Assembly: GCF_008630635.1 (NCBI RefSeq)
Contig: NZ_CP043869.1
Coordinates: 1,550,001 to 1,614,000 of the forward strand
Direction of reading: 5' to 3'
From: Neptunomonas concharum
Lineage (GTDB): Bacteria > Pseudomonadota > Gammaproteobacteria > Pseudomonadales > Balneatricaceae
DNA: 64,000 bases
Numbering within the stretch: position 1 is the first letter of the stretch; each line of letters opens with the position of its first letter. The position numbers were made by a program, and so were the translations under genes. Below the pieces are notes generated by a model. The model did no database searches and had not been told where the DNA came from. It was given only the letters and a program-made list of their open reading frames with translations. Below are positions 1 through 64,000 of the stretch, in pieces.

Positions 1-4
1 ATCT

Positions 5-36
5 TATAAAAACGGCCACCTGAGGCCCAGGTGGCC
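5..36 (-). terminator. Rho-independent terminator of the exporter operon
   Basis: A 9-bp perfect stem (GGCCACCTG at 14-22 against CAGGTGGCC at 28-36, loop of 5) is followed on the minus strand by a T-run. It lies just past the stop codon of the outer-membrane barrel gene. Confidence 0.85.
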
Positions 37-62
37 ATGGTTTAACATCGTATCCCGGCTTC

Positions 63-1277
63 TTAGAAGTAACGATCCAAGGTTAACTGGATATGGCTAT
101 CATCATCTAAAGCTGATAAAGGATCGCGGCTGTTTTTCGCAGCGAAAAAGCGTCCATCTACACTGACTTTCCAACCACTACCGATACGGCGGCTGGCTTC
201 TACCTGAAAGCTGGTGGAGTGGTAATCCAGATCGTGGATAAATCCGGCTAAAAACTCCGTGCTATTAGCATCATTGAGGGTGATACGAGCACCTGCTGAT
301 ATATCATTTTGGAAAATCGCCGTGGCATCCTCACCTCGTTGATCCCAGCCATATTCCAAGAGCACGCCTAAGTCCGCATCGCTATCGGCAATACCGTAAA
401 AGGTATACTCAAAACCCGCTTGGCTGGCCCAGTAGTGCTCCTTATCGGTATCCCGCCAGATCAACTCGGCCTTCCATAACCAACTGTTTAACGTTGCTTG
501 CAGATCAAAACCGAACTGATTCATCTGTACATAGGTGGGCACCAGCATGGGAGATGATCCGCTTAGATCGAGGGATAGCTCAGGGGTACGCTGTGTGCCC
601 CGAAACCAATAGGTTCCTAAATCAAAATCCCCCACAGAGTGGCTCCAACGAACGGCTAAATCGGTGTGCCACTCCTTGTTGCCTGCTTCATATCGGGCAT
701 TATCTGTATCAACCACAAGGGGTGCTCTTAAGCGGCCCGAACGCCCCGCAAAGGTTTGCTCACGAAAGCCCGGTAATAGGTAAAGATCCACAATCCCCCA
801 ATCCCGAACTAGGGAAAGGTTGATCATCGGTTGGCCGAGTTTATCCTCACTATCGATATCTTCAACGGCGTCGCTTTGGTTGATAACATCGACTAAGTGC
901 TGGAACTCTGTGACTCCCCAGAACACCTTGCGTAATCCACTACGCAGCTCCCAGCCGTCCCCTAGATGAGTCCAGCTAAGTTCACGGATATCAGCGTGAG
1001 TACGCTGATTGTCCTGCTGATCAAGGCGGAAAAACGGCTTAAAGGTGACGGCATCCCCCCCATTATTCATTGCCCAATACATATCGGGCTCAAGGGCTAA
1101 TGAAAGTGCGCCACGCCCACTATGCTGACCTTCGTAAGCGGGGCTCTCCAGAAAACCACGGGCTTCTAAAGAGAGCTTCCCTGATAGCTCAAACTCAACC
1201 TCGGAATCTGCCGTCACCGAACAGGAGAATAACGAGCCGAGCAATACGGTACAAAGCTGTGTATTGATCGACTTCAT
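63..1277 (-). CDS. Outer-membrane beta-barrel protein of an MMPL exporter operon
   Basis: A 404-residue protein with a cleavable signal peptide (about residues 1-23, ending SVTA) and no cytoplasmic-type motifs. The mature part is rich in alternating aromatic and polar strands and ends in Tyr-Phe, the aromatic C-terminus typical of BAM-inserted porins. It is the last gene of a TetR-MMPL-LolA-like-barrel operon, only 1 bp after the LolA-like gene. That context suggests it completes an envelope-spanning route for a hydrophobic compound or lipid. It resembles DUF1302-type barrels found beside such exporters, but I cannot assign the family firmly or name the substrate. Confidence 0.75.
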   Translation of the reverse strand: MKSINTQLCTVLLGSLFSCSVTADSEVEFELSGKLSLEARGFLESPAYEGQHSGRGALSLALEPDMYWAMNNGGDAVTFKPFFRLDQQDNQRTHADIRELSWTHLGDGWELRSGLRKVFWGVTEFQHLVDVINQSDAVEDIDSEDKLGQPMINLSLVRDWGIVDLYLLPGFREQTFAGRSGRLRAPLVVDTDNARYEAGNKEWHTDLAVRWSHSVGDFDLGTYWFRGTQRTPELSLDLSGSSPMLVPTYVQMNQFGFDLQATLNSWLWKAELIWRDTDKEHYWASQAGFEYTFYGIADSDADLGVLLEYGWDQRGEDATAIFQNDISAGARITLNDANSTEFLAGFIHDLDYHSTSFQVEASRRIGSGWKVSVDGRFFAAKNSRDPLSALDDDSHIQLTLDRYF

Positions 1278-1278
1278 A

Positions 1279-2085
1279 TTAGCGTGCTCGCTTCAAGGAG
1301 TTCTTATTGAAGTCTGAGTCATCTAAGCCTGTACTGAACTGGTAATCTTTCCAGCGCAGGTCGGTGCTTTTTTTGCTCTGGTGGTTTTCCATCTTCATCA
1401 GATCAGGGCGCCAGTGTTTGTTTAGGTACTGCTGGTAGTCATGGTAAGTCAGGGTTTTTAGCAAAGCGTCTTTACGATCATAAAAAACAACCTTCTGTAA
1501 GCGCAGCTCTCTCTGGTCAACCCATACCACACGTCGGGTATAACCGGAGTATTGGTCGACCGGGTATTGCTCGATGACATGGCACTGCTCTGCGCCACAG
1601 GCCTCTTCGCGCAGGTATTTATAGGTGTATTTCTCGATTTCAAACGAAGTCAGATCTTCATAAGCAAACTCTGACCCCATAAAAGGGCCGGACTTATTGC
1701 GTGATGCAATACGTTTGACACGCTTTAACGCAGGTAGATAAAGCCATTGATCATCTGCGCCCACGGGGTGAGAAAAGCTTAAAAACGCCGTGCCTTTTAC
1801 ATCCAGTGGCTTATCAAAAATACTCAAGCTTTTGTCGCCATCATTTGCCATTTCCAAAGACTTCAGACGAATCTCGCGGATGCTTTCTTCACCTTGGCTA
1901 TTGCGAAGTATCATGACCATTTCAGCTTGAAGGTCTTTCCAGCCATCATCCTTAACTTTTGTATCCTGAGAGATACGTAGGCCTTTTTCCTCTGCCGTCT
2001 CAGCTGAGGCTTGCAGAGAGACGCTAGCTGTTAAGGCAAATGCGCCTGCCAGTAACCAGTGTGAAAAAGATTTAAATGTGTTCAT
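1279..2085 (-). CDS. Periplasmic outer-membrane lipoprotein-sorting (LolA-like) protein
   Basis: A 268-residue protein with a signal peptide (to about residue 28, ASA before ETAEEKG). The body has the pattern of the 'outer membrane lipoprotein-sorting protein' family, a LolA/LolB-like half-barrel usually encoded with MMPL exporters. The WLYLPALKRVKRIASRNKSG segment around residues 113-132 is characteristic of that family. The gene overlaps the end of the exporter gene by 4 bp (ATGA), so the two are translationally coupled. By family, it likely carries a lipid or hydrophobic ligand across the periplasm between exporter and barrel. It is distinct from the true lolA at 61800. The ligand is unknown. 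Confidence 0.8.
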   Translation of the reverse strand: MNTFKSFSHWLLAGAFALTASVSLQASAETAEEKGLRISQDTKVKDDGWKDLQAEMVMILRNSQGEESIREIRLKSLEMANDGDKSLSIFDKPLDVKGTAFLSFSHPVGADDQWLYLPALKRVKRIASRNKSGPFMGSEFAYEDLTSFEIEKYTYKYLREEACGAEQCHVIEQYPVDQYSGYTRRVVWVDQRELRLQKVVFYDRKDALLKTLTYHDYQQYLNKHWRPDLMKMENHQSKKSTDLRWKDYQFSTGLDDSDFNKNSLKRAR

Positions 2086-4391
2086 GCTGTTGCTCCTTGT
2101 TTGGCTTTGGCGGCTCGTTTATCCATTAGCATTAATAGCGGTGGGAGGAATAGGAAATCGACAATCAAAGCAATTAAGATGGTGACCGCGGTTAGCAAGC
2201 CCATATCGGCATTAATCTTGAAGCTGGATTGAGCTAGGACCATAAAGCCTGCTACCAATACCAGTGTTGTGATCCAAAGGGCTTTGCCTACGCTCGCAAA
2301 AGCGTAATGCACCGCTTCAATAGAATCTTTGTTTTTATCTTCACGGGCATGACGGTATTTGCTCAAAAAGTGTACGGTATCATCTACCACGATACCTAGG
2401 GTCATACCGGCAACCACCGAAAGTGCTAACCCCACCTGACCATCAATAAAGTACCACAGACCAAAGCCCATGGCCGCGGGTGCCAGATTAGGCAGTAAGC
2501 TGATTACCCCATAGCGGAACGAGCGCAGAGCAAGCCCAAGTAGCGCAGAGATTAACACCAAGGCAAAGGAGATACCCAGCAGCATGCTGGTGATATTACG
2601 CTGGCCAATATGAGAGAACATCAAACTGGGACTGGCTATGGTTACTTCATATTGAGGTGCATGGGTAGCAAACCAGCCATAGAGACGGCTTTCTAAATCG
2701 ATCTGTTCATTACTGGTGAGGTTCTTAAAGGTTCCTACAACACGAACAGAAGATTTATCGACGTTGAGCTGGTTATTAAGATCCAGCCCGTAAGGGAGTG
2801 ACATCTCATATAACAGCAGGTATTGAGCCGATAACTCCCGGCTTTCGGGCAGTTTATAATAGCTCAGGTCATCCCCGTGCATATTTTTGTTAAGGCGCTT
2901 AATGATGTCTGTGAGGGTATTAACATGGTCGGTTTCAGGCTGGGTACGCAACCATTCGCTGAAATCATCCACGGCTTTTAGGTAAGCAGGCTCGTTAATT
3001 CCACTAGAGGTGCCAGAGTCGATGGATATCTCCATCGAGGTTAAGCCAGAGAGGTGATCTTGCATAAAATCAGTGGCTTGCCTGAATGGCACGCTGGTAT
3101 CAAAGTACTTAACAAAATCATCGTTGAGTTTATTAAGGGGTAAAAACAGTACCAGCCCGATCATGATTACGCTCATACCCGGCAGCAGAAAGTTGCGCTT
3201 CTCGATAACAAAGTGCGAGAGCTTCTCCATTGCACCGTTATGACCTTCGGGGCGAGGTTTTACCTTCACAGGCAGCAACATCAGCAGGGCAGGGAACAGC
3301 GTAATCGAGAACACAAACGCCAACATCACACCGGCAGCAACCATATTTCCTAAGTCACGGAAAGGCGGCGAATCTGAGAAATTCATACTCAAAAAGCCAA
3401 TAGCGGTCGTTGCGCTGGTTAAGAAAATAGGGCCAAAGTTGATGCGTAAACTGGTTTTGAGGGCATCCTTTTTCTTGGCTCCGTGGCGCAATTCATAGAA
3501 GAAGGATGTCAGAATGTGAACGCAATCAGCCACGGCTAAGGTCATGACCATAGTGGGTGTACTAGCGGATGGGCCGGTTAGGTAAAAGCCTGTCCATCCT
3601 GCAAGCCCCATTGTACTGGCGATCGAGAAAATAATAATCAGTACTGTAGCAATGGTGCCGCTGAAGGTCCTCAGCAAAAAGATCATCGCGATAATGATCA
3701 CACCAAACATAAGTGGAATCAGTGTCTTACTGTCGTTTTGTGAAGATTCAGCAAAACTGTTGTTCATCATCACCATGCCGGATAAATACACATCCGTATC
3801 GGGGTTGGCCGCCAAGAATTGCTCGCGCATATCACGAACTTTAGTGACTATCTCAGGCACCTCTGCGACAGGGTTGATACCGGGTAGCTGCACAGTTACG
3901 TTGACGACCGTGACCTTGCCATCATCCGAGATCAGCTTGCGCTTCATGAGGGGCTCATTAACCGCAATGGCTTGTAATGCAGGCATCTGCTCAGGGGTTA
4001 AGTCAGATGGCTCTAGGACCAGATCCTCAACGATCAAATCATCCTCTTCCGCCGTAGTATGTTGGAAGTTAGTGATAGAATCGACGCGGTTAGAGTAGGG
4101 GATCTGCCAAGATTCCGTTGTGAGTTCGTGGATGGCGGTTAATCTATCGGGGGTAAATACACCCCCCTCTTTTGGGGCGATAATAAAGGCGACATTATCG
4201 CTTTTATTATAGATTTTCTGCATCGACTCAAAAGAGGTTAACTGTGGGTTTTGCTCACTAAAGAACACCCGATAGTCGCTTTTGAATACCAAATTCTTAG
4301 CGCCAGCAGCAGCGGCTATGATCAGTATTATGCCGATGAGCAGCACCTTTATGGGGTGCTCTATCGCAGCATTGTAGACTCGCTCTTTCAT
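2082..4391 (-). CDS. MMPL/RND-superfamily exporter
   Basis: A 769-residue inner-membrane transporter. One TM helix lies near residues 14-34, followed by a large periplasmic loop (about 35-220). A first block of about five helices (about 220-375) contains a conserved segment, TLAVADCVHI. A second helix with loop and a second helix block (about 600-760) repeat this, including GIVVDDTVHF. The paired (A/V)D-x-x-H segments on equivalent helices are the proton-relay pattern of sterol-sensing-like/MMPL exporters. It is the core of the operon with the LolA-like protein and barrel. It begins 58 bp after the TetR gene, so it is probably co-transcribed with it. The substrate cannot be told from sequence. 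Confidence 0.88.
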   Translation of the reverse strand: MKERVYNAAIEHPIKVLLIGIILIIAAAAGAKNLVFKSDYRVFFSEQNPQLTSFESMQKIYNKSDNVAFIIAPKEGGVFTPDRLTAIHELTTESWQIPYSNRVDSITNFQHTTAEEDDLIVEDLVLEPSDLTPEQMPALQAIAVNEPLMKRKLISDDGKVTVVNVTVQLPGINPVAEVPEIVTKVRDMREQFLAANPDTDVYLSGMVMMNNSFAESSQNDSKTLIPLMFGVIIIAMIFLLRTFSGTIATVLIIIFSIASTMGLAGWTGFYLTGPSASTPTMVMTLAVADCVHILTSFFYELRHGAKKKDALKTSLRINFGPIFLTSATTAIGFLSMNFSDSPPFRDLGNMVAAGVMLAFVFSITLFPALLMLLPVKVKPRPEGHNGAMEKLSHFVIEKRNFLLPGMSVIMIGLVLFLPLNKLNDDFVKYFDTSVPFRQATDFMQDHLSGLTSMEISIDSGTSSGINEPAYLKAVDDFSEWLRTQPETDHVNTLTDIIKRLNKNMHGDDLSYYKLPESRELSAQYLLLYEMSLPYGLDLNNQLNVDKSSVRVVGTFKNLTSNEQIDLESRLYGWFATHAPQYEVTIASPSLMFSHIGQRNITSMLLGISFALVLISALLGLALRSFRYGVISLLPNLAPAAMGFGLWYFIDGQVGLALSVVAGMTLGIVVDDTVHFLSKYRHAREDKNKDSIEAVHYAFASVGKALWITTLVLVAGFMVLAQSSFKINADMGLLTAVTILIALIVDFLFLPPLLMLMDKRAAKAKQGATA

Positions 4392-4449
4392 AATAACTCC
4401 GTTTAAAGACGGCTAATCACGTTATAGTTTTCGATTGGCACGATGGTTG

Positions 4450-5202
4450 TCAGACAGCCAGCACAACACCTCGCGCCTCCAGTTGGGTTACTTCTTCTTT
4501 AAAAGTTTCATGCTTTAATCGGTGTAAAGTGGTCGACCAGTCAAACTCATGGCTATAGGGCCGTAAACGCATCCCATCAAACAACAGGGCGACGTTATTC
4601 AATAACTCCCGCTCAACGACCATCCCGGTACGTTTACCGCAGCGCTCAACATCTTCAAGCAACAGCGCATTCGTACCAAAGCTCAGGCTCCAGCAGGCAA
4701 AGCCCAGCTGTTCAATGGTCATAGACACAGGGAGATCCATCAGGTTTTGCGCTAACGCGTCTTGAAAAACTGAGGTTACCGGCTCAAATAACTGACTTTC
4801 TAAAATGAGGTTTGCTTGTTTTTGGCGTTCAGATGCTTTATCGGTGATATTGGATGTTTTGGCCGATAGCACCAGCATAAACTGGGTCGGGTAGAGACGT
4901 GCATAAAGCATATAAGCAAAATGGATCGCTAAGCCGCGCTCGCGCGGGATGCCATCAAAGCGCTCTGCTCGCAAAAAGAGGTCGGCTAAAATTGTCATGC
5001 CGCTATTACACAAGGCAAGGAGGATATCTTCCTTGCCAGAGAAGTGGTTATAGATCGTCCCCTTTGAGAAGGGCAACTCCTTAACTAGTTTATCGACGGT
5101 TAGGGTGGCGATACTCTCTTGCTGGATGTAGCGTAAGGCGGCTGCAAGGATCTGCGCTTCACGCGCATGCTGTGTGGCTGAATCAATAATTTTAGGCGAC
5201 AT
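4450..5202 (-). CDS. TetR-family transcriptional regulator of the exporter operon
   Basis: A 250-residue protein with an N-terminal TetR helix-turn-helix (about residues 14-60; SKGTIYNHFSGKEDIL is the recognition-helix signature). The C-terminal all-helical ligand-binding part has no recognisable subfamily. It is first in the minus-strand operon and lies 18 bp below a perfect 15-bp palindrome at 5221-5235. That supports autoregulation and control of the downstream exporter. No clear Shine-Dalgarno precedes the ATG (ATTACCC only), so the transcript may be nearly leaderless or weakly translated. It is likely a repressor that senses the exported compound, which is inference. Confidence 0.85.
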   Translation of the reverse strand: MSPKIIDSATQHAREAQILAAALRYIQQESIATLTVDKLVKELPFSKGTIYNHFSGKEDILLALCNSGMTILADLFLRAERFDGIPRERGLAIHFAYMLYARLYPTQFMLVLSAKTSNITDKASERQKQANLILESQLFEPVTSVFQDALAQNLMDLPVSMTIEQLGFACWSLSFGTNALLLEDVERCGKRTGMVVERELLNNVALLFDGMRLRPYSHEFDWSTTLHRLKHETFKEEVTQLEARGVVLAV

Positions 5203-5220
5203 GGGTAATTAAATTCTATA

Positions 5221-5235
5221 TTGACGATTCGTCAA
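5221..5235. promoter_or_regulatory. TetR-type operator palindrome
   Basis: TTGACGATTCGTCAA is a perfect inverted repeat (TTGACGA/TCGTCAA about a central T) starting 19 bp upstream of the TetR ATG. On the minus strand its TTGACG half also matches a -35 hexamer, so a bound repressor would block the promoter. No second copy was seen between the TetR and MMPL genes, which fits one autoregulated operon. Confidence 0.7.
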
Positions 5236-5271
5236 AAATAAACCAATACACCCTGCATGTAAAATGAAAAT

Positions 5272-6090
5272 TTAGTTAATTCTTCGTTTCAGCCCACGAT
5301 CCGCCATGATACGGGTAGAGATCTCCTCGATAGAAAAAGTCGTCGTATTAATAAACGGAAGCTGTTGCTGCTTGAATAGCTGCTCCACATAACGAACTTC
5401 GGTATCGCATTGGGTTAGCGAAGAGTAACGGCTATTGGGGCGGCGCTCATGGCGAATAGCGGCCAACTGAAAAGGATCAATAGTCAGCCCATAAAGCTTA
5501 TCTTTGTAGGGCTTGAGGCTCTCGGGCAGGCCATCCAGCTCCAGATCCTCCTCTGTTAACGGGTAATTTGCCGCGCGGATACCAAACTGTAACGCCATAT
5601 ACAGGCAGGTAGGGGTTTTACCGCAACGGGATACACCCACCAAAATAATATCTGCCCGGTCATACTGTTTGGTACGCGCCCCATCATCATTATCAATGGC
5701 AAAATTCACCGAATCGATCCGGTCTTTATAACGGGTCGCCTCCACAATACCGTGAGATTTACCCACGCTATAGGAGGAATCAATACCAAATTCATGCTCA
5801 AGTGGCTTGATAAAGGTAGAAAACACATCAATCTTCAAAGCGTCGCAACCATTAAGCACGGTGCGAATCTCGTTATTGACGATGGTATCAATCAAAATAG
5901 GCCTGACCCCATCCTGAGCGGCAGCGGCTTGAATCGTCTGTACAGCCACGGCTGCTTTCTCGGGTGAATCGATATAAGGCAGCGTAATCTTCTCCAGCTC
6001 CACGCCATCAAACTGGGCTAACAAACTATTACCCAACGCCTCTGCCGTAATACCCGTACCATCAGAAATAAAAAACACCGAACGCTTCAT
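5272..6090 (-). CDS. ppsR: PEP synthase regulatory protein (bifunctional kinase/pyrophosphorylase)
   Basis: A DUF299-family protein that inactivates PEP synthase by ADP-dependent phosphorylation of an active-site Thr and reactivates it by Pi-dependent removal. The start used here is the ATG at 6090, giving [13 protein letters not shown] and 272 residues, the family length, with AGGTAGG upstream. An upstream in-frame extension of 33 residues is not supported. The P-loop-like [10 protein letters not shown] is at about residues 152-161. Its target ppsA lies divergently at 19047. The two are often adjacent, but here the accessory region separates them. Confidence 0.95.
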
Positions 6091-6482
6091 AACACACCTA
6101 CCTAAATCGAAGGCGAGACTATAGCAAATAAGTACCACTGTGTGCATAAGCGCGACTTTAGTGATGAATACACGTTCTCGACTGGGCAAATCATGAAACA
6201 GGTTAATATCAGATGGATAATGTAAGGCTCAAGGAAGATAACGAGCATGCGGATGAATAAAGTGTTAACTTTTCAGCCCTAATTATCCTCAAATCGCCTC
6301 AGTGCTCGATGCACTGGGGCTTTCAGCGTTTATCAAGCGGAATTACTCAAAAAATGAAATTGGAGCCTTAACTGTTGGTGAGCACCTACGAGTAGGTGCG
6401 ATATTGATTTTGAGCTCATGGTGTTTTGTAATGCAATATCGCTTTTTCTAGCAGCTTTAAAGAATAGTCGACTATGGTGTCA
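6091..6482. other. Non-coding stretch with several hairpins between ppsR and the integron
   Basis: No gene was found. A 10-bp GC-rich stem with one G-U pair lies at 6296-6320. A perfect 8-bp stem with a 2-nt loop (GCACCTAC/GTAGGTGC) lies at 6382-6399. A 9-bp inverted repeat (GCGATATTG 6398-6406, CAATATCGC 6434-6442) is followed by TTTTT, which would look like a plus-strand terminator. This is the outer edge of the integron, 3' to intI. Confidence 0.5.
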
Positions 6483-7450
6483 TCATAGGATGCCATCTAA
6501 AGGGCTATTAGTTCCCGCAAAATGTTGCCCAATAACGTGTGTGTAAATCTGTGTTGTTGAAACGTCGCTATGTCCCAACAGCTCTTGGACTGTTCGAATG
6601 TCTCTGCCAGCCATTAGAAGGTGAGTTGCAAACGAATGCCTAAAAGTATGGCAATTCACTCGCTTGGTTGGGATGTTAGCTAATTGAACTGCTTTTTTGA
6701 GTGTTTTTCGAGGTACTGAGTCATGAAGATGATGACGACAAAGTTCTCCCGTTAATGGATGAGGGTATAAACTAGTCGAAGGAAATAAATACATCCAACT
6801 CAATTGTCGAAATGCATTGGGATATTTTTTGCTTAACGCAAAAGGCAGCGAAGGCCCGTAGCCTCTTCTATTGTCTTGTTGTTGAAGTAATTTCACCGTT
6901 TCAATTTGCTTTGAAATACTGCCTTCTAACTTTCTGCTCAAAATAGTCGTTCGATCTTTATTACCCTTGCTGCATCGAACAACCAGGCTGCCTTGCTCCA
7001 AGTTTAAATCTTGAACTCTAATTCTCAGACACTCACTGATCCTAAGACCGCTACCATACAGCAATGCAAATATCAGCCTATCTCGCTCACTCTCAATTTG
7101 ATCAAAAATCGATTTAACCTCATTGGCAGAGAGTACTGACGGCAAGCGCCGACCTTGTTTGGCATGCTGAAAACCAAGATCTCCAAGGGGCTGTTCAAGT
7201 ACTTTGTTATACAAAAATGCGAGCGCATTCAGAGCAGATTTTGAGTGTTAATAGCAACATGTTGCTCGGTTGCCAGAAAAGAAAGAAAGGCTCTTACCTC
7301 GCAGGCTCCCATCTGATTAGGGTGCTTAAGCTGATGGAATCTAATGAAATAACGAATCCAGTATAAGTAAGACTTTTCCGTTTTCATGCTGTAGCCACGT
7401 ATACGCAACTCGCTTCGAAGGTGATTCATAAAAGGGCTGGAAGACATCAC
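6483..7450 (-). pseudogene. intI: Integron integrase, single-base frameshift
   Basis: A tyrosine recombinase of the IntI class in two overlapping frames. The N-terminal SAM-like domain (7229-7450) begins after an AAGGAG Shine-Dalgarno and runs to INTQNLL-stop. The catalytic domain continues in another frame from about 7240. Adding one A to the AAAA run near 7230-7233 gives the uninterrupted reading INTQKSALNALAFLYNKVLE. The catalytic part keeps Arg in GSGLRISECL, HTFRHSFATHLL, LLGHSDVSTTQIYTHV, and the IntI-specific extra segment (KKYPNAFRQLSWMYLFPS, then RRHH-like CRHHLHDS). Only the frame is broken, so the loss is recent or a sequencing error. Confidence 0.9.
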
Positions 7451-7478
7451 ACACTCCTTGTGGATATATTGCTCTAAG

Positions 7479-7513
7479 CTGTATAAATATACAGTTTATT
7501 TTTGCCTTCGCAA
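7479..7513 (-). promoter_or_regulatory. intI promoter with LexA (SOS) box
   Basis: CTGTATAAATATACAG (7479-7494) is a perfect CTG-N10-CAG LexA box. On the minus strand, a -35 TTGCGA (7508-7513), a 16-bp spacer and a -10 TATATT (7486-7491) place the box directly over the -10 element. It starts 29 bp upstream of the intI start. SOS control of integron integrases is established in class 1 and Vibrio integrons. Confidence 0.9.
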
Positions 7514-7640
7514 GTTTGATGCTTACTTTTATGATCTGAATGCTATTCACTTTCTTGATCTGTCATGGAAGCGTTAGTGAAAGTGTATTAAGATCAATAA
7601 CTAACCAATGACACAGCCAGAATAACGTGCTGTGGATAAA

Positions 7641-7649
7641 TGATATAAT
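7641..7649 (+). promoter_or_regulatory. Candidate cassette promoter (Pc), extended -10
   Basis: TGATATAAT is an extended -10 (TGnTATAAT) on the plus strand between intI and the first cassette, pointing at the array. No good -35 was found at 16-18 bp, so it would depend on the TG extension. Position and direction fit a Pc promoter; activity is inference. Confidence 0.4.
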
Positions 7650-7703
7650 GCGCATGCTTGATTTTGTGTTTTGAATTGCTATGGGGGAAGCCATAAAAAT
7701 GCT

Positions 7704-7723
7704 TATAAAACAAATCGTTAGAA
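7704..7723 (+). other. Probable attI recombination site
   Basis: AAAACAAATCGTTAGAAG is similar to the attI1 core region (AAACAAAGTTAGGC), with the crossover triplet GTT at 7717-7719. It lies between intI and the first cassette gene, as expected. Another GTTATAT at 7778-7784 is an alternative. The rest of 7495-7823 contains no gene that I can support. Confidence 0.55.
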
Positions 7724-7823
7724 GGTTTTTTTCAGGGCTTCGGCAATGTGTAAACGCGCATGCGCACTATTAAAATGTTATATTTTTATCAGCACCGAGT
7801 GCACATAAAGGAAATTGTCGTAA

Positions 7824-8963
7824 ATGAAAAATGAATTTAGCAAAAGGAACATTTACCCATCACCAGCTGATGCTTTTAAGTTCTCATTGGAGCCTATAGA
7901 GAGTATTAAAGATGATGCATTAATTGTTTTAGATGCTAATGTACTTTTACTCCCTTTTACAACTAATGTAAAAAATGTAGAAGCTATAAAAACTGTTTAT
8001 GAGCAGCTCGTTCAAAGTGATAAAATCTTCTTACCAGCTCAAGCAGTAAGAGAGTATTTAGACAATAGAGCTAAGAAACTTACAGATATAAATGAAGCTT
8101 TACAAAAAAAATCGAACCAAAGCTTCAATTATGTTGGTGCTCACCCGCTGTTAGAAAGTTTAGATGAATTCAAGGCAGTCTTAGGGTTAGAAAGTAATCT
8201 GAAAGAAGCAATTAAAGACTATCAAAATAAAATACGAGAAACATTAACAGCAGTTCAAAGATGGGGGTGGAATGACCCTGTCAGTAAAATGTATCAAGAA
8301 GTCTTGGCTGAGCGAGTCTTGAATGATGAAGAAGTGAATGTCGAAGAAATCGCTCAAGATCTCGACAATCGTAATACTTTAAAAATACCGCCAGGATATA
8401 AAGACCAAAATAAGGATCAAAACCAAGCAGGTGATTTACTGATTTGGCATGAAATTCTTACTATAGCCAAAGAAAAAGAACAACATGTAATATTTGTTTC
8501 TGGTGATGAGAAAGTCGATTGGTGGCATCAAAGCGGAAAGAGCCCTTTGTACCCAAGGTTTGAATTGGTGGATGAGTTTAGAGAAAAAACGTCAGGCAAA
8601 TCATTTCATATTGTTAGCCTATCTAAGCTATTAGAGTTATTTGAAACAGATGAAGAAGTCGTAGCGTCAATAAAAGACTCTGAAAAGCTGGCTAAGTCAG
8701 AAACACCTGAAAAAACAACACCTAAAAAGAGAAGCCCATCATATGATCCTGATTGCGAGTATAGGAAACACTTAAAAATACCTATGTCACATGGCTTGTT
8801 AGTAAGTCATGAAAAATGGAAAGTTAAAGGTGGGTATGACACTGATACATATTCTATTACTGAAATAAATGAAAATGGTGAAGTTGAAAACGAATATGAG
8901 CTATTTGATAGCACAAAAACAACACCACCATTTAGTCGAGAAATTTACGGTAAAAAAATATAA
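7824..8963 (+). CDS. PIN-like domain nuclease (PIN_8 type), cassette 1
   Basis: A 379-residue protein. The N-terminal 250 residues form a PIN-like nuclease domain. Acidic metal-site motifs are LIVLDANVLLLPF (Asp near residue 38), an acidic Glu in AQAVREYLDNRA, GDLLIWHEIL (about 203-212) and VIFVSGDEKVDWW (about 221-233). This pattern matches the PIN-like family often encoded in defence islands. The C-terminal 100 residues are charged and unassigned. The preceding sequence AAGGAAATTGTCGTAA gives an AAGGA ribosome site. The TAA stop lies inside the attC R'' box, as is usual for cassette genes. It is likely a metal-dependent RNase; the target is unknown. Confidence 0.8.
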   Translation: MKNEFSKRNIYPSPADAFKFSLEPIESIKDDALIVLDANVLLLPFTTNVKNVEAIKTVYEQLVQSDKIFLPAQAVREYLDNRAKKLTDINEALQKKSNQSFNYVGAHPLLESLDEFKAVLGLESNLKEAIKDYQNKIRETLTAVQRWGWNDPVSKMYQEVLAERVLNDEEVNVEEIAQDLDNRNTLKIPPGYKDQNKDQNQAGDLLIWHEILTIAKEKEQHVIFVSGDEKVDWWHQSGKSPLYPRFELVDEFREKTSGKSFHIVSLSKLLELFETDEEVVASIKDSEKLAKSETPEKTTPKKRSPSYDPDCEYRKHLKIPMSHGLLVSHEKWKVKGGYDTDTYSITEINENGEVENEYELFDSTKTTPPFSREIYGKKI

Positions 8964-9083
8964 CAAAGAATTCAAGCAGACCAAAAACGCATGGCATTTT
9001 CAGCTTGCGTTGAGTATCGTTGTTTACGGTGGTTTGCATAAACGACGTGAGTGCGTTTTTGGCAGCTTAATTGGGCGTTAGGC
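8957..9083 (+). other. attC site 1 (VCR-like, about 125 bp)
   Basis: It begins ATAACAAAG (R'') at 8960 and ends GGGCGTTAGGC (R', GTTAGGC at 9077-9083; crossover after G9077). The interior keeps Vibrio-cholerae-repeat features such as AACGCATGGCATTTTCAG and GGTGGTTT. It closes the PIN cassette and opens the four-gene cassette. Confidence 0.85.
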
Positions 9084-9124
9084 CTGAGTCCCGTTTTGAA
9101 AGTTTAACTATAGAGCGATTGTAT

Positions 9125-10837
9125 ATGGAAATATTATGGTTAGATGAACTGTACAAATCAAAATATAGGAACATAGGAAGCAAGGCGTTGCTTCAGTCTA
9201 TATTGAGTTCAAAAGGAACCAAGGTTCCAGTCGGGTTTTATTTGGGAGGCGATCTAGTATCAGATCTTATTTATAGACAAAATAAAAAGCATATCATTAA
9301 AAAGTTAGAGAAAGTTTTCAATGAGCTAATTCAACTATCAACTGAAAAGACATTTATAGTTAGAAGTTGTTCAAATGATGAGGATGTGGAGGGGCATTTA
9401 TACCCCGGTATTTTTAAATCAATATCAAATATTGTTACTTTTGATGATTTGCTAGATGGAATTAATGAATGCTACAAAAGTGCTTTCGATGAAGTGGTTT
9501 ATGATTATAAAGATGCTATAGGCAGTGATAATAAAGACATACAAATGTCTATCCTTATACAAGAACAAATTAAGGGGGAGATAATCGGTCAATCTAAAAT
9601 AGAGCTATTTGAAGGAGGGGATAGGATATATTGTGAAGCAGTAAAATATAGTAATTTTGAGATGCTTAATCAGTCTTCCCCTGAATATGGATTGGTAGCA
9701 GAATACCACAATGATTCCTATTCTACTCCAACCTATAAAGGCTCAAGTAATTTAAAATCAATCACGGACTCCATTCAAAGTGACTTGGATAATATACGTG
9801 AAGCATGTAAATTTCCTGTGCTTATCGAATGGATATCAAAAAATGATATTGTCTATATTGTGCAAGTTAGATCATTTCCAGCGAGCGCAGCCCCTGAGAT
9901 AGATAGGTACAATTCTCTGACTAAAAATCTACCAAGGTTTGGATATCTAGGATTAAAATCCTCTGCTATGCAGTATTTTAAATCTTCCGGTTGGTTTGAT
10001 CCTGAGCTAGCTTTGTTTAGCCCTGATCTATCTCTAGATGATATAGAGAAAAAAATGGCTGACTTTCCATCTAATGAAAGAGGTATTACTGTCCGGTTCT
10101 CGTATAAGGGAAACCTTGGATTACCGCGTAAGTTTTGTAAATCAAAACAGGAAGCGATAGGATTTATTAAAAGGTTATGGAATGGTAAGTGGAGCTGTAT
10201 AGTTCATACTTACATGACAATCACCAATTCCTTCGAGTTATGGATCGACGACAATGATTATATTCTGGAGCATTTGCCGGGTCTTTGGGAAAGCGATAGC
10301 AAATCCCCTCCTGATTGTATTCATGATTTTAATGATGAGTTATCAATCTCTTTGTCGAAATCTTCCCGAGATATAATTGACGAGTCTGTTGGTGGGATAC
10401 GTTCTAAAATTAGTATTCCTCCAATTAGGCGGGAAACAGCTGATTCGTGGGTTAAACAAATAGCCCCATACTTAGTGAAAATAAGATCAGACTTCAAAGA
10501 AAGTCTCCCTCTAAATTTTCACTTTGTAGAAGATGAAGATGGTAAGTGGAACTTTTTAAACATTAGGATTGCAGGCGAGATCGAAAATTTTTCGGGGGGT
10601 GTGTATTCATTATTTTCAATAAATACTTATGATGATTTTAAGAAATGGAATCGCAAGGATAACTTGTTGATTAGAATGACTCCAGACAGAGGGGATGAGA
10701 TTAATCTATCTAAGATAAAAAAATACGTCCCAGTTGGTACTTTACTGTTTGTTGAATTTGGAGTTCTATCTCATCCAGCAATGGTCTTGAGAGAGTTAGG
10801 ATATAAGGTTAAAAGGTTTATTTCGAGTGATTTTTGA
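9125..10837 (+). CDS. PEP-synthase/PPDK-like dikinase domain protein, cassette 2 gene 1
   Basis: A 570-residue protein from the ATG at 9125; an in-frame TTG at 9071 lies inside attC and is rejected. The N-terminal ATP-grasp of the PPDK/PEP-synthase type has its ATP residues in place: Lys20 in NIGSKA, Arg80 in FIVRSCSNDEDVEG, Glu235 in LIEW, and Gln247 and Arg249 in IVQVRSF. Residues about 260-510 are unassigned. The C-terminus (about 525-570) is a small phosphohistidine swivel domain, with His550 in LSHPAMVLRELG matching [12 protein letters not shown] of PpsA. The PEP-binding TIM barrel is absent. The order ATP domain, middle, His domain is that of rifampicin phosphotransferase. It probably transfers the ATP beta-phosphate to an unknown small molecule. 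Confidence 0.8.
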   Translation: MEILWLDELYKSKYRNIGSKALLQSILSSKGTKVPVGFYLGGDLVSDLIYRQNKKHIIKKLEKVFNELIQLSTEKTFIVRSCSNDEDVEGHLYPGIFKSISNIVTFDDLLDGINECYKSAFDEVVYDYKDAIGSDNKDIQMSILIQEQIKGEIIGQSKIELFEGGDRIYCEAVKYSNFEMLNQSSPEYGLVAEYHNDSYSTPTYKGSSNLKSITDSIQSDLDNIREACKFPVLIEWISKNDIVYIVQVRSFPASAAPEIDRYNSLTKNLPRFGYLGLKSSAMQYFKSSGWFDPELALFSPDLSLDDIEKKMADFPSNERGITVRFSYKGNLGLPRKFCKSKQEAIGFIKRLWNGKWSCIVHTYMTITNSFELWIDDNDYILEHLPGLWESDSKSPPDCIHDFNDELSISLSKSSRDIIDESVGGIRSKISIPPIRRETADSWVKQIAPYLVKIRSDFKESLPLNFHFVEDEDGKWNFLNIRIAGEIENFSGGVYSLFSINTYDDFKKWNRKDNLLIRMTPDRGDEINLSKIKKYVPVGTLLFVEFGVLSHPAMVLRELGYKVKRFISSDF

Positions 10838-10849
10838 GGAAGTAAAAGC

Positions 10850-11362
10850 ATGCTAAAAAATACAAATCCATTTTTAGAACGAATAGCTATTGAAGAATCG
10901 TTGACAGAAGATGACAAATTTAGAGTTGTGAAGGATGCCAATCCTTTGGATGAAGATCATTATTTAGTTTATACAAAGGAAAATTATAGTAGCTTTGCAG
11001 ACGTATGTGCAAATGACCTAGTTCAGTTTTTGGAATCGAAAGTTAATTTTCTGTTGAGTGATGGTTATATCCTCGTGGAGCGGGGACGAGGAGAGAGCTG
11101 TACAGGTGGAAAGGTCATACATGCTCATGCACATATCGTTCCCGTTAAATACAAAGATTCAATTATATCTAAGCTCGGTGAACCGGACTTCACACTGGTC
11201 GCTGAAGGGGGCGTAAATGAATTGTTAGAGAAATCTATAAAATTTCCGTTGTATGTACTTGTGTTTAGTAATAGCTTGAGAGGTTCGCTTTATAAACTGA
11301 ATAGCAGTCTAAAGAAAAGTGTAATAAGAAATATAATATCAAGGGCCGATGTGGCTAAATAA
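10850..11362 (+). CDS. HIT-family (histidine triad) protein, cassette 2 gene 2
   Basis: A 170-residue protein with the triad HAHAHIVPV (His91, His93, His95), the catalytic H-phi-H-phi-H-phi-phi motif of HIT nucleotide hydrolases and transferases. The N-terminal region (NPLDEDHYLVYTKENYSS) matches the usual HIT beta-strand layout that precedes the triad. It has a strong GAGGAAG ribosome site and starts 12 bp after the dikinase-like gene, so it belongs to the same operon. HIT enzymes act on nucleoside phosphates, phosphoramidates or dinucleotides. Here a nucleotide made or consumed by its neighbours is a reasonable guess. The C-terminal 60 residues are unassigned. Confidence 0.8.
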   Translation: MLKNTNPFLERIAIEESLTEDDKFRVVKDANPLDEDHYLVYTKENYSSFADVCANDLVQFLESKVNFLLSDGYILVERGRGESCTGGKVIHAHAHIVPVKYKDSIISKLGEPDFTLVAEGGVNELLEKSIKFPLYVLVFSNSLRGSLYKLNSSLKKSVIRNIISRADVAK

Positions 11363-11377
11363 CACCGAGGCTATAGC

Positions 11378-11929
11378 ATGAATGATAAATACCATAAAAA
11401 GTGTAAAAGTATTTGGATTAGGGCTAGACACAATGCATTTGCTCATAAAGTCACTATGGAAAGACTTAGATTACTTGTTTGGGTAGAAGAAAGTGCAATC
11501 ACACTATTTATCATTGTCCCAATTTTTTGTATTTCCGTGAGCCTGCATTACGCTACAACAAGCACCTCTAGCCCTCAGCTAATGGGATTTAGTCTATATA
11601 CTCTATTGGCAATTACTGGTATTGCTAGTAATGTGGCAGCTCTATATTTGACAATGATGTCAAAAACTCATCAATTTAGGGAAAAATGGTTGCAGAATCA
11701 GAAGTCACTATCTGGTTATCAATTGATAGCCCAAAAAGTCCGACGCCTAGATGAAAGTGAGCTTGATGAATCAGAAGTTGAATATCTTATTCGCCATTTG
11801 GAAGAAAGCTTTGAAACACATAAGTCATATGCAAATGAACCGAGTGATAGTGATTTTGAGAAAGGAAGGGCTTATTTGGCTAGCTTAGTTTCTTATCCAT
11901 TCTCTATAAAAAAAGAAGATTTTTTGTGA
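11378..11929 (+). CDS. SLATT-like two-TM membrane protein, cassette 2 gene 3
   Basis: A 183-residue protein with two hydrophobic helices (about residues 39-58 and 70-93). They are followed by an amphipathic helix (FREKWLQNQKSLSGYQLIAQ) and an acidic C-terminal tail. This is the layout of SLATT domains: 2-TM proteins tied to SMODS and SLOG proteins in nucleotide-dependent conflict systems, and predicted to form pores as cell-killing effectors. It starts 15 bp after the HIT gene with GAGG upstream. The SLATT call rests on topology and helix pattern, so it needs a profile search. No CD-NTase is encoded nearby. Confidence 0.65.
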   Translation: MNDKYHKKCKSIWIRARHNAFAHKVTMERLRLLVWVEESAITLFIIVPIFCISVSLHYATTSTSSPQLMGFSLYTLLAITGIASNVAALYLTMMSKTHQFREKWLQNQKSLSGYQLIAQKVRRLDESELDESEVEYLIRHLEESFETHKSYANEPSDSDFEKGRAYLASLVSYPFSIKKEDFL

Positions 11930-12348
11930 AAAAACGTCTCAATTCTACCAAGAGCTTTGTTGTAGGCTTTCTATTTAATCCTAGTTTAACCCATGTTGTT
12001 TTGATCGAGAAAAATAAGCCGCTATGGCAAAAGGGGCGCCTGAATGGTCTTGGTGGATTGGTGAATGATGGCGAAAGCATTTCTAATGCTATATCGAGGG
12101 AAGTATTTGAAGAATCTGGAGTTATGCTTCCTCCTCAGCTATGGTCGCAATTTCATAAGACAACGAATAAAGACGATAAAATAGTTCATTATTTTTTCGC
12201 TGTAAGTAGTTTGGCTAACAAAGCTAAATCCAATGAAAAAGAAAAGGTGAGCTTAGTGAGCATTAATCAGTTACCTTCTAATTGCCTGCATGATATAAAA
12301 AAACTCATTATGCTAGCGATGGGTAGAATGGATTGCACGAGTATATAA
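11926..12348 (+). CDS. Nudix hydrolase, cassette 2 gene 4
   Basis: A 140-residue protein with an intact Nudix box at residues 44-66 (G-x5-E-x7-REV-x-EE-x-GV, all metal-binding Glu present). It starts at GTG 11926, overlapping the SLATT-like stop (GTGA), so translation is coupled. The box is preceded by KGRLNGLGG, as in MutT-type Nudix enzymes. The substrate is unknown. In this operon it could degrade a nucleotide signal or supply its precursor. It is the last gene before attC site 2, which begins about 34 bp downstream. Confidence 0.85.
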   Translation: MKKRLNSTKSFVVGFLFNPSLTHVVLIEKNKPLWQKGRLNGLGGLVNDGESISNAISREVFEESGVMLPPQLWSQFHKTTNKDDKIVHYFFAVSSLANKAKSNEKEKVSLVSINQLPSNCLHDIKKLIMLAMGRMDCTSI

Positions 12349-12381
12349 CCTTAAAAAACTGCATTATTTCAGAGAGAAAGG

Positions 12382-12475
12382 CCTAACAAGTGGCTGTAGT
12401 CGCCATGCAAGCATGGCTGGGACGGTTTCTCCGATGCTTTGCAGCTCCAAACCCGCCCCTAAGCCAAGCGTTAAT
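12382..12475 (+). other. attC site 2
   Basis: CCTAACAAGTGGCT at the left can fold onto AAGCCAAGCGTTAA at the right (GCGTTAATT at 12468-12476). The centre is imperfectly paired (GCATGGCTGGGACGG). It ends the four-gene cassette, which spans about 3.4 kb with no internal gap able to hide another attC. Confidence 0.8.
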
Positions 12476-12536
12476 TGTCCTGCAAGAAAGTAGAGCTTAC
12501 TGCTGATGCAAGATGTTAGTTAAATGTCCGGTTTAC

Positions 12537-12583
12537 TGTACAGGTGTGCTCTGTAAGACTATACTTGTTCCATTAAATGTACA
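12537..12583 (+). promoter_or_regulatory. Promoter/operator of the YefM-YoeB pair
   Basis: TGTACA (12537-12542), a 17-bp spacer and TATACT (12560-12565) read as -35 and -10. A second TGTACA lies at 12578-12583. TGTACA palindrome cores are the known operator motif of YefM-YoeB autorepression, so the operator overlaps the -35 box. The cassette therefore carries its own promoter. Confidence 0.65.
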
Positions 12584-12596
12584 GGTTGAGGTTCTT

Positions 12597-12851
12597 ATGA
12601 AAATCGTATCTTTTACAGAAGCAAGAAATAGCCTCAAAGCTGTTCTAGACGGGGTAGTTAATGATGCCGATACAACAGTCATTACACGCCGTGACTCTGA
12701 AGATGCAGTGGTTATGTCTTTAGACTACTACAACAGCCTTATGGAGACCGTTCACTTACTTCGTTCTCCTCAAAACGCAGAGCATTTAAATCGTTCTATA
12801 GCGCAATATCGTGCTGGTAAAACAACAGCACGAGAGTTAGTTGATGAGTAG
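12597..12851 (+). CDS. yefM: YefM/Phd-type antitoxin
   Basis: An 84-residue protein from the ATG at 12597. MKIVSFTEARNSLKAVLDGV is the Phd/YefM DNA-binding N-terminus, and the upstream in-frame extension contains the operator and is rejected. The acidic C-terminal half (about residues 55-84) should wrap the toxin. The GAT-GAG-TAG end overlaps the toxin start at 12844. It neutralises the neighbouring YoeB-type RNase and represses its own promoter through TGTACA sites. In integrons such pairs usually stabilise the array. Confidence 0.92.
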   Translation: MKIVSFTEARNSLKAVLDGVVNDADTTVITRRDSEDAVVMSLDYYNSLMETVHLLRSPQNAEHLNRSIAQYRAGKTTARELVDE

Positions 12852-13113
12852 TAGCCAATATCTGTTATCGTGGACTGATGCTGCTTGGGATGACTATTTG
12901 TATTGGCAAACCCAAGACAAGAAAACATTAAAGCGTATCAACAAACTCATCAATGACGTGAGGCGCTCTCCGTTTGAGGGTATTGGTAAGCCAGAGCCTT
13001 TAAAAGAGAACCTATCTGGTTTTTGGTCACGTCGCATTGATGACACAAATAGACTCGTCTATGCTGTCGATGATCAGGCGATAACGATAATTTCGTGCCG
13101 CTACCATTACTAA
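12844..13113 (+). CDS. yoeB: YoeB/Txe-type mRNA interferase toxin
   Basis: An 89-residue RelE-fold ribosome-dependent endoribonuclease. The YoeB pattern is present: WTDAAWDDYLYWQTQD at the start, GKPEPLKENLSGFWSRRIDDTNRLVY in the middle, and a C-terminal CRYHY that supplies the catalytic His. Glu and Arg candidates (KPEPLK, WSRR) are also in place. The ATG at 12844 overlaps the antitoxin stop. It is complete and looks functional. Confidence 0.92.
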   Translation: MSSSQYLLSWTDAAWDDYLYWQTQDKKTLKRINKLINDVRRSPFEGIGKPEPLKENLSGFWSRRIDDTNRLVYAVDDQAITIISCRYHY

Positions 13114-13324
13114 AATAGACTTCAGTGATATTGTCGTACTTTACTCTCCCCGAGACATCGTGCCATAGAGGGTTTTTCTTCTTCTCGGTTTTATGGCTGG
13201 TTGTCCAGTGGGTGGTCATTGGCTACTTTTACAGGTATCAAGGCAAGATTTGGTTCTGGTTTCCACTGTAGCTCTACTTAAAAGAAAAACGGTCTTCGTC
13301 AGTATAAGTTCTAATGCATATAGC

Positions 13325-13331
13325 GTTAAGG
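13325..13331 (+). other. Possible degenerate cassette boundary (GCGTTAAGG)
   Basis: GCGTTAAGG has the R' core form and falls between two complete toxin-antitoxin pairs of opposite direction, where a boundary is expected. I could not find a convincing R'' partner upstream in 13114-13320, and that interval holds no supported gene. Weak call. Confidence 0.3.
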
Positions 13332-13338
13332 TAATTGG

Positions 13339-13629
13339 TCAGAATAACTTTTTAACATCGCAATAAAAGTTCTCATGAGAACCAAGTGCTATTAATTCCA
13401 GTATTACAGTGCCATCCTTGTAGCTGTAACCAAGTAAAGTTAACTGTTTGACCATTTTGAATTTATACACGCGCAGAAATGCTAGGTCCCCTTTTTTCTG
13501 CTCCCCTAGGAGGGGATCGTCCATCAGTATCTTTACGGTTTTATCCAAATCTTTTTTCTGATTCTGATGTAACTTCTTTACCGCCTTCTTGAAACTAGCT
13601 GTCTGTAAAACTTTGGTAATCTTAGCCAA
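13339..13629 (-). CDS. RelE/ParE-family toxin
   Basis: A 96-residue basic protein with a RelE/ParE-superfamily layout. Two N-terminal helices (SFKKAVKKLHQNQKKDLDKTVKILMDDP) are followed by strands: LAFLRVYKFK, then QLTLLGYSY, then VILELIALGSHENFY. The GSHENFY ending is common in this toxin group. It overlaps the antitoxin stop by 8 bp and is translated after it. Activity (gyrase poison or mRNA cleavage) cannot be told from the sequence. It is encoded against the cassette direction, so it relies on its own promoter. Confidence 0.8.
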   Translation of the reverse strand: MAKITKVLQTASFKKAVKKLHQNQKKDLDKTVKILMDDPLLGEQKKGDLAFLRVYKFKMVKQLTLLGYSYKDGTVILELIALGSHENFYCDVKKLF

Positions 13630-13843
13630 AATCGTAAGGCTCCAATTTTCCAGCCTCTTTTTCAGCTTTGGAAATGATTGCCTGTTTAACGAATTCGTAT
13701 GGCAAGTCAGGATTATCTTCCATCATTTCACCTATCTTTGCCCAATGCTCAATCTGTTTCGGCATAGTTCGATTTAGCGCTTTACCCATAATGGTCGCTT
13801 TCTCAACCAGATCTTGATCTAGCCTTACGCTTGCAGTTGCCAT
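13622..13843 (-). CDS. ParD-like antitoxin
   Basis: A 73-residue protein starting MATASVRLDQDLVEKATIMG, which fits a ribbon-helix-helix DNA-binding N-terminus. An acidic C-terminal tail (about residues 40-73) would bind the toxin. A strong AGGAGG ribosome site sits 6 nt before the ATG. It is transcribed first and overlaps the toxin gene by 8 bp. The promoter at 13872-13900 contains a perfect inverted repeat suited to autorepression. Confidence 0.82.
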   Translation of the reverse strand: MATASVRLDQDLVEKATIMGKALNRTMPKQIEHWAKIGEMMEDNPDLPYEFVKQAIISKAEKEAGKLEPYDFG

Positions 13844-13871
13844 AAGGTGCCTCCTAATAGCTTTCTGTCAG

Positions 13872-13900
13872 ATTGTAGCAAGGCGCTACAAATGTGGCAA
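13872..13900 (-). promoter_or_regulatory. Promoter and operator of the RelE/ParE-type pair
   Basis: On the minus strand TTGCCA (13895-13900), a 17-bp spacer and TACAAT (13872-13877) form a good sigma-70 promoter. A perfect inverted repeat, TTGTAGC/GCTACAA with a 5-bp centre (13873-13891), sits between and over the elements, as expected for autorepression. Confidence 0.75.
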
Positions 13901-13906
13901 GTTGCG

Positions 13907-14009
13907 GATAACAAGCGCATTAACACTCGCAGTGCTCGCTAGGGACAAAAACACGCAGGGCCCTGCGCTTCGCTTGGTATTGTTTTTGCCCGTTATGCGG
14001 GTGTTATGA
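13907..14009 (+). other. attC site 3
   Basis: ATAACAAGCGCATTAAC at the left pairs with GTTATGCGGGTGTTATG at the right, and GGGACAAAAACA pairs with TGTTTTTGCCC inside. A GCAGGGCCCTGC palindrome lies near the tip. The crossover GTT is at 14003-14005. The folded-strand symmetry is clear. Confidence 0.85.
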
Positions 14010-14042
14010 CCCAAGATCACAATCCAAAGGAGAAATGAAGTC

Positions 14043-14189
14043 ATGGACGCTTCAACAACAATCAAACAAATGCTGGCAGGAAACAGAATCTTTGTGCCGG
14101 CTTACCAACGTGCCTACGACAACCAGCTTTTCAAAGATTATGTGATTGACCAAATCAAAAAAGATAACAATGGACTAGGAAACATATGA
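14043..14189 (+). pseudogene. Truncated DUF262 (GmrSD/ParB-like) fragment
   Basis: A 48-residue reading frame with a good ribosome site (AAAGGAGAA). ASTTIKQMLAGNRIFVPAYQ is the N-terminal signature of DUF262 proteins, the nucleotide-binding/nuclease family that includes the GmrS part of type IV restriction. The normal continuation (Arg-x-Tyr-Ser-Trp and several hundred residues) is replaced after DNQLFKD by short unrelated sequence and a stop. It is a remnant caught in a cassette. Confidence 0.7.
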
Positions 14190-14320
14190 ATAAGTTCCCA
14201 CTAATACTCTGCAGCTCGCATAAAATGGGAACCAAGTCTTTATATTTAGGAATTAATCTTATGTTCCCTAGCTTATGGCTGTCCTGTTATTTTCCTCTGG
14301 CATGGCGTCAATATGGTTGA
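14186..14320 (+). CDS. Small hydrophobic ORF, uncertain
   Basis: A 44-residue frame starting at an ATG that overlaps the DUF262-fragment stop (ATGA). It contains a hydrophobic stretch (LMFPSLWLSCYFPLAW) that could be one membrane segment. I do not recognise it. The overlap could be chance, and no independent ribosome site is seen. Confidence 0.25.
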   Translation: MNKFPLILCSSHKMGTKSLYLGINLMFPSLWLSCYFPLAWRQYG

Positions 14321-14351
14321 AGTGGCCATATAAGCCGAGATATGAAAAGAT

Positions 14352-14429
14352 ATTTAACACAGGGCTGTTGTCGCCATTAGGAGCTGCTGCTTCGTAGCCA
14401 CAAGTTAGCCCCAAAGCCCGTCGTTAGTA
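14352..14429 (+). other. attC-like site 4
   Basis: TTTAACACAGGGCT at the left pairs with AGCCCGTCGTTAG at the right (GTTAGTA at 14423-14429), giving an attC-like fold of about 78 bp. The R' box is imperfect (GTTAGTA). It is the last recombination-like site seen in the array. Confidence 0.6.
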
Positions 14430-14445
14430 TTCAAGGAGAAAGTGT

Positions 14446-14838
14446 ATGAAGGGGAGTTGTCTGTGTAGAGCTATCGAGTACGAGGTTGACTCGCTGGATA
14501 TGCCAATCATTTTTTGCCACTGTAAGACTTGCCAGAAAGCACATGCCGCACCTTTTGCACCTACGGCTGGAGTATTAAGAGCGCATTTTCGATGGCTGCG
14601 TGGTAAAGATAAGCTTTCAAGCTTTGAGTCTAGCCCAGGGAAAATAAGACACTTCTGTTCTGTATGTGGCACACAGTTGGTGGCAGAAAGGCCAGCCCAG
14701 CCACATGTGATTCTGCGAGTAGCGACTTTGGATGATGATCCTGAAGTAAAGCCAGAAGCTCATATTTGGACAAAGCATGATGTCGAGTGGCTGGAGGATG
14801 AGGGTATCCCTAGTTATGAGGAATGGCAGCCAAAATGA
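14446..14838 (+). CDS. GFA/CENP-V domain zinc protein
   Basis: A 130-residue member of the glutathione-dependent formaldehyde-activating (GFA) family. The cysteine pairs that bind zinc are visible: C5/C7 (SCLC), C24/C26/C29 (FCHCKTC) and C71/C74 (FCSVCG). The length is normal. Its stop overlaps the ATG of the following Crp/Fnr gene (ATGA). The actual substrate of most GFA proteins is unknown; a role in aldehyde or thiol-adduct handling is only a family guess. It begins 16 bp after the last attC-like site, so it could be the final cassette or the first flanking gene. Confidence 0.88.
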   Translation: MKGSCLCRAIEYEVDSLDMPIIFCHCKTCQKAHAAPFAPTAGVLRAHFRWLRGKDKLSSFESSPGKIRHFCSVCGTQLVAERPAQPHVILRVATLDDDPEVKPEAHIWTKHDVEWLEDEGIPSYEEWQPK

Positions 14839-15398
14839 TGTCGTCCCTTCAGTCGTATTCGCCATTATCAGATCTTGCTAAGTCAGTGCAACAGACATTG
14901 AATGACTGCAAGCAAGTACGGCGGGGCATTAAGGGTGAAACTTTATTGGTCGCATCTGATTCTTGGCAGCATGTTTATTGGCTTCATGCTGGGGTGGTGC
15001 GGATGTTCTACTTAGATACGCAAGGGCGAGAGCATAACAAGCGCTTCTTTATGGCGAATGACTTTTTTTGGCCTGTCACGCCTGCTTTGCGTGAGAAGGC
15101 GGCGGGTTTTTATATACAAGCGCTAACGGATATTCACTGTGATGTGTGGTCTTATGCAGATTTTCGCGGTGCTTTTGAGTGTGATCAAGCGTGGCTGTCA
15201 TTTAGCCATCTATGGTTGGAGCGCCTAATTGATTCAAAGTTGGCGAGAGAACGCGATTGGTTACATTTGAGTGCTGCAGAGCGCTATCAGCAGTTGTGTG
15301 ATACTTCACCTCGGTTGATAGAGCAAGTTTCCGCACAGCATATTGCGAGTTATCTTGGTATCACGCCTGTTTCTCTTTCTCGTATAAAGAATCGTTAG
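14835..15398 (+). CDS. Crp/Fnr-family transcriptional regulator
   Basis: A 187-residue protein with an N-terminal cyclic-nucleotide-binding-like beta-roll (about residues 25-125) and a C-terminal helix-turn-helix (VSAQHIASYLGITPVSLSRI). It lacks the Cys cluster of Fnr and the cAMP residues of Crp, so the ligand is unknown. The ATG at 14835 overlaps the GFA stop. Alternative starts at 14823 and 14838 are possible. The pairing suggests control of the GFA gene or of the DUF1772 gene that follows 69 bp later. Confidence 0.85.
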   Translation: MMSSLQSYSPLSDLAKSVQQTLNDCKQVRRGIKGETLLVASDSWQHVYWLHAGVVRMFYLDTQGREHNKRFFMANDFFWPVTPALREKAAGFYIQALTDIHCDVWSYADFRGAFECDQAWLSFSHLWLERLIDSKLARERDWLHLSAAERYQQLCDTSPRLIEQVSAQHIASYLGITPVSLSRIKNR

Positions 15399-15467
15399 TT
15401 TCTTATCATTTGTTAACGACCTTCTAATAGTGCTTGGCGATACTGCAGCAAATTAGTAGGAGGTGTT

Positions 15468-15986
15468 ATGTCTACATTGCTTGTTCGGATTATGCCGATC
15501 ATCAGCACACTTTTATTAGGGGTGATGGCGGGCTTTTTTGCGACGTATTCTTTTAACGTTAACTACGCCACATTAGTTTTAAATGGTGAAATGTACGCCA
15601 CGGTACAATCCTTGTTTAACGTAAATGTGCGCCATGCAGGCTTTTTTGTTTGTTTCTTTGGTGCGGGTGTTTTTGCACTGATTACGGCGGTGGTTTTTCT
15701 CCAGCAGCGTTGTTCTATTGGTTGGCTCTGGTTGGCAGTGGGATTGGCATATATGCTTGGCATTGTCATGTTTACTAAGTGGGTTAACTTGCCGCTCAAT
15801 TATTATACGGAGTCTTGGGATGTTCATGATTTGCCGACTGATTGGGAAGCGGTGCGCGCGCAATGGAATCAGGCTAATCTGCTACGAACATGGATCAGTG
15901 GGGCGTTGTTTGTTATGGCGACAATTCTATTGAGCCGCTCACCCGGTGCCACAGTATTGAGAAAAGATGATGTCAGTAGAGGGTAG
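15468..15986 (+). CDS. DUF1772 (anthrone-oxygenase-like) membrane protein
   Basis: A 172-residue protein with four membrane helices (about residues 7-27, 53-75, 84-103 and 141-160), preceded by an AGGAGG ribosome site. The spacing and the WxxxNxxR-like segment before the last helix (QWNQANLLRTW) match DUF1772, which includes fungal anthrone oxygenases; bacterial members are uncharacterised. It probably acts as a membrane-bound oxygenase or accessory protein. Expression likely follows the Crp/Fnr gene just upstream. Confidence 0.75.
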   Translation: MSTLLVRIMPIISTLLLGVMAGFFATYSFNVNYATLVLNGEMYATVQSLFNVNVRHAGFFVCFFGAGVFALITAVVFLQQRCSIGWLWLAVGLAYMLGIVMFTKWVNLPLNYYTESWDVHDLPTDWEAVRAQWNQANLLRTWISGALFVMATILLSRSPGATVLRKDDVSRG

Positions 15987-16074
15987 GGTTGATGTTACAT
16001 TAGCTAGAGCAAGAAAAGCCGCCAGATGTATAAGCGATCCTGTTGGCTTTTCCGAAGTAGCTGCATGATACTGG

Positions 16075-16476
16075 CTATGGTTGAGCTGCCACGGGTGTGC
16101 ACAACTCGACTAAACAGCCATTGATATCAGATACATACGCTGTTGTTTGTCCCCATGGCATCTGTTCAACATCTTGCACCAATGAGGCACCCGCTTTTAA
16201 AGCGCGGGAGAGCGCGGCGGGTACATCATCAGTTTCAAAAGCAATCTCAAAAGATGGATTATTGGCGTTAGCTTTAGACGGTTTTTTTCCAAGCGTCTCC
16301 ATCAGTTCTAACGAGGAGAACGACAGTGTCGTTGCGCCTGTTTTGAGTTCCCCATAATCACCACTTTCATGCAGCATCGCTGTGCTTAGGCCAAATGCGG
16401 CCTCATAAAATGCCAGTGTATCTTTTACGCTGTCTACATAGAGAATGGTGTATTTAAATGTTAAAGGTTCCATCAT
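16075..16476 (-). CDS. VOC-superfamily (glyoxalase/bleomycin-resistance) protein
   Basis: A 133-residue protein with the two beta-alpha-beta-beta-beta modules of the vicinal oxygen chelate fold. YTILYVDSVKDTLAFYEAAFGL begins the first and FETDDVPAALSRALKAGA begins the second. The closing NGCLVELCTPV holds the usual metal-binding Glu. Members are dioxygenases, glyoxalases or drug-binding proteins; nothing here picks one. It stands alone and converges on the DUF1772 gene, with a weak GAAAAGCC/GGCTTTTC stem between them (16012-16049). Confidence 0.82.
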   Translation of the reverse strand: MMEPLTFKYTILYVDSVKDTLAFYEAAFGLSTAMLHESGDYGELKTGATTLSFSSLELMETLGKKPSKANANNPSFEIAFETDDVPAALSRALKAGASLVQDVEQMPWGQTTAYVSDINGCLVELCTPVAAQP

Positions 16477-16552
16477 CGTGCCTCACGCTTTAGATTCATC
16501 CTTTGAGTTTAGGCGCTGAGTTAGCGAGTTGTCTTGAACAAATGCGACAGTT

Positions 16553-17416
16553 TTACCACGCCATTTCTCCTTTATGTACTTTAGCACCAATATCGAGTGC
16601 AACCTTTAGTTTTGCATCTGGGTAATGCGTTGTCATCTCTTGGATTAAGGCTGCGCTGTCTTTGCTATTTCGTTTTTCTTTAGCAAAGCGTTGCAGATAA
16701 TCCGCCGTGTAATGAATAGCCGTTACATCGGTGGGTGTTTCTGCTTGCATGTGTCCAGGGACAACAATCTTGGGGTTGCGAGCTTGCATCTCTGTTAGTT
16801 GATCTAGCCAAGCTGCTTGTTGCACATCGGTTTGAGTGTCTGCGGTCCAGACGTGCAGATCACCAAATACGGCAACATTCCCCACAACCGCTTTGAGTGA
16901 TGGAACCCATAAGTAAGGGCGATGAGCTAAGGGGCCCTCTGTGCCTTTGATTTCGATAGGGTAACCATCAACACTGAATGATGTTTCTTTATAGGCGGTA
17001 GGCGTAACCGGATGGGTGGGCGCGTTTGCCCCCATTTTAGGCCCCCAAAATGAAACCTTGCCGGCCTTTTTCTTTTCTAGCACTTTTACAACACTAGGTG
17101 CAGCGATAACGTTGGCTTCAGGGAACAGTTGCTTTAACACTTCCGCGCCAAAGTAATAATCTGGGTCGGCTTGGCTGATAAAAATAGTGGTTAATTTCTT
17201 ACCGGAGTCGAGCACATTGGCAGCAATACGTAATCCGTCTGCTTTGGTAAAACCCGCATCGATGACGGCCGCTTCGGTATCACCGTATATGAGGGTGGAG
17301 TTGACGTGAAAACTGCTTTCAGAAGCGTTATACACTTTTAAGGTGAGTGGTGCTTTGTCTGCAGCAGATACGGTTGTTGAGATAACCAGAGCGGTTAATA
17401 GGGCAGGTAGTTTCAT
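16553..17416 (-). CDS. Secreted MBL-fold protein with degraded metal site
   Basis: A 287-residue protein from the ATG at 17416 (AGGA 5-8 nt upstream) with a signal peptide ending about VSA. The metallo-beta-lactamase fold is visible: LIYGDTEAAVIDAGFT, then ISQADPDYYFG where the HxHxDH motif should be, then GPLAHRPYLWVP, VFGDLHVW and IVVPGHM. The first two metal His are Ser/Gln and Asp, and the last is Tyr. Only parts of the site remain, so it may bind one metal, use other residues or be non-enzymatic. It is divergent from the LysR gene at 17522, its likely regulator. Confidence 0.8.
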   Translation of the reverse strand: MKLPALLTALVISTTVSAADKAPLTLKVYNASESSFHVNSTLIYGDTEAAVIDAGFTKADGLRIAANVLDSGKKLTTIFISQADPDYYFGAEVLKQLFPEANVIAAPSVVKVLEKKKAGKVSFWGPKMGANAPTHPVTPTAYKETSFSVDGYPIEIKGTEGPLAHRPYLWVPSLKAVVGNVAVFGDLHVWTADTQTDVQQAAWLDQLTEMQARNPKIVVPGHMQAETPTDVTAIHYTADYLQRFAKEKRNSKDSAALIQEMTTHYPDAKLKVALDIGAKVHKGEMAW

Positions 17417-17521
17417 GGTGTTCCTCATTGTTTTAAAGAGTGATGAGGGCAGTCTAAAGGTTTGATATGCTCGGATATATGGTTTAAATTGTGTAGCTTT
17501 GTTTCATATTTCGGTCTAATT

Positions 17522-18412
17522 ATGGATAGAGTAACAGCCGCAGAGGTGTTTGTTGATCTGGCTTACTCCGGCAGTTTTACAGCAACAGCACAACGGCTAG
17601 ATATGTCTCGCCCAATGGTGACGCGCTACATCGAGGCAATGGAAGGCTGGTTGGCGGTGCGCTTGTTTCATCGAACGACGCGTAAAGTAACGCTGACCAG
17701 TGCCGGTGAGCATTGCTTAAAGGATGTCGAGGCATGGCTGGAAGCGGCACATCAGTTAGTTAGCAATGCCAACCCATCTGGTGAGCTAAGCGATGCTATC
17801 CGTATCGCTGTCAGTCCCTCTTTTGGATATGCTCATGTAGCGCCTGCGTTGGTCGAGTTTATGGCATTGCATCCTCGCGTATCTGTGGATGTGGATTTAG
17901 AAGATACGGCGGTCGATTTAGTTGAACAGCGCATCGATTTAGCGATACGCATCGCTTCTAATCCAAATCCCTCGTTGATTGGCAAACCGATTGCTCAATG
18001 CCGTTCTGTTATGGCGGCATCTCCCAGTTATCTGGCCCGCTTTGCAGCTATCAGATCTCCTGAGGATCTCGTTTCTCATGATTGTCTGGGGCATAAGTAC
18101 TTCGAGCGCAATGTATGGCATCTAAGTCGAGGTGATCAGCATGTAGCGATTAGTGTCGGTTGCCGACTAAGTGCGAACGAGACGAGTGTCTTAATGCAGG
18201 CCGCTATTCAAGGGGCAGGGGTCGCACTACTGCCAACTTACTTGGCAAATCAGGCAATCTCAGAAGGTAATTTGCAACCGGTTTTGCCGGATTGGCAACC
18301 TCCAGAGATGCGTATCTATGGGTTTTACTCATCCAGAAAGCATCTATCACCGACGGTTAGAGCCTTGATCGACTTTATGGCTGACTACTATGCTCAGCAC
18401 CCTTGGGACTAG
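17522..18412 (+). CDS. LysR-family transcriptional regulator
   Basis: A 296-residue regulator from the ATG at 17522; a 20-residue upstream extension has no support. The N-terminal winged helix-turn-helix covers residues 1-60 (AEVFVDLAYSGSFTATAQRL). The periplasmic-binding-like effector domain begins near residue 90. The layout is that of the common AaeR/DsdC-like LysR group. It is transcribed divergently from the MBL-fold gene with 105 bp between, the typical arrangement for control of the neighbour. The effector is unknown. Confidence 0.88.
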   Translation: MDRVTAAEVFVDLAYSGSFTATAQRLDMSRPMVTRYIEAMEGWLAVRLFHRTTRKVTLTSAGEHCLKDVEAWLEAAHQLVSNANPSGELSDAIRIAVSPSFGYAHVAPALVEFMALHPRVSVDVDLEDTAVDLVEQRIDLAIRIASNPNPSLIGKPIAQCRSVMAASPSYLARFAAIRSPEDLVSHDCLGHKYFERNVWHLSRGDQHVAISVGCRLSANETSVLMQAAIQGAGVALLPTYLANQAISEGNLQPVLPDWQPPEMRIYGFYSSRKHLSPTVRALIDFMADYYAQHPWD

Positions 18413-18415
18413 CGA

Positions 18416-18901
18416 ATGGACACCCTGCATATTCTTCTTCTAACCCATGCGCGTGAGGTTACTAAAGCGACTAACACCGGACGGTTGCTAGAAAGCAGCA
18501 AAGGGCTCAAGGTCTCCCGGATTATCTGGTCTCGAACTCAGCCCGACGAGGTGTTATTAAACCTTATTGAAAAAGGGAGCGTGGCGCTGCTTTATCCTGA
18601 GTCTGAGGTGGGAATGGTTGATACTCAACAGATTAACAGGTGCGATACGTTTATTATCATTGATGCCACTTGGCAGGAGGCTCGTAAGATCTATAACCGA
18701 TCGCCTTACTTGCACCGTTTACCTCGGTTTGCATTAGTGAACGTGCAACCGTCTGAATTCAGGCTAAGAAGAAACCAAGTGGCAGGTGGGTTGTGCACGG
18801 CAGAGTGTGCAATCGCGTTATTGCGACAAAACAAACGTTTGGGTGCAGCAGATGAATTACAGCAACGTTTTGTGGATTTTAATAAGGGTCTAAAGGGATA
18901 A
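18416..18901 (+). CDS. DTW-domain tRNA aminocarboxypropyltransferase-like protein
   Basis: A 161-residue protein with the DTW motif in the form IIIDATWQEARKIYNRSPYL, near residues 79-98, and the RRNQVAGGLCTAECA segment of this family. DTW proteins (TapT/YfiP, TuaA) add the acp group from SAM to uridine in tRNA. This one lacks the N-terminal CxxC-type zinc region of longer members and begins directly with MDTLHILLLTHARE. It lies 3 bp after the LysR gene, so it is probably co-transcribed with it. Confidence 0.85.
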   Translation: MDTLHILLLTHAREVTKATNTGRLLESSKGLKVSRIIWSRTQPDEVLLNLIEKGSVALLYPESEVGMVDTQQINRCDTFIIIDATWQEARKIYNRSPYLHRLPRFALVNVQPSEFRLRRNQVAGGLCTAECAIALLRQNKRLGAADELQQRFVDFNKGLKG

Positions 18902-19046
18902 CATCGGTCCGTTTTTTGTCTTAAATCATTATAAGGCCTTTTCATTTTTCCTCTAAATTACAGTATGCTGTGTGCCATCGTTCGCTGCGCATAAAAATAG
19001 TGATAACAATAGCAGCAGATTTCTTGGATAGCAGGAGAAACAGGCT

Positions 19047-21413
19047 TTGCATAATTACGTATTACGTCTCGACCAGGCGGGTATGGGCGATGTTGAAAAA
19101 GTAGGCGGTAAAAACGCATCCCTCGGTGAAATGATCAGCCAGCTAACCAGCGTCGGCGTTAAAGTCCCCGGTGGTTTTGCGACTACGGCTGAAGCGTTCA
19201 GAGATTTTCTGGTGCATACCGGTCTTAAAGAGAAGATCGACGAATCCCTTAATCAACTTGATGCCAACGATGTGGTTGCTTTAGCGTCCACAGGTAAAGC
19301 GATCCGCCAGTGGATTTTAGAGGCGGAGTTTCAACCGGAGCTCGATAAAGCGATTGAGCTAGCTTATGCCGATATGACGCAAGGGGATGAAGTAGCGGTG
19401 GCGGTTCGTTCGTCAGCAACCGCTGAGGATCTTCCTGATGCGTCTTTTGCTGGGCAGCAAGAGACATTCCTGAATATACGCGGTCTTGATCACGTTAAGC
19501 AGGCGATCAAAGAGGTATTTGCCTCTCTTTATAATGATCGCGCTATCTCCTATCGTGTGCACCAAGAGTTTGAACATAGTGAAGTCGCCTTATCGGCAGG
19601 CGTACAGCGTATGGTACGTAGTGAAACGGGCGCCTCTGGCGTTATGTTTACTATGGATACAGAGTCTGGCTTTAACCATGTAGTCTTTATTACGGCTGCT
19701 TATGGTTTGGGTGAGACGGTTGTTCAGGGGGCGGTCAACCCTGATGAGTTTTATGTTTATAAGCCTACGCTCACGCAAAAAGTACCGGCTATTCTACGCC
19801 GTACTTTGGGGTCTAAAGCGATTAAGATGGTGTATGCGGGTGAAGGCTCGACTAAAAATGCGGTAGAAACCGTCAGCGTAGATGCAAAAGATCGAAACCG
19901 CTTCTGCATTACGGATGCGGATGTTCAACGTCTGGCAGAGATCGCTGTCATTATTGAGAAGCATTACAACCGTCCTATGGATATTGAGTGGGCAAAAGAT
20001 GGCGACGATGGTGAGCTGTATATTGTTCAAGCACGCCCTGAGACGGTTCGTAGCCGTGATAATGCGAATGTCATCGAGCGATACCTGCTAAAAGAAAAAG
20101 GCAATGTACTGGTAGAAGGGCGGTCGGTTGGCCATCGTATCGGCTCTGGCCCTGTGCGTTTGGTTTCTGATTTGGCAGAGATGGATCAAGTCCAGCCCGG
20201 TGATGTGCTGGTAACAGATATGACAGATCCAGACTGGGAGCCGGTGATGAAACGGGCTTCTGCCATCATCACAAACCGAGGAGGCCGTACCTGCCACGCG
20301 GCGATTATTGCGCGAGAGCTGGGTATCCCAGCTATTGTTGGCTGTGCTGATGCCACAGACCGCCTACGCGATGGCCAAGTCGTCACTGTCTCTTGTGCTG
20401 AAGGCGATACCGGACGTGCTTATGAGGGCAAGCTGAATTTTGAGCATCAGACCAACAGTGTTGATTCTATGCCGAATTTGCCTTTTGATGTGATGATGAA
20501 TGTTGGTAACCCAGATCGTGCTTTTGACTTCCAATCCCTACCTAACTCGGGTGTTGGTTTAGCGCGGCTAGAGTTCATCATTAACCGCATGATTGGTGTC
20601 CACCCTAAAGCGTTACTAAATTTGCACGATCAAAGTCCTGAAGTCAGACAAGTTATCGAGCGTCGCATCTCGGGTTATGGTGGGCCGGTAGATTTCTATG
20701 TGGAGAAACTGGTTGAGGGTATCGCTACGCTTGCTGCGGCTTTCTATCCGAAGAAAGTGATTGTTCGTATGTCGGACTTTAAGTCTAACGAATATGGACA
20801 CCTGATTGGCGGAGATCAGTATGAGCCGGGAGAAGAAAACCCCATGCTCGGTTTCCGTGGTGCGGCGCGCTATATTTCGGATTCTTTCCAAGATTGCTTT
20901 GAGCTGGAGTGTCGTGCACTCAAGAAAGTGCGTGATGAAATGCGCCTAACGAATGTTGAGGTCATGATTCCGTTTGTGCGCACGGTCGGCGAAGCAAAAC
21001 AAGTGATTGACCTGCTAGAAGAGAACGGTTTGCGCCGTGGCGAAAATGGTCTGCGCGTTATTATGATGTGCGAGATACCGTCCAATGCGCTCTTGGCGGA
21101 TCAGTTCCTTGAATACTTTGATGGCTTCTCTATCGGCTCTAACGATCTTACACAGCTGACATTAGGGTTAGATCGCGATTCTGGCGTCATTGCCCATCTG
21201 TTTGATGAGCGTAACGATGCCGTGAAAAAACTCCTCAGTATGGCGATTGATGCGTGCAAAGCGCAGGGCAAATATATCGGCATCTGCGGGCAAGGGCCAT
21301 CAGATCACCCTGATTTGGCAAGGTGGCTAATGGAGCAGGGGATCAGTAGCGTATCCCTTAACCCGGACTCAGTGCTGGATACTTGGTTCTTCTTAGCGAA
21401 CGAATCGAAATAA
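19047..21413 (+). CDS. ppsA: Phosphoenolpyruvate synthase
   Basis: Converts pyruvate, ATP and water to PEP, AMP and Pi in gluconeogenesis. It has 788 residues, close to E. coli PpsA. The order is N-terminal ATP-grasp ([34 protein letters not shown]), the phosphohistidine domain with His417 in [21 protein letters not shown], and a C-terminal PEP-binding barrel ([16 protein letters not shown]). Translation begins at TTG 19047 with AGGAG 9 nt upstream; no ATG fits. PpsR at 5272-6090 regulates it post-translationally. A strong terminator follows. Confidence 0.97.
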
Positions 21414-21418
21414 ACAGT

Positions 21419-21454
21419 AAGTGGCCACACGTTAGCGGTGGCCACTTTATTTAT
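21419..21454 (+). terminator. ppsA terminator
   Basis: A perfect 10-bp stem (AAGTGGCCAC 21419-21428 against GTGGCCACTT 21438-21447) with T-rich sequence after it, directly behind the ppsA stop. Confidence 0.88.
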
Positions 21455-21502
21455 TGTGGAAATCAGATTAGACTCCAGTTATTAGTTCACTTTGGAAAAC
21501 TG

Positions 21503-21892
21503 ATGTTACTACTTAACCGCCGTACATTGCTTATGTTTGGATTACTGCTGATGCTTATCATGCAGTTGTTCAGCTATGCTGTGGCGTCGGTGTCTCCTTG
21601 GCAGATGTTACCTCAACAGCAGCATCAAACAATGCAAAGTGACAGTGACCATTGCAGCGGCATGGAATCAGCAGATGCCAGTATGGGTTGTCATTCAATG
21701 CCAATGGAGTCTGCAGATTGTTGCAATGAGATGGAGAATTGTGTCACTGCTCATTGCCTTTCTGTAACGGCATGCCCTGATACAGGGTTGTATCTCACGT
21801 TTGGAGATGTTGATTTCCAACGTTTTATTGAACCTAGCTCGGTTCTACTTTCCTCCTCTGACTCTCTTTATCGTCCCCCGATAACAGCTTAA
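21503..21892 (+). CDS. Small Cys/Met/His-rich membrane-anchored protein, copper cluster
   Basis: A 129-residue protein from the ATG at 21503. It has a hydrophobic N-terminal segment (about residues 9-29) and then a stretch with many Met, Cys and His residues (HCSGMESADASMGCHSMPME, DCCNEMENC, TAHC). These are soft-metal ligands, and the gene opens a Cus-type cluster. That suggests a periplasmic or membrane-tethered copper or silver binder. I do not recognise a named family. An upstream in-frame extension would overlap ppsA and its terminator and is rejected. Some copper and mercury clusters carry similar low-complexity leader proteins. Confidence 0.65.
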   Translation: MLLLNRRTLLMFGLLLMLIMQLFSYAVASVSPWQMLPQQQHQTMQSDSDHCSGMESADASMGCHSMPMESADCCNEMENCVTAHCLSVTACPDTGLYLTFGDVDFQRFIEPSSVLLSSSDSLYRPPITA

Positions 21893-22026
21893 TCCTTAAA
21901 AACACTTTTAATTTTAAGCAGGGCTTACGCCTTATCTATTTTTGCTTGCTTGTTATTTATACCGTTATCTTATGGTGCGGCCTCCGCGCTATACGCGATC
22001 AAGGCAAGCAGTAAGAGGGACACATC

Positions 22027-22554
22027 ATGTCACACATTAAACGTCACTTTGCTGTAGCGGCAGGTTCGCTAATTCTTTCTATTGCGATAGTCGGTTGTAC
22101 TGACAGTACGACTCAAGCGAATACAGCCGCTGCTGTAGAAAAAACTACCAATACACCGACATCGCTGGTGGTTTATAAGAGCCCGACCTGTGGCTGTTGT
22201 GGTGCTTGGATCGAGCATGCAGAGCAACGGGGCATAGCAACAAAAGCGGTACACCCAGAAAACTTAACCGCTGAGAAGCAGCGTTGGGGAGTTGAACCCC
22301 AGTATGCCTCATGCCATACCGCTGTATCTAAAGAGGGCTATGTGTTTGAAGGGCACGTGCCTGTCCGTCTAGTCGAGAAGTTCTTAAATGAAAAGCCTGA
22401 AGGGGCTCGGGGGCTTGCGGTTCCTGGTATGCCAGCGGGTAGTCCGGGCATGGAGATGGGGGATCAGTTCACGCCTTATGATGTGCTTTTGCTCAAGGAA
22501 GATGGTTCTAGCGAGGTGTATGCGCATATTAGCCAACAGCAGGAGCAGTATTAA
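22027..22554 (+). CDS. DUF411 metal-binding lipoprotein
   Basis: A 175-residue protein with a lipoprotein signal (lipobox near SIAIVGC, Cys at about 24). The DUF411 body carries YKSPTCGCCGAWIEHAEQRG, a CxxC-like metal site, and YASCHTAVSKEGYVFEGHVP. DUF411 proteins occur in copper and silver resistance loci and are thought to bind or deliver Cu(I) in the periplasm. It lies upstream of, and overlaps by 1 bp, the outer-membrane factor gene. It is preceded by an AAGAGGGAC ribosome site. Confidence 0.88.
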   Translation: MSHIKRHFAVAAGSLILSIAIVGCTDSTTQANTAAAVEKTTNTPTSLVVYKSPTCGCCGAWIEHAEQRGIATKAVHPENLTAEKQRWGVEPQYASCHTAVSKEGYVFEGHVPVRLVEKFLNEKPEGARGLAVPGMPAGSPGMEMGDQFTPYDVLLLKEDGSSEVYAHISQQQEQY

Positions 22555-23906
22555 TGAGGCTGACTTATAAACACTCGTTAGCGCTGCTGATGATGGGCGT
22601 CAGTAGTCTTGCTGTGGCTGATCAGCACTTGCGATCAACCATTACGCTTCCCGAGGTTGTTGAGCTTGCGATAAAACAAGATCCTTGGTTTGAGGGTAAT
22701 CTCCTTAGCCAAAGCGCGCTTCAAGCCAAGGGCATGGCAGCTAGTCAATTGCCGGATCCTAAGTTATCGCTGGCGCTGGCAAACATGCCAACAGATAGCT
22801 TTGACTTTAATCAGGAGGCGATGACGCAATTAGTACTCGGTGTGTCTCAAAAAATACCCCGTGGCGATACCTTACAGTTGAGTGGTCGTAACTACCTATT
22901 GCAAGGAGAACAGTTACCTTTACAGCGAGCAGTGCGAGCGGCTCAGGTTAAATTGACGATTACACAGCTTTGGTTAGATGCGGCCAATGCAAAAGAGACA
23001 ACACAGCTACTTGAAAAAAATCGGCGGCTTTTTCAGCAGCTTGCTGATATTTCGTTAGCTAACTACACCTCAGGTCTATCCTCTAGCCGACAGCAGCAAC
23101 TGATTCGTACGGAATTAGAACAAGAGCAGTTAGAAGATCGCTTATACCGCCTGCAGCAGAAAGAGCAGGCGGCCGAACAACAGCTACAGACGTGGCTGTT
23201 AAGCGATAGGGTTGCCAATGAGTATCAATTTGACTTTAAGGGAAGCGACACCAAGGTTTCGTATCCTTTCCCTGAGCGTTTTTTACGTTTAACTAACGCT
23301 AAGGATTCTGAACTTATGCGTGCTTTACGACAGCACCCCACTTTTAAGCTGTTGGAAAAAAAGTATGAAGTCCGCAGTAATGGCGTTCAATTAGCTGAGC
23401 AAGCTTATAAGCCTGAGTGGATGCTGAACGCCAGTTATGGGCATCGTGGAGAAGATGGGTTTGGTCGAGAACGATCTGATCTGGTGACATTCGGTGTCAG
23501 TGTAGATATGCCAATTTTCTCACAAGTCAGGCAGGACCAGAATGTGAAGGCGGCCATTGCTGAGCGCGAAATGGTTAAAACAGAACAGCTGGTCATGCTT
23601 AGAGAGATGCTCTCGGCATTTAATACTGCCAAAGTACAAGCGCTTCGGCTAGAACAACGGCAACAGCACTACCAGTCCGTATTAATTCCTAAACTTCATG
23701 CGCAAAGCCACGCGGCAGAAAGTGCATATCAGAATGATACAGGTGATTTTTCTGAGGTTGTGCGTTCTCAATTAGCAGAACTCAACGCCAAAGTTGAGTT
23801 GATTAACATTACGACAGATATGCAGAAACAGCTGGCACAAATGGATTATCTCTTATCCGGCTCGGCTCCTTCTTTATTGGAAATCGCTGGGGGAGATCAT
23901 GAGTAA
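22554..23906 (+). CDS. cusC: Outer-membrane factor of a Cus-type efflux pump
   Basis: A 450-residue TolC-family protein with a signal peptide (to about residue 22, LAVA). Long coiled helices form the two repeats of the tunnel, for example the residue 80-220 region with LEKNRRLFQQLADISLANYT. The trimeric channel links the periplasmic adaptor to the cell exterior. It overlaps the DUF411 stop by 1 bp and the adaptor gene by 8 bp, so the four genes form one operon. The sequence is closer to CzcC/CusC-type factors than to classical TolC, and the symbol follows the operon. Confidence 0.88.
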   Translation: MRLTYKHSLALLMMGVSSLAVADQHLRSTITLPEVVELAIKQDPWFEGNLLSQSALQAKGMAASQLPDPKLSLALANMPTDSFDFNQEAMTQLVLGVSQKIPRGDTLQLSGRNYLLQGEQLPLQRAVRAAQVKLTITQLWLDAANAKETTQLLEKNRRLFQQLADISLANYTSGLSSSRQQQLIRTELEQEQLEDRLYRLQQKEQAAEQQLQTWLLSDRVANEYQFDFKGSDTKVSYPFPERFLRLTNAKDSELMRALRQHPTFKLLEKKYEVRSNGVQLAEQAYKPEWMLNASYGHRGEDGFGRERSDLVTFGVSVDMPIFSQVRQDQNVKAAIAEREMVKTEQLVMLREMLSAFNTAKVQALRLEQRQQHYQSVLIPKLHAQSHAAESAYQNDTGDFSEVVRSQLAELNAKVELINITTDMQKQLAQMDYLLSGSAPSLLEIAGGDHE

Positions 23907-25590
23907 TATGATGAAAACACTAGGCACGTTGACGGTAGGTATCGCGGTTGGTGCGGCAGCCGTTTGGGTCGCATTACCCTATATAGGCATGGAGAATGGC
24001 GATACGAGTAAGATCTCGGGTGAACCTGAACCACTGTATTGGGTGGCTCCAATGGACCCCAATTATCGTCGGGATAAACCCGGTAAATCTCCTATGGGGA
24101 TGGATCTGATACCCGTATTTGAAGAGGCCAACCAAGGGAGTGATAGTGGCCCTGGGACGATCAGTGTTGCCCCTGAAATGATAAATAATCTAGGGGTACG
24201 TATCGGTGAAGTCGTCAAACAGCCGTTGAGCTTCAAAATACGTACGGTTGGTTATGTTCAATATAATCAGGATAAAGTTACTCATATTCACCCTCGGGTA
24301 GATGGCTGGATTGAGAAATCTTTTGTGCGCTCAAAGGGGGAACAAGTTACAAAAGGTGAACCGCTTTATGAGATTTACTCCCCCTTATTGGTTAATGCGC
24401 AAGAGGAGTTACTATTTGCTTTAGCGCGCAACGATAGTCGCTTGGTGAAGGCGGCTGAAGCGAGATTGAAGGCCTTGCAAGTATCGGATGCATTTATTAC
24501 CGATCTGCGTAAAAACCGAAAAGCCCAGCAATACGTCACATTTAAGGCTCCTGTTAGCGGTGTTGTCGATGACTTTAACTTATCTGAAGGTATGTATGTT
24601 AAGCCCGGTATGACGTTGCTTTCGGTGGCTTCGTTGGATGAGATGTGGGTAGAAGCGGAAGTGTTTGAGCGTCAAGCCGCCTTACTAAAGGAAGGCTTAG
24701 TCGTTACGTTGGAGTCCGACTTCCAACCGGGTGTAATCAGAGAGGGACGTGTTGATTATATCTATCCAGAGTTGGATGCGAAAACGCGTACGCTAAAAGT
24801 ACGGTTGCGGTTCGCAAACGAGGATCACGCGTTAAAGCCCAATATGTTTGCACGTGTGATGATTGAAAACCCAATGGAGAAGGCCGTGCTAACGGTGCCC
24901 CAAGAGGCGGTTATTCGCACCGGTAATGTTAATCGAGTCGTTATTGCGTTGGGCGAAGGGCGCTTTAAGTCTGTTGAAGTGAAAACAGGCCAGACCGATG
25001 GGCAGCTAATCGAAGTACTCTCAGGGTTAAATGAAGAGGATCGTATTGTAACGGCAGCCCAGTTTATGCTGGACTCCGAGTCGAGTAAAACGTCTGACTT
25101 TAAACGTATGTCCCCCGAAGCCTCTGAACCAGAAAAACCATCCTCTGTTTGGGTGGAAGCGACCCTCATTAGCAGCATGCCAGGTCACCGGATGTTAACC
25201 CTTAAGCATGCCCCTATCGAGGCATGGGGCTGGCCCACCATGACGATGGACTTCACATTGGATGAACAGGTTGAGATGCCAGACCTTCCTGAAGGCTCTA
25301 CCCTCCATGTTGAGATTAAAGATAAGCAAGGGCAATTCCCGATTACGGGTATTCATATCCCTGACACTCAAGGTACAGCAATGCCAGAGATGGACCACAG
25401 CGCTCATCAAGGTATGAATCATGAAACCATGCCAGAGATGGATCATAGCGCTCATCAGGGTATGAATCATGAGGCCATGCCAGAGATGGATCACAGTGCT
25501 CATCAGGGTATGAATCATGAAGCCATGCCAGAGATGGATCACAGTGCTCACCAAGGTATGAATCATCAGAAGCAGGGGGCGGGGGAATGA
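23899..25590 (+). CDS. cusB: CusB-type adaptor fused to CusF-like and Met/His-rich repeats
   Basis: A 563-residue membrane-fusion protein. A TM anchor covers residues 8-28. A heavy-metal-binding segment (47-73, [20 protein letters not shown]) follows, then the barrel-sandwich and alpha-hairpin core (about 90-400). A CusF-like copper-chaperone domain (about 415-480, [10 protein letters not shown] keeps the Trp and Met ligands) comes next. The C-terminus has four tandem 16-residue repeats ([16 protein letters not shown] type, residues 495-558) rich in Met and His. CusF is a separate protein in E. coli; here it is part of the adaptor. It overlaps the CusA gene by 4 bp. It likely collects Cu(I)/Ag(I) in the periplasm for the pump. 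Confidence 0.93.
25381..25572 (+). repeat. Four 48-bp tandem repeats inside cusB
   Basis: Units begin at 25381, 25429, 25477 and 25525. They keep the reading frame and encode a Met/Asp-His/His-rich 16-residue motif. The last unit diverges at its end. Copies differ by only a few synonymous changes and one Thr/Ala change, so they expanded recently and copy number may vary. Confidence 0.95.
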
Positions 25591-28500
25591 TAGCGGCTAT
25601 TATTCGTTGGTCTGTTTCGAACCGGTTTTTTGTTTTATTAGCGACATTAATCCTCGTAGGCGCAGGTATATGGTCGCTGAAAAATACACCGGTTGATGCA
25701 ATCCCCGATCTATCTGATGTACAAGTAATCATCAAAACCAGCTATCCGGGGCAAGCACCTCAAGTGGTAGAGGATCAGGTGACCTATCCACTCACGACCG
25801 CGATGCTGTCCGTTCCTGGAGCGGTGACCGTGAGAGGGTACTCTTTTTTTGGTGATTCCTATGTTTACGTCATTTTCGATGATGATACCGATATGTACTG
25901 GGCGCGAAGTCGCGTGTTGGAGTATCTCAGCCAAGTAGCACCTTCATTACCTGAAAACGCCAGACCTCAGCTTGGACCTGATGCAACGGGTGTGGGCTGG
26001 GTGTATCTCTATGCATTGGTTGATAAAACGGGAAAACATGACTTAGGTAAGCTGCGTAGTATTCAGGACTGGTTTCTGAAGTATGAGTTGCAAACGGTTC
26101 CAGGTGTCTCTGAAGTTGCGCCGATTGGTGGCATGGTTAAGCAATATCAGGTCAGAGTTGATCCAGATAAATTGCGGGCGTTTGATATGCCGCTTAGCCA
26201 TATTCAAAATGCCATTAAACGGGGCAATCAGGAAGTCGGTGCATCCGTTATTGAGATGGCCGAGGCTGAGTATATGGTCAGGGCAACCGGGTATATATCC
26301 AGTGTTGAGGATTTACGAACGCTTCCCTTAGGTGTGAATCAACAAGGCACGCCCGTTTTGCTGAAAGATGTCGCTGATGTAGGTGTTGGACCTCAAATGC
26401 GCCGCGGTGTTGCTGAGCTTAATGGCGAAGGGGAAGTGGTCGGCGGTGTGGTAGTCATGCGCTTCGGTGAAAATGCCAGTAAAACCATCGATGGCATAAA
26501 AGCGAAACTTGAAACCTTAAAACAAGGACTTCCTGAAGGGGTTGAGGTCGTCACTGTTTATGATCGCTCGGGCTTAATTGATCGCGCCGTTGAGAATCTA
26601 TGGTTCAAGCTACTTGAAGAGTTTGTAGTGGTCGCTTTGGTATGTATGGTGTTCTTATTCCATATTCGCTCTTCATTAGTTGCGATCATCAGTTTGCCGG
26701 TGGGTATATTAGCGGCCTTTATTGTGATGCATTTACAAGGTATCAACGCCAATATCATGTCGCTAGGGGGGATTGCTATTGCTATAGGCGCGATGATCGA
26801 TGGCGCCATTGTAATGATTGAAAACATGCATAAGCACATGGAGCGAACCCCGCTAACAAAAGAGAACCGTTGGTCTGTCGTTGTTGCATCGGCAACAGAG
26901 GTGGGGCCTGCGTTGTTTTTTAGTTTGCTCATCATCACGGTGAGTTTTGTGCCTGTGTTTACCCTTGAGGCACAGGAAGGGCGTATGTTCGCGCCATTGG
27001 CTTTTACCAAAACCTACGCGATGGCAGCGTCTGCGGCATTGGCAGTAACGCTCGTACCTGTGTTAATGGGGTACTTTATTCGAGGTAAAGTCCTGCCTGA
27101 ACATAAAAACCCTGTTAACCGGTTGTTAACCGCTGTTTATATGCCAACGCTTAAAGCGGTTTTACGCTTTCCTAAAATAACGTTGTTATTAGCTGTCGGT
27201 GTGTTTCTGATTGGTTTGTGGCCTGTTAATAAGCTGGGTAGTGAGTTTATACCGCCACTGGATGAAGGGGATCTGATGTATATGCCAACAACTTATCCTG
27301 GCATATCCATTGGTCAGGCTCGTCAGTTATTGCAGCAAACCGATAAGTTAATTAAGACAGTCCCTGAGGTTAGCTCTGTATTTGGTAAAGTGGGGCGTGC
27401 GGAATCAGCTACTGACCCTGCGCCACTGACCATGATCGAAACCTTTATTCAGCTAAAGCCGCAGAGTGAATGGCGGCCCGGTATGACAACGGAGAAGCTT
27501 AAAAAGGAGTTGGATTCGTTAGTCCAGATTCCAGGATTAACCAATGCGTGGGTTATGCCTATTAAAACCCGGATTGATATGCTGGCAACCGGTATTAAAA
27601 CGCCAGTAGGGGTAAAAATAGCCGGGCCTGATTTGGCAGAAATCCAAAAAATAGGAGAGCAGCTAGAACAGATCATGGTATCGATACCCGGTACGGCTTC
27701 GGTTTACTCCGAGCGTGTGGCCGGCGGTCGATATATCAAGGTGGATATCCAGCGAGAAAAAGCAGCGCGTTATGGTTTGAATATTGCGGACGTACAGCAA
27801 GTGATTGGTAGTGCCGTTGGGGGTATGAATGTTTCCCAGTCGATAGAAGGGTTGGAGCGTTACCCGATCAATGTGCGTTATCCTCAAGCGTATAGGGATT
27901 CGCCTGAACAGCTTGGTCTGCTTCCGATAGTCACACCGGCAGGGCAACGCATCTCTCTAGGGGACGTGGCTAATATTTTTATTGAAGATGGCCCACCTGG
28001 CATCAAGAGTGAGAATGCTCGCCTCAACGGTTGGAGTTTTATTGACATTGATGGGGTGGATGTTGGGACTTATGTTGAGGAAGCGCAGAAGGTGGTCGCT
28101 GATCAACTGGTACTGCCGCCTGGTTACTCCATCAATTGGTCAGGACAATACGAGTATATGCTGCGGGCTAAAGAGAAACTGACTTACGTTGTACCGCTCA
28201 CATTAGCGATCATTATCGTATTGCTTTATATGAGTTTTCGTAATGTCGTTGAAGTCGCCATTATCATGGGGACGTTACCATTAGCGATGATAGGCAGCAT
28301 TTGGTTGATGTATTGGCAGGGCTTTAATTTCTCGGTGGCGGTAGGTGTTGGTTTTATCGCGCTGGCCGGTGTTGCTGTAGAGATTGGTGTCATTATGTTG
28401 GTCTATCTCAACCAGGCCTACGCAGAGATGCTAGAGCGTTGTCGCGCCAATCATGTAGATCCCAGAGAGGAAACCTTAAGGCATGCCGTCTTGCACGGGG

Positions 28501-28715
28501 CGGGGTTACGGGTAAGACCTGTCATGATGACCGCTGCCGCCATTATTGTTGGTTTATTACCGATATTGTACGGAACAGGCACAGGTTCCGAAGTCATGAG
28601 TCGTATCGCGGCACCGATGGTTGGTGGAATGGTCAGTGCGGTCATTCTTACATTGTTGGTATTGCCCGCGGTTTATTTTTTATGGCGCAATCGGGGTCTA
28701 TCCCGCGCACTATAA
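25587..28715 (+). CDS. cusA: CusA-type Cu(I)/Ag(I) RND efflux pump
   Basis: A 1042-residue heavy-metal RND transporter, full length. It has 12 TM helices in two halves with large periplasmic domains after TM1 and TM7. Family hallmarks are [20 protein letters not shown] near the start, [20 protein letters not shown] in TM4, and [20 protein letters not shown]. The last holds one of the conserved Met residues of the Cus copper path, which supports Cu/Ag over Zn/Co. It starts at ATGA overlapping cusB and assembles with the upstream adaptor and outer-membrane factor. Confidence 0.95.
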
Positions 28716-28758
28716 ATCAATGAACGTTTTTATAAGAATAATAGGATTAGGTGAAAAT

Positions 28759-29355
28759 ATGAAAAAAACAATGGTTACCTTCATTGGGGGCGCTTTGCTA
28801 TCGCTGGCACCTCTCCAATTTGCTGTTGCTCATGGTAATGCGACCGGTGTTGTAAAAGAGCGCATGGATACTATGGATGATATGAAAGCATCCATGAAAA
28901 CCTTAGCCGCTATTTTTAGCGGAGAACGAGAATACAATGCGCAACAGGTCAAAGACGCAGCGGATACCATCGCACAGTTGTCAGGTGAAAGCCTGCTAAA
29001 GCTGTTCCCGAAAGGCAGCCTTAAAGGGCTAGGTCATACAGAAGCGAAACCGGAGATCTGGCAAGAGTGGCCACGTTTTTCTGGTTATGCCATGGACTTG
29101 CAGCGCTTTAGCGAAGCGTTGGCGCAGGCCGCTTCTAAATATGAAGCAGGCTCTCAGCAAGCGCCGGCTACCACGATGATGAGTGGTAGCAGCTCTATGA
29201 TGAGTGGGCATAAAATGATGGGTGGGCACAAAATGATGGGAATGCAACAGATGTCCCAAGAGCACTTAAATAATATGCCTGCTGATCATCTATTCACCAT
29301 GGTTAAAGAGAGCTGTAGCAACTGCCACACTCGATATCGTACCGAAGAGGACTGA
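28759..29355 (+). CDS. Cytochrome c'-type protein with Met/His-rich insert
   Basis: A 198-residue periplasmic protein from the ATG at 28759, with a signal peptide ending VAHG or just before. It resembles the four-helix cytochrome c'/c556 family, and the haem motif CSNCH is near the C-terminus (ESCSNCHTRYR). Unusually, a loop before the last helix (about residues 135-170) carries repeated SMMSGHKMMGGHKMM-type motifs, like soft-metal binding loops. It follows cusA by 43 bp. This suggests a copper-responsive or copper-detoxifying redox role, which is inference. Confidence 0.8.
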   Translation: MKKTMVTFIGGALLSLAPLQFAVAHGNATGVVKERMDTMDDMKASMKTLAAIFSGEREYNAQQVKDAADTIAQLSGESLLKLFPKGSLKGLGHTEAKPEIWQEWPRFSGYAMDLQRFSEALAQAASKYEAGSQQAPATTMMSGSSSMMSGHKMMGGHKMMGMQQMSQEHLNNMPADHLFTMVKESCSNCHTRYRTEED

Positions 29356-29358
29356 TCT

Positions 29359-30255
29359 ATGGTGGGGTGGAAAAAGTACACAGTTTTTGCGGCTTTAATC
29401 TTAGCGGTTGCTTTCGGCTTTATGGTGACGTCACTACCACCTGAAACACCTTTATCGGTGCGGGAAGGTGACGTTGCCAGAGGTGCTTATCTTGCGCGCA
29501 TTTCGGGTTGTATTGCGTGCCATACCAATACGGAAGCCAATGCTCCTTTGGCGGGTGGCTATGGGATTAAAACGCCTTTTGGTGTGCTTTTTTCGCCCAA
29601 CTTAACGACGGATAACAAAACGGGTATAGGTGATTGGACAATAGAAACGTTCGGGCGCGCGGTAAGGTCGGGTGTTTCGCCTGATGGGCAGCCTTATTAT
29701 CCCGTGTTTCCTTACCGTTTTTATGCTCAATTTAGTGATCAGGATATTGCTGATTTATGGGCGGCCTTTCAGACGGTACCTCCAGTACCTTATGAAAATC
29801 GTGAGCACCAGCTTGCGTTCCCTTATAACATTCGCTCAGCGCTCTACCTGTGGCGTGCCTTGTATTTTGAAGGGCGCACCTCTGTCCAAACAGATAGTCT
29901 TCAGGATGATCAATACAACCGAGGTAAGTATCTTGTCGAAGTCGCAGGGCATTGTGCCGCTTGCCATACCCCAAGAGGGTGGTTAGGTGGTTTGCAAGAT
30001 GATAAGTCCCTACAAGGGGCGACAATATTAGATGATATGAAAGCCCCAGCGATTACGCCTGAAGCTCTAAAACAACAAGGTTGGACGCTCAATACTCTGG
30101 CTTATGGATTAAGCACGGGGATAAAACCTGATGGAGATGTGATGGGAGCGGCCATGGGAGAGGTTATTCGTGATGGTTTATCGTATTTAAGTAAGGCTGA
30201 TCAACAAGCAATGGCACTCTATTTGTTGTCGGATAAAAGTACTTCCACGAAGTAA
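29359..30255 (+). CDS. Membrane-anchored dihaem cytochrome c
   Basis: A 298-residue protein with an N-terminal membrane anchor (about residues 8-25) and two c-type haem sites, CIACH near residue 51 and CAACH near residue 199. It resembles the cytochrome subunits that take electrons from periplasmic dehydrogenases. No dehydrogenase subunit is encoded here. It lies 3 bp after the cytochrome c' gene, so the two may form an electron-transfer chain tied to the copper cluster. Partner and electron donor are unknown. Confidence 0.85.
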   Translation: MVGWKKYTVFAALILAVAFGFMVTSLPPETPLSVREGDVARGAYLARISGCIACHTNTEANAPLAGGYGIKTPFGVLFSPNLTTDNKTGIGDWTIETFGRAVRSGVSPDGQPYYPVFPYRFYAQFSDQDIADLWAAFQTVPPVPYENREHQLAFPYNIRSALYLWRALYFEGRTSVQTDSLQDDQYNRGKYLVEVAGHCAACHTPRGWLGGLQDDKSLQGATILDDMKAPAITPEALKQQGWTLNTLAYGLSTGIKPDGDVMGAAMGEVIRDGLSYLSKADQQAMALYLLSDKSTSTK

Positions 30256-30296
30256 CAGACTGCTATACTAGAGCCTTCAAAAATCAGGGGGCTTCA

Positions 30297-31073
30297 GTGA
30301 ACGATTTACAGGTATGGCAATATGTAGCCATTGGCGCATTATTTATCTGGAGCGGCTTTGTCCGTTCAGGTTTGGGCTTTGGTGGTGCCGTCCTGACCCT
30401 GCCTTTTTTATTATTAGTACATAATGATCCACTGGTTTTCTTACCGATTATTGCCGTTCACCTTTTAGTATTCTCAAGCTTAATTGCGTATGGCAGTCAC
30501 AAAAAGAATAAACGAGTGGTTAGTGAAGAGCCTATCTCAACTATCGATTGGGATTACCTAAAGCACTCCTTAAAAATCATGATCATTCCAAAACTGATAG
30601 GGGTGTTTGGTCTATTGACGCTACCTACAGCATTGATGAGCAGTATTATTTTCGTGATTGTGATGGTGTATGCCATTGGTTATGTACTCAATCGACCTTT
30701 TAAGAGTAATAGCCGAGTTTTGGATAATATGTTCTTAATGCTTGGTGGTTATATTAGTGGTACATCCTTGATCGGCGCACCATTGATTGTGGCCGTCTAT
30801 GCAGGACATGTGGCTAAGCACCAGCTGCGAGATACGCTGTTTGTCCTTTGGTTTATTCTAGTGGTGATTAAGTGTGCAGCATTTGCTTGGGCAGGCGTAG
30901 ATTTCCAATGGATTCATCATCTATGGCTACTACCTTGCGCAGCGCTGGGGCACCTGATTGGGCAACGATTCCATGAACGGATGGTATCGGCAGAAACGCC
31001 GCTGTTTTTCAGAGTGCTTGGTTCTGCGTTAATTATTGTGAGCCTGATCGGTTTGTGGAAGGCGCTGAGTTAA
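30297..31073 (+). CDS. TauE/SafE (TSUP) family membrane transporter
   Basis: A 258-residue protein with about seven or eight TM helices. The TSUP pattern is WSGFVRSGLGFGGAVLTLPFL at the start, and the second half-repeat begins near GGYISGTSLIGAPLIVAVYAGH. Members move sulfite, sulfoacetate and other small anions, though the substrate cannot be fixed here. It starts at GTG 30297 behind AGGGGGC, 41 bp after the dihaem cytochrome gene, and is the last gene of the plus-strand copper cluster. Converging genes follow. Confidence 0.85.
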   Translation: MNDLQVWQYVAIGALFIWSGFVRSGLGFGGAVLTLPFLLLVHNDPLVFLPIIAVHLLVFSSLIAYGSHKKNKRVVSEEPISTIDWDYLKHSLKIMIIPKLIGVFGLLTLPTALMSSIIFVIVMVYAIGYVLNRPFKSNSRVLDNMFLMLGGYISGTSLIGAPLIVAVYAGHVAKHQLRDTLFVLWFILVVIKCAAFAWAGVDFQWIHHLWLLPCAALGHLIGQRFHERMVSAETPLFFRVLGSALIIVSLIGLWKALS

Positions 31074-31093
31074 TCGCTTAAAGAGAGAAAGAG

Positions 31094-31116
31094 AAGCCGG
31101 GATATTCCCGGCTCTA
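31094..31116 (-). terminator. Terminator-like hairpin between the TauE and enoyl-CoA hydratase genes
   Basis: AGCCGGGA/TCCCGGCT is an 8-bp perfect stem at about 31095-31113. On the minus strand it is followed by TCTCTTTCTCTCTTT, so it best serves the enoyl-CoA hydratase gene, and may also slow the convergent TauE transcript. Confidence 0.6.
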
Positions 31117-31134
31117 AGTTGTCTAATGACTGGC

Positions 31135-31968
31135 TTATTTTCCTGAATAGTTACCTGTTCGCTTTTCTACAAACGCAGTGACGGCTTCCATGTGATCTTC
31201 TGTGTTGTGGCACATGCCTTGGAAAACAGCACATAGGTCGAGAAAGTCGGGTAACGCTTGTCGTTGAGCTGCCTTCATTAGTCGTTTTGTTAGCCTAAGT
31301 GCTTGGGGGGGCTTAGCTGCAATCTGTTGGGCCATCTTCAAAGCGGTTGGCAGCAGCTGATCTGCAGGTACAACATCCAGCAATAGCCCCATCTCTTTAG
31401 CTTCCTGAGCTTTGACTAATCTACCGGTAAAGGTCATATCTGCTGCTTTTTGGTAGCCAATGAGACGCTGCAAGAACCATGCGCCCCCATCACCTGGGAT
31501 AATGCCTAGATTTACAAAGGTCTCGCCCAGCAGAGCGGATTCTGAGCCAATGCGAATATCACACATACAGGTTAGGTCAAAACCTGCGCCGATAGCAGGG
31601 CCATTAACTGCGGCAATAACCGGGACTTCACATTGATAAACGGCAAGTGGGATTTTTTGGATGCCGTTGCGATATTTATTCTGCACTTCATAGACATCCC
31701 CACCAAAAGCGCCATCACGGTAGGTGGTATCTCTTTCCTGCATCTCCTTGATGTTACCGCCAGCAGAGAAGGCTGATCCATTCCCCGTCATGATAAGTAC
31801 GGAAACATCCTCAGAGCGATTAACCCAATCGATTGTTGTCAGTATGTCATCAATGAGTGCTGTACCTGTCAGAGCATTACGAACATCATCTCGATTGAAG
31901 GCGAGGGTAGCAATACGGTTATCTAATGTCAGTGTTGCATCGCAAAGTTGCGGAATTGGCAAGTGCAT
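31135..31968 (-). CDS. Enoyl-CoA hydratase/isomerase family protein
   Basis: A 277-residue crotonase-fold protein from the ATG at 31968 (AGGAT upstream; a 35-residue extension is rejected). The oxyanion-hole segment is SAGGNIKEM. Further crotonase blocks are GPAIGAGFDLTCMCDIRI and GIIPGDGGAWFLQRLIG. The second catalytic Glu position has Asp in GDGG, so the enzyme may be an isomerase or a less usual hydratase rather than a beta-oxidation hydratase. It stands alone. The product is a fatty acyl-CoA or related acid in the cytoplasm. Confidence 0.85.
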   Translation of the reverse strand: MHLPIPQLCDATLTLDNRIATLAFNRDDVRNALTGTALIDDILTTIDWVNRSEDVSVLIMTGNGSAFSAGGNIKEMQERDTTYRDGAFGGDVYEVQNKYRNGIQKIPLAVYQCEVPVIAAVNGPAIGAGFDLTCMCDIRIGSESALLGETFVNLGIIPGDGGAWFLQRLIGYQKAADMTFTGRLVKAQEAKEMGLLLDVVPADQLLPTALKMAQQIAAKPPQALRLTKRLMKAAQRQALPDFLDLCAVFQGMCHNTEDHMEAVTAFVEKRTGNYSGK

Positions 31969-32112
31969 AGTTGATCCTGTTTGTTTTTGTCTAAGCATAC
32001 GACAAGATAGTGAAAATATTAAGGGATTTCCTTTATTTGGGTTGTACTCAGGTTCAGTAGCCTGCATAGGCAAATAGGCGCATAATCCCCCAGTATAAGG
32101 AAAATAACGATA

Positions 32113-32583
32113 ATGAATGATGCTTTAAAAGGTTTATCAATACTGGCAGTAACCGCACTGTCGATCTCTATTGTGCTCAGCATGAAGTATGAGTGGGAGA
32201 TCCCTTTTCTTGCCGCAACAGGTGGCGCGCGTAACAGTGCGAGCGAGCTGCAACGCCAGATTTTAGCGGGTGCAGACCCTACGCTATTACAAGAGCCTAC
32301 AGCTGCTGGTGATTCTCCTACATGTTTTAATGGGGCGTTGTATCTCTCTGATGACAATGGTCGCCAGCAGCACGAGTATTTGAGTGTAATTCATGGCAGT
32401 CGGTTATATATTCGTATCAAGGGCCAAGAGGTGATTATCGAGTCCCCTTACCAGTCGTCATTGCAAGAAGCCTTCACTGTAGACTCTGTTCCGGTATTGG
32501 TGGCAACCCGTTTAGCTGATATGGCTAATGATCAGACGGACTGCATATCTAAGCCTATGACGCTCTCTTTACTTGCTCGTTAA
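32113..32583 (+). CDS. Hypothetical membrane-anchored or exported protein
   Basis: A 156-residue protein that I do not recognise. Residues 5-24 are hydrophobic (ALKGLSILAVTALSISIVLS), a likely signal anchor. The rest has two widely spaced Cys (TCFNG near residue 75, DCISK near 145) that could form a disulphide, and strand-rich sequence such as HEYLSVIHGSRLYIRIKGQEVIIES. No neighbouring gene is in an obvious operon with it. A small periplasmic protein is the best reading. Confidence 0.55.
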   Translation: MNDALKGLSILAVTALSISIVLSMKYEWEIPFLAATGGARNSASELQRQILAGADPTLLQEPTAAGDSPTCFNGALYLSDDNGRQQHEYLSVIHGSRLYIRIKGQEVIIESPYQSSLQEAFTVDSVPVLVATRLADMANDQTDCISKPMTLSLLAR

Positions 32584-32708
32584 TTTTTTTAGTAGATCCT
32601 CGCGTAAATATTTTCAGCTCACCTTTCTCACCAATAAAACTTAGCAAGATTTGTTAAAAGTCTCAGTGGTAGAGTTCATTCTAACGTTTGAATGTTAAGA
32701 GACTTCCT

Positions 32709-33566
32709 ATGCAAAGTACGCGAAACAGTTATCACCAGCGTTTTCAAAACGTCATCGATTATATCTTTGCTAATCTAGATCAGCCGCTAGATCTTAATCA
32801 ACTCGCAGAGGTGGCTTGTATGTCCCCTTCGCATTGGCACAGGATTTATCGCTCAATCTATGGTGAAACCTTAGCAATGACCGTAAAGCGCCTACGTTTA
32901 CATAGAGCCGCTGAGCAGATTTTGAATACCAGTGAGCCGTTATCGAAAATCGCTTTAGGCGCAGGTTATAGCAGCGTTCAAGCATTTAGCAGGGCATTTT
33001 CACAGAGCTACGGGCTTCCGCCTGTGCGTTATAAAAGGGAAGGGAGTCATCAGCAGTTTGCTGTTACCCCTTCAGATATGCATGTAAAAACTGTCGGAGA
33101 TATGATGATGTTAGAAGTGAATATTAAACAAGTCGAAAGTTTTTCTGTATGTGGCCTCCCTCATCGAGGGTCCTATATGGAGATTGGCAAAGCATTTGAG
33201 AAACTGTTTGGTTGGTTGGCGATTAACCATAAACTGACATCCGATATACGTTCAATTGGTATCTATTTAGATGATCCGTGCAGTGTAGAAGAGAGTGAGC
33301 TACGCTCCTTTGCCGGTGCTACCTTTGATGGTTCTGCTGAATCGACATTTGAGTGTCAGGAATTAGTTGGGGGAGAATATGCGGTATTACACTATAAAGG
33401 CCCCTATAGCGACATGCATAACGCTTATCAATGGCTGTATGGGGTATGGTTACCTCAGTCAGGAAGGGAAGCGGCAGATAAGCCCGTATTTGAAGAGTAC
33501 TTAAATGATCCTAAAGAGGTGGCTCCTACCGAATTGCTGACAGATATTTACCTTCCTCTTAAGTAA
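32709..33566 (+). CDS. AraC-family regulator with GyrI-like domain
   Basis: A 285-residue protein. The N-terminal double helix-turn-helix of the AraC type covers residues 10-110 (DLNQLAEVACMSPSHWHRIYR, then SKIALGAGYSSVQAFSRAF). A GyrI-like small-molecule-binding domain follows (about 130-285, beginning VNIKQVESFSVCGLPHRGSY). This arrangement matches the Rob/YdeP-like group that senses hydrophobic drugs or acids. The start at ATG 32709 is favoured over an upstream TTG at 32688. A target is not evident from the neighbourhood. Confidence 0.88.
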   Translation: MQSTRNSYHQRFQNVIDYIFANLDQPLDLNQLAEVACMSPSHWHRIYRSIYGETLAMTVKRLRLHRAAEQILNTSEPLSKIALGAGYSSVQAFSRAFSQSYGLPPVRYKREGSHQQFAVTPSDMHVKTVGDMMMLEVNIKQVESFSVCGLPHRGSYMEIGKAFEKLFGWLAINHKLTSDIRSIGIYLDDPCSVEESELRSFAGATFDGSAESTFECQELVGGEYAVLHYKGPYSDMHNAYQWLYGVWLPQSGREAADKPVFEEYLNDPKEVAPTELLTDIYLPLK

Positions 33567-33577
33567 ATGTCCCACAC

Positions 33578-33610
33578 GAAAAAAGGCGATGCCTGTAAAA
33601 GGGATCGCCT
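33578..33610 (-). terminator. Terminator of isocitrate lyase copy A
   Basis: GGCGATGCC and GGATCGCC (33585-33609) form a near-perfect stem, followed on the minus strand by TTTTTT. A second stem lies between it and the stop codon (33618-33662). Both are duplicated almost exactly behind copy B. Confidence 0.8.
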
Positions 33611-35272
33611 TGATCTTGGAGAACGCTGCTCTGATCACTTACATCACCAGAGCGCTTCTCTTAAACCGGTTCTTAGTTGAACTGGTTAGATGTGTTTTTC
33701 GCACCACCGGCTTTCAGTGCTGCTTCACCTGCGTAATACTCTTTGTGGTCGTCACCGATGTCAGAACCTGACATGTTCTGGTGTTTAACACACGCGATAC
33801 CCTGACGGATCTCTTTACGCTGTACGCCAGCCACGTAGCCCAGCATACCTGCATCACCGAAGTACTCTTTCGCCAGATTGTCTACAGACAGGGCAGTAGT
33901 GTGGTAAGTCGGTAGCGTGATCAGGTGGTGGAATACGTTCGCTTCACGAGCAGTATCTGCCTGGAAGGTGCGTACACGTGCATCAGCGGCTGCAGACAGT
34001 TCAGAATCATCGTATTCAGCTGACATCAGGTTGTTACGATCGTAGGCAGATACGTCTTTACCTTCAGCTACCCATGCATCGTACGTCTGCTGACGGAAGT
34101 TCAGCGTCCAGTTGAATGATGGAGAGTTGTTGTAAACCAGCTTAGCATCTGGGTGTACTTTACGAACGTCATCCATCATGCCCTTAATTTCATGAACAGT
34201 CGGAACCGCTGTTTCGATCCACAACAGGTCAGCACCTGCGTTCAGCGCTTCGATACAGTCAAATACGCAACGCTCGTGGCCTGTGCCAGGACGGAACTGG
34301 TACAAACCAGAAGCTAGACGCTTAGGACGAACCAGTTTGCCATTACGGCTGATCAATACGTCACCTTCGCTGGTGTCTTCTGGAGCAACTTCTTCAACAT
34401 CTAGGTAAGAGTTGTAGATATCACCTTGGTCGCCTGGCTCACGAACCACTGCGATCTCTTTAGTCAGGCCAGCACCTTCAGAGTCAGTACGTGCAACGAT
34501 AACACCGTCATCAACACCCAGCTCAAGGAAAGCGTAACGCAGTGCACGCAGTTTTGCGTGGAAGTCAGCGTGAGGTACGGTTACTTTACCGTCCTGGTGA
34601 CCACACTGCTTCTCATCAGCTACTTGGTTCTCGATCTGCAAGCAGCATGCACCGGCTTCGATCATCTGCTTAGCCATCAGGTAAGTGGCTTCTGCGTTAC
34701 CGAAGCCTGCATCGATATCAGCAACGATCGGCACAACGTGCGTTTCGTGGTTATCGATCTGGTTCTGGATTTCAGCTTCTTTAGCTGCATCACCCGCTTC
34801 ACGCGCTTTATCCAGTTCACGGAACAGACCACCGAGTTCACGCGCATCAGCCTGACGCAGGAAGGTGTATAGCTCTCTTACCAGATCAGCAACAACGGTT
34901 TTCTCATGCATAGACTGGTCAGGCAGAGGACCGAAAGAAGAGCGCAGTGCAGCAACCATCCAGCCAGACAGGTAGAGGTATTTACGTTCAGTAGAACCGA
35001 AGTGCTTTTTGATAGAGATCAGCTTTTGCTGACCTACAAAACCGTGCCAGCAGCCTAGGGACTGAGTGTACTTGGTTTTATCTTTGTCAAACTCAGCCAT
35101 GTCACGGCGCATGATACCTGCCGTGTATTTAGCGATATCCAGACCGGTTTTGAATTTGTTCTGAGCGCGCATACGAGCAGCAGATTCTGGGTTGATAGCG
35201 TTCCAAGGAGAGCCATTGGTTTCGCACAATGTTGCTACTGCATCGATATCTTTTGTGTAGTTTGACATGGTT
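33579..35272 (-). repeat. Duplicated unit, copy A (pairs with 36353-38047)
   Basis: The unit covers the whole isocitrate lyase gene and its 3' hairpins, from the T-run to just above the ATG. The offset to copy B is 2775 bp throughout with no indel. About 400 bp at the 3' end (33667-34068) shows no difference by eye; the remaining part has scattered silent changes. Sequence upstream of the ATG is unrelated. Confidence 0.95.
33673..35268 (-). CDS. aceA: Isocitrate lyase, copy A
   Basis: Glyoxylate-shunt enzyme that splits isocitrate into succinate and glyoxylate. It is the 531-residue form found in Pseudomonas and marine gammaproteobacteria. The catalytic Cys loop reads ADEKQCGHQDGKVTVPH, and the Mg-binding DIDAGFGNAEATY is present. 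It differs from copy B (36448-38043) by a single residue (Asn here, Ser there, in EAEIQ-x-QIDNH) and by about two dozen silent changes. The upstream region carries an RccR/HexR-like palindrome at 35381. No LysR gene lies beside this copy. Confidence 0.97.
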   Translation of the reverse strand: MSNYTKDIDAVATLCETNGSPWNAINPESAARMRAQNKFKTGLDIAKYTAGIMRRDMAEFDKDKTKYTQSLGCWHGFVGQQKLISIKKHFGSTERKYLYLSGWMVAALRSSFGPLPDQSMHEKTVVADLVRELYTFLRQADARELGGLFRELDKAREAGDAAKEAEIQNQIDNHETHVVPIVADIDAGFGNAEATYLMAKQMIEAGACCLQIENQVADEKQCGHQDGKVTVPHADFHAKLRALRYAFLELGVDDGVIVARTDSEGAGLTKEIAVVREPGDQGDIYNSYLDVEEVAPEDTSEGDVLISRNGKLVRPKRLASGLYQFRPGTGHERCVFDCIEALNAGADLLWIETAVPTVHEIKGMMDDVRKVHPDAKLVYNNSPSFNWTLNFRQQTYDAWVAEGKDVSAYDRNNLMSAEYDDSELSAAADARVRTFQADTAREANVFHHLITLPTYHTTALSVDNLAKEYFGDAGMLGYVAGVQRKEIRQGIACVKHQNMSGSDIGDDHKEYYAGEAALKAGGAKNTSNQFN

Positions 35273-35689
35273 AGTCCTTCACGTGTTTCTATAAAAATAA
35301 GATGATTTAAGAATCATTTTTCTCTATGTTGAAGGGGTAAGCAGGTCATGTCAAAGCGTTTTTGTGCATAGCAGCAAAGCTGTAGTTTCACTACAAATAG
35401 GTCGATTGAATTAATGTAAAAAAACTACAGAATTTTGGTTTAACTGGCTAGCTTGAAACGCCCAATTCATGGGTGTTGCGATGCAGCATAAAAAGGTTAT
35501 TTCGACTTTAGAAGGGGGGCTTTTTAACGTAATTTACATGCAATTTTGGAATTAAAATAAGATTTCATATATCAAAAAAATATTTATAATTTTAACTACA
35601 TAATCGCGTAAATTCGTGAGCTGATAGTGCTTTAAAAGGCTCATATCTACTGATACGAACCTTTTGAAAAGATACATCTGTTGGATTGG
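35269..35689. other. Upstream region of isocitrate lyase copy A
   Basis: No gene was seen. The stretch is AT-rich and holds one clear palindrome (35381-35395), a half-site ACTACA at 35427-35432, and a short ATGATT/AATCAT hairpin with TTTTT at 35310-35333. That hairpin falls in the likely 5' leader of copy A. Confidence 0.5.
35381..35395. promoter_or_regulatory. RpiR-family (RccR/HexR-type) operator candidate
   Basis: TGTAGTTTCACTACA is a perfect palindrome about a 3-bp centre, 113 bp upstream of copy A's ATG. RpiR-family regulators of central carbon metabolism (HexR, RccR) bind TGTA-N7-TACA-type sites, and RccR controls aceA in Pseudomonas. The assignment is by motif and context only. Confidence 0.55.
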
Positions 35690-36265
35690 TTAGCTTGTGA
35701 TCAAATTGAGGTAGGTCGCTTCGATATCCTCATCAAAATAAGCCATACCTAACTTGGTTAAGTACTCCATACGGTCGGCTTTCATTAGGTCAATTTCAGG
35801 GGCATCAAAGCCGTGCTTCTGATAGAGGCCTGCCAGATAAGCCATAAAGTTCTCACCTTCACTGACCAATAATAAGCTGGCCGCACCAACATCGGGCTTC
35901 ACTTGTGTATTGAGTGTTTCTGGCAAGGTGACGGTAAATACAACAGGCTGTTCATTTCCGGCTATTCGCACACTGCGATCCCTGACGGTTTTCTGTGCCC
36001 AGTAAAAAGCCAATTCTTTACTTTGTGTTAAAAATACCGGCTCAATTGATTCAGTGTAGCTGTTTCCAATAGTTGCCATGGTTTTTTTTGCAGCTGCGTT
36101 GAGCTCTTTATCACCTGAGCGTTTTAAGCCCTGTGCTTTGATGGAATCGACTAGCGCCGATGACGTACCGTGATACCAAGTATTATTTGTTGTGAACCCC
36201 TGGTCGGTTAACACATCTTTAGCATCTTGAAGGAAAGTAGGTGTATCAGCCATATTTGAAATCAC
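35690..36265 (-). CDS. Hypothetical protein with possible ADP-ribosyltransferase-like fold
   Basis: A 191-residue protein without a signal peptide. NTWYHGTSSALVDSIKAQGLK (about residues 31-51) is followed by PVFLTQSKELAFYWAQKT (about 77-94). The order YHGT, GL, VFLT then AFYWA is the pattern of ART-fold proteins (PARP-like toxins, RNA 2'-phosphotransferase), and would supply the His and part of the NAD pocket. The closing Glu of the usual H-Y-E triad is not clear. It lies between the two isocitrate lyase copies, with no obvious operon partner. It starts at MISNMADTPT or an internal Met at residue 5. The function is unknown. Confidence 0.5.
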   Translation of the reverse strand: MISNMADTPTFLQDAKDVLTDQGFTTNNTWYHGTSSALVDSIKAQGLKRSGDKELNAAAKKTMATIGNSYTESIEPVFLTQSKELAFYWAQKTVRDRSVRIAGNEQPVVFTVTLPETLNTQVKPDVGAASLLLVSEGENFMAYLAGLYQKHGFDAPEIDLMKADRMEYLTKLGMAYFDEDIEATYLNLITS

Positions 36266-36351
36266 TTTATCAATTTTAATAGAAACCGCTGCATATTCTA
36301 ACGTAAAAACCTATTGGGTTCTTTCATCAGTAAGTTTCAGTTGAACCCGTT

Positions 36352-36386
36352 AAAAAAAAGGCGATGCCTGTAAAAGGGATCGCCTT
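36352..36386 (-). terminator. Terminator of isocitrate lyase copy B
   Basis: The same stem as behind copy A, preceded on the plus strand by AAAAAAAA, which is a T-run on the minus strand. It is part of the duplicated unit. Confidence 0.8.
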
Positions 36387-38047
36387 GATCTTGGAGAACG
36401 CTGCTCTGATCACTTACATCACCAGAGCGCTTCTCTTAAATCGGTTCTTAGTTGAACTGGTTAGATGTGTTTTTCGCACCACCGGCTTTCAGTGCTGCTT
36501 CACCTGCGTAATACTCTTTGTGGTCGTCACCGATGTCAGAACCTGACATGTTCTGGTGTTTAACACACGCGATACCCTGACGGATCTCTTTACGCTGTAC
36601 GCCAGCCACGTAGCCCAGCATACCTGCATCACCGAAGTACTCTTTCGCCAGATTGTCTACAGACAGGGCAGTAGTGTGGTAAGTCGGTAGCGTGATCAGG
36701 TGGTGGAATACGTTCGCTTCACGAGCAGTATCTGCCTGGAAGGTGCGTACACGTGCATCAGCGGCTGCAGACAGTTCAGAATCATCGTATTCAGCTGACA
36801 TCAGGTTGTTACGATCGTAGGCAGATACGTCTTTGCCTTCAGCTACCCATGCATCGTACGTCTGCTGACGGAAGTTCAGCGTCCAGTTGAACGATGGAGA
36901 GTTGTTGTAAACCAGCTTAGCATCAGGATGTACTTTACGAACGTCATCCATCATGCCCTTAATTTCATGAACAGTCGGAACCGCTGTTTCGATCCACAAC
37001 AGGTCAGCACCTGCGTTCAGCGCTTCGATACAGTCAAATACGCAACGCTCGTGGCCTGTGCCAGGACGGAACTGGTACAAACCAGAAGCCAGACGCTTAG
37101 GACGAACCAGTTTGCCGTTACGGCTGATCAGTACGTCACCTTCGCTGGTGTCTTCTGGAGCAACTTCTTCAACATCTAGGTAAGAGTTGTAGATATCACC
37201 TTGATCGCCTGGCTCACGAACCACTGCGATCTCTTTAGTCAGGCCAGCACCTTCAGAGTCAGTACGTGCAACGATAACACCGTCATCAACACCTAGCTCA
37301 AGGAACGCGTAACGCAGTGCACGCAGTTTCGCGTGGAAGTCAGCGTGAGGTACGGTTACTTTACCGTCCTGGTGACCACACTGCTTCTCATCAGCTACTT
37401 GGTTTTCGATCTGCAAGCAGCATGCACCGGCTTCGATCATCTGCTTAGCCATCAGGTAAGTTGCTTCCGCGTTACCGAAGCCTGCATCGATATCAGCAAC
37501 GATCGGCACAACGTGCGTTTCGTGGTTATCGATCTGGCTCTGGATTTCAGCTTCTTTAGCTGCATCACCCGCTTCACGCGCTTTATCCAGTTCACGGAAC
37601 AGGCCACCCAGTTCGCGCGCATCAGCCTGACGCAGGAAGGTGTACAGCTCTCTTACCAGATCAGCAACAACGGTTTTCTCATGCATAGACTGGTCAGGCA
37701 GAGGACCGAAAGAAGAGCGCAGTGCAGCAACCATCCAGCCAGACAGGTAGAGGTATTTACGTTCAGTAGAACCGAAGTGCTTTTTGATAGAGATCAGCTT
37801 TTGCTGACCTACGAAACCGTGCCAGCAGCCCAGAGACTGAGTGTACTTGGTTTTATCTTTGTCAAACTCAGCCATGTCACGGCGCATGATACCTGCCGTG
37901 TATTTAGCGATATCCAGACCGGTTTTGAATTTGTTCTGAGCGCGCATACGAGCAGCAGATTCTGGGTTGATAGCGTTCCAAGGAGAGCCATTGGTTTCGC
38001 ACAGTGTTGCTACTGCATCGATATCTTTTGTGTAGTTTGACATGGTT
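36353..38047 (-). repeat. Duplicated unit, copy B (pairs with 33579-35272)
   Basis: The partner of copy A, again gene plus terminator hairpins, ending at the start codon. The homology stops there, so each copy has its own control region. Confidence 0.95.
36448..38043 (-). CDS. aceA: Isocitrate lyase, copy B
   Basis: Same enzyme and length (531 residues) as copy A, with all active-site motifs intact. It is separated from a divergent LysR gene (38215) by 171 bp. That interval contains an AT-rich palindrome at 38133-38151 and none of copy A's RpiR-type palindrome. The two genes should therefore respond to different signals while making the same protein. High protein identity with only silent changes points to recent duplication or gene conversion under strong selection. 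Confidence 0.97.
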   Translation of the reverse strand: MSNYTKDIDAVATLCETNGSPWNAINPESAARMRAQNKFKTGLDIAKYTAGIMRRDMAEFDKDKTKYTQSLGCWHGFVGQQKLISIKKHFGSTERKYLYLSGWMVAALRSSFGPLPDQSMHEKTVVADLVRELYTFLRQADARELGGLFRELDKAREAGDAAKEAEIQSQIDNHETHVVPIVADIDAGFGNAEATYLMAKQMIEAGACCLQIENQVADEKQCGHQDGKVTVPHADFHAKLRALRYAFLELGVDDGVIVARTDSEGAGLTKEIAVVREPGDQGDIYNSYLDVEEVAPEDTSEGDVLISRNGKLVRPKRLASGLYQFRPGTGHERCVFDCIEALNAGADLLWIETAVPTVHEIKGMMDDVRKVHPDAKLVYNNSPSFNWTLNFRQQTYDAWVAEGKDVSAYDRNNLMSAEYDDSELSAAADARVRTFQADTAREANVFHHLITLPTYHTTALSVDNLAKEYFGDAGMLGYVAGVQRKEIRQGIACVKHQNMSGSDIGDDHKEYYAGEAALKAGGAKNTSNQFN

Positions 38048-38132
38048 TTGTCCTACCTAACAGGTTAAAGGTAATAGCAAAAAGCTGTTTCTAATTGTTG
38101 AAGCCATAGTATGGGAAAAAGATATATAATTG

Positions 38133-38151
38133 AAATAAATGCTATTTATTT
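38133..38151. promoter_or_regulatory. LysR-type operator candidate between aceA copy B and lysR
   Basis: AAATAAATGCTATTTATTT is an 8-bp-arm palindrome containing a T-N11-A core, the form expected for LysR regulators. It sits in the middle of the divergent promoter region. Confidence 0.5.
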
Positions 38152-38214
38152 TATATATTTATTATATGAATGTAGTGTTTAACTTGTTGAATCTAAAAGA
38201 TTTGAGGCTGATAA

Positions 38215-39159
38215 ATGAATCTCGATAAGATTGATTTAAACTTGCTGGTCTATCTAGATGTGTTGCTGAGAGAGCGAAATGTGACTCGATCCGCTAGCTT
38301 ATTGGGTATTACTCAACCAGCCATGAGTAATGGCTTAAGGCGTCTGAGAGAAACTTTTTCAGATCCTCTCTTGGTTAGGACGAGTGAAGGTATGATGCCG
38401 ACGGAGCGTGCGATTTTATTACAACCTGTTATTCGGCAAGTCCTTGCTTCTATCGAGCAAGCCGTAGAGCCGGGTACGGATTTTGATGCATCATGCAGTG
38501 ACCGTGTGTTTCGCATTATGACCAGTGATTATGGTGAGTCAACGCTAATTCCTACTGTACTGGCTCGGCTCACTGAGGAAGCACCGGGTGTCGTGCTTGA
38601 TATCTTAACCCCCAGTGATATGAGTTTTCTGGAGGTAGAGCAGGGTGAAGTAGATTTGGTTATAAACCGCTTCGATACGTTGCCTCAAGCTTTTCACCAA
38701 GTGACGCTATGGCAAGATAGCTTCTCCTGCTTACTTAGCGCGGATAACCCACTCGCGGATAGTTTCTCTTTGGATAGTTATTTACAAGGGCATCATGTAT
38801 GGGTCAGTAAAACAGGAATGGGGGCCGGAATGGGGCTCACGCCAAAAGATACCACTCGCCTTGGCTGGGTAGATGAAGCGCTGCTTAAATGCGGCCACAA
38901 ACGGCATATCTCTGTATTCACTCGCCACTATCAATCAGCGGCTTTACTGGCTGAACAAAAAGGCTTGATTGTTACCATCCCAACCAAGGCGGCGATGGCG
39001 CAGCAGCATAACCCCAAACTTAAAATTTTTCCGCCACCTTTTGAAGTCCCCAGCTTTGAGCTGAAGATGGCCTGGAGTCCGTTGCTTCAACATAATCGTG
39101 CTCACCAGTGGCTGCGGCGCTTGGTTACAGAATCTGCTCAGAAGCTAGCGTCGATGTAA
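38215..39159 (+). CDS. LysR-family regulator, divergent from aceA copy B
   Basis: A 314-residue protein with the N-terminal winged helix-turn-helix MNLDKIDLNLLVYLDVLLRERNVTRSASLLGITQPAMSN and a NodD/LinR-like effector domain (about residues 90-310). Its start (LNLLVYLDVLLRERNVT) is of the group with a short linker before the HTH. It is read away from aceA copy B, so it likely controls that gene and itself. It has a GAGGCTGATAA leader before the ATG. The effector is unknown; acetate- or fatty-acid-derived signals would fit the neighbour. Confidence 0.88.
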   Translation: MNLDKIDLNLLVYLDVLLRERNVTRSASLLGITQPAMSNGLRRLRETFSDPLLVRTSEGMMPTERAILLQPVIRQVLASIEQAVEPGTDFDASCSDRVFRIMTSDYGESTLIPTVLARLTEEAPGVVLDILTPSDMSFLEVEQGEVDLVINRFDTLPQAFHQVTLWQDSFSCLLSADNPLADSFSLDSYLQGHHVWVSKTGMGAGMGLTPKDTTRLGWVDEALLKCGHKRHISVFTRHYQSAALLAEQKGLIVTIPTKAAMAQQHNPKLKIFPPPFEVPSFELKMAWSPLLQHNRAHQWLRRLVTESAQKLASM

Positions 39160-39230
39160 CTCAATGCGTGTCAGATCATCGTCATAATCCTTCGTTACTA
39201 TAGGGTTTTAAATAGCCGAGAGCACAGGTC

Positions 39231-40955
39231 ATGTCGAGAAGTAATAGTATCAGCCGTAGGGATTTCATTCGATTATCTGCAATGGGTATCGGTGCTGCAG
39301 CGATTTCTACAGGGCTTGCCGGATGCGGAGGTGATAGCCAAATTGGCGTAAAAGTTAAGTATTCTCATGGTGTTGCCAGTGGTGACCCTTTGCAAGATAA
39401 AGTCATCATCTGGACACGGGTAACACCCGAGTTAGAACTGAAAATAGATGTGCAGGTTCATTGGGAAGTTTCTGAGGATGCTGCATTCACTTCGCTTATT
39501 CACCAAGGACATATGATTACTTCTCCAGAGCGAGATTATACCGTCAAGGTTGATATTCAAAACTTATTACCAGGGCGTACTTATTTCTATCGCTTCATAG
39601 CTAATGAAGTAGTATCGCCTGTTGGTCAGATGAAAACGTTACCCAGTGGTTCTGTAGACAAAGTTAAGCTGGCCGTATTCTCTTGTGCGAATTATCCTGC
39701 AGGCTTTTTCAACGTTTATGGTGAAGCCGCAAAACGGAATGATATTGATGCTGTACTCCATTTAGGTGACTACCTCTATGAGTATGCGATGGGTGGTTAT
39801 GCAACAGAGAATGCGATTCAGATAGGTCGAGCGATTCCTCAAGATAACGATACTGAACTCGTTAGTTTAAGCGATTATCGTAAACGTTATGCGCTCTATC
39901 GTAGTGATGAACAGCTGCAAGGTCTTCATGCAAAAGTACCTTTTATCTGTGTGTGGGATGATCATGAAGTAGCAAATGATGCATGGCGCAATGGTGCAGA
40001 GAATCATCAACCGGAAGAGGGAAGCTTTGATGAGCGCAAAATGCAGGCATTGCAAGCTTACTTCGAGTGGTTGCCTATTCGTCCGGCTAATCCTGATGAC
40101 AACGAAACAATCTATCGCTACTTTGAGTTCGGTGATCTAGCATCCTTGTATATGCTGGATACGCGACTGATTGGGCGAGATTTACAGTTAGATTTTGCAA
40201 GTTATACGGATCCTGTTAGCGGAAGTTTCAATAGTGCTCAATTTATTGCAGATGTCGCTGATGCCAACCGGACGTTGTTGGGTGCTGATCAATTATTATG
40301 GTTGCAGCAAACCATGATGGTTTCTCCTGCAAAATGGCAAGTGTTAGGACAGCAAGTGCTTATGGGGCGTATGAATATCCCTGCAGAGCTGCTCCGGTCA
40401 CCGTCTAAGATGGGGGAGTTGGTCGCGATCAAATTAAGAATGGATGCAGGTGATCCAACACTCACGGAGGAAGAGCAAGCAAGAGTCCTATCCGCGGTTC
40501 CTTATAACCTAGATGCCTGGGATGGCTATGCTTATGAGCGTGAAGTGATTTTTGGGCTGGTTAAGCAGCTGGATAAAGATCTCATTGTCTTGGCGGGCGA
40601 CACTCATAATGCTTGGGCCAACAATCTGACAGATAGGGTTGGCGATGCGGTAGGGGTAGAGCTTGCGGCACCTTCAGTAACATCACCTGGATTGGAGTCT
40701 TATCTTAATCTTGGGGATGACCCTGTGGCTTTAGGTCAGGCTGAGTTTGGTTTCACTACATTAATTAATGACTTGCAGTATATGAATATCTCTCAGCGGG
40801 GCTATTTGACAGTAACCCTGACGCCTGAAAAGGCAGAGGGCGAATGGATATTTGTTAATAATATTCTCAGCCCGACTTACAGCGTCGATGAGCTAAAAGG
40901 CAAGCGTATGCATGTGCTGCCGGGTTCTGATCATAGGACGCTGGTTGACAGCTAA
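39231..40955 (+). CDS. phoD: PhoD-type alkaline phosphatase (Tat lipoprotein)
   Basis: A 574-residue phosphodiesterase/phosphatase of the PhoD family. The N-terminus carries a Tat motif (SRRDFIRLSAMG) and a lipobox (LAGCGG), so it is exported folded and probably lipid-anchored. Metal-binding blocks seen are FSCANYPAGFFNVYGE, LHLGDYLYEY, WDDHEVANDAW and LAGDTHNAW, all of the Ca/Fe-dependent PhoD pattern. It releases phosphate from phosphodiesters and monoesters in the periplasm. It appears to be transcribed alone, and no Pho box was identified upstream. Confidence 0.93.
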   Translation: MSRSNSISRRDFIRLSAMGIGAAAISTGLAGCGGDSQIGVKVKYSHGVASGDPLQDKVIIWTRVTPELELKIDVQVHWEVSEDAAFTSLIHQGHMITSPERDYTVKVDIQNLLPGRTYFYRFIANEVVSPVGQMKTLPSGSVDKVKLAVFSCANYPAGFFNVYGEAAKRNDIDAVLHLGDYLYEYAMGGYATENAIQIGRAIPQDNDTELVSLSDYRKRYALYRSDEQLQGLHAKVPFICVWDDHEVANDAWRNGAENHQPEEGSFDERKMQALQAYFEWLPIRPANPDDNETIYRYFEFGDLASLYMLDTRLIGRDLQLDFASYTDPVSGSFNSAQFIADVADANRTLLGADQLLWLQQTMMVSPAKWQVLGQQVLMGRMNIPAELLRSPSKMGELVAIKLRMDAGDPTLTEEEQARVLSAVPYNLDAWDGYAYEREVIFGLVKQLDKDLIVLAGDTHNAWANNLTDRVGDAVGVELAAPSVTSPGLESYLNLGDDPVALGQAEFGFTTLINDLQYMNISQRGYLTVTLTPEKAEGEWIFVNNILSPTYSVDELKGKRMHVLPGSDHRTLVDS

Positions 40956-40960
40956 CTAGG

Positions 40961-40989
40961 TAAAAAAGAGGAGGCCTAGGCCTCCTCTT
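40961..40989 (-). terminator. Terminator overlapping the end of roxA
   Basis: A perfect 24-bp inverted repeat (40966-40989, arms AAGAGGAGGCC and GGCCTCCTCTT about TA) has T-rich sequence on its minus-strand side (40961-40967). The roxA stop codon TAG lies at its centre. It also separates roxA from the convergent phoD gene. Confidence 0.8.
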
Positions 40990-42160
40990 CTAGTGCTTCG
41001 TCATAGGATTCTGTACAGAGTGCTTCCATATTGAGCAACTCGGTGACAATCTCCAGTGTTTCTTGGCTGGTGATGTCATCACCACTGATTGCTGAGTGAT
41101 CACATAAGGCTTTTATAAAGCCTCCTTCGTGAGCGCCTACCTCGCAAGACACGCCATTCACGTATAGCACGTAATTTTTTACCTGTTTACGGCGATAGGC
41201 AAAGCGTATCCCTTCCGTTCGCATCAACAGTCCACCTTCATCAAGATAGCCACGAACCTGATCTGTTGTTAACATCTCTTGCGGTTCATCTTGCTCTTGA
41301 TCAGGGTATTTGTGCTCTGTCATGAACTGGCCAAACCAGTCTTCTAACAGACCTGGCTCTTTTAGGTAAGAGGTAAAGATATCTCTTACTTTGTCAAAAG
41401 CAGCTTCAGTTATTTCTGCGGGACTTTCTTGTAGCTTCAGATCAGGATCAGCATAACGCAGTTCGCCAGTTAATTGCTCACCCACGAAGTCCGTGAAGCT
41501 TCTGAGAATTTCGGCATGAGAGGGGGCTCGAAAACCAACAGAGTAAGTCATGCAATCGTCTGATTCAGCAATACCGTTATGCCCTAAACAGGGTGGGATA
41601 TAAATCATATCACCCGGGTTTAGGATGTAGCTTTCTTCGGCGGTCCACTCAGGAAGGATCATGACGGGAGTATCGCTGCGGCGCGGTGATGCTTCATTAA
41701 ATGTGCCGCCTATTTCCCAGCGTCGCTGTCCGCTAGCCTGAATCAGGAATACATCGTAATTATCATAGTGAGGCCCTACACCACCCCCTTGGGTGGCGTA
41801 GCTGATCATCAAGTCATCAATACGCCAACTAGGGATAAAGCGAAACTGTTCAAGTAGCGCATTAGCTTCTGGGACCCAATGATCAACCGCTTGGACGAGC
41901 AGAGTCCAATGGCTTTTAGGCAAAGAGGCAAAATCGGCTTCCTCAAAAGGCCCCTGCTTAAGTTCCCAACTTTCACCGGTCTCATCCTGAGTAATGAGGC
42001 GAGACTCAACCATCGGTTCACAGGCGAGCCCTGCTAACTCGTCAGCGCTGACAGGGGGCTCAAAGTCAGGGAAAGCGTTTCGAATCAGTAGGGGCTTCTT
42101 TTGCCAATATTCTTCAAGAAACTGCTCTACGGTGATATCACCTAGCGGGAACTGAATCAT
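40976..42160 (-). CDS. roxA: JmjC ribosomal oxygenase (L16 arginine hydroxylase type)
   Basis: A 394-residue cupin/JmjC 2-oxoglutarate oxygenase of the YcfD/RoxA family, which hydroxylates an Arg of ribosomal protein L16. The fold covers residues about 95-230. The iron triad HYD in GPHYDNYDVFLIQ (His, Asp) and His in PPCLGHNGIAE are visible. The C-terminal winged-helix part (about 280-394) is also typical of the family. It overlaps the upstream 83-residue gene by 4 bp. It is the last gene of the trmJ-orf83-roxA operon and ends inside its own terminator stem. Confidence 0.93.
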   Translation of the reverse strand: MIQFPLGDITVEQFLEEYWQKKPLLIRNAFPDFEPPVSADELAGLACEPMVESRLITQDETGESWELKQGPFEEADFASLPKSHWTLLVQAVDHWVPEANALLEQFRFIPSWRIDDLMISYATQGGGVGPHYDNYDVFLIQASGQRRWEIGGTFNEASPRRSDTPVMILPEWTAEESYILNPGDMIYIPPCLGHNGIAESDDCMTYSVGFRAPSHAEILRSFTDFVGEQLTGELRYADPDLKLQESPAEITEAAFDKVRDIFTSYLKEPGLLEDWFGQFMTEHKYPDQEQDEPQEMLTTDQVRGYLDEGGLLMRTEGIRFAYRRKQVKNYVLYVNGVSCEVGAHEGGFIKALCDHSAISGDDITSQETLEIVTELLNMEALCTESYDEALEEEA

Positions 42161-42408
42161 CGTTTCAGTAGCTCAACCAATTCAATGGCGGCATCTTCCA
42201 GTTCATCCATGACTTTGCGTTTATCTCGTGCTGCCAAAGCGGCAATTCGATTATTTCCTAACACCTTGGCACACTTCTGGATTTTCAGTGCGCAATCTTG
42301 AATGCCGCCTAAGTTATTCTCATAAGCATCCATTTCAGCGGCGACTGCTTCGATACCTGCTTGGAGACGTGCTGCATCTTCTTTTAAATTTTTTAGATTG
42401 GTGTGCAT
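42157..42408 (-). CDS. Small helical protein in the trmJ-roxA operon
   Basis: An 83-residue protein, almost all predicted helix and likely coiled coil (KNLKEDAARLQAGIEAVAAEMDAYENNLG, then KVMDELEDAAIELVELLKR). I do not recognise a family. It sits 5 bp after trmJ and overlaps roxA by 4 bp (ATGA), so it is certainly translated with these tRNA- and ribosome-modifying genes. It may be an adaptor or structural partner. A Cys pair (QDCALKIQKCAK) is a possible oddity for such a small cytoplasmic protein. Confidence 0.75.
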   Translation of the reverse strand: MHTNLKNLKEDAARLQAGIEAVAAEMDAYENNLGGIQDCALKIQKCAKVLGNNRIAALAARDKRKVMDELEDAAIELVELLKR

Positions 42409-42413
42409 TGTCG

Positions 42414-43151
42414 TTAATCCTTCTTGTCGGTCGACGATAATCTTTGCATAGTTTCCTGAACAGAGGTCAGGATGCCTCGTAACATGCCCAACTCGGCTTT
42501 TTCCGGACGCGTCCGGTTGAAGTAGCGCTTTAGTTTGGTCATGGCGCGCCCTTCGTGTTGGGGAATAATAAAGTTGGTAGCTCGTATCACAGTTTCCAGA
42601 TGTTCATAAAAAAGCTCCATCTCTTTATGTCGAGGATACTCGGACTCAGTTGGCTTAACCTCAGTACTTTGAGAAGCCATCCAGACTTCGTAACATAGCA
42701 ACTGAATGGCCTGAGCAACATTTAACACGGGATATTCTGGATTCGCAGGGATGTAAACATGGAAGTTACACAACTGCAGTTCTTCGTTCAATAAGCCCAT
42801 AGTTTCACGCCCGAAAACTAACGCAATCTCCCCGTGGCTTGCTTCTGACACCACTTTTTCTGCACAGTTTCGTGCATCGAGAATAGGTAGGTCAAATGTT
42901 CGGGTGCGGGCACTGGTTCCAATGACGAGCTGGCAGTCTGCAATGGCTTCTTCCATCGTACTAACGACTCTTGCATTGTCGAGTACATCTTTAGCGCCTG
43001 CTGCTCTGGATACGGCTTCTTCACTTGGATGATCATTAGGGTCAACCAGCCAGAGCTGGGACAGCCCCATATTTTTCATGGCACGAGCCGCTGCGCCGAT
43101 ATTGCCAGGATGGAATGTATTGATTAAAACGATACGAACATTGGATAGCAT
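42414..43151 (-). CDS. trmJ: tRNA (cytidine/uridine-2'-O)-methyltransferase TrmJ
   Basis: A 245-residue SPOUT methyltransferase that 2'-O-methylates position 32 of certain tRNAs. Motif 1 is IVLINTFHPGNIGAAARAMKNMG. Motif 2, LVFGRETMGLLNEEL, and motif 3, IPANPEYPVLNVAQAIQLLCYE, form the SAM knot. The C-terminal extension (about 160-245) is of the TrmJ type. It leads the operon with the 83-residue gene and roxA, linking two translation-modifying enzymes. Confidence 0.95.
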   Translation of the reverse strand: MLSNVRIVLINTFHPGNIGAAARAMKNMGLSQLWLVDPNDHPSEEAVSRAAGAKDVLDNARVVSTMEEAIADCQLVIGTSARTRTFDLPILDARNCAEKVVSEASHGEIALVFGRETMGLLNEELQLCNFHVYIPANPEYPVLNVAQAIQLLCYEVWMASQSTEVKPTESEYPRHKEMELFYEHLETVIRATNFIIPQHEGRAMTKLKRYFNRTRPEKAELGMLRGILTSVQETMQRLSSTDKKD

Positions 43152-43201
43152 AGGTGATAGCCTTTAAAAACAGGCGGCCATTATAGGGTAATGACGGCGG
43201 C

Positions 43202-44038
43202 TCACAAAGACTCTGTGTAGCGATTCAGATCATAAATGAAACGCTCTCTATGCCATAAATGAGGCGAGTGATCTGAGTCGGGATAAATCAGCAGTTGGCT
43301 ATTTGGTGTGTGCTGGTGAACATAAGCTTGTAAGTCAGCGCTATAAAACTGGCTTTCATCGCCGTATACCAGAAGGGTTGGGCATTGGATTGAGGGGAGC
43401 ACAGGGCGATAGTCCTGTTGAGTAATGCTGTCCCAGCATCGAGTTAATAGAGAACCGTGAAGCTTATGGAGATGGTCTCGCATTTGTTGAAAGCCTCTTG
43501 AGTTTGCCTCGTAGTTTTCTCGTGAGCGGCGATTATGCCCAAAGGCTATCAGTTCTAATACGGCTTCAGCAAAATCTTCTTCAAGACGCTTAAGAAATGT
43601 TTGGTTTTTTGTCGCATTGAACTCACTGTAAACGCCGTTTCTCCATTCATCATCGGTGACTAATTTTGGCGATTGGTCGACAATACAAAGCCCTTTAAGG
43701 CGAGCATCACTGTGGCGTCTAATATACTCCCATGCGGTAAGCGCGCCCATGGAGTGTCCAATAAGCACAACATTTGTCAATTCAAGGTGTGCTAACAGTT
43801 CTTCAAGGTCATCTGCCATACGCGCAAGAGTCATCTCCGTTTGGCTGCGATAAACATGGAAACCATGTCCTCGGGCATCCCAGCAGATCACTTGATGTCG
43901 TTCAGATAATTCGGCTGCAAAAGGAAGCCACTCTCTTGAACTGGCTGTCCAGCCATGTAAAAAAACAAGGCAAAGTTCGCCAGCACCCATAGAGATATAG
44001 TTAATTTCTGTATTATCTGAAGCGTGAAATTGTTCCAT
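43202..44038 (-). CDS. Alpha/beta hydrolase
   Basis: A 278-residue hydrolase of the alpha/beta fold. The oxyanion HGWTAS is near residue 27, the nucleophile elbow GHSMGA near residue 92, and the triad Asp and His in VYGDESQ and DSDHSPH near the end. The start is taken at ATG 44038. A TTG at 44062 with GGAGG upstream is an alternative that adds 8 residues. It is cytoplasmic, since no signal peptide is present. The substrate is unknown; it looks like the epoxide hydrolase/haloperoxidase type. It stands alone 51 bp after trmJ's start region. Confidence 0.85.
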   Translation of the reverse strand: MEQFHASDNTEINYISMGAGELCLVFLHGWTASSREWLPFAAELSERHQVICWDARGHGFHVYRSQTEMTLARMADDLEELLAHLELTNVVLIGHSMGALTAWEYIRRHSDARLKGLCIVDQSPKLVTDDEWRNGVYSEFNATKNQTFLKRLEEDFAEAVLELIAFGHNRRSRENYEANSRGFQQMRDHLHKLHGSLLTRCWDSITQQDYRPVLPSIQCPTLLVYGDESQFYSADLQAYVHQHTPNSQLLIYPDSDHSPHLWHRERFIYDLNRYTESL

Positions 44039-44227
44039 GGAGAGAATCTGTTCCTGCGGCAAAGAGAGGCCTCCATTATATCGTTATACCTACGAATCAT
44101 CAGGTGCTCTTAGCCTAAAAGGTAAGATGGATAAAACAATTAACCTTGAATCTTGAACGATTTATAACGGGTGACTATTAATATATTATGTCAGTCATAT
44201 ATTTGATCAATCTGGAAGGGAAATCCT

Positions 44228-44584
44228 ATGCAAATCATCGATGTCGAAAAAGTGTTGAACCAAGAAGGTATTTCATTCACAAAACAGGGTGATGCTTTAA
44301 AGATCAAATTGAATGCATGGTCTGGGCCTGTGAAGATCATCTATGATTGGAATAAGCGCGCTTTGGCGTTTTCTTCCTATCAAGGGGCGATGATGCTTGT
44401 GTCTTTTATCATGATTGTCTCTTCAATGGCGACCTTAGGTGACGGGAAATATGCTTGGGGCGGTGTTTCTTTGGCGTTGGGCCTTATTAATCTCACCAAC
44501 ATTGTGTTAACCGAAATCCATCTGATTGATCTTAAGCGCTTGCTTCAAGAGCATCAAAAAGCGGCACCCGAATCTATGCAATAG
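44228..44584 (+). CDS. Hypothetical two-TM protein
   Basis: A 118-residue protein that I do not recognise. It has a charged N-terminal part (about residues 1-45, with an amphipathic beta feel: KIKLNAWSGPVKIIYDW). Two hydrophobic segments follow (about 54-72 and 78-96), separated by a short GDGKYAWGG turn. The C-terminus is basic and helical. The start follows GAAGGGAAATCCT, a good ribosome site. It ends at the shared terminator with purB. A small membrane protein of unknown role. Confidence 0.6.
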   Translation: MQIIDVEKVLNQEGISFTKQGDALKIKLNAWSGPVKIIYDWNKRALAFSSYQGAMMLVSFIMIVSSMATLGDGKYAWGGVSLALGLINLTNIVLTEIHLIDLKRLLQEHQKAAPESMQ

Positions 44585-44603
44585 GGGCCTGTTATCATAA
44601 AAA

Positions 44604-44632
44604 CGAAAAGGGGCCTTAATAGCCCCTTTTTC
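44604..44632. terminator. Bidirectional terminator between orf118 and purB
   Basis: AAAAGGGGC and GCCCCTTTT form a 9-bp stem (44607-44630) with T-runs on both sides. It serves both convergent genes. Confidence 0.85.
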
Positions 44633-44647
44633 GTGTGTGACGATCTA

Positions 44648-46015
<1,368 letters not shown>

Positions 46016-46096
46016 TCATCTCGCTGTAGCTAATTGATAAAAATGAGGCAAAATTATAGCGGAACTTTGCTTAGAAATCTGTATCTCGTGAGGGTT

Positions 46097-48898
46097 TTAC
46101 AAAGCCGTGAGAATGAAAAGCTTTTCAGTTTGCGGATTTCTGAGTAACGCTTCTGACTCCTCTGCATTGAGGGGTTTGCTGTAAAGGTAACCTTGAATAT
46201 CATTGCACTGATGATCGATCATAAAGTAGAGGTGTTCGAGGTTTTCAATCCCTTCTGCGGTGACTCTTAGATTTAAGTGTTGTGCCATGGTAATGATACT
46301 GCTGATTACCCCTTTGTAGCGCTTATCTTTCTCTAGTTGAAGAATAAACGACCGGTCGATTTTCAGATTATCGATAGGTAAATTTGATATATAGGAGAGT
46401 GATGAATAACCTGTGCCAAAGTCGTCGATCGCAATTGTGATACCTTTTTCTCTAATTTGATTCAGACGCTCTGTCGCCTTTTGCATATTATCCAGAAAAA
46501 CCCCTTCGGTTATCTCCAGTTCGATATGTTCTGGCTTAACCCCGCTACTATAGATTGCTTGATCTAGATGCTCTAAAAAGTGAATATCAAATAACTGGAT
46601 AGGTGAAATATTGATCGCCATGCGGCCTTGCCAAATCCCAGCGTGTTGCCATGCGGCTTGTTGTTTCATTGCGCTTATCATGACGTGATACCCCAGTTCC
46701 ATGACCATGCCGGTTTCTTCGGCTATGGTGAAAACCTCCTCAGGGGAAATAAAACCAGCGGTTGGGTGAATAAATCTAGAGAGTGCTTCAAATCCGGACA
46801 AGCAGCGGTTTTGTATATCAACTTTAGGTTGGTAGACAACCTTCATGTAGTCATTATCAATCGCAGAGCGTAGGTATCGCTCCAGTTTGGTTCTGTGCTC
46901 TAGGGCAATACTTAAATCTTGTGAATAAAATTCAAAGCACTCCTTACCTTTTGCTTTTGCTTGATACATAGCCATATCTGCGCAGCGTAGCAGTGATTCA
47001 AAACTTTCAGCATCTTGCGGGAAGCGGCTAATGCCTATACTGGCGCTGATGTTTGCACTGTAATCACCTAAGCGGTAAATTTCCGATATTTTTTGAATAA
47101 GCCGTTGGGCTAGGCTAGCTAACGCATCTTGGGGAAGGTAGGGTATAAAAACTGTAAACTCATCCCCTCCAAAGCGTGATGCTATCGTATCCTCTGGTAA
47201 GTGTTTAAGAATTCGCTGGCCGGCTTCGATCAATAGCTGGTCTCCGGTATGGTGACCAAGGGTATCATTAATATTCTTAAAACGATCCAGGTCGATAAAC
47301 AGCATACTGGCCTGATAGCCTGGTGCATCTCGGCTCTTGAGTCGCTGGTTGACGCTAAATTGAAAGTAACTGCGGTTATAAAGGCCGGTCAATTTGTCAT
47401 AGTTTGCTTGCCGTTCTAACATTTTCTCACGATGGAGAGCGTTAAATACGACGGCGGTGTGAGTTAAAAACTCTGGGAATCTAGCGTGTCTTTGTTTTTC
47501 TGTCTGCCCGATTAACAAGCCCGACATGAGTTGATTGCCGTGAAAGAGTGGGTAAAAGCGGTAGCTTTCTTGTTTGCTAGGCCATCGGCTTTGTGGAAAC
47601 CATGCTTGCACTTGGTCAGCACTGCAGCTAATGGAATTTTCTCCTTGGCTATGGTGCTGCAACGAATTACGCAGTTGATCAAGATTAGTAGGAATATCTG
47701 TGAAGGTGTTATGAGTGTAGTTGTAGTGAAAAATAACTTGCTCAGGTTGTAAAAAAGGGTCGAATATAAAAATACAGGCATTGTTTGGAAATGACAGCAT
47801 TGACAGACTTTGGAGTATTTCGCGAGCGCACGCGTGAATATCTGTTTTCACAAGAATTCTTCTATCAATTGAAGACAGCGTTGAGTTGACCTTAAACTCA
47901 TCTTCTAACTTGCGGGCCATGGCGTTAAAGGATTCTGCTAGCTCTTGGTATTCGTCATTCGTGTTTAGTTGTATACGATATGTTAAATCGTTTTCTGATA
48001 ACGCTTGAGTGCCTTTTATTAAAGCGTCGACAGGTTTTAAATAACGACGAATACTAATCACGGATAAAAGTACAATGAGCAAAAGAGCAAGTAGTGCTCC
48101 CGGTATGTAAGTTCTTGCAAAGGCGGTTAGTTGTGAGAGCACAATGCTTTCAGGCTTGTTAGTAATGATATACCAGTCGGGCACCCTGAACTGGTGGTCC
48201 ATGAATAATGCCCAATAGGAAGCCAGCATTTTAGTGCCATGGGTATTGGTCCAAGAAAGCGTGGGGGTGTTTGGTTGTGTAATGACCTGTTGAATTTTCT
48301 CGTTTGGCATAGGCTCGGTGCAGTGAATAGTGGCCCCAGACATTAAAGCGATACAGAGAGACTCATAGGCACCCAGCTCGGTTTCGGGCCATGCAAACTC
48401 CTCTTTAAGTTGAGCCGCTGCAATATATTGGCTCCCATCTAGTTCGAGCCGTTCTACCAGCCATACGTCTTGGTAATCACCTTGGTTGACTAGAAACAGC
48501 CGTTCGTCTCCCAATGTTGCCAATGTTTGGGATAGGCTCGCATCAATATCTGAACCTAGCAAACTTAATTTATGCTGCTTGTCACGGTAAATATGCAGTT
48601 GGTTGAAAAATACCTTTAGCAGTGCCCACTCATCATCATTAATTGGGGTACTATCGGTTAAGTCGGTGAGCGCTATACTCAAGTAACGGCGAGCATCGCT
48701 AAGGCGTCTGAATAAACTCAAACCGTATTCCTGACTGGTCCGACGTAAGCTTTCTTTGTGTTCATAGGAGATAAGCTGGCTGACCTCTTTGAATGATGAG
48801 AGACCAGTCACAAATAGTGGAATAAATATTACAATTAAGAAAAGTAGAAAGAGTCGTCGTCCGATACGGCTTTTGAAGGCGCTTAATTCAAGTTTCAT
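46097..48898 (-). CDS. Membrane GGDEF-EAL cyclic-di-GMP protein with HAMP
   Basis: A 933-residue protein. TM1 covers about residues 17-35. A periplasmic sensor region (about 36-265) follows, then TM2 (about 270-290) and a HAMP linker (about 300-350). A GAF-like region (about 360-495) comes next. The GGDEF domain (about 510-670) has the intact SRFGGDEFTVF motif, and the EAL domain (about 680-925) has the intact EALSRF and DDFGTGYSSL motifs. Both active sites look complete, so it could make or break c-di-GMP. The ligand of the sensor is unknown. It converges with none of its neighbours and lies between purB and the pseudopilin gene. Confidence 0.93.
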   Translation of the reverse strand: MKLELSAFKSRIGRRLFLLFLIVIFIPLFVTGLSSFKEVSQLISYEHKESLRRTSQEYGLSLFRRLSDARRYLSIALTDLTDSTPINDDEWALLKVFFNQLHIYRDKQHKLSLLGSDIDASLSQTLATLGDERLFLVNQGDYQDVWLVERLELDGSQYIAAAQLKEEFAWPETELGAYESLCIALMSGATIHCTEPMPNEKIQQVITQPNTPTLSWTNTHGTKMLASYWALFMDHQFRVPDWYIITNKPESIVLSQLTAFARTYIPGALLALLLIVLLSVISIRRYLKPVDALIKGTQALSENDLTYRIQLNTNDEYQELAESFNAMARKLEDEFKVNSTLSSIDRRILVKTDIHACAREILQSLSMLSFPNNACIFIFDPFLQPEQVIFHYNYTHNTFTDIPTNLDQLRNSLQHHSQGENSISCSADQVQAWFPQSRWPSKQESYRFYPLFHGNQLMSGLLIGQTEKQRHARFPEFLTHTAVVFNALHREKMLERQANYDKLTGLYNRSYFQFSVNQRLKSRDAPGYQASMLFIDLDRFKNINDTLGHHTGDQLLIEAGQRILKHLPEDTIASRFGGDEFTVFIPYLPQDALASLAQRLIQKISEIYRLGDYSANISASIGISRFPQDAESFESLLRCADMAMYQAKAKGKECFEFYSQDLSIALEHRTKLERYLRSAIDNDYMKVVYQPKVDIQNRCLSGFEALSRFIHPTAGFISPEEVFTIAEETGMVMELGYHVMISAMKQQAAWQHAGIWQGRMAINISPIQLFDIHFLEHLDQAIYSSGVKPEHIELEITEGVFLDNMQKATERLNQIREKGITIAIDDFGTGYSSLSYISNLPIDNLKIDRSFILQLEKDKRYKGVISSIITMAQHLNLRVTAEGIENLEHLYFMIDHQCNDIQGYLYSKPLNAEESEALLRNPQTEKLFILTAL

Positions 48899-48903
48899 AG
48901 ATC

Positions 48904-49368
48904 TTAATGGTAATCTTTGGCTAGGCCAATATAGCTGCCATTTCGGCCGCGCACGATATCATCCTGGCTTAATGCCGAGGTGAGAGGGCTAGCAGTGCGG
49001 CCATCCTTTCCTTTGCTGTAGAGATCGTAATCGGTATTAATAGGTACCTGATCTTTATTTTTTCTTAGCTGACCGTTCCCTTGTGTTGTCGATATATTCA
49101 AATACTCATAGGGGTTATCCCACGGGTCTCTCAGTACATCCGCAGGTAGGTTTAGGTTGTTCAGATTAGGAGGGTAGCTGCCTTGAGTGATAAAGAAAGT
49201 CTCCAGCTTGCCGCTGATGAGGGTAATTTCAGAGATTGATAATTCTATATTAGTGCGATCAATGTGCGCCTGATAAGCAGGATAGGCAAAGCTCGCCAGA
49301 ATGCCCACAATAGCAACTGCTATCATGAGCTCCAGCAAGCTAAAGCCTTTTGTTTTCTCGTACTGCAT
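48904..49368 (-). CDS. GspG-like type II/IV pseudopilin, orphan
   Basis: A 154-residue prepilin from the ATG at 49368 (AGGAG 6 nt upstream). The leader ends KTKG and the mature N-terminus FSLLELMIAVAIVGILASFA carries the conserved Glu5. The C-terminus has the GspG-like DPWDNPYEYLN and YDLYSKGKDG, near the calcium-binding region of major pseudopilins. No secretion or pilus gene is nearby. The protein would need an unlinked machine and prepilin peptidase. It lies just 5 bp above the GGDEF-EAL gene, so the two are probably co-transcribed. Confidence 0.85.
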   Translation of the reverse strand: MQYEKTKGFSLLELMIAVAIVGILASFAYPAYQAHIDRTNIELSISEITLISGKLETFFITQGSYPPNLNNLNLPADVLRDPWDNPYEYLNISTTQGNGQLRKNKDQVPINTDYDLYSKGKDGRTASPLTSALSQDDIVRGRNGSYIGLAKDYH

Positions 49369-49465
49369 GAGGGTCTCCTGAACATGCTTATATATCTCCC
49401 TGATATAAGCAACCACATGCTGTAAGCCTAGGTCAGAATGCAAATATTACAAGCCAGAGAATGAC

Positions 49466-50131
49466 TCAGGGTGCAATTTTTTTCAGCGATGGTCTTAGTC
49501 TGGAGCGGAAGAAAAGCAAGTGCCAGCGTTTGCCACCAACTTGCCTCCAAAGCATGGCCGCCCGAATGCCAGAAAGTAACAGTGCGCGTATCTTTGCGGC
49601 GTTCTCAGCATTTTGTAGATGGCGAGGGTCGCCACCTACTTGAATGCGAAAACTGAAGGTGCTGATGGAGTCTTGGTAGAGGCTTTCCAAATTGGCAATC
49701 ACACTTGAATGGGTAAAGCTTGCCGGATTATCCATTGGATTTTGTGATTCAGGGCTGAAGTATCTCGCTTTCTCGCGGATGCTATCAATTCTCTCACCCA
49801 CTAGGTTCAGCATCTGATTGTTTTTAGAAAGCTTTTTTTCCAACATAATCATGCTAAGCACATAGTTGGTAATATTGTTGTTTTTGGTCTCCTGCTTTTT
49901 ATCAACGAGGTCTTTTAGTGATTTAAGACCCATGCTGAGATTAAAGGGAAGATCCTTTGCTCCACCATAAATATCTTCTGTGCTTTCAGGTCTAGTTACA
50001 AACAGGCTGTATATGCTTGCCTCAAAATTATTTTGTGGAACCATGCCTCTGTTGGCGATCTGATCAACTAACGTTGCCGCCTGAAACATGGCAGCAAGTG
50101 CGATTGCTTGTTCATCATGGGCTCTGGACAT
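49466..50131 (-). CDS. hflD: HflD-type lysogenization regulator homologue
   Basis: A 221-residue helical protein of the HflD family, located after mnmA as in E. coli. In E. coli HflD binds lambda CII at the membrane; the native role is unclear. The sequence keeps the family blocks RAHDEQAIALAAMFQAATLVDQIA and LSAGIRAAMLWRQVGG-like GIRAAMLWRQVGGKRWHLLFFR. The basic C-terminus is typical. It follows mnmA by 6 bp. The symbol is by homology and synteny; phage relevance here is not implied. Confidence 0.93.
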   Translation of the reverse strand: MSRAHDEQAIALAAMFQAATLVDQIANRGMVPQNNFEASIYSLFVTRPESTEDIYGGAKDLPFNLSMGLKSLKDLVDKKQETKNNNITNYVLSMIMLEKKLSKNNQMLNLVGERIDSIREKARYFSPESQNPMDNPASFTHSSVIANLESLYQDSISTFSFRIQVGGDPRHLQNAENAAKIRALLLSGIRAAMLWRQVGGKRWHLLFFRSRLRPSLKKIAP

Positions 50132-50137
50132 GTAGGT

Positions 50138-51259
50138 TTAGGCCTCGTTTTTCCCTGTGGTTTCTATCACGCCACCGCCAAGACAGATGTCATCTTGATA
50201 AAACACCACGGATTGACCGGGTGTAATTGCGCGCTGTGGCTCATCAAAGAGTACCCTATAGATGGCGCTTTGGGGATCTTTTTCAAGGGTGCACGTTTGA
50301 TCTCCTTGGCGATATCTGACTTTCGCTTTACAGCGATAGGGTGTTTCTGGCGCTTGACCATTAATCCAGAAAATATCGGCACTGGTAAGCCAATCGGTAA
50401 AGAGCAGGTCATTTTGTTGGCCCTGAACGGCAATCAAGACGTTTCTGTCTAAGTCTTTGCCTGCGACAAACCAAGGTTCTTCAGGATAGTCTTTGAGGCC
50501 ACCAATATGTAAACCTTGCCTCTGACCGATGGTGTAATACATTAAACCGGCATGTTCGCCAATCACATCTCCGTTGTCGGTTTCTATTTTTCCAGGCTGG
50601 GCAGGGAGGTATTGCTGGAGAAAATCTTTAAAGCGGCGCTCTCCTATAAAGCAGATACCGGTACTATCTTTTTTGTTGTGCGTAATCAGATCGTGCTCTT
50701 CGGCTATTCTTCTAACCTCGGGCTTTTCCAGTTCTCCCACGGGGAAGAGCGTGCGCTTGATCTCTTCTTCACCCACCTGATGTAAAAAATAGCTCTGGTC
50801 TTTATTGTTATCTAGTCCTTTGAGAAGGCAGGTGTGACCATTACGCTCTGCGCGGCGAACATAGTGTCCGGTTGCGATAAAGTCAGCGCCAAGCTCTAGT
50901 GCGTACTCGAGAAACGCTTTAAATTTAATTTCTCTATTGCATAAGATATCTGGATTGGGTGTCCGGCCAGCTTTGTACTCTTCAAGAAAATGCTCGAAGA
51001 CATTATCCCAGTACTCGGCGGCAAAGTTGGCGGTGTGAAGGTGAATGCCTAGCTTGTTGCAAACCGCTTGGGCGTCGGCAAGGTCGTCCATGGCGGTGCA
51101 ATAGTCGGTACCATCATCTTCATCCCAGTTTTTCATGAAAAGCCCTTCGACCTGATAGCCTTGCTGCATCAGAAGAAGGGCTGAAACGGATGAGTCGACG
51201 CCGCCGGACATGCCGACAATCACTTTTTGTACTGTTAATGGGGATGTAGGGTTCATCAA
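50138..51259 (-). CDS. mnmA: tRNA-specific 2-thiouridylase MnmA
   Basis: A 373-residue enzyme that thiolates U34 of Glu, Gln and Lys tRNAs. The ATP pyrophosphatase loop [11 protein letters not shown] is near residue 18, and FMKNWDEDD with TDYCTA follows. The catalytic Cys pair appears as [10 protein letters not shown] and [12 protein letters not shown]. The start is taken at the first ATG, with MMNPTSP. It sits between nudJ (29 bp above) and hflD (6 bp below), the conserved gammaproteobacterial order. Confidence 0.97.
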
Positions 51260-51288
51260 ACGCTCGAGTTGAACTAGGTTTTACCAGT

Positions 51289-51732
51289 TTATAGCTGGCG
51301 AACAAAGGATAACGGAATACGCTGATTATCCAGATAATCGTCAATGCAGGCCAGTACCATTGGGCTTCTTAGGGCAGATTTTTCTGCCACTAGTTCCTCT
51401 CGCGTCATCCAGCGCGTACGGACGATCTCTTTGTCGAGCTCAGCGTCGGGATTTTGTTGGAGCAGGTTGGCGGCATAGCATAGCCTGTGGTAGGTGATGC
51501 CGTTTTCCTCACCTTTGGCAATGTATAAGCCAACGAGCGCCGTCAATTCCACATGACAGCCGGTTTCTTCCAGCGTTTCTCGAAGGGTTGCGGTTTCAAA
51601 GGATTCTCCCTCTTCAACATGGCCTGCCGGTTGATTGATAACGAGCTTTCCATTTGATATCTCTTCGACCATCAAAAAACGGCCATTTTGCTCAATAATT
51701 GCAGCAACGGTAGCATGGGGTGTCCAGCTCAT
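51289..51732 (-). CDS. nudJ: Nudix phosphatase NudJ
   Basis: A 147-residue Nudix hydrolase at the head of the nudJ-mnmA-hflD operon. The Nudix box is intact at about residues 37-59 (GHVEEGESFETATLRETLEETG). E. coli NudJ removes phosphate from HMP-PP and nucleoside triphosphates. The length and context match. It is unrelated to the cassette Nudix gene at 11926, which has a different body. Confidence 0.92.
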   Translation of the reverse strand: MSWTPHATVAAIIEQNGRFLMVEEISNGKLVINQPAGHVEEGESFETATLRETLEETGCHVELTALVGLYIAKGEENGITYHRLCYAANLLQQNPDAELDKEIVRTRWMTREELVAEKSALRSPMVLACIDDYLDNQRIPLSFVRQL

Positions 51733-51808
51733 GTTGATCCCTGTGTTAGTTAAAGGCGTCGTTTGCGCTAAAAAATGATATGATTTTTCACTTTAGAGGG
51801 GAGATAGC

Positions 51809-52261
51809 ATGCCTGAAGATCTGATTCTTGTACAAACAGATGATTTTGATATTACAACACTAAACGCTTGGCTTAAATCAGATGATGCCAGTGCTGGAGC
51901 AGTGGTTACTTTTACGGGTTTAGTGCGCGAGCATGCAGAAACTGCCATGGAGCAGATGTTTTTAGAGCACTATCCGGGGATGACGGAGCGAGCTTTAGAG
52001 GGCATAGTTGTGCAAGCACGAATACGTTGGGAGCTGGCGAATATTGCTGTTATTCATCGGGTTGGCCATCTATCCCTCAATGAGAATATCGTTTTTGTGG
52101 GGGTTGCCAGCGCGCATCGTGTTAATGCATTTGAGGCGGCTCAATTCATTATGGATTACCTTAAAAAAGACGCCCCATTTTGGAAAAAAGAGATTGGTAA
52201 CGCACAGGAAACATGGGTAGAACAAAAAGAAACGGACCTGCTTGCAGCTAAGCGCTGGTAA
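51809..52261 (+). CDS. moaE: Molybdopterin synthase large subunit
   Basis: A 150-residue MoaE, which with MoaD turns cyclic pyranopterin into molybdopterin. The conserved blocks GAVVTFTGLVREH, EHYPGMTERAL, HRVGHLSLNENIVFVGVASAHR and KKDAPFWKKE (active-site Lys) are all present. A GAGGGGAG ribosome site precedes the ATG. The other moa genes are not in the window. It is convergent with the pseudouridine synthase gene, 11 bp apart. Confidence 0.96.
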   Translation: MPEDLILVQTDDFDITTLNAWLKSDDASAGAVVTFTGLVREHAETAMEQMFLEHYPGMTERALEGIVVQARIRWELANIAVIHRVGHLSLNENIVFVGVASAHRVNAFEAAQFIMDYLKKDAPFWKKEIGNAQETWVEQKETDLLAAKRW

Positions 52262-52272
52262 CTCTCTAAGTG

Positions 52273-52914
52273 TTAGCGAGCAGGATTGGCGCGGCGGCCG
52301 GTAGGTTTGGATGCTTTGTTTCGTCCCTTCCTATTTGCTGAGCCAGGTGCATTCCCCTTAGGTTTTTGTGAAATATGGATGGTATCTTCTCGGAACTCCC
52401 CAATAGGGAGGTCATCTATCGTCCAGCTTCCGATAGCATAACGGATCAATCTTAAGGTAGGAAAGCCCACCGCTGCGGTCATCCGACGAACCTGTCGATT
52501 TTTTCCTTCGGTAATTTTTAACTCAATCCAACTGGTAGGTATCGCTTTGCGCTCGCGTACGGGTGGTGTTCTATCCCAAACCTTAGGTGCTTCCATCTGC
52601 TTTGCTTTAGCGGGGCGCGTTATGCCATCTTTTAAAAGTACCCCTTTTCGTAGTAGCGTAAGCGCTTCTTGGGTGATCTCTCCTTCGACTTGAGCCCAGT
52701 AGGTTTTTTCCATTTTAAACTTAGGGTGAGCAAGCATGTGCTGTAACGCGCCGTCGTTTGTCAGGATTAATAAGCCTTCAGAGTCGTAGTCCAGTCTTCC
52801 AGCGGCATAAAAGCCAGATAGCTTAATGTAATCAGCTAGTGTTGCGCGGCCTTCGGGATCAGTAAATTGAGTAAGTACCTGAAATGGCTTGTTGAAGAGC
52901 AATATATTCGACAT
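52273..52914 (-). CDS. rluE: rRNA pseudouridine synthase, RluE type
   Basis: A 213-residue RsuA-family synthase from the ATG at 52914. An in-frame extension to 53031 is rejected, since it covers the upstream palindrome. The catalytic Asp is in GRLDYDSEGLLILTNDG, and KITEGKNRQVRRMTAAVGFPTLRLIR is the second family block. It lacks an S4 domain, as RluE does, and has a basic C-terminal tail (PKGNAPGSANRKGRNK). RluE modifies 23S rRNA position 2457. The assignment by size and sequence is good but RluF or RsuA-like activities are possible. Confidence 0.88.
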   Translation of the reverse strand: MSNILLFNKPFQVLTQFTDPEGRATLADYIKLSGFYAAGRLDYDSEGLLILTNDGALQHMLAHPKFKMEKTYWAQVEGEITQEALTLLRKGVLLKDGITRPAKAKQMEAPKVWDRTPPVRERKAIPTSWIELKITEGKNRQVRRMTAAVGFPTLRLIRYAIGSWTIDDLPIGEFREDTIHISQKPKGNAPGSANRKGRNKASKPTGRRANPAR

Positions 52915-52989
52915 AAATCCTAATTCTGTAGTGTTGGAATAATGTATGCGTTTGGTGACAGTGTGCGAGGTGTGGCGCAGAAGAAACCT

Positions 52990-53013
52990 TGGGTATGAAC
53001 GAACGTTCATACC
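52990..53013. promoter_or_regulatory. Perfect 24-bp palindrome upstream of rluE
   Basis: GGGTATGAACG and CGTTCATACCC are 11-bp arms around AA. It lies 76 bp above the rluE ATG and below the cold-shock gene terminator. It could be a strong hairpin in the rluE leader or an operator. It has no T-run. Confidence 0.5.
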
Positions 53014-53027
53014 CTTCGGCTTATTTA

Positions 53028-53060
53028 ACAAAAAGGCGTGTCGTCAATGACATGCCTTTA
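53028..53060 (-). terminator. Terminator of the cold-shock gene
   Basis: AAAGGC-x-TGTC and GACATGCCTTT form a stem (53033-53060) followed on the minus strand by TTTTTGTT, just past the cold-shock stop codon. Confidence 0.75.
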
Positions 53061-53081
53061 TGGTTTTCTGGGTCCTTTGAG

Positions 53082-53288
53082 TTATAGCGGTACAATATTA
53101 ACCGCATGAACTCCTTTAGGGCCGGGTGTTGTTTCAAATTTAACCAGTTGGCCTGCTTTTAAGCTTTTATAGCCATCCGTTTGAATCGCTGAGTAGTGAG
53201 CGAAAAGATCTTCATCAGGCCCCTCGTCAGCAATAATGAAACCAAAACCTTTAGCGTTATTGAACCACTTTACTTTCCCTGTCTGCAT
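53082..53288 (-). CDS. cspD: Cold-shock domain protein (CspD-like)
   Basis: A 68-residue CSD protein. RNP1-type KGFGFI and RNP2-type DLFAHYSAI are in place, with the Lys-Trp-Phe-Asn start ([11 protein letters not shown]). It binds single-stranded nucleic acids. Its divergent position beside clpS-clpA is the usual place of CspD, an inhibitor of replication in stationary phase in E. coli, and the symbol rests on that synteny. A good AGGAG precedes the ATG. Confidence 0.88.
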
Positions 53289-53509
53289 TACATACTCCTA
53301 TCTAATGCCTTGTTAACCGACCTACCTGCAGATAGTAAGCCTGAACTGCAAAGCTGACACCTGCTACAATAGAGTTATAGCGTAGAATGTCGCTTATCAA
53401 TACAGGGACTGCCAGTTTAAACTTCTCCTGTTGGTGAGAAGTATAGCTGTTTGTGAAACTGTGGTGCCATTTCTTCTTAATTTTTTTACAGGTTTTATAG
53501 AGATATTTC

Positions 53510-53869
53510 ATGTTTACAAGCATTGACAGAAATCTGATTCGTATGTCCGCCGATGAAGAAGAACATTTTTCTGATGAAGGAAGCTTGGCGACACAAGAAG
53601 CTAAGCCTAAACTGAAAAAGCCGCCGATGTATCGTGTCGTCCTTCTGAATGATGATTACACGCCAATGGAGTTTGTGGTTGAGGTGCTCATGGTCTTCTT
53701 CGGGATGACACAAGAGAAAGCGACGCAGGTAATGTTAGCGGTTCATACCCAAGGTAAGGGTATATGTGGTGTATTTTCTCGGGATGTGGCTGAAACTAAA
53801 TCTGCCCAAGTGAATCAATATGCTAGGGATAACAAACATCCCCTGTTGTCAGAAGTAGAAGCTGTTTAG
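53510..53869 (+). CDS. clpS: ClpS N-degron adaptor
   Basis: A 119-residue adaptor that hands N-degron proteins to ClpAP. The conserved core is [26 protein letters not shown], which forms the hydrophobic pocket for the N-terminal residue. The N-terminal extension before PPMYR is acidic. A start at Met12 (53543) is possible but has weaker ribosome-site support. It lies 13 bp above clpA. With aat and bpt (56518-57941), which make N-degrons, the whole pathway lies close together. Confidence 0.95.
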
Positions 53870-53882
53870 CGGAGACATAATC

Positions 53883-56138
53883 ATGTTAAATCGAGAGCTT
53901 GAAGAAACATTGAGTGCTGCTTTTAGAGGCGCTCGCGAGAATCGTCATGAGTTTATGACGGTTGAGCACTTGCTGCTGGCTCTGCTGGACAATAGGGAAG
54001 CGGTTTCAGTACTGGTAGCTTGTGGTGCGAACGTTGAGGAACTGAGAGCAACACTCAAGCAGTTTATCGAAGAAACAACGCCACTGTTGCCTGAAAATAT
54101 TCCGGGGATGGAGACGCAGCCTACATTAGGCTTCCAGCGGGTTTTGCAACGCGCGGTGTTTCATGTTCAATCCTCAGGTAAACAAGAGGTAACTGGCGCT
54201 AATGTAATTGTTGCGATATTTAGCGAGCAAGAAAGCCAAGCGGTCTATATGTTGCAGCAACAAGGTATAGAACGTGTCGATGTGGTGAATTACATCTCGC
54301 ACGGCATATCGCGTGTAGGCCATGATGACCAAGACCAAGAGCACTTGTTAGAGTCAGATGATAATGCACAAGGTAAAGAACAAAGTGCGCTTAGTAAGTA
54401 TGCCGTAAATTTGAACCAGCAAGCTGCCGAAGGACGTATCGATCCGCTGATTGGCCGTGCTGCTGAAGTGGAGCGAGTGATACAGATTCTCTCCCGCCGT
54501 CGTAAAAACAACCCTCTATTGGTAGGGGAAGCGGGTGTTGGTAAAACAGCCATTGCTGAAGGGTTGGCTAAGCTGATTATCGAAGAGCAGGTGCCGGACA
54601 TCATATCCGGTAGTGTGGTCTATTCTCTGGATCTGGGTGCCTTGTTGGCAGGTACAAAATATCGAGGTGATTTTGAGAAGCGTCTAAAGGCACTGCTTAA
54701 CGAAGTGAAGCAGCAAGAGCGGGCGGTTTTGTTTATTGACGAAATCCACACGATCATTGGGGCTGGGGCGGCATCTGGCGGCTCAATGGATGCGTCTAAT
54801 CTGCTCAAGCCTTTACTGAGTTCCGGTGATTTGCGCTGTATTGGCTCAACGACTTTCCAAGAATTTAGAGGTATTTTTGAAAAAGACCGAGCCTTGGCTC
54901 GACGTTTCCAGAAAGTGGATGTATTAGAGCCAAGTGTGCATGAGACCTTCGAGATTCTTAAAGGGTTACGCCGTAAATTTGAGCAGCACCACGAGATTGA
55001 ATACTCCGATGAAGCGTTGAAGTCGGCTGCTGAGCTTGCTGATCGTTATATTAATGATAAGCATATGCCTGATAAGGCAATTGATGTTGTGGATGAAGCT
55101 GGTGCTTATCAACGTTTACTTAAAGCTGAGGATCGCAGCCCCGTTATTGGTGTGCACGAAATAGAGTCTGTTGTGGCTAAAATAGCTCGTATACCGCCAA
55201 AAACGGTATCGGTTTCCGATAAGGAGCAGCTGCAAAAATTGGATGCTAACTTACGCATGGTTGTGCTGGGGCAAGATGAAGCGATCCAGTCATTATCTTC
55301 TGCGATTCGTTTATCACGTGCGGGGCTCAACGAACCCAATAAGCCTGTAGGAAACTTTCTGTTTGCTGGCCCAACCGGTGTCGGTAAAACTGAGGTGACA
55401 ACGCAGTTGGCAAGGATTATGGGTATCGAGCTGATACGTTTTGATATGTCAGAGTATATGGAGCGTCATACCGTCTCCCGCCTTATTGGTGCACCTCCGG
55501 GATATGTTGGCTATGATCAGGGAGGTTTACTGACCGAAGCGGTCACCAAATCACCTCACTGTGTCTTGTTGTTAGACGAAATAGAGAAAGCCCATCCCGA
55601 GGTTTTTAATATTCTTCTTCAAGTGATGGATAATGGGACGCTAACAGACAACAACGGTCGCAAAGCGGACTTCCGTAATGTGATCCTCGTGATGACGACC
55701 AATGCAGGGGCGGATGTAATGAGTCGTCCATCCATTGGGTTTAGTCATCAGGACCACTCCAGTGATGGAATGGAGGCGATCAAACGTCTATTCTCTCCCG
55801 AGTTTCGCAACCGCTTAGATGCGGTGATTCAATTCAAGCCGCTCTCCCCTGAGATTATTATCGGGGTTGTCGATAAGTTTCTCACAGAGTTGCAAGTTCA
55901 GTTAGATGAAAAACGTGTTGTCATGATGGTGGATGATAGTGCCAGAGAGTGGTTGGCTACCCACGGATATGACGAGAAAATGGGTGCACGACCTATGAAG
56001 CGTTTAATTCAGGAGAAGCTGAAAAAGCCATTGGCTGAGATGATACTGTTTGGAGAGCTTGCAGAAGAGGGTGGTGAGGTCAAAATTAGCGTAGATGATG
56101 AAAATGAAATCACGCTAGAAGTAGCAGTGACGGCCTAG
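53883..56138 (+). CDS. clpA: ClpA protease ATPase
   Basis: A 751-residue HSP100 ATPase that unfolds substrates for ClpP. The N-domain (about residues 1-145) binds ClpS. AAA+ domain 1 has Walker A GEAGVGKTA near residue 215 and Walker B VLFIDEIH. AAA+ domain 2 has GPTGVGKTE near residue 497 and LLLDEIEKAHP. The ClpP-binding IGL-type loop appears as PSIGFSHQ near residue 620. Its TAG stop is the centre of a perfect palindrome at 56125-56148. clpP is not in the window. Confidence 0.97.
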   Translation: MLNRELEETLSAAFRGARENRHEFMTVEHLLLALLDNREAVSVLVACGANVEELRATLKQFIEETTPLLPENIPGMETQPTLGFQRVLQRAVFHVQSSGKQEVTGANVIVAIFSEQESQAVYMLQQQGIERVDVVNYISHGISRVGHDDQDQEHLLESDDNAQGKEQSALSKYAVNLNQQAAEGRIDPLIGRAAEVERVIQILSRRRKNNPLLVGEAGVGKTAIAEGLAKLIIEEQVPDIISGSVVYSLDLGALLAGTKYRGDFEKRLKALLNEVKQQERAVLFIDEIHTIIGAGAASGGSMDASNLLKPLLSSGDLRCIGSTTFQEFRGIFEKDRALARRFQKVDVLEPSVHETFEILKGLRRKFEQHHEIEYSDEALKSAAELADRYINDKHMPDKAIDVVDEAGAYQRLLKAEDRSPVIGVHEIESVVAKIARIPPKTVSVSDKEQLQKLDANLRMVVLGQDEAIQSLSSAIRLSRAGLNEPNKPVGNFLFAGPTGVGKTEVTTQLARIMGIELIRFDMSEYMERHTVSRLIGAPPGYVGYDQGGLLTEAVTKSPHCVLLLDEIEKAHPEVFNILLQVMDNGTLTDNNGRKADFRNVILVMTTNAGADVMSRPSIGFSHQDHSSDGMEAIKRLFSPEFRNRLDAVIQFKPLSPEIIIGVVDKFLTELQVQLDEKRVVMMVDDSAREWLATHGYDEKMGARPMKRLIQEKLKKPLAEMILFGELAEEGGEVKISVDDENEITLEVAVTA

Positions 56139-56148
56139 GCCGTCACTG
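56125..56148 (+). terminator. Palindrome over the clpA stop codon
   Basis: CAGTGACGGCC and GGCCGTCACTG are 11-bp arms about TA, with the clpA TAG at the centre. No T-run follows. A second hairpin (CGCCTGCTA-GAAA-TAGCAGGCG, 56162-56183) lies between it and infA. Together they probably end transcription from both sides. Confidence 0.6.
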
Positions 56149-56191
56149 AGGGATTCGTCTCCGCCTGCTAGAAATAGCAGGCGCGATGAAC

Positions 56192-56410
<219 letters not shown>

Positions 56411-56517
56411 TCATTACCTACCTGTGAAAGGGCTGATTTCGAACAATGTCCTATTATCAGAGCGCAGTATTTTGCCTGAATAATCTAGGGATATCAAAGA
56501 GAATTAGTGGTTTTCTT

Positions 56518-57231
56518 TTACCGGATCATTATCCAGCGGCCATCAATGAGGAATTCGAGTGGACGATAGGCGATTTTGTAGCTCATTTTCCGGCACGATT
56601 GTACCCAATAGCCCAAGTATAAGTAATCTAAGTTAAGGCGTTGGCATTCCTGAATTTGCCACAAAATGGCATAGGTTCCTAAGCTGCGGGCTTGGTATTC
56701 GGATGCCGGGTTATAAAAGGTGTAAGTGGCGGATAGACCCTTTGACAGTCGATCCGTCACAGCTAAAGCGAGGAGTTTGTCACCTAGATAAAATTCAATA
56801 AATTCGCAGGGCTGTTCTCCGTCTACCAAAAAACTGACGAATTGCTCACGGGTAGGGGGATACATATCACCATCGGCATGCCGTTGGCTGATATAGGCTG
56901 CATAAAGCTGAAAATAGTGATCGGCATAATGAGGAGTTGTTTTTTTAACTGTTAGATCGCTATTTTTATTGAAAATTCTTCTCTGGGTTTTATTGGGAGA
57001 AAACGATGCAACAGGAATACGAACAGAGATGCAGGCTTGGCAGTTTTCGCAATGTGGTCGGTAAATATGTTTTCCGCTACGTCTAAAGCCTAAATCTGAG
57101 AGCTGGCTAAACGCTGCCATAGAGACCTCTGATAACGGGTCTACAAAGAGCGTTTTGGCTTTATTACCTTCTATATAGCTACAGTTATGTTCAGGTGTAG
57201 CAAAGAAGTGAAGTTCTTTTAAATCGGTCAT
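56518..57231 (-). CDS. bpt: Aspartate/glutamate leucyltransferase Bpt
   Basis: A 237-residue Ate/Bpt-family transferase that adds Leu to proteins with N-terminal Asp or Glu, marking them for ClpS/ClpAP. The Cys-rich CENCQACISVRIPV near residue 62 and LYLGYWVQSCRKMSYK near the end are conserved. Bacteria with this gene and aat often use both. It overlaps aat by 4 bp (ATGA), and the two N-degron makers are one unit. Older annotation calls it arginyltransferase. Confidence 0.95.
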   Translation of the reverse strand: MTDLKELHFFATPEHNCSYIEGNKAKTLFVDPLSEVSMAAFSQLSDLGFRRSGKHIYRPHCENCQACISVRIPVASFSPNKTQRRIFNKNSDLTVKKTTPHYADHYFQLYAAYISQRHADGDMYPPTREQFVSFLVDGEQPCEFIEFYLGDKLLALAVTDRLSKGLSATYTFYNPASEYQARSLGTYAILWQIQECQRLNLDYLYLGYWVQSCRKMSYKIAYRPLEFLIDGRWIMIR

Positions 57232-57941
57232 TCGCGTTCACTGTTCAAGGTTGGAGCGCTGAAAGTGCTCCATATATCGCCGGGTTCTTGATCAATATAC
57301 TGATCAATATAGTGCAGAAATTCTTTTCTAGAAATGTTTTGGGCACCAAGTGAAACCAAGTGCTCGTTATGTACCTGACAGTCAATCAGCGGAAAACCAT
57401 GCTCTTTCAAATAAGAAGCGAGAGTGATAAAGGCCACTTTTGACATATTAGGTTGAAGGCTGAACATTGATTCGCCAAAAAACAGCTTGCCGATAGATAA
57501 GCCATACAACCCGCCAACAAGCTGATTAGCTTGCCATACTTCGATTGAATGGGCGATACCTCTGCGGTGCAGCTCCTTATAGGCGACTACCATATCATCA
57601 GTAATCCATGTGCCTTGCCGATCTGATCGCGAAGTTGCGCATTGCTGAATGACCTTTGTGAAAGCGGTATCCACTTTAATTTGTACAGAGGCTTTTCTTA
57701 GATGCTTTTTCATACTGCGTGAGATATGAATCTCTTCAGGTTTTAATACACACCTAGGGTTGGGGCTCCACCAAAGAATAGGATCTTCGTCGGAGAACCA
57801 AGGGAAAATACCAGCACGATAGGCTGCAATAAGGCGTTCAGGAGAAAGGTCGCCTCCAGCTGCCAGTAGTCCATCTGGCTCTAATAGGGCCGAGTTCGGG
57901 TCAGGAAAAAGCAGAGATGTGTCAGAAAGCCAAGGAATCAT
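57228..57941 (-). CDS. aat: Leucyl/phenylalanyl-tRNA-protein transferase
   Basis: A 237-residue enzyme from the ATG at 57941 that adds Leu or Phe to N-terminal Lys or Arg, making primary N-degrons for ClpS. Conserved blocks are LLAAGGDLSPERLIAAYRAGIFPWF, ILWWSPNPRCVL, GLYGLSIGKLFFGESMFS and IDCQVHNEHLVSLGAQNISR. The trxB terminator hairpin lies just above, which argues against the longer TTG start at 57959. It overlaps bpt downstream. Confidence 0.96.
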   Translation of the reverse strand: MIPWLSDTSLLFPDPNSALLEPDGLLAAGGDLSPERLIAAYRAGIFPWFSDEDPILWWSPNPRCVLKPEEIHISRSMKKHLRKASVQIKVDTAFTKVIQQCATSRSDRQGTWITDDMVVAYKELHRRGIAHSIEVWQANQLVGGLYGLSIGKLFFGESMFSLQPNMSKVAFITLASYLKEHGFPLIDCQVHNEHLVSLGAQNISRKEFLHYIDQYIDQEPGDIWSTFSAPTLNSERE

Positions 57942-57952
57942 GAAGAGAAACC

Positions 57953-57977
57953 CGCCCAAAGCTAGTCGCTTTGGGCG
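57953..57977 (-). terminator. trxB terminator
   Basis: CGCCCAAAGC and GCTTTGGGCG form a perfect 10-bp stem with a 5-nt loop, followed on the minus strand by GGTTTCTCTTC. It lies between the trxB stop and the aat start. Confidence 0.75.
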
Positions 57978-57987
57978 TTGAAGTTGA

Positions 57988-58971
<984 letters not shown>

Positions 58972-59216
58972 TTATTCTATGATGGGGCTATCGTCAGGAA
59001 ATGCAATCCTCACGTGCTGTAATTTTTAAGACATTTTCTAAAAAATGTGGTCTGTGGTTAGTGATCGATTTGTGTTAAGGCAGGATGTCGTATGCTGTGG
59101 CGCTTTAAAGAGCATCATGATTTTCTCACAATCGGTTACGACGTAGGCAGTGTGAACAGCTGATTTATGTTATTTTATGCGTCGTGAGAACGTGCTATAG
59201 ATGATAAGGAATTTGA

Positions 59217-61796
59217 GTGAAAAATAGGCTGACAGCGAACCCTAAAGCGTTTACCGAGTTGTTATCTCGCGGGAGTAAGAATCTGGCATTACTGTTGGTA
59301 ATGATGTCATGTGCTTATCTCTTCCTGAGTCTGGCGGGGTATGACTCTAAAGATCCCGGCTGGTCCCATTTAGGCTACCACCCTCAAGTGGAAAACTGGA
59401 TGGGAGTCATGGGTGCTTGGGTTGCCGACTTATCTTTTTCGTTTTTAGGGTTGAGTGCTTGGTTTATCCCTTTTGTTGTTCTATTTCCATGTCTGCGTTT
59501 TATGCTTCGGGGGGATGTTTCGTTACTTGATGGTTTGCCGTTTGTGATGTTACGCACGGTAGGCTTATTGTTATTGATTGTGTCCTGCTGTGGTTTGGCT
59601 TCTTTACATGTTTCTAATACGTTGTTGGGCTTTCCATTTACCAGTGGTGGGTTGATTGGGCAAGCGCTATCGGATTGGATGGTCTCATGGTTTAGTTTGT
59701 TAGGTAGCAGTTTGCTTTTGGTAACCGCTGCAGCGATTGGTAGTACCTTTTATATGGAGACGTCTTGGGGCGAGGTCGCTGAATGTTTGGGTACCGTTGT
59801 GCTTAAGAGCTATCGATGGGTAGTGGGGCTTTTCGCGAGTACTGAAACCCCAGCCAGTGGTGAGCTTGAGCCGGATCAGGTACGGGCGAGTATGAAAGAA
59901 CGCCTCAAAGCACGCTTTGAGACGCCTCAATCAGCACCTAACTTGCCAGAGGAGTCGGAAGATACGACATCTCAAATCAAGCCAATAGAGCCTACGTTTG
60001 CCGAGCCAGTCTTGTCTGCGTTAGCGCCTGAAGCACCTGTTGTTTTGAAAGGTGTGGGGGAAGATGAGGACATTATTCCTACTCTGGAACCTGTTAAAGA
60101 TGCCGCTACGATTGATTTGCCAGAAAAACGTGATATTCAAGATACAGCATCTCAAATGGAGAATGCGGGAGATCAATCGTTAGAAGCCGCTGCATTGAAA
60201 AAATCCCTAAAAATTGTACCGCTGGCCGAAACCCATCGGCCGTTACAAAATGATGACCAAGAGCCTGCTACATCTGAGCGTAAGCCAGTGCGCTCGTTAA
60301 GAAAGATTCCGGCACTAGAGCTTTTAGATCCACCCGAGTTACAAACTGATCATGGTTACTCTGAAGAACAGTTGGAAGAGATGTCCCGGCTTTTGGAGAG
60401 TAAGCTGAAGGACTTTGGCGTTGTGGCAGAAGTGGTTGAGGTTAACCCAGGGCCTGTGATTACACGCTTTGAAATCCAACCAGCTCCTGGAGTTAAAGCC
60501 AGCAAAATTACTAATTTGGCAAAAGATCTCGCCCGCTCGTTAGCAGTTTCCAGTGTGCGTGTTGTAGAGGTTATTCCTGGTAAATCGGTGATGGGTATTG
60601 AGATTCCTAACTCAAGCCGCCAGATGGTACGCCTCAGTGAAGTGCTCAACTCAAAGCCCTATAAAGAGGCGTCATCAAAACTTACCCTTGGGTTGGGTAA
60701 TGATATTGCGGGTAACCCCGTGGTGACTAATCTGGCGAAAATGCCCCATTTATTGGTAGCGGGTACGACAGGGTCGGGTAAATCGGTTGGAGTCAATGCC
60801 ATGCTGTTGAGCCTTCTGTTTAAAGCGACGCCTGAAGAGGTTCGTTTAATGATGGTTGACCCGAAAATGTTGGAGCTGTCTATCTATGAAGGCATTCCTC
60901 ATCTGCTGACGCCTGTTATTACTGACATGAAAGAGGCGGCAGGAGGTTTGCGCTGGTGTGTCGGTGAAATGGAACGCCGTTACCGATTGATGGCAAAAAT
61001 GGGGGTGCGAAACCTTGCAGGTTTCAATGAAAAAGTTAAAGCAGCGGAGCAACAAGGTAAGCCGTTATTAGATCCCTTATGGAATGCTGAAGAGCATGGT
61101 GAGCCCTTTGGGACGCCAGCACCTGCTTTGGAAACTTTACCTTATATTGTTGTCGTAATAGATGAGTTTGCCGACATGATGATGATTGTCGGTAAAAAAG
61201 TGGAGGAGTTAATTGCGCGGATTGCACAAAAAGCCCGTGCTGCTGGTATTCATTTGATTCTGGCGACGCAGCGCCCCTCCGTTGATGTAATAACCGGTTT
61301 GATTAAAGCCAACGTTCCAACGCGAATTGCGTTTCAGGTTTCATCTAAAATTGATTCCAGAACGATTCTTGATCAATCGGGCGCTGAAAACCTGCTGGGC
61401 AATGGCGATATGTTATATCTCCCTGCAGGCACGAGTGTTCCGAATCGTGTACATGGTGCATTTGTCAGTGATGATGAAGTCCACCGAGTGGTAGAGGCAT
61501 GGAAGGCTGTCGGCGCACCTGTATATATCGATACGATTTTGGATGAAGGTGGAAGCGATGCATCCGGTGGGGGTGGTGGATTGTTCGATGATGAGCAAGA
61601 TCCGCTTTACGATGAAGCGGTCGCCTTTGTCACTGAAACACGAAAAGCGTCTATTTCCAGTGTGCAGAGAAAGTTAAAAATTGGCTACAACCGTGCCGCT
61701 AGAATGGTCGAAACGATGGAAGCCGCTGGCGTAGTGACAGAAGCCGGCAGTAACGGCCAGCGCGAAGTGCTGGCACCACCGCCTGTAAGAGGTTAA
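59217..61796 (+). CDS. ftsK: DNA translocase FtsK
   Basis: An 859-residue septal DNA translocase from GTG 59217 (AAGGA upstream). N-terminal TM helices (about residues 22-175, four segments) anchor it at the septum. An acidic, Pro/Glu-rich linker (about 200-370) follows. The motor has Walker [13 protein letters not shown] and Walker [13 protein letters not shown], and the C-terminal gamma domain (about 795-859, winged helix [15 protein letters not shown]) reads KOPS. The linker is short compared with E. coli FtsK (1329 residues). It is at the head of ftsK-lolA-rarA-crcB. Confidence 0.96.
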
Positions 61797-61799
61797 TTG

Positions 61800-62435
61800 A
61801 TGAAAAAAGTGATGAAATGGTGTGCAGTTTTAGGCATTAGTTTGATGGCTATGGGAGCTCAAGCAGAAACACCTGCAGAATCTTTAAAGTCCTTGTTGCA
61901 GGGCTATGAGCGTTTCAGTGCTCGCTTCGAACAAGTGACGCGTAGCGAACAAAATAATCGCTCTGAAGTCTCCAAAGGCGAAATGAAAATCGCTCGTCCA
62001 GGTCAATTTCGTTGGGAAACAGAATCGCCATTTCCACAGTTAATTGTGAGTGATGGCAGCTATTTGTGGATCTATGATCCTGATCTTGAGCAGGCAACCC
62101 GCAAGCCAGTCGACGCTTCTCAGTCAAATGCGGCTGCCTTGATACTTAATGGCAATGTGGCAGAGCTCGCTGAAAAGTATGATATAGAGATGCCGATAAA
62201 AGAAGAGAATGAAGCGCTCTATGAGTTGCTGCCGAAGCAGACGCAGAGTAGCTTTCAGCGTATTCGACTCTTTTTTACCAACGGTGTTATGTCGGAACTG
62301 ATGTTACAGGATTTATTAGGCCAGCAAACGGTCATTTTGCTAAAAGATGCGGTTATTAATGAGCCGATGGATGAAGCACTGTTTCAGTTCACACCCCCTG
62401 AAGGCACTGATGTCATTTTAAGTGATGAGGCTTAA
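61800..62435 (+). CDS. lolA: Outer-membrane lipoprotein carrier LolA
   Basis: A 211-residue periplasmic chaperone from the ATG at 61800; the TTG at 61797 is directly at the ftsK stop. The signal peptide ends near [10 protein letters not shown]. The LolA body ([17 protein letters not shown], then [27 protein letters not shown], then [15 protein letters not shown]) is complete. It carries lipoproteins from LolCDE to LolB. It is 3 bp from ftsK and its stop overlaps the rarA ATG. Confidence 0.96.
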
Positions 62436-63778
62436 TGGACGACCTGTTTTCTGATCAGGAAAGTGGCTACCAACCCTTAGCCGCGCGTATGCGCCCAGAT
62501 ACGCTTTCTCGTTATATTGGACAATCGCACCTACTGGCACAAGGAAAACCATTACGCCAGGCCATTGAGCAAGGTGCGCTTCATTCGATGATTCTCTGGG
62601 GGCCGCCAGGAGTGGGGAAAACTACCTTGGCGCGTTTGCTATCCAAAACCTGTGATGCTCATTTTATGACGCTGTCTGCGGTACTTTCTGGTGTAAAGGA
62701 TATTCGTGCAGCAGTGGAGGAAGCTAAGCAAGTTCGCTTATCAAGACAACGAAAAGTTATTTTGTTTGTAGATGAAGTCCACCGATTTAATAAATCTCAA
62801 CAAGATGCCTTTTTACCTTACATTGAGGATGGCACTTTTCTATTCATCGGCGCGACAACCGAGAACCCCTCATTTGAGCTAAACAATGCACTTTTATCTC
62901 GTGCTCGTGTGTACCTGCTTAGAAGCCTTACAGATGATGATATCGTGGATGTGCTCAAGCAGGCGCTGACTGACACTGTACAAGGTTTGGGGGCTCGTCC
63001 AATACAGTTTGAGGGCGACTCATTGGAGCGGTTAGCTCGTGCAGCAGACGGTGACGCTCGACGTGCTTTAAATTTATTAGAAATCGCATCGGATCTCGCT
63101 GAGCAACAAGGGGATGTAGAATGGATCCCTCAAAGCGCGCTTCAAGAAATTTTGCAAAGCACAGGACGTCGATACGACAAGCAAGGCGATATTTTCTATG
63201 ACATGATTTCGGCATTTCATAAGTCAGTACGAGGCTCATCGCCGGATGGAGCTTTGTATTGGTACTGTCGTATGCTGGAAGGTGGTTGTGACCCTTTATA
63301 TATTGCTCGCCGGTTAGTCGCTATTGCCTCTGAGGATATTGGTAATGCTGACCCTAGAGCTATGCAGGTCGCTTTGTCTGCATGGGATGCATTTGAGCGG
63401 GTAGGGCCTGCAGAAGGTGAGAGGGCGATTGCCCAAGCGGCGATTTACTGTGCGAGCGCGCCTAAAAGTAATGCTGTTTATACGGCATTCAAGCAATGTC
63501 GGGCGGATATTCGCAACGATCCAGATTTGTCTGTGCCTGAGCATCTGCGCAATGCCCCTACTAATTTAATGAAAGATTTAGGTTATGGTGCTGAATATCG
63601 CTACGCCCATGATGAACCTCAGGCGTACGCAGCCGGTGAATCTTACTTACCAGAAGAAATCGCGCATCGTTGCTATTATGAGCCGACAGAACGTGGCCTA
63701 GAACAGAAAATAAGTGCTAAACTTCAGCAACTTAAAATGTTAGATCAACAAAGTCCGAAAAAGCGCTACCAAACGTAA
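62435..63778 (+). CDS. rarA: Replication-associated recombination protein RarA (MgsA)
   Basis: A 447-residue AAA+ ATPase of the RarA/WRNIP1 family that acts at stalled replication forks. Walker A is [14 protein letters not shown] near residue 55, Walker [10 protein letters not shown] near residue 110, and the family C-terminal tetramerisation region begins near residue 250 ([21 protein letters not shown]). It starts one base into the lolA stop. The ftsK-lolA-rarA order is conserved in E. coli too. Confidence 0.96.
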
Positions 63779-63786
63779 GGAATAGT

Positions 63787-64000
63787 ATGCAAACGGTTCT
63801 AGCAGTGGCCGCTGGAGGAGCTTTAGGTGCAATGAGTCGCTATTGGCTTGCTGCTGTCCTCAATGACAAAGCGGATAAACTGCCAATAGGCACCTTAACC
63901 TGCAATGTTGTCGGCTCTCTGATTATGGGCGTGTTGTTTGTACTGATTATGGAGAAGGCGAAATTATCACCGGAGCTTCGCCCCTTGTTGATGGTGGGTT
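63787..64000 (+). CDS. crcB: Fluoride channel CrcB/Fluc, partial
   Basis: A reading frame open to the window end (71 codons seen). MQTVLAVAAGGALGAMSRYW is the CrcB start, with the GGxxGAxxRY motif. The second helix carries GTLTCNVVGSLIMGVL, whose Asn-Val-x-Gly is the conserved fluoride-pore motif. It begins 8 bp after rarA, in the usual rarA-crcB order. The remainder lies outside the window. Confidence 0.92.
   Translation, partial: MQTVLAVAAGGALGAMSRYWLAAVLNDKADKLPIGTLTCNVVGSLIMGVLFVLIMEKAKLSPELRPLLMVG

What the first reader, a model, noticed from the sequence alone, without database searches (positions are those of the whole stretch)
9077..12475. Four-gene integron cassette: dikinase-like + HIT + SLATT-like + Nudix, a candidate new nucleotide-based defence system
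Seen: four tightly spaced or overlapping genes between two attC sites. They encode a PPDK/PEP-synthase-type ATP-grasp with its own phosphohistidine swivel domain but no PEP barrel, a HIT protein with an intact HxHxH triad, a 2-TM SLATT-like protein and a Nudix hydrolase with an intact box. Known: HIT and Nudix enzymes act on nucleotides. SLATT proteins are predicted membrane effectors in nucleotide-second-messenger conflict systems. Dikinases transfer the ATP beta-phosphate through His. Inference: the dikinase-like protein makes or activates a nucleotide or small-molecule signal, HIT and Nudix tune or degrade it, and the SLATT protein kills or arrests the cell. No CD-NTase is present. I know of no description of this exact combination. 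An antibiotic-phosphotransferase role (rifampicin phosphotransferase has this domain order) is the main rival reading.
Basis: partly seen in the sequence, partly recalled or inferred. Interest (0 to 1): 0.9.

Follow-up and report, generated by a model that had tools for sequence, protein, structure and literature searches.

The report
Dikinase-HIT core with membrane-effector gene
A four-gene packet in a bacterial gene-capture array belongs to a rare family of gene clusters built on two linked nucleotide-handling enzymes plus an exchangeable, possibly growth-arresting partner; it looks like an undescribed bacterial conflict system, but no function has been tested.

Summary
In detail: four tightly packed genes form one cassette of a short chromosomal integron. 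Protein 1 has a PEP-synthase-type ATP-grasp, a C-terminal swivel motif (LSHPA, His550), no PEP barrel, and a middle domain that matched no profile. The others are HIT, a SLATT-like protein and Nudix. A swivel-motif scan of one genome for each of 84,980 species returned 100 loci; 4 of 100, from 3 MAGs, encode full-length relatives (27-32% identity). A HIT partner was detected in these 4 and in 0 of the other 96; it is fused to the dikinase in 2. SLATT follows in 2 of the 4. The other two have a HEAT-like membrane protein or a trypsin-like protein plus Trypco1 instead. The Desulfovibrio copy lies between a type I restriction system and a NucC-like DUF6602 gene. Nudix was found in 1 of 5 systems. 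Best reading: a dikinase-HIT enzyme makes or activates a small phosphorylated signal that drives exchangeable effectors, with Nudix as accessory off-switch. Chemistry and anti-phage role are inferred. No description turned up in the papers searched. Rifampicin-type resistance is unlikely.

The parts
8962..9088 (.). attC site upstream of the cassette (ends approximate)
   Evidence: Read by eye; bottom strand folds at -19.1 kcal/mol, 2 of 200 shuffles as good
9125..10837 (+). P0001, dikinase-like protein, 570 aa: ATP-grasp (about residues 1-261), middle domain without a profile match (about 262-512), swivel domain (about 513-570)
   Evidence: PPDK_N E 2.3e-14; relatives aligned in A1; domain borders are estimates
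10772..10774 (+). codon of His550, predicted phosphohistidine of the swivel domain
   Evidence: LSHPA motif in 5 of 5 aligned relatives; the search pattern itself asked for S-H-P-A
10850..11362 (+). P0002, HIT-family protein, 170 aa; triad H91, H93, H95
   Evidence: DcpS_C 7.3e-5, HIT 0.01; ERGR....CT and HxHxH shared by 5 of 5 members
11378..11929 (+). P0003, SLATT-like protein, 183 aa, hydrophobic stretches 31-61 and 73-94
   Evidence: tblastn to SLATT genes of L149 (E 1.5e-16) and L150 (1.9e-9); those match SLATT_4/5; hydropathy
11926..12348 (+). P0004, Nudix hydrolase, 140 aa, GTG start; box at residues 44-66
   Evidence: NUDIX 2.5e-10; PDC-S07 4.3e-6; box intact
12384..12478 (.). attC site downstream of the cassette (ends approximate)
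   Evidence: Read by eye; fold not clearly better than shuffles, 21 of 200 as good

Best explanation
The cassette carries a member of a rare, apparently undescribed family of bacterial conflict (defence-like) systems. Its core is a dikinase-like enzyme tied by fusion or operon to a HIT enzyme; its output acts through an exchangeable partner, here a SLATT membrane protein. Proposed steps: (1) the ATP-grasp domain binds ATP and the swivel His550 takes the beta-phosphate, leaving AMP and Pi (inferred from conserved residues and from the chemistry of RPH and PEP synthase). (2) The swivel carries the phosphate to the middle domain, where an unknown small molecule or nucleotide X accepts it, giving X-P (inferred). 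(3) The HIT domain, whose known members work through a nucleotidyl-histidine (recalled), joins a nucleotide to X-P, giving an NDP-X-type signal, or else tunes its level (inferred). (4) The signal opens or assembles SLATT in the membrane and arrests or kills the infected cell; other members use a HEAT-like membrane protein or a trypsin/Trypco1 pair (partner swap shown, action inferred). (5) Nudix, an enzyme class that splits nucleoside diphosphates linked to X, resets the signal in this version (inferred).
For: HIT detected beside or fused to the dikinase in 4 of 4 full-length relatives and in 0 of the 96 other loci with the same swivel pattern. Fusions in L141/L149 and L045/L150, the latter with an HTH. 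SLATT overlaps the end of the fusion gene in both. Swapped partners with conflict-system signatures: Trypco1 E 7.3e-14, HEAT_2 6.1e-5. The Desulfovibrio copy is flanked by a type I restriction system and by DUF6602 with a NucC-type PADLOC match of 7.1e-24; an integrase and an HTH gene lie near. In the window it lies among a PIN_8 and two toxin-antitoxin cassettes. ATP-site residues K20, R80, E235 and Q247 are invariant. SLATT is published as a predicted nucleotide-signal-responsive membrane effector (passages).
Against: No function tested. Only five members known, four of them on MAG contigs, two from one bin. SLATT in 3 of 5 and Nudix in 1 of 5, so a common signal-effector-eraser scheme is not uniform. 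The L150 copy has housekeeping neighbours by eye. No relative was found in phages, plasmids or viral contigs. P0019, offered as a second kind of eraser, has its hydrolase-like domain just under the Pfam cut-off. SLATT matches are below curated cut-offs. The structure models were too poor to use.
Confidence: 0.45

Rival explanations
1. Enzymatic toxin-antitoxin module: SLATT (or the HEAT or trypsin-like partner) is the toxin and the dikinase-HIT pair holds it in check, for example by phosphorylating or nucleotidylating it, without a diffusible signal.
For: Tight overlaps with SLATT; an HTH fused to the core in one member, as in autoregulated modules; neighbouring cassettes are toxin-antitoxin pairs.
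Against: Partners of three unrelated kinds would all have to be substrates of one modifying core; in the window the enzymes outsize the putative toxin by far, unusual for toxin-antitoxin pairs (recalled).
Confidence: 0.2
2. Small-molecule metabolism or modification with no role in conflict: the dikinase phosphorylates a metabolite, HIT and Nudix process nucleotide conjugates (as with the glutamine kinase of the Campylobacter capsule pathway, recalled), and SLATT is a membrane helper.
For: Dikinase relatives do such chemistry; P0001 matches PRK05849 (E 9.7e-5) and other PEP-synthase-like models.
Against: Rarity (one member in each of the sampled orders at most), HTH, Trypco1 and restriction-system company, and no biosynthetic genes seen beside the relatives.
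Confidence: 0.2
3. Antibiotic-inactivating phosphotransferase of the rifampin phosphotransferase (RPH) kind in a resistance-type cassette.
For: Same order ATP-grasp, acceptor domain, C-terminal swivel His as RPH (passages of PMC4844700); RPH models match P0001 at 2.8e-8.
Against: The RPH match covers residues 62-151 only, the generic ATP-grasp core; 570 aa against 864-865 positions in the RPH models; fixed HIT partner, fusions and effector-like partners are not explained.
Confidence: 0.07
4. A chance set of unrelated genes captured in one cassette.
For: Integron cassettes come from many sources; the Nudix gene does look like an add-on.
Against: Recurrence and fusions of dikinase, HIT and SLATT in other genomes.
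Confidence: 0.03

Closest known systems
Rifampin phosphotransferase (RPH)
   Same: ATP-grasp first, acceptor domain, phosphohistidine swivel last (PMC4844700 passages)
   Different: Middle domain not matched by RPH models; HIT, SLATT and swapped partners; HIT fusion
PEP synthase / PPDK
   Same: ATP-grasp (E 2.3e-14) and swivel His
   Different: Swivel at the C-terminus, no pyruvate/PEP barrel, 570 aa; the window's own PEP synthase aligns over the ATP-grasp only
SLATT-effector conflict systems (SMODS, SLOG, TIR or reverse-transcriptase partners)
   Same: A 2-TM SLATT-like partner overlapping the enzyme gene in 3 of 5 members
   Different: None of those partner enzymes was matched by the cassette proteins in Pfam or PADLOC; the enzyme is a dikinase-HIT pair
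PADLOC candidate PDC-S07
   Same: P0004 matches its profile at E 4.3e-6
   Different: A candidate only; nothing of the dikinase-HIT core
Trypsin/Trypco1 modules of NTP-dependent conflict systems
   Same: One relative, L115, has a trypsin-like protein and Trypco1 after the core
   Different: Those described in PMC7159879 were not said to hold dikinase, ATP-grasp or HIT (0 occurrences)

Membership tests
Integron gene cassette | Integrase gene, and attC sites on both sides | tested here: met
   intI relative (62-64% identity to IntI2 and a Vibrio integrase), reading frame split; attC by eye, fold support for the upstream one only
PEP synthase / PPDK | C-terminal pyruvate/PEP-binding barrel | tested here: not met
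   Only PPDK_N matched; protein ends after the swivel motif
Dikinase superfamily (ATP-grasp plus swivel His) | ATP-grasp with ATP-site residues, and swivel SH motif | tested here: met
   PPDK_N 2.3e-14; K20, R80, E235, Q247 aligned with the window's PEP synthase; swivel by motif, Pfam support only in a relative
Rifampin phosphotransferase | RIF-binding domain between ATP-grasp and swivel; curated model score | tested here: not met
   32.6 bits against cut-off 999, residues 62-151 only
HIT superfamily | HxHxHxx triad in a HIT profile | tested here: met
   Triad in 5 of 5 members; profile just under cut-off for P0002, just over for P0013 (22.4 against 21.5)
SLATT | SLATT profile and two TM stretches | tested here: inconclusive
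   P0003 0.024; relatives 5.6e-5 and 8.7e-6, all under curated cut-offs; two hydrophobic stretches
Nudix hydrolase | Nudix profile and intact box | tested here: met
   2.5e-10, 40.9 bits against 21.1; box
CBASS | CD-NTase synthase in the operon | tested here: not met
   No CD-NTase match among the four proteins in Pfam, PADLOC or NCBIfam
Anti-phage defence system | Location in defence islands | tested here: inconclusive
   1 of 4 relatives beside a type I restriction system, NucC-like gene and integrase; L150 housekeeping by eye; L115 and L074 on short contigs
Anti-phage defence system | Protection against phage in a test strain | not testable with these tools
   Experiment needed

The most novel reading that the evidence does not exclude
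A new immune signalling principle: a phosphohistidine dikinase and a HIT enzyme, sometimes one polypeptide, synthesise an unknown phosphorylated nucleotide conjugate upon infection, and this messenger drives interchangeable effectors (SLATT pores, HEAT-like membrane proteins, trypsin/Trypco1 proteases), with Nudix or PRA-PH-type enzymes as erasers. No known messenger synthase was matched in the cassette.
Probability: 0.3. Interest if true: 0.92.

Novelty: new variant of a known kind. Interest (0 to 1): 0.78.

Why it matters
If right, it adds phosphohistidine (dikinase) chemistry to the enzyme types that power bacterial immune signalling and points to an unidentified messenger. The fused two-enzyme versions and the compact cassette make it directly testable. 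It would also give a function to a dikinase subfamily that profile libraries describe only by its generic ATP-binding domain.

Tried and rejected
Single-sequence searches for relatives failed. P0001: 39 of 293 order genomes (E up to 1e-3), 1 of 299 phylum genomes (1e-8) and 11 of 369 class genomes (1e-5), each count including the own genome; the other matches were short ones, nearly all within residues 1-175 (the ATP-grasp core of PEP-synthase-like proteins), one at 274-369 in a frame with stops. Viral contigs and genome contigs: 15 and 33 pattern matches, 0 relatives. Plasmids and phages: none. E. coli genomes by DNA: none. P0002: 1 of 116 family genomes, itself; none in plasmids or viral contigs. 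P0003: 2 of 369 class genomes, itself and one weak match that lies in a HemX/HemY-like stretch by eye, taken as chance; none in plasmids or viral contigs. P0004: four plasmid records (Variovorax 3, Malaciobacter 1), three looked at, without the operon; none in viral contigs. With the family alignment A1: 1 of 150, 3 of 198 (two of them ATP-grasp only), 1 of 117 and 1 of 83 genomes, the full-length ones being members already known. Later plasmid and phage searches with P0005 gave none; P0007 gave 21 plasmid records, none covering 80% of it. Alignments A1 and A2 in viral contigs: 12 and 77 pattern matches, 0 relatives. The family is rare in what I could search.

Tandem duplication: by eye the middle domain resembled a second ATP-grasp; profile comparison gave E 0.57, so I dropped it. 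P0019, the 868-aa protein behind the Desulfovibrio SLATT, looked by eye like a second dikinase; the family profile did not detect it in hmmsearch and hhalign gave only a weak swivel match (probability 2.9%, E 0.015), so only its PRA-PH-like part (E 7e-4, 20.4 bits, cut-off 21.3) is used, as a lead. Structure models: P0001 pLDDT 36, P0003 pLDDT 58, too poor for fold searches, which I did not run. The viral pilot of the swivel pattern gave 5 matches, all taken as chance.
Full report
1. What is there. The window lies at 1,550,001-1,614,000 of an unnamed 3.56-Mb genome. A short integron starts with intI on the minus strand (C-terminal part 6483-7214; N-terminal part in another frame just upstream). 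Its cassettes hold a PIN_8 protein (7824-8963, E 7.9e-39), the four genes, a Phd/YoeB pair (12513-13113) and a ParD/ParE-like pair on the minus strand (13339-13843). The four genes are at 9125-10837, 10850-11362, 11378-11929 and 11926-12348, with gaps of 12, 15 and -4 nt.

2. The proteins alone. P0001 matches PPDK_N (2.3e-14) over the ATP-grasp core only. P0002 is a sub-threshold HIT/DcpS_C match with HAHAHIV. P0003 has two hydrophobic stretches and weak matches to SLATT_1 (0.024) and mob_CxxC_CxxC (0.0017). P0004 is a sound Nudix (2.5e-10) with an intact box and matches the PADLOC candidate PDC-S07 at 4.3e-6; no PADLOC model matched the other three at E up to 1.

3. Finding relatives. Ordinary searches found none (see Tried and rejected). 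I therefore scanned the collection of one genome for each of 84,980 species for a degenerate coding pattern of the swivel motif (hydrophobic residue, S/T-like, H-P-A-[MI], then R-E and G): 100 loci, a round number that may be a cap. All 100 were tested with tblastn from P0001-P0004. At E 0.01 or better, 20 of 100 matched P0001. In 4 the match runs over most of the protein: L141 (Desulfovibrio MAG, 32%, 3e-74), L115 (Clostridia MAG, 31%, 3e-67), L074 and L045 (two contigs of one Dysgonamonadaceae MAG, 28% and 27%, 8e-46 and 7e-40). In the other 16 it covers the ATP-grasp region only.

4. The partner is not chance. In the same 100 loci P0002 matched 4 at E 0.01 or better, exactly the four with the full-length dikinase. 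A HIT profile gave the same 4 of 100, but it contains these sequences, so only the tblastn result is independent. 4 of 4 against 0 of 96 has a chance of 2.6e-7, if the loci are taken as independent; two of the four come from one MAG bin. Loci held at most 8 kb. In L141 and L045 dikinase and HIT are one polypeptide; L045/L150 adds an N-terminal HTH_3 (4e-10). In L115 and L074 they are separate neighbours. Whether the fusions are one event or two I did not test.

5. The next component varies. After extending two loci (L149, L150), SLATT-like genes overlap the end of the fusion gene in Desulfovibrio and in the first Dysgonamonadaceae locus; tblastn from P0003 gives 1.5e-16 and 1.9e-9. They match SLATT_4 (5.6e-5, 8.7e-6), one also SLATT_5 (4.6e-5) and the PADLOC model RTasSLATT (5.9e-4); all NCBIfam scores are below curated cut-offs and Pfam gave no SLATT match. 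In L074 the next gene encodes a 679-aa protein with hydrophobic N-terminal stretches and a HEAT_2 match (6.1e-5, under cut-off). In L115 it is a 980-aa protein with a weak C-terminal Trypsin_2 match (0.012), followed by Trypco1 (7.3e-14). SLATT is thus in 3 of 5 systems; L074 ends 260 bases after the HEAT gene, so a SLATT beyond cannot be excluded. Nudix is in 1 of 5: neither tblastn of P0004 (E up to 0.05) nor a Nudix-box pattern hit L149, L150, L115 or L074. In Desulfovibrio the gene after SLATT has a PRA-PH/MazG-like domain (7e-4, just under cut-off), possibly another nucleotide hydrolase in the same place.

6. Context. The Desulfovibrio copy lies between a type I restriction system (N6_Mtase 3.9e-58, Methylase_S 1.3e-23, HSDR_N 1.2e-31) and a DUF6602 gene (1.8e-25) that also matches NucC-type effectors in PADLOC (7.1e-24); an HTH gene (HTH_3 2.9e-7) and a phage-type integrase (8.3e-25) follow. 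The L150 copy has housekeeping neighbours by eye. L115 and L074 are contigs of 8 and 4.9 kb, and say little.

7. Anatomy. In A1 the residues aligned with the window's own PEP synthase at the ATP site (K20, R80, E235, Q247) are invariant in the five members; that they bind ATP in PPDK is recalled. RPH uses Lys22 and Arg117 there (passages of PMC4844700). The arginine after Q247 is missing in 2 of 5. The swivel motif FG.LSHPA..LRE.G is shared by 5 of 5, but S-H-P-A, R-E and G were asked for by the search pattern, so only F, G, L and L are evidence of conservation. The middle domain has its own invariant set (among others R324, E371, E382, P385-G386, W388, S390-D391, H466, R481), as expected of an acceptor-binding domain. 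The HIT family has ERGR....CT before the triad in 5 of 5; this was not selected for.

8. Mechanism. By RPH chemistry (His attacks the ATP beta-phosphate, the gamma-phosphate is lost, the swivel moves to the acceptor domain; PMC4844700 passages) P0001 should phosphorylate an unknown acceptor. HIT enzymes act on nucleoside phosphates through a nucleotidyl-His (recalled). The constant pairing and the fusions suggest that HIT works on the same product, as second synthase step or as brake. SLATT is published as a predicted nucleotide-signal-responsive membrane effector (passages of PMC9503650 and PMC7159879). Shown here: composition, fusions, conservation, partner swap, one defence-island context. 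Inferred: every reaction, the signal, and the anti-phage purpose.

9. Known or new. No paper seen joins these parts. Seen: listings (for some only the top 15 of 19, 15 of 71, 12 of 13, 12 of 80 and 10 of 36); passages and section 8 of DefensePredictor (PMC13092281; 0 for SLATT, Nudix, dikinase and phosphoenolpyruvate in its main text; it does list a MazG domain among predicted ones); passages of PMC7159879 (0 for dikinase, ATP-grasp and HIT) and of PMC9503650. The library lacks most subscription papers and all preprints; the paper I recall as defining SLATT is not held, and the 2025 integron-defence papers that I recall were not among the rows listed. Supplements were closed. A prior mention therefore cannot be excluded.

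10. Verdict. I rate it a new variant of a known kind: the layout enzyme-plus-SLATT is known, the enzyme pair is not, as far as I could search.

Noticed in passing
window 6483-7450 (-): The integron integrase reading frame is split: the C-terminal part is open from 6483 to 7214, the N-terminal part lies just upstream in another frame. The array may be immobile, or this is a sequencing error.
   Followed up: partly
window 5272-6189 (-) and 19047-21413 (+): The integron lies between a gene that reads by eye as the PEP synthase regulator and the PEP synthase gene itself, so a dikinase-like cassette sits by coincidence near a true dikinase gene.
   Followed up: no
window 7824-8963 (+): First cassette: a 379-aa PIN_8-domain protein (E 7.9e-39), perhaps a defence or toxin nuclease.
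   Followed up: partly
window 12513-13113 (+) and 13339-13843 (-): Two toxin-antitoxin pairs in the following cassettes: Phd/YoeB (7.2e-22, 3.3e-43) and ParD/ParE-like (2.3e-17, 3.9e-37).
   Followed up: partly
window 14044-14200 (+): A short ORF after the last attC-like site begins like a DUF262/GmrS-type protein by eye (IFVPAYQRAYDN) and stops early, perhaps a cassette remnant.
   Followed up: no
L149 7129-9735 (-): 868-aa protein after the Desulfovibrio SLATT gene with a PRA-PH/MazG-like domain (E 7e-4) and an LSH motif; possibly a further, diverged dikinase, not supported by profile comparison.
   Followed up: partly
L047, L081, L103: Thermococcales carry proteins with ATP-grasp and a SHPA-type swivel that score best against the family profile after the true members (E 1.5e-37 to 8.6e-35); their function was not looked into.
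   Followed up: no
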